Source: Candidatus Latescibacterota bacterium (GTDB taxonomy: Bacteria; JAAXHH01; JABIQT01). From it: 7,273 bases of DNA. Positions 1 to 7,273 of the stretch are shown in pieces. A program made the position numbers and the translations under genes. Every line of letters begins with the position of its first letter. Within the stretch, counting starts at the first letter, position 1. The notes below the pieces were generated by a model. It was not told the origin of the DNA. It was given only the letters and a program-made list of their open reading frames with translations, and made no database searches. The stretch is taken from positions 1 through 7,273 of the forward strand of contig JABIQT010000212.1 in assembly GCA_018667995.1 (NCBI GenBank), in the 5' to 3' direction.

Positions 1-42
1 TCATTCGTCCCGGCCAGATCCTTCGAATCGCCTCCCGGTAAT

Positions 43-1299
43 ATGTGTCCCCTCGAAAAAGGCCAACGAATCACGCTCATAGTTGATCGTCTTACCTATG
101 GCGGCGAAGCTGTGGCGTCCTATCAAGATTACCAGGTTCTAGTGCAAAGAGGAGTGCCCGGTGACGAAGTAGAGATCGAGGTCACATCCATCCACGACGA
201 TGTAGTCCGTGCAGAGATCACCAGCGTCATATCTCCCTCTCCCTCAAGAATCACTCCTGATTGTCCTGCGTTTCATGAAGGTTGTGGAGGCTGTCAGTGG
301 CTGCAGGTCGACTACAGTCAGCAGCTTGTCTGGAAGCGCCGGATTGTACAGGAAATTCTTCGAAACCATAGTGAACTGGCCGATGTCACGGTCCACGAGG
401 TGGCGGGAATGGATGATCCGTTCTACTACCGAAACAAGATGGTTGTTCGTATGCGGGGACCTCAGGACAACCTGCGCGTAGGCTTTCATACACCGCGGAC
501 CAAATGGGTGATCGGAGTGTTCGGCAAGGACAGCGGGGAATGTCAGATCCAGAATGAGTTGAACAACCGTATCGGTCGCGGCTTGGCTGGATCCCTTTCC
601 AAGGAGCGACGTCCACTTAAGTCGGCCACCGTACGATCGTCTGACAATGACGAAGTAAATCTGGATCTGGATCGCAAGCTCGCCAAGGCCATTGGTGCAG
701 ATCTACAGGGCATTGGGCAACAGTCTGACTGCGTGCACTATTCTGTGCTGGGGCATCGCTTTCGGGTGACATCGCCCTCTTTCTTCCAGGCCAACACGAG
801 ACAGACCAGCGTGCTGATTCAGTCGGTACTCGATATGCTTCCCCAAGAACGAATGCGCGTGGCCATCGATGTCTACTGCGGCGTAGGTCTTTTTACGCTG
901 TTTCTTGCACAGATGGCCGAGAGGGTTTATGGTATAGAAGAATCCCATAGGGCAATCGCCGATGCCGAACATAACGCGAACAACGCAGGTCTTTCAAATA
1001 TCGAGTTTTTGAGAGAGAAGGCGGAGAACGCACTACCGTCGGTAACAGCAACCGCGGACGGCGTTGACCTCATCATGGTCGATCCGCCAAGGTCGGGATG
1101 CGATTCTGAAGTACTAACTACTATTGCACAGTGCAAGCCAGTTCAGATAATATACGTGTCATGCAACGTGGAAACGCTTACCAGAGATCTTATCCTACTG
1201 CAAGATTTGGGCTATCGGACGGCTGAGATCCAGCCAGTTGATATGTTCCCACACACCTACCACATAGAATGTGTAGCTCGATGCGAAAAGGCAACCTGA
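43..1299 (+). CDS. rlmD: 23S rRNA (uracil-5-)-methyltransferase, RlmD/RumA (TrmA superfamily)
   Basis: SAM-dependent enzyme that methylates C5 of a uridine in RNA, in E. coli RlmD U1939 of 23S rRNA; cytoplasmic. Residues about 5-62 look like a TRAM RNA-binding domain (KGQRITLIVDRLTYGGEAVA). Four cysteines fit the RumA [4Fe-4S] site: C74, C81, C84 (CGGCQW) and C167. The methyltransferase domain has SPSFFQAN (245-251, with the conserved SAM-contacting Gln), DVYCGVGLF (276-284, SAM loop), VDPPRSG (346-352), catalytic C374 in YVSCN, and a likely general base E409 in FPHTYHIE. At 418 aa it is close to family length. The frame stays open upstream to base 1, but the ATG at 43 places the TRAM domain correctly; no clear Shine-Dalgarno is visible, so it may follow another gene in an operon. 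RlmD, RlmCD and TrmA-like targets cannot be separated from sequence alone; the Fe-S cysteines argue for an RlmD/RlmCD-type enzyme. It converges on the ceramidase-like gene. Confidence 0.92.
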   Translation: MCPLEKGQRITLIVDRLTYGGEAVASYQDYQVLVQRGVPGDEVEIEVTSIHDDVVRAEITSVISPSPSRITPDCPAFHEGCGGCQWLQVDYSQQLVWKRRIVQEILRNHSELADVTVHEVAGMDDPFYYRNKMVVRMRGPQDNLRVGFHTPRTKWVIGVFGKDSGECQIQNELNNRIGRGLAGSLSKERRPLKSATVRSSDNDEVNLDLDRKLAKAIGADLQGIGQQSDCVHYSVLGHRFRVTSPSFFQANTRQTSVLIQSVLDMLPQERMRVAIDVYCGVGLFTLFLAQMAERVYGIEESHRAIADAEHNANNAGLSNIEFLREKAENALPSVTATADGVDLIMVDPPRSGCDSEVLTTIAQCKPVQIIYVSCNVETLTRDLILLQDLGYRTAEIQPVDMFPHTYHIECVARCEKAT

Positions 1300-1312
1300 C
1301 TTCATGCTGCCT
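1286..1312 (-). terminator. Possible weak intrinsic terminator after the ceramidase-like gene
   Basis: Two bases beyond the stop of the - strand ceramidase-like gene, the - strand RNA could form a 7-bp stem. AGGCAGC (1312-1306) pairs with GTTGCCT (1295-1289), with one G-U pair and a 10-nt loop, and runs straight into TTTT (1289-1286) before the tract breaks to CGC. The stem is short and the U-tract is poor, so function is uncertain. It lies within the last codons of rlmD on the opposite strand. No comparable + strand terminator for rlmD was seen. Confidence 0.3.
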
Positions 1313-1313
1313 C

Positions 1314-2618
1314 CTACTCCATCTTTTCAAAAACCTGATGTAGCAGCGCAGTAATGTGCGAACAGAACACCTGCCCGGCCTCTTCCGCAAATTCCAGATG
1401 ACGACATAGCCTCGGCGCCGCCACGGCTGCATACCATCCAAAGCCCTCCTGCCGAAAATCCTGGGGCCGGGCAAGGTACCCGACGGCCTCATTGGCATAC
1501 CCGACTAACATCGTGTGCGCGAATGGTGAGGCCTCTCGAATGATATTACCAAATTCCAGAAACAACTCCAATGGGTGAGCCACAAGAACAGCGTCGTTAA
1601 TCTGAAGATACGACACCTGGATCTCTTTCCGCTCAGGATGGGAACCCTCGAGCAACTCCAGACGGAGCTTTCGCCATTCGCTCTCGTAGACCAGGTTCTT
1701 GTACACGGTAGAATCGGGATTTCCGTCGAAGTCAGCCAAAGCTCTATCACTCGCCTCCAATTCCAGCTCCAGAGAACCCCGCTCCGGAACCTGCATCGGT
1801 AGGGCCACTTCAAACGAATCGCCGGATAGTCTCACATCAGAGAACGTGGATACATCATCCAATCCTGGCAGAATGGCGTCCATCAGCAGCGATCCATTGG
1901 CTTTCATGGTTGCGATATCACTACCGAATCCCCGGCAGTTCAAGTTTCCGCAACTGCCCTGGAAGAACAGAATACGGGCCCTCTCATTCAGCGCCTGCTC
2001 CATTTTCGCGACACCGTCACCTACATAGTCTCCGCATACATGACTCGTGGCCCCCAGTGTAACTGGGTGTGCACTGAAGTTTACCACCCCCGCCCGCATG
2101 ACCCCAGCCATATCATCGATCCGGATCAGGCTGGCCGATTCTTCAACGGGTCCGTCGTCCTCCACTCGGTTGACAGACAACTCGGGTACAGGCACCTGGC
2201 TGAAACCGATCCGGCCAGGGATCATGTTCCCGATCGCTTCTCCGATGGCTTCTACAAACAAGCTGGGAAGCGTGTCAGCGTAAGCCTGGTCCCACTCTCC
2301 CCATGCCACAGTGCGCATGGTAGCAGGACCAGAATGGGTGTGCGTATTTGTGATCACGATCCTGGAGGCGTCAAGACCGTAGGCAGATCGGGCTAATCTG
2401 TAAGTTTCTTCCAGAATCGATCTGTCTAGCCAAATCAGATCGTTTGACAGCCAGATGAATACGGTCCCCCCGGCCGTCGAAAGGGCCAGTGCTGTACATT
2501 GGAGATCTTGGATGACCTCCGTACCTTTACGTTCCCGGTATGGACCATAGCCGCACAGTTCGATACCCAGCGGCGGGGTTATGACACGCCGTCCCAGTCC
2601 AAACAGCAGTTGCCCCAT
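1314..2618 (-). CDS. Neutral/alkaline non-lysosomal ceramidase-domain protein, probably not a true ceramidase
   Basis: 434 aa resembling the N-terminal catalytic domain of neutral/alkaline ceramidases (Pfam PF04734), without the C-terminal Ig-like domain of true ceramidases (about 650-700 aa). The metal site is recognisable: NTHTHSGP (91-98, including HxH), NFSAHPVTL (180-188, H184), E351 in HPLELFLEFG, and Y381 in NEAVGYL, matching the His/His/Glu/Tyr zinc ligands of the family. The loop carrying the nucleophilic serine (GDVSPN in characterised enzymes) reads GNLNCR here (224-229), with Asn at the serine position. The N-terminus (MGQLLFGLGRRVITPP) begins directly with the conserved strand and has no signal peptide, so the protein is probably cytoplasmic. 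A metal-dependent hydrolase of unknown substrate is the safe reading. The start is supported by GGAGG 9 nt upstream (2628-2632). It lies 125 nt downstream of the dehydrogenase gene and may share its transcript. Confidence 0.85.
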   Translation of the reverse strand: MGQLLFGLGRRVITPPLGIELCGYGPYRERKGTEVIQDLQCTALALSTAGGTVFIWLSNDLIWLDRSILEETYRLARSAYGLDASRIVITNTHTHSGPATMRTVAWGEWDQAYADTLPSLFVEAIGEAIGNMIPGRIGFSQVPVPELSVNRVEDDGPVEESASLIRIDDMAGVMRAGVVNFSAHPVTLGATSHVCGDYVGDGVAKMEQALNERARILFFQGSCGNLNCRGFGSDIATMKANGSLLMDAILPGLDDVSTFSDVRLSGDSFEVALPMQVPERGSLELELEASDRALADFDGNPDSTVYKNLVYESEWRKLRLELLEGSHPERKEIQVSYLQINDAVLVAHPLELFLEFGNIIREASPFAHTMLVGYANEAVGYLARPQDFRQEGFGWYAAVAAPRLCRHLEFAEEAGQVFCSHITALLHQVFEKME

Positions 2619-2645
2619 TATTCCTACCCTCCCGGAGTTGTTGCT

Positions 2646-2744
2646 TCACCGAAGTCCAGGTACCGTATCTTCATCAAAGACCGCCTGTACTTCAATACCC
2701 GCAAGGTAGTTCGGAAGCATTGAAGAACAGATTGACCTATACAT
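2646..2744 (-). other. Possible 32-codon small ORF overlapping the dehydrogenase stop (TGATG)
   Basis: The gap between the dehydrogenase and ceramidase-like genes holds an ORF of 32 codons whose ATG (2744-2742) shares its A with the dehydrogenase TGA, a typical arrangement for translational coupling. It begins MYRSICSSMLPNYLAG, has an acidic stretch (FDEDT) near the end and stops at 2648-2646. There is no visible Shine-Dalgarno and no recognised domain. The dehydrogenase frame itself also stays open past its stop to a TAG at 2626-2624, so open frames in this gap may be chance. Reported as a candidate only. Confidence 0.15.
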
Positions 2745-3766
2745 CAGGCTATTTCGATCGTTTGACCGGTACGAACTGATTCAGACTCTTTCAAACAGAT
2801 CATCAAGGAATTACGGGCAGACTCGCCGGAGAGAACGACAGGTTCCTCATTGTTCTCCAAGCAGTTCACGGCATAGGATATTTCTGCCGTAAAGGCCTCC
2901 GGATAGTCGAGTTCTGGTGTTTCCTTGCCCTCCGTAGTGTAGAGCGTCACGGGTAAGCCTGAGAGGGAATTGAACCACAGCGTCCCTTCCTCGAAGTAGG
3001 CGTCGTAACCATGCTCGAACATCAGACCGGAGGTACCGATAGAACCGCTCTGTGCGGTGACCGTAAAGTCCTTTCCCTCGTAACCATACTGGGTCGACAC
3101 ATAAAGAACGTACCCATTAGGACTCACCATACCAGATGAATGGACACGATCAGGCATGCCCAGTACATACTGCACAAAATCGGTATCGTGGATGTGAAGA
3201 TCTATGCCTGCAGCGCCAGTCTCTTCGTATTTGGTGAACCAGTCGCTGCTACCCCACAAGGGTTTTGAGATCACGCGCTTGAGATGCAGGCCGAGAAAAC
3301 GGCCGTATCTGTTATCATCGACTACGTCCTTCAGGAAGGCAAATTCGGGGAAGTAGCGCAACACCTGAGCAACCATGAGATGTCTACCGGCGGCCTTTGC
3401 GGCGGCCACCATTTCGTCCGCCTGGTCCAGCTTTAGGGCGATGGGTTTTTCCAGCAATACGTGCTTGCCGGCTGCAAAAGCCCTCATGGTTACGTCATAG
3501 TGCATGCCGGTAGGCAAACAGATGTCTATCATATCAACCTTGGGGTCGGCGAGAATGTCATCGATCTCCCGGTAAGTACCGATTGTACTGAGGTCCTGGA
3601 TGCCTCCTCCTGAACCAAAATTCCCTTTAATATCCTGCCAGTCTCCGCCGAGCTTCTTCTCGTCGCGGGTACAGATGGCGACTACTTGCGCATCGGGAAT
3701 ATCCTTTATTGCCGCGAAATGCGTCGTACCCATGAAACCGATCCCTATAATACCGATTCCTACCAT
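2744..3766 (-). CDS. Gfo/Idh/MocA family NAD(P)-dependent oxidoreductase
   Basis: 340-aa cytoplasmic dehydrogenase, of normal length for the family, which usually oxidises or reduces sugars, inositols or related polyols. The N-terminal Rossmann fold (about 1-125) shows GIIGIGFMG (5-13, GxGxxG dinucleotide loop) and the signature EKP (106-108), whose Lys is catalytic in the family. The C-terminal alpha/beta domain carries GIDLHIHDTDF (187-197), with D189 and H193 at the usual DxxxH active-site positions. The end, TGQTIEI, is typical of the family, so the TGA is probably the natural stop. The start is firm: AGGAGG (3773-3778) sits 6 nt before the ATG. It follows modC by 30 nt, suggesting co-transcription. 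The substrate cannot be assigned; the family varies widely at the substrate pocket. 'MocA' in the family name refers to rhizopine catabolism, so it is not evidence for a molybdenum role. Confidence 0.9.
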   Translation of the reverse strand: MVGIGIIGIGFMGTTHFAAIKDIPDAQVVAICTRDEKKLGGDWQDIKGNFGSGGGIQDLSTIGTYREIDDILADPKVDMIDICLPTGMHYDVTMRAFAAGKHVLLEKPIALKLDQADEMVAAAKAAGRHLMVAQVLRYFPEFAFLKDVVDDNRYGRFLGLHLKRVISKPLWGSSDWFTKYEETGAAGIDLHIHDTDFVQYVLGMPDRVHSSGMVSPNGYVLYVSTQYGYEGKDFTVTAQSGSIGTSGLMFEHGYDAYFEEGTLWFNSLSGLPVTLYTTEGKETPELDYPEAFTAEISYAVNCLENNEEPVVLSGESARNSLMICLKESESVRTGQTIEIA

Positions 3767-3772
3767 ACGTTT

Positions 3773-3778
3773 CCTCCT
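3773..3778 (-). promoter_or_regulatory. Strong Shine-Dalgarno (AGGAGG) for the dehydrogenase gene
   Basis: The - strand reads AAGAGGAGGAAACGT immediately before the ATG, giving a perfect AGGAGG with 6-nt spacing. It is the strongest ribosome-binding site in the window and fixes the dehydrogenase start at 3766. It suggests high, independent translation initiation even though the gene is probably in the mod transcript. Confidence 0.8.
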
Positions 3779-3796
3779 CTTGACCTGAGTGACTGT

Positions 3797-4858
3797 CTAC
3801 TGACAAATGAAGGCTTTATTGCGCTTGAGAGCGACGCGAACGGTATCTCCTTGCTTGATATGATGTTGCTTGCAGTGGTGTTCATCCAGGTCCATTACCA
3901 GAGAGAAATCTCCATCTGGACTGTGACCATTGAGGTGAATCTGGTTAGTCACTACCGACCTGATGATCCGATGAACGGTGGCCACCAATTCATTCTCGCG
4001 TCGTGAGTCAGTAACAACGAGGCGTACATCGACTGCACGAATCCCAAGCCAGGCACTGTCTCCTGGCTCACAACGCGCGTCGTCGTCCACCACGAAATCA
4101 AGGCCCTGGAATTCTACTATAATCGCGCCATCAAGTCTCGATTTGACACGACAGGGCATCAGATTCTGGACACCCAGAAGTTCAGCGGTGACGCGCTTCC
4201 GCGGCCGTGCAAACAATTCGAGCGCATCATAGCTCTCGACGACATGCCCCTCATCCATGACGATAAGCCGATCTGCCAGGGCAAATGCCTCACTGATGCT
4301 ATGAGTTACGACGAGAATCGGCATCTCCGTCTGTTCCTTAACGCGGAGCAGATCTGATTGAAACTGAGTGCGCACCCCGGCATCCAGTGCAGAGAATGGT
4401 TCGTCCATTAAGAGAGCACGGGGATTCGACGCAAGACTACGTGCCAGGGATACACGCTGCTGTTGTCCTCCCGAAATCTCACGCGGGTATCTGGAGAGCA
4501 GGCTATCAATTTCGAACCGGGCAACGAGATCCGATATATCCGACTGATGGTCGGTCCCATAGCGAATATTGGCATCAACTGTAAGATGTGGAAATAGACT
4601 CGGTTGCTGAAAAATGTACCCGACCTCGCGTTCATAGGATGGAAGCGATAGGCCGGCACCTGCATCGAAGAAGACAGAATCATCAAGCGCTATACGCCCT
4701 CGATCCGGATCGATCAACCCCGATATCATCCCGAGAGTCGTAGTTTTGCCACAGCCTGACCTGCCGAATAAAACGGTTATTCCCGACTCGACTTCGATGT
4801 CGAGAGAAATGACAAACCCGCTTGCGAACTGTTTTGTAAGCTGATGAATCTTCAGCAT
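3797..4858 (-). CDS. modC: Molybdate ABC transporter, ATP-binding protein ModC
   Basis: 353-aa ATPase that powers the ModB permease at the inner membrane. The ABC domain (about 1-220) has Walker A GRSGCGKTT (32-40), the Q-loop YIFQQ (81-85), a signature close to canonical ISGGQQQR (128-135), Walker B ALLMDEP (148-154) with catalytic E153, a D-loop SALD (156-159), and switch H186 in VVTHS. From about 222 to the end lies a TOBE/MOP-like regulatory domain (starting TAELLGVQNLMPCRV), which in ModC proteins can bind oxyanion. The length matches ModC (about 350 aa). Related importers such as sulfate CysA or Fe3+ FbpC share this layout; the modA and modB neighbours decide the call, and tungstate remains possible as ligand. 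The ATG lies 21 nt after the modB stop; no strong Shine-Dalgarno is visible, so translation may depend on modB. Confidence 0.93.
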   Translation of the reverse strand: MLKIHQLTKQFASGFVISLDIEVESGITVLFGRSGCGKTTTLGMISGLIDPDRGRIALDDSVFFDAGAGLSLPSYEREVGYIFQQPSLFPHLTVDANIRYGTDHQSDISDLVARFEIDSLLSRYPREISGGQQQRVSLARSLASNPRALLMDEPFSALDAGVRTQFQSDLLRVKEQTEMPILVVTHSISEAFALADRLIVMDEGHVVESYDALELFARPRKRVTAELLGVQNLMPCRVKSRLDGAIIVEFQGLDFVVDDDARCEPGDSAWLGIRAVDVRLVVTDSRRENELVATVHRIIRSVVTNQIHLNGHSPDGDFSLVMDLDEHHCKQHHIKQGDTVRVALKRNKAFICQ

Positions 4859-4879
4859 TCAAGGCACTTTCATTGAGCC

Positions 4880-5539
4880 TCAGCGGCCCTTTGATCTCAG
4901 CAACCATTCCGTGGTCAGGATGACGATACCTGAGATAACCGTCAATATCACAGCCAGCGACTGCGCCAATGCGTCTTCACCGGTGGCAAATGCCTCGTAA
5001 ATGGCCAGTGGCATGGTCTGCGTGCGTCCTGGGATATTCCCCGCAATCATCAGGGTAGCACCAAACTCACCGATAGCCCGAGCGAAGCTTAGTATCAAGC
5101 CGCTTACAAGCCCGTTGCGGGCCAGCGGCAGAGTGACTTTCATGAAGGTCGTAATGCGATTTCGCCCCAGCACGTAGGAAGCATGCTCAAAGGCGACAGG
5201 CACATCTAGAAACGCTGCCCGAGCAGCACGTACCATAATGGGGAGGGCTACAACACCACCTGCCAGAGCAGCCCCCTGCCAGGCGAATACGAATGAGAAA
5301 CCGGTCCAATCATATATGAAAGCTCCGAGCAATCCTTTCCTACCTAGAAGCAGAATCAGATAGTAACCCGTAACGGTTGGCGGTAAAATCAAAGGAAGAG
5401 TTACCAGCAGATCAAGGAAAGCACGTCCCGGAAATCGCTTTCTTGCCAGAAGCAGACCCGATGCGGTGCCTACGATACCGACCCAAACGGTCGCAAGTAT
5501 CGACACAAGGAGTGAAAGCTGGAGAGCGTCCCAAATCAT
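4880..5539 (-). CDS. modB: Molybdate ABC transporter, permease ModB
   Basis: Inner-membrane channel subunit of the molybdate importer, 219 aa from the ATG at 5539, against about 225-230 aa for the family. Hydrophobic segments lie at about 8-32, 46-66, 85-107, 143-163 and 192-212. Family hallmarks include FPGRAFLDLLVTLPLILPPTV (36-56), GRKGLLG (66-72), the EAA loop (EHASYVLG, 118-125, followed by VTLPLA) that docks to ModC, and ARAIGEFGATLMIAGNIPGRT (153-173), very close to E. coli ModB. The frame is open upstream to a TTG at 5602, which would give 240 aa and start 15 nt after the modA stop. I prefer the ATG because MIWDALQLSLLVS aligns with normal ModB N-termini and the extra 21 residues are polar and unlike the family. 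Neither start has a clear Shine-Dalgarno. It sits between modA and modC. Confidence 0.92.
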   Translation of the reverse strand: MIWDALQLSLLVSILATVWVGIVGTASGLLLARKRFPGRAFLDLLVTLPLILPPTVTGYYLILLLGRKGLLGAFIYDWTGFSFVFAWQGAALAGGVVALPIMVRAARAAFLDVPVAFEHASYVLGRNRITTFMKVTLPLARNGLVSGLILSFARAIGEFGATLMIAGNIPGRTQTMPLAIYEAFATGEDALAQSLAVILTVISGIVILTTEWLLRSKGR

Positions 5540-5554
5540 GTATATTTTCGAAGG

Positions 5555-5584
5555 TTGGTGTGAAAGATCGTAAGGTCGCACCAA
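5555..5584 (-). repeat. Inverted repeat in the modA-modB gap
   Basis: On the - strand TTGGTG (5584-5579) and CACCAA (5560-5555) form a perfect 6-bp inverted repeat around an 18-nt loop. If modB starts at the ATG at 5539, this lies in a 78-nt leader, where a weak hairpin could affect modB translation or mRNA stability. If modB starts at the TTG at 5602 it is coding sequence. There is no U-tract, so it is not a terminator. It may be chance. Confidence 0.25.
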
Positions 5585-5617
5585 TTTAGGGGGCGATACC
5601 AAGAAGCTTCAATGAGT

Positions 5618-6415
5618 CTATGGGCCGCGGTACTCCGACGGCAGCGCAAAGCCGTGTCCCAACAGCGTCTTTCTTCCAGATGCGCTGAGCAGAAAATCGA
5701 TGAAGTCCTTTGACAACTCAGGAGAGTGGCTATCAGAGACCACAGCGACGGGATACACGATCGGTCGATGCCAGGAAAGATCAGCCTTCTGCATCACTCG
5801 AACATCCGGCGACGATTGCGCGTCCGTACTATAGACTAGGCCTGCCTCAGCTTCGCCGCTGGCCACATACTGCAGGACCTGGCGGGCATTATTTCCGAAT
5901 ACATACTTGCCAGACAAACGATTCCAAAGCCCGAGTTCCCGAAGTACCTCCTCGCAATAGATTCTGACAGGAACTCCCCCGCTACCTAGTGCAATGTGGC
6001 TTATTCTTTGATCGGCCAGATCATCAAAGCCAAAATCGCCACCATCCGGCGGTGCTCGTCCGATCAATACTACGCTATTTCCGGCAAACGTTCGCCGTGT
6101 TTCCGGTAGTATGAGTTGTTGGCCCACAAGGGCATCAAGCTCTGCAACGGAAGCACTCGCGAACAAATCTGCCGGAGCGCCATTTTCCAGCTGGCGCTGG
6201 AGCGAGTTGGAACCCGCAAAATTGAATATTATCTTCACATTGTGTAGCGACTCGAACTCTCGTCCAAGATCCACGAAGACGTCTTTTAGACTTATGGCAG
6301 CAGCAATCACCAACTCAGGTCGTTCCTTGCCTGCCCCTGAGTTGCATGTGATATTGGGGACGGTCGCCGCCAGCACGATCACGAATATGACATAGCGGTT
6401 GACCACAGATGCCAT
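5618..6415 (-). CDS. modA: Molybdate-binding periplasmic protein ModA
   Basis: 265-aa solute-binding protein that captures molybdate (or tungstate) in the periplasm and delivers it to ModBC. An N-terminal export signal is visible (NRY, then hydrophobic VIFVIVLAATV, 9-19). C24 in NITC could be a lipidation site, but Thr before Cys is not a standard lipobox. The mature protein starts with LVIAAAISLKDVF (35-47), the first ligand-binding loop. It continues with FNFAGSNSLQRQLENGAPADLF (64-85), NSVVLIGR (113-120), the GGVPVRIY loop (146-153) and GEAEAGLVYSTDA (187-199), whose Tyr matches the conserved ligand-loop tyrosine. These are all ModA family landmarks. The ATG at 6415 lies 2 nt after the upstream barrel gene's stop, and its Shine-Dalgarno GAGG (6424-6427, 8-nt spacing) is inside that gene. 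Confidence 0.93.
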   Translation of the reverse strand: MASVVNRYVIFVIVLAATVPNITCNSGAGKERPELVIAAAISLKDVFVDLGREFESLHNVKIIFNFAGSNSLQRQLENGAPADLFASASVAELDALVGQQLILPETRRTFAGNSVVLIGRAPPDGGDFGFDDLADQRISHIALGSGGVPVRIYCEEVLRELGLWNRLSGKYVFGNNARQVLQYVASGEAEAGLVYSTDAQSSPDVRVMQKADLSWHRPIVYPVAVVSDSHSPELSKDFIDFLLSASGRKTLLGHGFALPSEYRGP

Positions 6416-6417
6416 TC

Positions 6418-7273
6418 CTAGTACCTCATCTGAACTTGAAACCTGAATCTGGTACGTAAAGTGTTTCGGGTTATCGGTTTGACCAGGAGTGCAGGATCAC
6501 GCCACTCAGTCGCATATGCTGACCACATCAGCTCCACATTCTCCAATGGCTGGTAGTTCAGCGATATGCCACCGCCGTTCTGATTCGTCCGAATGTAATC
6601 TATGTTCGCGAAGACGGTGGCCACGGCATCCGCCTGTACCATGAACCCCTGGATCGCGACCCTCGCCCCACCGATGTTTCGATGGTTTCCGTAGGTCAAC
6701 ATTGCTACCAACCCCTGTCGTTCGTTGGATGCTGCGGGATTGAATGCGTAGTCCAGATTCAGCGTGAATGGACGTTCGTAAACACTACGGGATATCCTAG
6801 CCGAGAGGTTTAGATACCGAAATTCAGAGAGGTATCCGTTTCCCGTCGCGTTCGGCCTATTGGTATTGTTCGTACGGACCCTGCGGGGCGTCAGATTTTC
6901 GGCTACAAAAATAGAGTCCGCGTTGCCTACGCCATAGAGGGCGAGCGCTACCGTGGCTGCCATTCCGGAGCGATTGAATTCACCGACAATCTGCCCGCCA
7001 AGAAAATAGGTCCGAGTTACATCCTTCGTGGATGAAAGGGGCTGATTGATCATAATCTGTGCCAGATTGATTCCCCACGCGGTGCTATTATCGGCATTAG
7101 CAAAACGGAGTTGCTGGGCGAGTCCTTCATGAGGTATATCATTGTCGAATACAAGTTGAGTGGACCTGAAAAAGGGGGTAGTAAATTTGCCGCCCCACAA
7201 TGTCACACCAGCAATTGGCACCATTCGCGCAAATAGCCATTGCACGTGAATAGGCTTTTCAGTCATAAAATCA
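6418..7273 (-). CDS. Outer-membrane porin-like beta-barrel, 5' end beyond the window
   Basis: C-terminal part of an outer-membrane beta-barrel. The frame is open to the window edge; the Met at 7266 is probably internal, because there is no signal peptide and the visible sequence begins in barrel strands. The 284 visible residues alternate polar and hydrophobic (for example VQWLFARMVP and RFRFQVQMRY) and end in Tyr after an aromatic-rich strand, as expected for a BAM-recognised C-terminus. The stretch LWGGKFTTPFF then DNDIPHEGLAQQLRF (about 23-55 from that Met) resembles the GKF...PEGLA pattern of 'putative porin' (Porin_5-like) proteins. The rest is typical of barrel strands separated by Asn/Gly-rich turns. 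The stop TAG lies 2 nt before modA, so the two are almost certainly cotranscribed. A role in oxyanion passage across the outer membrane is inferred from position only. The operon promoter must lie beyond 7273. Confidence 0.75.
   Translation of the reverse strand, partial: DFMTEKPIHVQWLFARMVPIAGVTLWGGKFTTPFFRSTQLVFDNDIPHEGLAQQLRFANADNSTAWGINLAQIMINQPLSSTKDVTRTYFLGGQIVGEFNRSGMAATVALALYGVGNADSIFVAENLTPRRVRTNNTNRPNATGNGYLSEFRYLNLSARISRSVYERPFTLNLDYAFNPAASNERQGLVAMLTYGNHRNIGGARVAIQGFMVQADAVATVFANIDYIRTNQNGGGISLNYQPLENVELMWSAYATEWRDPALLVKPITRNTLRTRFRFQVQMRY
6424..6427 (-). promoter_or_regulatory. modA Shine-Dalgarno embedded in the end of the porin gene
   Basis: The - strand reads GATGAGGTACTAGGAATG. 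GAGG lies 8 nt before the modA ATG and inside the last codons of the barrel gene, and the barrel's TAG is 2 nt before the ATG. Ribosomes ending the porin can re-initiate directly on modA, which supports translational coupling and the modA start at 6415. Confidence 0.7.

Follow-up and report, generated by a model that had tools for sequence, protein, structure and literature searches.

The molybdate locus

The window, by which we mean the whole stretch of DNA analysed here (7273 bp), is one entire contig (G000:C582) of a draft genome. Reading inward from the contig end on the minus strand, it carries the gene of an outer-membrane porin-like barrel whose start is missing, followed by modA, modB, modC, a gene for a Gfo/Idh/MocA oxidoreductase and a ceramidase-like gene, and an RlmD-type methyltransferase gene converges on this cluster from the opposite side (Table 1). 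Because the contig ends at position 7273, the 5′ end of the barrel gene is absent: the reading frame is open at about 7272–7273, and by comparison with full-length relatives some 70–100 residues of the protein are lost. The junction between barrel and modA reads ...CAG ATG AGG TAC TAG GA ATG, with the barrel stop (TAG) at 6420–6418 and the modA start (ATG) at 6415–6413, such that exactly 2 nt (GA) separate the two genes and the best Shine-Dalgarno sequence of modA, GAGG, lies inside the barrel gene. Both features had been read in the same way in the first-pass annotation.

Table 1. Features of the window (7273 bp) and the evidence on which each assignment rests
Feature	Position	Strand	Basis
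Porin_5 barrel gene, 3′ part, 284 aa	6418..7273	-	ORF; PF16930; 42-45% identity to full-length relatives; 16-strand model of G013 relative
GAGG Shine-Dalgarno of modA	6424..6427	-	junction sequence; within last barrel codons, 8 nt before ATG
modA, molybdate-binding protein	5618..6415	-	TIGR01256; best solved relatives 4kd5, 1amf
modB permease	4880..5602	-	TIGR02141
modC-like ABC ATPase	3797..4858	-	best match TIGR02142, under cut-off
Gfo/Idh/MocA oxidoreductase	2744..3766	-	30 nt after modC; cluster neighbour conserved in relatives
Neutral/alkaline ceramidase-like protein	1314..2618	-	cluster neighbour conserved in relatives

The window ModA passes its family cut-off clearly (159 bits, cut-off 62.5), its best solved relatives being molybdate-binding proteins, and ModB passes as well (219 bits, cut-off 182.6). 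The modC product matches its best family over nearly the full length, with 226 bits vs a cut-off of 285, and gave no Pfam match for a TOBE domain; it is a ModC-like ATPase by context. The listed start of modB (TTG 5602) is probably too early, since the protein of the relative G011 starts at MWDAL, which would place the true start at about 5539 (MIWDAL...). The ModA proteins of two relatives, G011 (L173:1172-1984) and G013 (L025:9650-10519), carry a lipoprotein-type signal (FSGC and LVAC, respectively) and may therefore be membrane-anchored.

Pairing of barrel and binding protein within the order

The sample of the order comprised 13 genomes with a barrel 42-45% identical to that of the window, the genome G011, of which only the last barrel residues are visible at a contig start, and the window itself, that is, 15 barrel genomes; in G001, the remaining sampled genome of the order, no barrel was found. 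A search of the genome contigs with the single barrel protein of the window returned 0 matches, and one with the barrel alignment returned 11. Those relatives that bear names are metagenome-assembled genomes assigned to Candidatus Latescibacterota or Gemmatimonadetes, or listed as uncultured bacterium, and to judge from their isolate names they are marine or sponge-associated. The window most likely stems from a similar organism.

The gene directly after the barrel encodes a molybdate- or tungstate-binding protein in 15/15 of these genomes, and because of this recurrence the arrangement in the window is not due to chance. The first-pass annotation had proposed to check whether the adjacency of porin and modA recurs in relatives, and had named homologues lying mostly beside unrelated genes as the observation that would speak against it; the next gene belongs to the molybdate/tungstate type in every case. 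The partner, however, is usually not modA. In 12 of the 15 genomes, all of one genus, the order is barrel-tupA, with Gfo/Idh and ceramidase-like genes next on those contigs that extend far enough, and no modA was found in these 12 (11 searched together, G015 in another search). G013 shows the order barrel-tupA-modA-modB-modC-Gfo/Idh-ceramidase, and G011 shows barrel-tupA-modA, with modB-modC-Gfo/Idh on a different contig. Barrel-modA without an intervening tupA is confined to the window among the 15 genomes. The proposed coupling thus stands as a conserved link to molybdate- or tungstate-binding proteins but not as one specific to modA.

The tupA product of the relatives is TupA-like and short of a certified TupA: NF041772, its sole family match, scored 237 bits vs an equivalog cut-off of 400, and its best solved relative is the tungstate-binding protein 3lr1 (292 bits). 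In the tupA-only genomes, tupB and an adjoining ABC ATPase gene occupy a separate locus; a TupB match is present in 11/11 of those sampled, and no second tupA was found. Where both loci reside on one contig (G002, G007, G012), they are 54–61 kb apart. The location of tupBC elsewhere, while the barrel keeps tupA, implies that the porin gene is kept with the binding protein and not with the rest of the transporter. Examples of the tupBC loci are L062 and L065, and of the barrel-tupA loci L035 and L028. The presence of moaC in 10/11 sampled tupA-only genomes indicates that these organisms make molybdenum cofactor. The window's own genome holds a lone tupA elsewhere (L172:1277-2083, G000:C77); no TupB was found in this genome, which is only 85% complete.

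Gfo/Idh and ceramidase-like genes trail the tup/mod cluster across the order (window 1314-3766; L025 to L037). Further on in G013 there is a type I phosphodiesterase-like gene, with related proteins in most other genomes of the order.

Promoter-like site and regulation

A sigma70-type site, TTGACA-N17/18-TAnnAT, is found 130–171 nt upstream of the barrel start in 13/13 loci, and such a site appeared in at most 0.6% of trials with shuffled sequence. Since this promoter-like site is conserved upstream of the barrel, the transcription unit most likely begins at the porin gene. The upstream region is not contained in the window, and the scan for ModE rests on relatives: among 8 of them no good match was found, the best having 6 mismatches to an E. 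coli-like consensus with 19 fixed bases. No molybdenum-cofactor riboswitch or other Rfam RNA was detected, either in the window or around the barrel of those relatives that were searched, the only Rfam matches in that search being two tRNAs in L043. The relatives thus offer nothing in favour of the ModE site or riboswitch that had been envisaged upstream of the barrel.

Barrel family and structural model

The window barrel passes the Pfam gathering cut-off of 22 for Porin_5 (PF16930) with 28.4 bits, the match covering only part of the profile (225-271); the barrels of G013 and G014 reach 32.1 and 40.9 bits. In Pfam this family bears only the name 'putative porin'. Barrels of this order gave no Pfam match to the OprO/OprP family, Porin_5 being the only family listed (at maximum E values of 1 and 0.5), and a sequence search for a solved structure related to the barrel family found none. 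The low-confidence model of the G013 barrel (pLDDT 63, pTM 0.67) has 16 strands and matches the folds of OmpM1 (Z 22.7), OprB (20.4), OprP (20.2), OprO (20.0) and the general porins (≈ 18). This model supports a porin-type outer-membrane barrel, short of proof, but it does not indicate selectivity, because the model is modest and its likeness to general porins is almost as close as that to OprP. Conserved residues of the barrel include R14, R16, K99, R210 and R346 (G013 mature numbering), and the loop region of the model is of low confidence. Net charge was considered as a sign of oxyanion selectivity, the barrels linked to molybdate/tungstate genes looking more basic than those linked to pst, and was set aside: it is not evidence here, because the molybdate/tungstate rows come mostly from one clade and the pst-linked barrels average net acidic.

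Porin_5 genes beyond the order

Porin_5 was present in 46/384 genomes sampled, and 49 loci outside the window clade were annotated. An oxyanion-type ABC importer or its binding protein accompanies the porin gene at 35 of these 49 loci, the partner being phosphate in 30, molybdate/tungstate in 3, sulfate in 1 and a phosphonate type in 1, with none at the remaining 14. In a control set of TolC-family loci, 0/30 showed a binding protein of this kind within 1.5 kb. The pst-linked layout is typically phoB-phoR-porin-pstS-pstC-pstA-pstB-phoU. The three molybdate/tungstate loci are modABC-porin in G020 (L043), porin-modA-permease-ATPase in G224 (L102), and in G328 (L082:4743-9313, C9) a Porin_5 gene, a small LysR-type HTH gene and wtpA-wtpB-wtpC, with WtpA above the TIGR03730 cut-off. 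The HTH gene is tentatively ModE-like, by position and by the start of its sequence, and is a putative regulator of a tungstate system that includes a porin. In G057 one Porin_5 gene lies beside a sulfate importer (L044) and a close paralogue beside a phosphate importer (L039), a natural pair in which to look for residues that set oxyanion preference. The Porin_5 gene of G219 (L116:4368-6347) adjoins the gene of a phosphonate-type binding protein (PF12974, 207 bits), and no other importer genes were recognised near it. The second Porin_5 gene of G011 (L038:5952-10555) precedes pstS and the gene of a PstC-like permease of 752 aa whose N-terminal region is WD40/propeller-like.

In a tree of 54 barrels, unrooted and built by a quick method, the molybdate/tungstate label needs 4 changes (7.7 in shuffles), of which branches with strong support require at least 3; on this tree, coupling to molybdate/tungstate genes would have arisen separately at least three times. 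The barrel linked to Wtp has a nested position next to pst-linked ones, and L044, linked to sulfate, is sister to the pst-linked L039 of the same genome. The clade of the window stands apart on a long branch (1.43, support 100*) and has no pst-linked member. The quick tree method leaves the deep forks uncertain, and since the tree is unrooted the direction of partner change is not proven; its plain reading would be that a porin family linked to phosphate has repeatedly been taken up by importers of other oxyanions.

Coupling to molybdate/tungstate genes is rare, and Mod systems mostly lack a Porin_5 partner: of about 97 modA matches across 288 genomes, 5 are known from this survey to be linked to Porin_5 (G000, G011, G013, G020, G224). 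At the 30 modA loci with the highest scores, no Porin_5 gene lies within 1.5 kb, flanks that miss layouts such as that of G020, with the porin after modC. Among 29 tupA loci, Porin_5 linkage occurs only in those of the window's order.

Relation to known systems

The nearest counterparts of the window clade are the Porin_5 genes of the pst operons in this survey, which likewise pass the family cut-off and stand directly upstream of an oxyanion-binding protein gene; the window clade differs by its molybdate/tungstate partner in place of Pst and by its separate long branch. The Pseudomonas porins OprP and OprO (phosphate/polyphosphate) resemble the modelled 16-strand fold (Z about 20) and illustrate the same principle, a porin for an oxyanion that serves an importer with a binding protein, OprP being a 16-strand phosphate-specific porin (PMC4849052), while the barrel differs in Pfam family (Porin_5 only) and in the oxyanion. 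From classical ModABC the cluster takes the order modA-modB-modC and the families, and it adds the barrel, no dedicated outer-membrane part being described there; molybdate is said to reach the periplasm by diffusing through porins (PMC8264917). For the T6SS-ModA-IcmP system of Pseudomonas aeruginosa, a dedicated partner in the outer membrane has been described for molybdate (PMC8602904); there ModA is secreted by the type VI system, the partner, IcmP, is described as an insulin-cleaving metalloproteinase, and no porin takes part. TupABC and WtpABC are represented by the tupA that adjoins the barrel in 14 genomes and by the wtpABC beside Porin_5 in G328, and differ here by the porin partner and by the separation of tupA from tupBC. 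The open literature yielded no report of a molybdate/tungstate porin or of PF16930 by name; most subscription journals lay outside its scope, so that absence is not proven.

Proposed function

We consider it probable, though by no means assured, that the barrel serves molybdate/tungstate uptake as the entry pore in the outer membrane and is made together with TupA and/or ModA. The sigma70-type promoter before the barrel would drive one transcript with the porin gene in front, tupA and/or modA behind it, and modBC in some cases; the 16-strand Porin_5 barrel, placed in the outer membrane, would admit MoO4(2-)/WO4(2-) to the periplasm; and the co-made binding protein would trap the oxyanion and pass it on, either to ModBC or to a TupBC whose genes lie at another locus. 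A route for 'molybdate or tungstate', as first suggested, fits the partners, tupA being the commoner; the barrel itself is no novel kind of protein, being a Porin_5 member, and in this survey that family is mostly met in pst operons. The link is real and conserved, but it is no invention specific to modA: the barrel forms a molybdate/tungstate branch of a porin family linked mostly to phosphate. The further idea that Porin_5 is a modular outer-membrane part of oxyanion importers which passed on several occasions from phosphate operons to those for molybdate/tungstate (and sulfate), and that the barrel is the first dedicated, selective channel for molybdate/tungstate, is put forward tentatively as a possibility that deserves to be entertained.

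The main rival is an unselective porin under the same control, that is, a general anion or small-solute porin which raises outer-membrane permeability on oxyanion starvation and leaves specificity to the binding protein alone. It agrees with the fold match to OmpF/OmpC and OprB, nearly as good as that to OprP, with the occurrence of close Porin_5 paralogues in different operons, as in the sisters L044 (sulfate) and L039 (phosphate), and with the 14/49 Porin_5 genes that have no importer nearby. Yet the retention of the barrel beside a molybdate/tungstate-binding protein gene in every barrel genome of the order is tighter than such a role would need, and trace molybdate alone would presumably seldom justify a general porin; on balance we regard an unselective porin as a serious but somewhat doubtful reading.

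Two further explanations detach the barrel from its neighbour. It might serve the Gfo/Idh, ceramidase-like and phosphodiesterase cluster, for example in lipid or organophosphate use, with its position a matter of inherited gene order. The trailing genes do accompany the cluster in most genomes of the order, even where modABC is missing, but Porin_5 meets molybdate/tungstate importers at L043, L082 and L102, where those neighbours were not seen, and oxyanion importers stand at 35 of the 49 outside loci, which makes this explanation unlikely. Even less probable, and in our judgement very unlikely, is a leftover phosphate porin from a pst operon that still passes mainly phosphate and does not serve the molybdate/tungstate genes: the predominance of pst-linked members in the family (30/49) and the separate pst-linked paralogue of G011 (L038) would suit it, whereas the length and distinctness of the window clade, without pst-linked members, argue against it.

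The crossing of the outer membrane by molybdate and tungstate is usually ascribed to unspecific diffusion through porins, and a conserved porin coupled to molybdate/tungstate-binding proteins offers a specific candidate, open to test, for a route dedicated to them. For Porin_5 as a family, the survey suggests a working function in oxyanion uptake. In this little-known bacterial group, the consistency of the pairing suggests that the barrel may be a purpose-built outer door for molybdate and tungstate.
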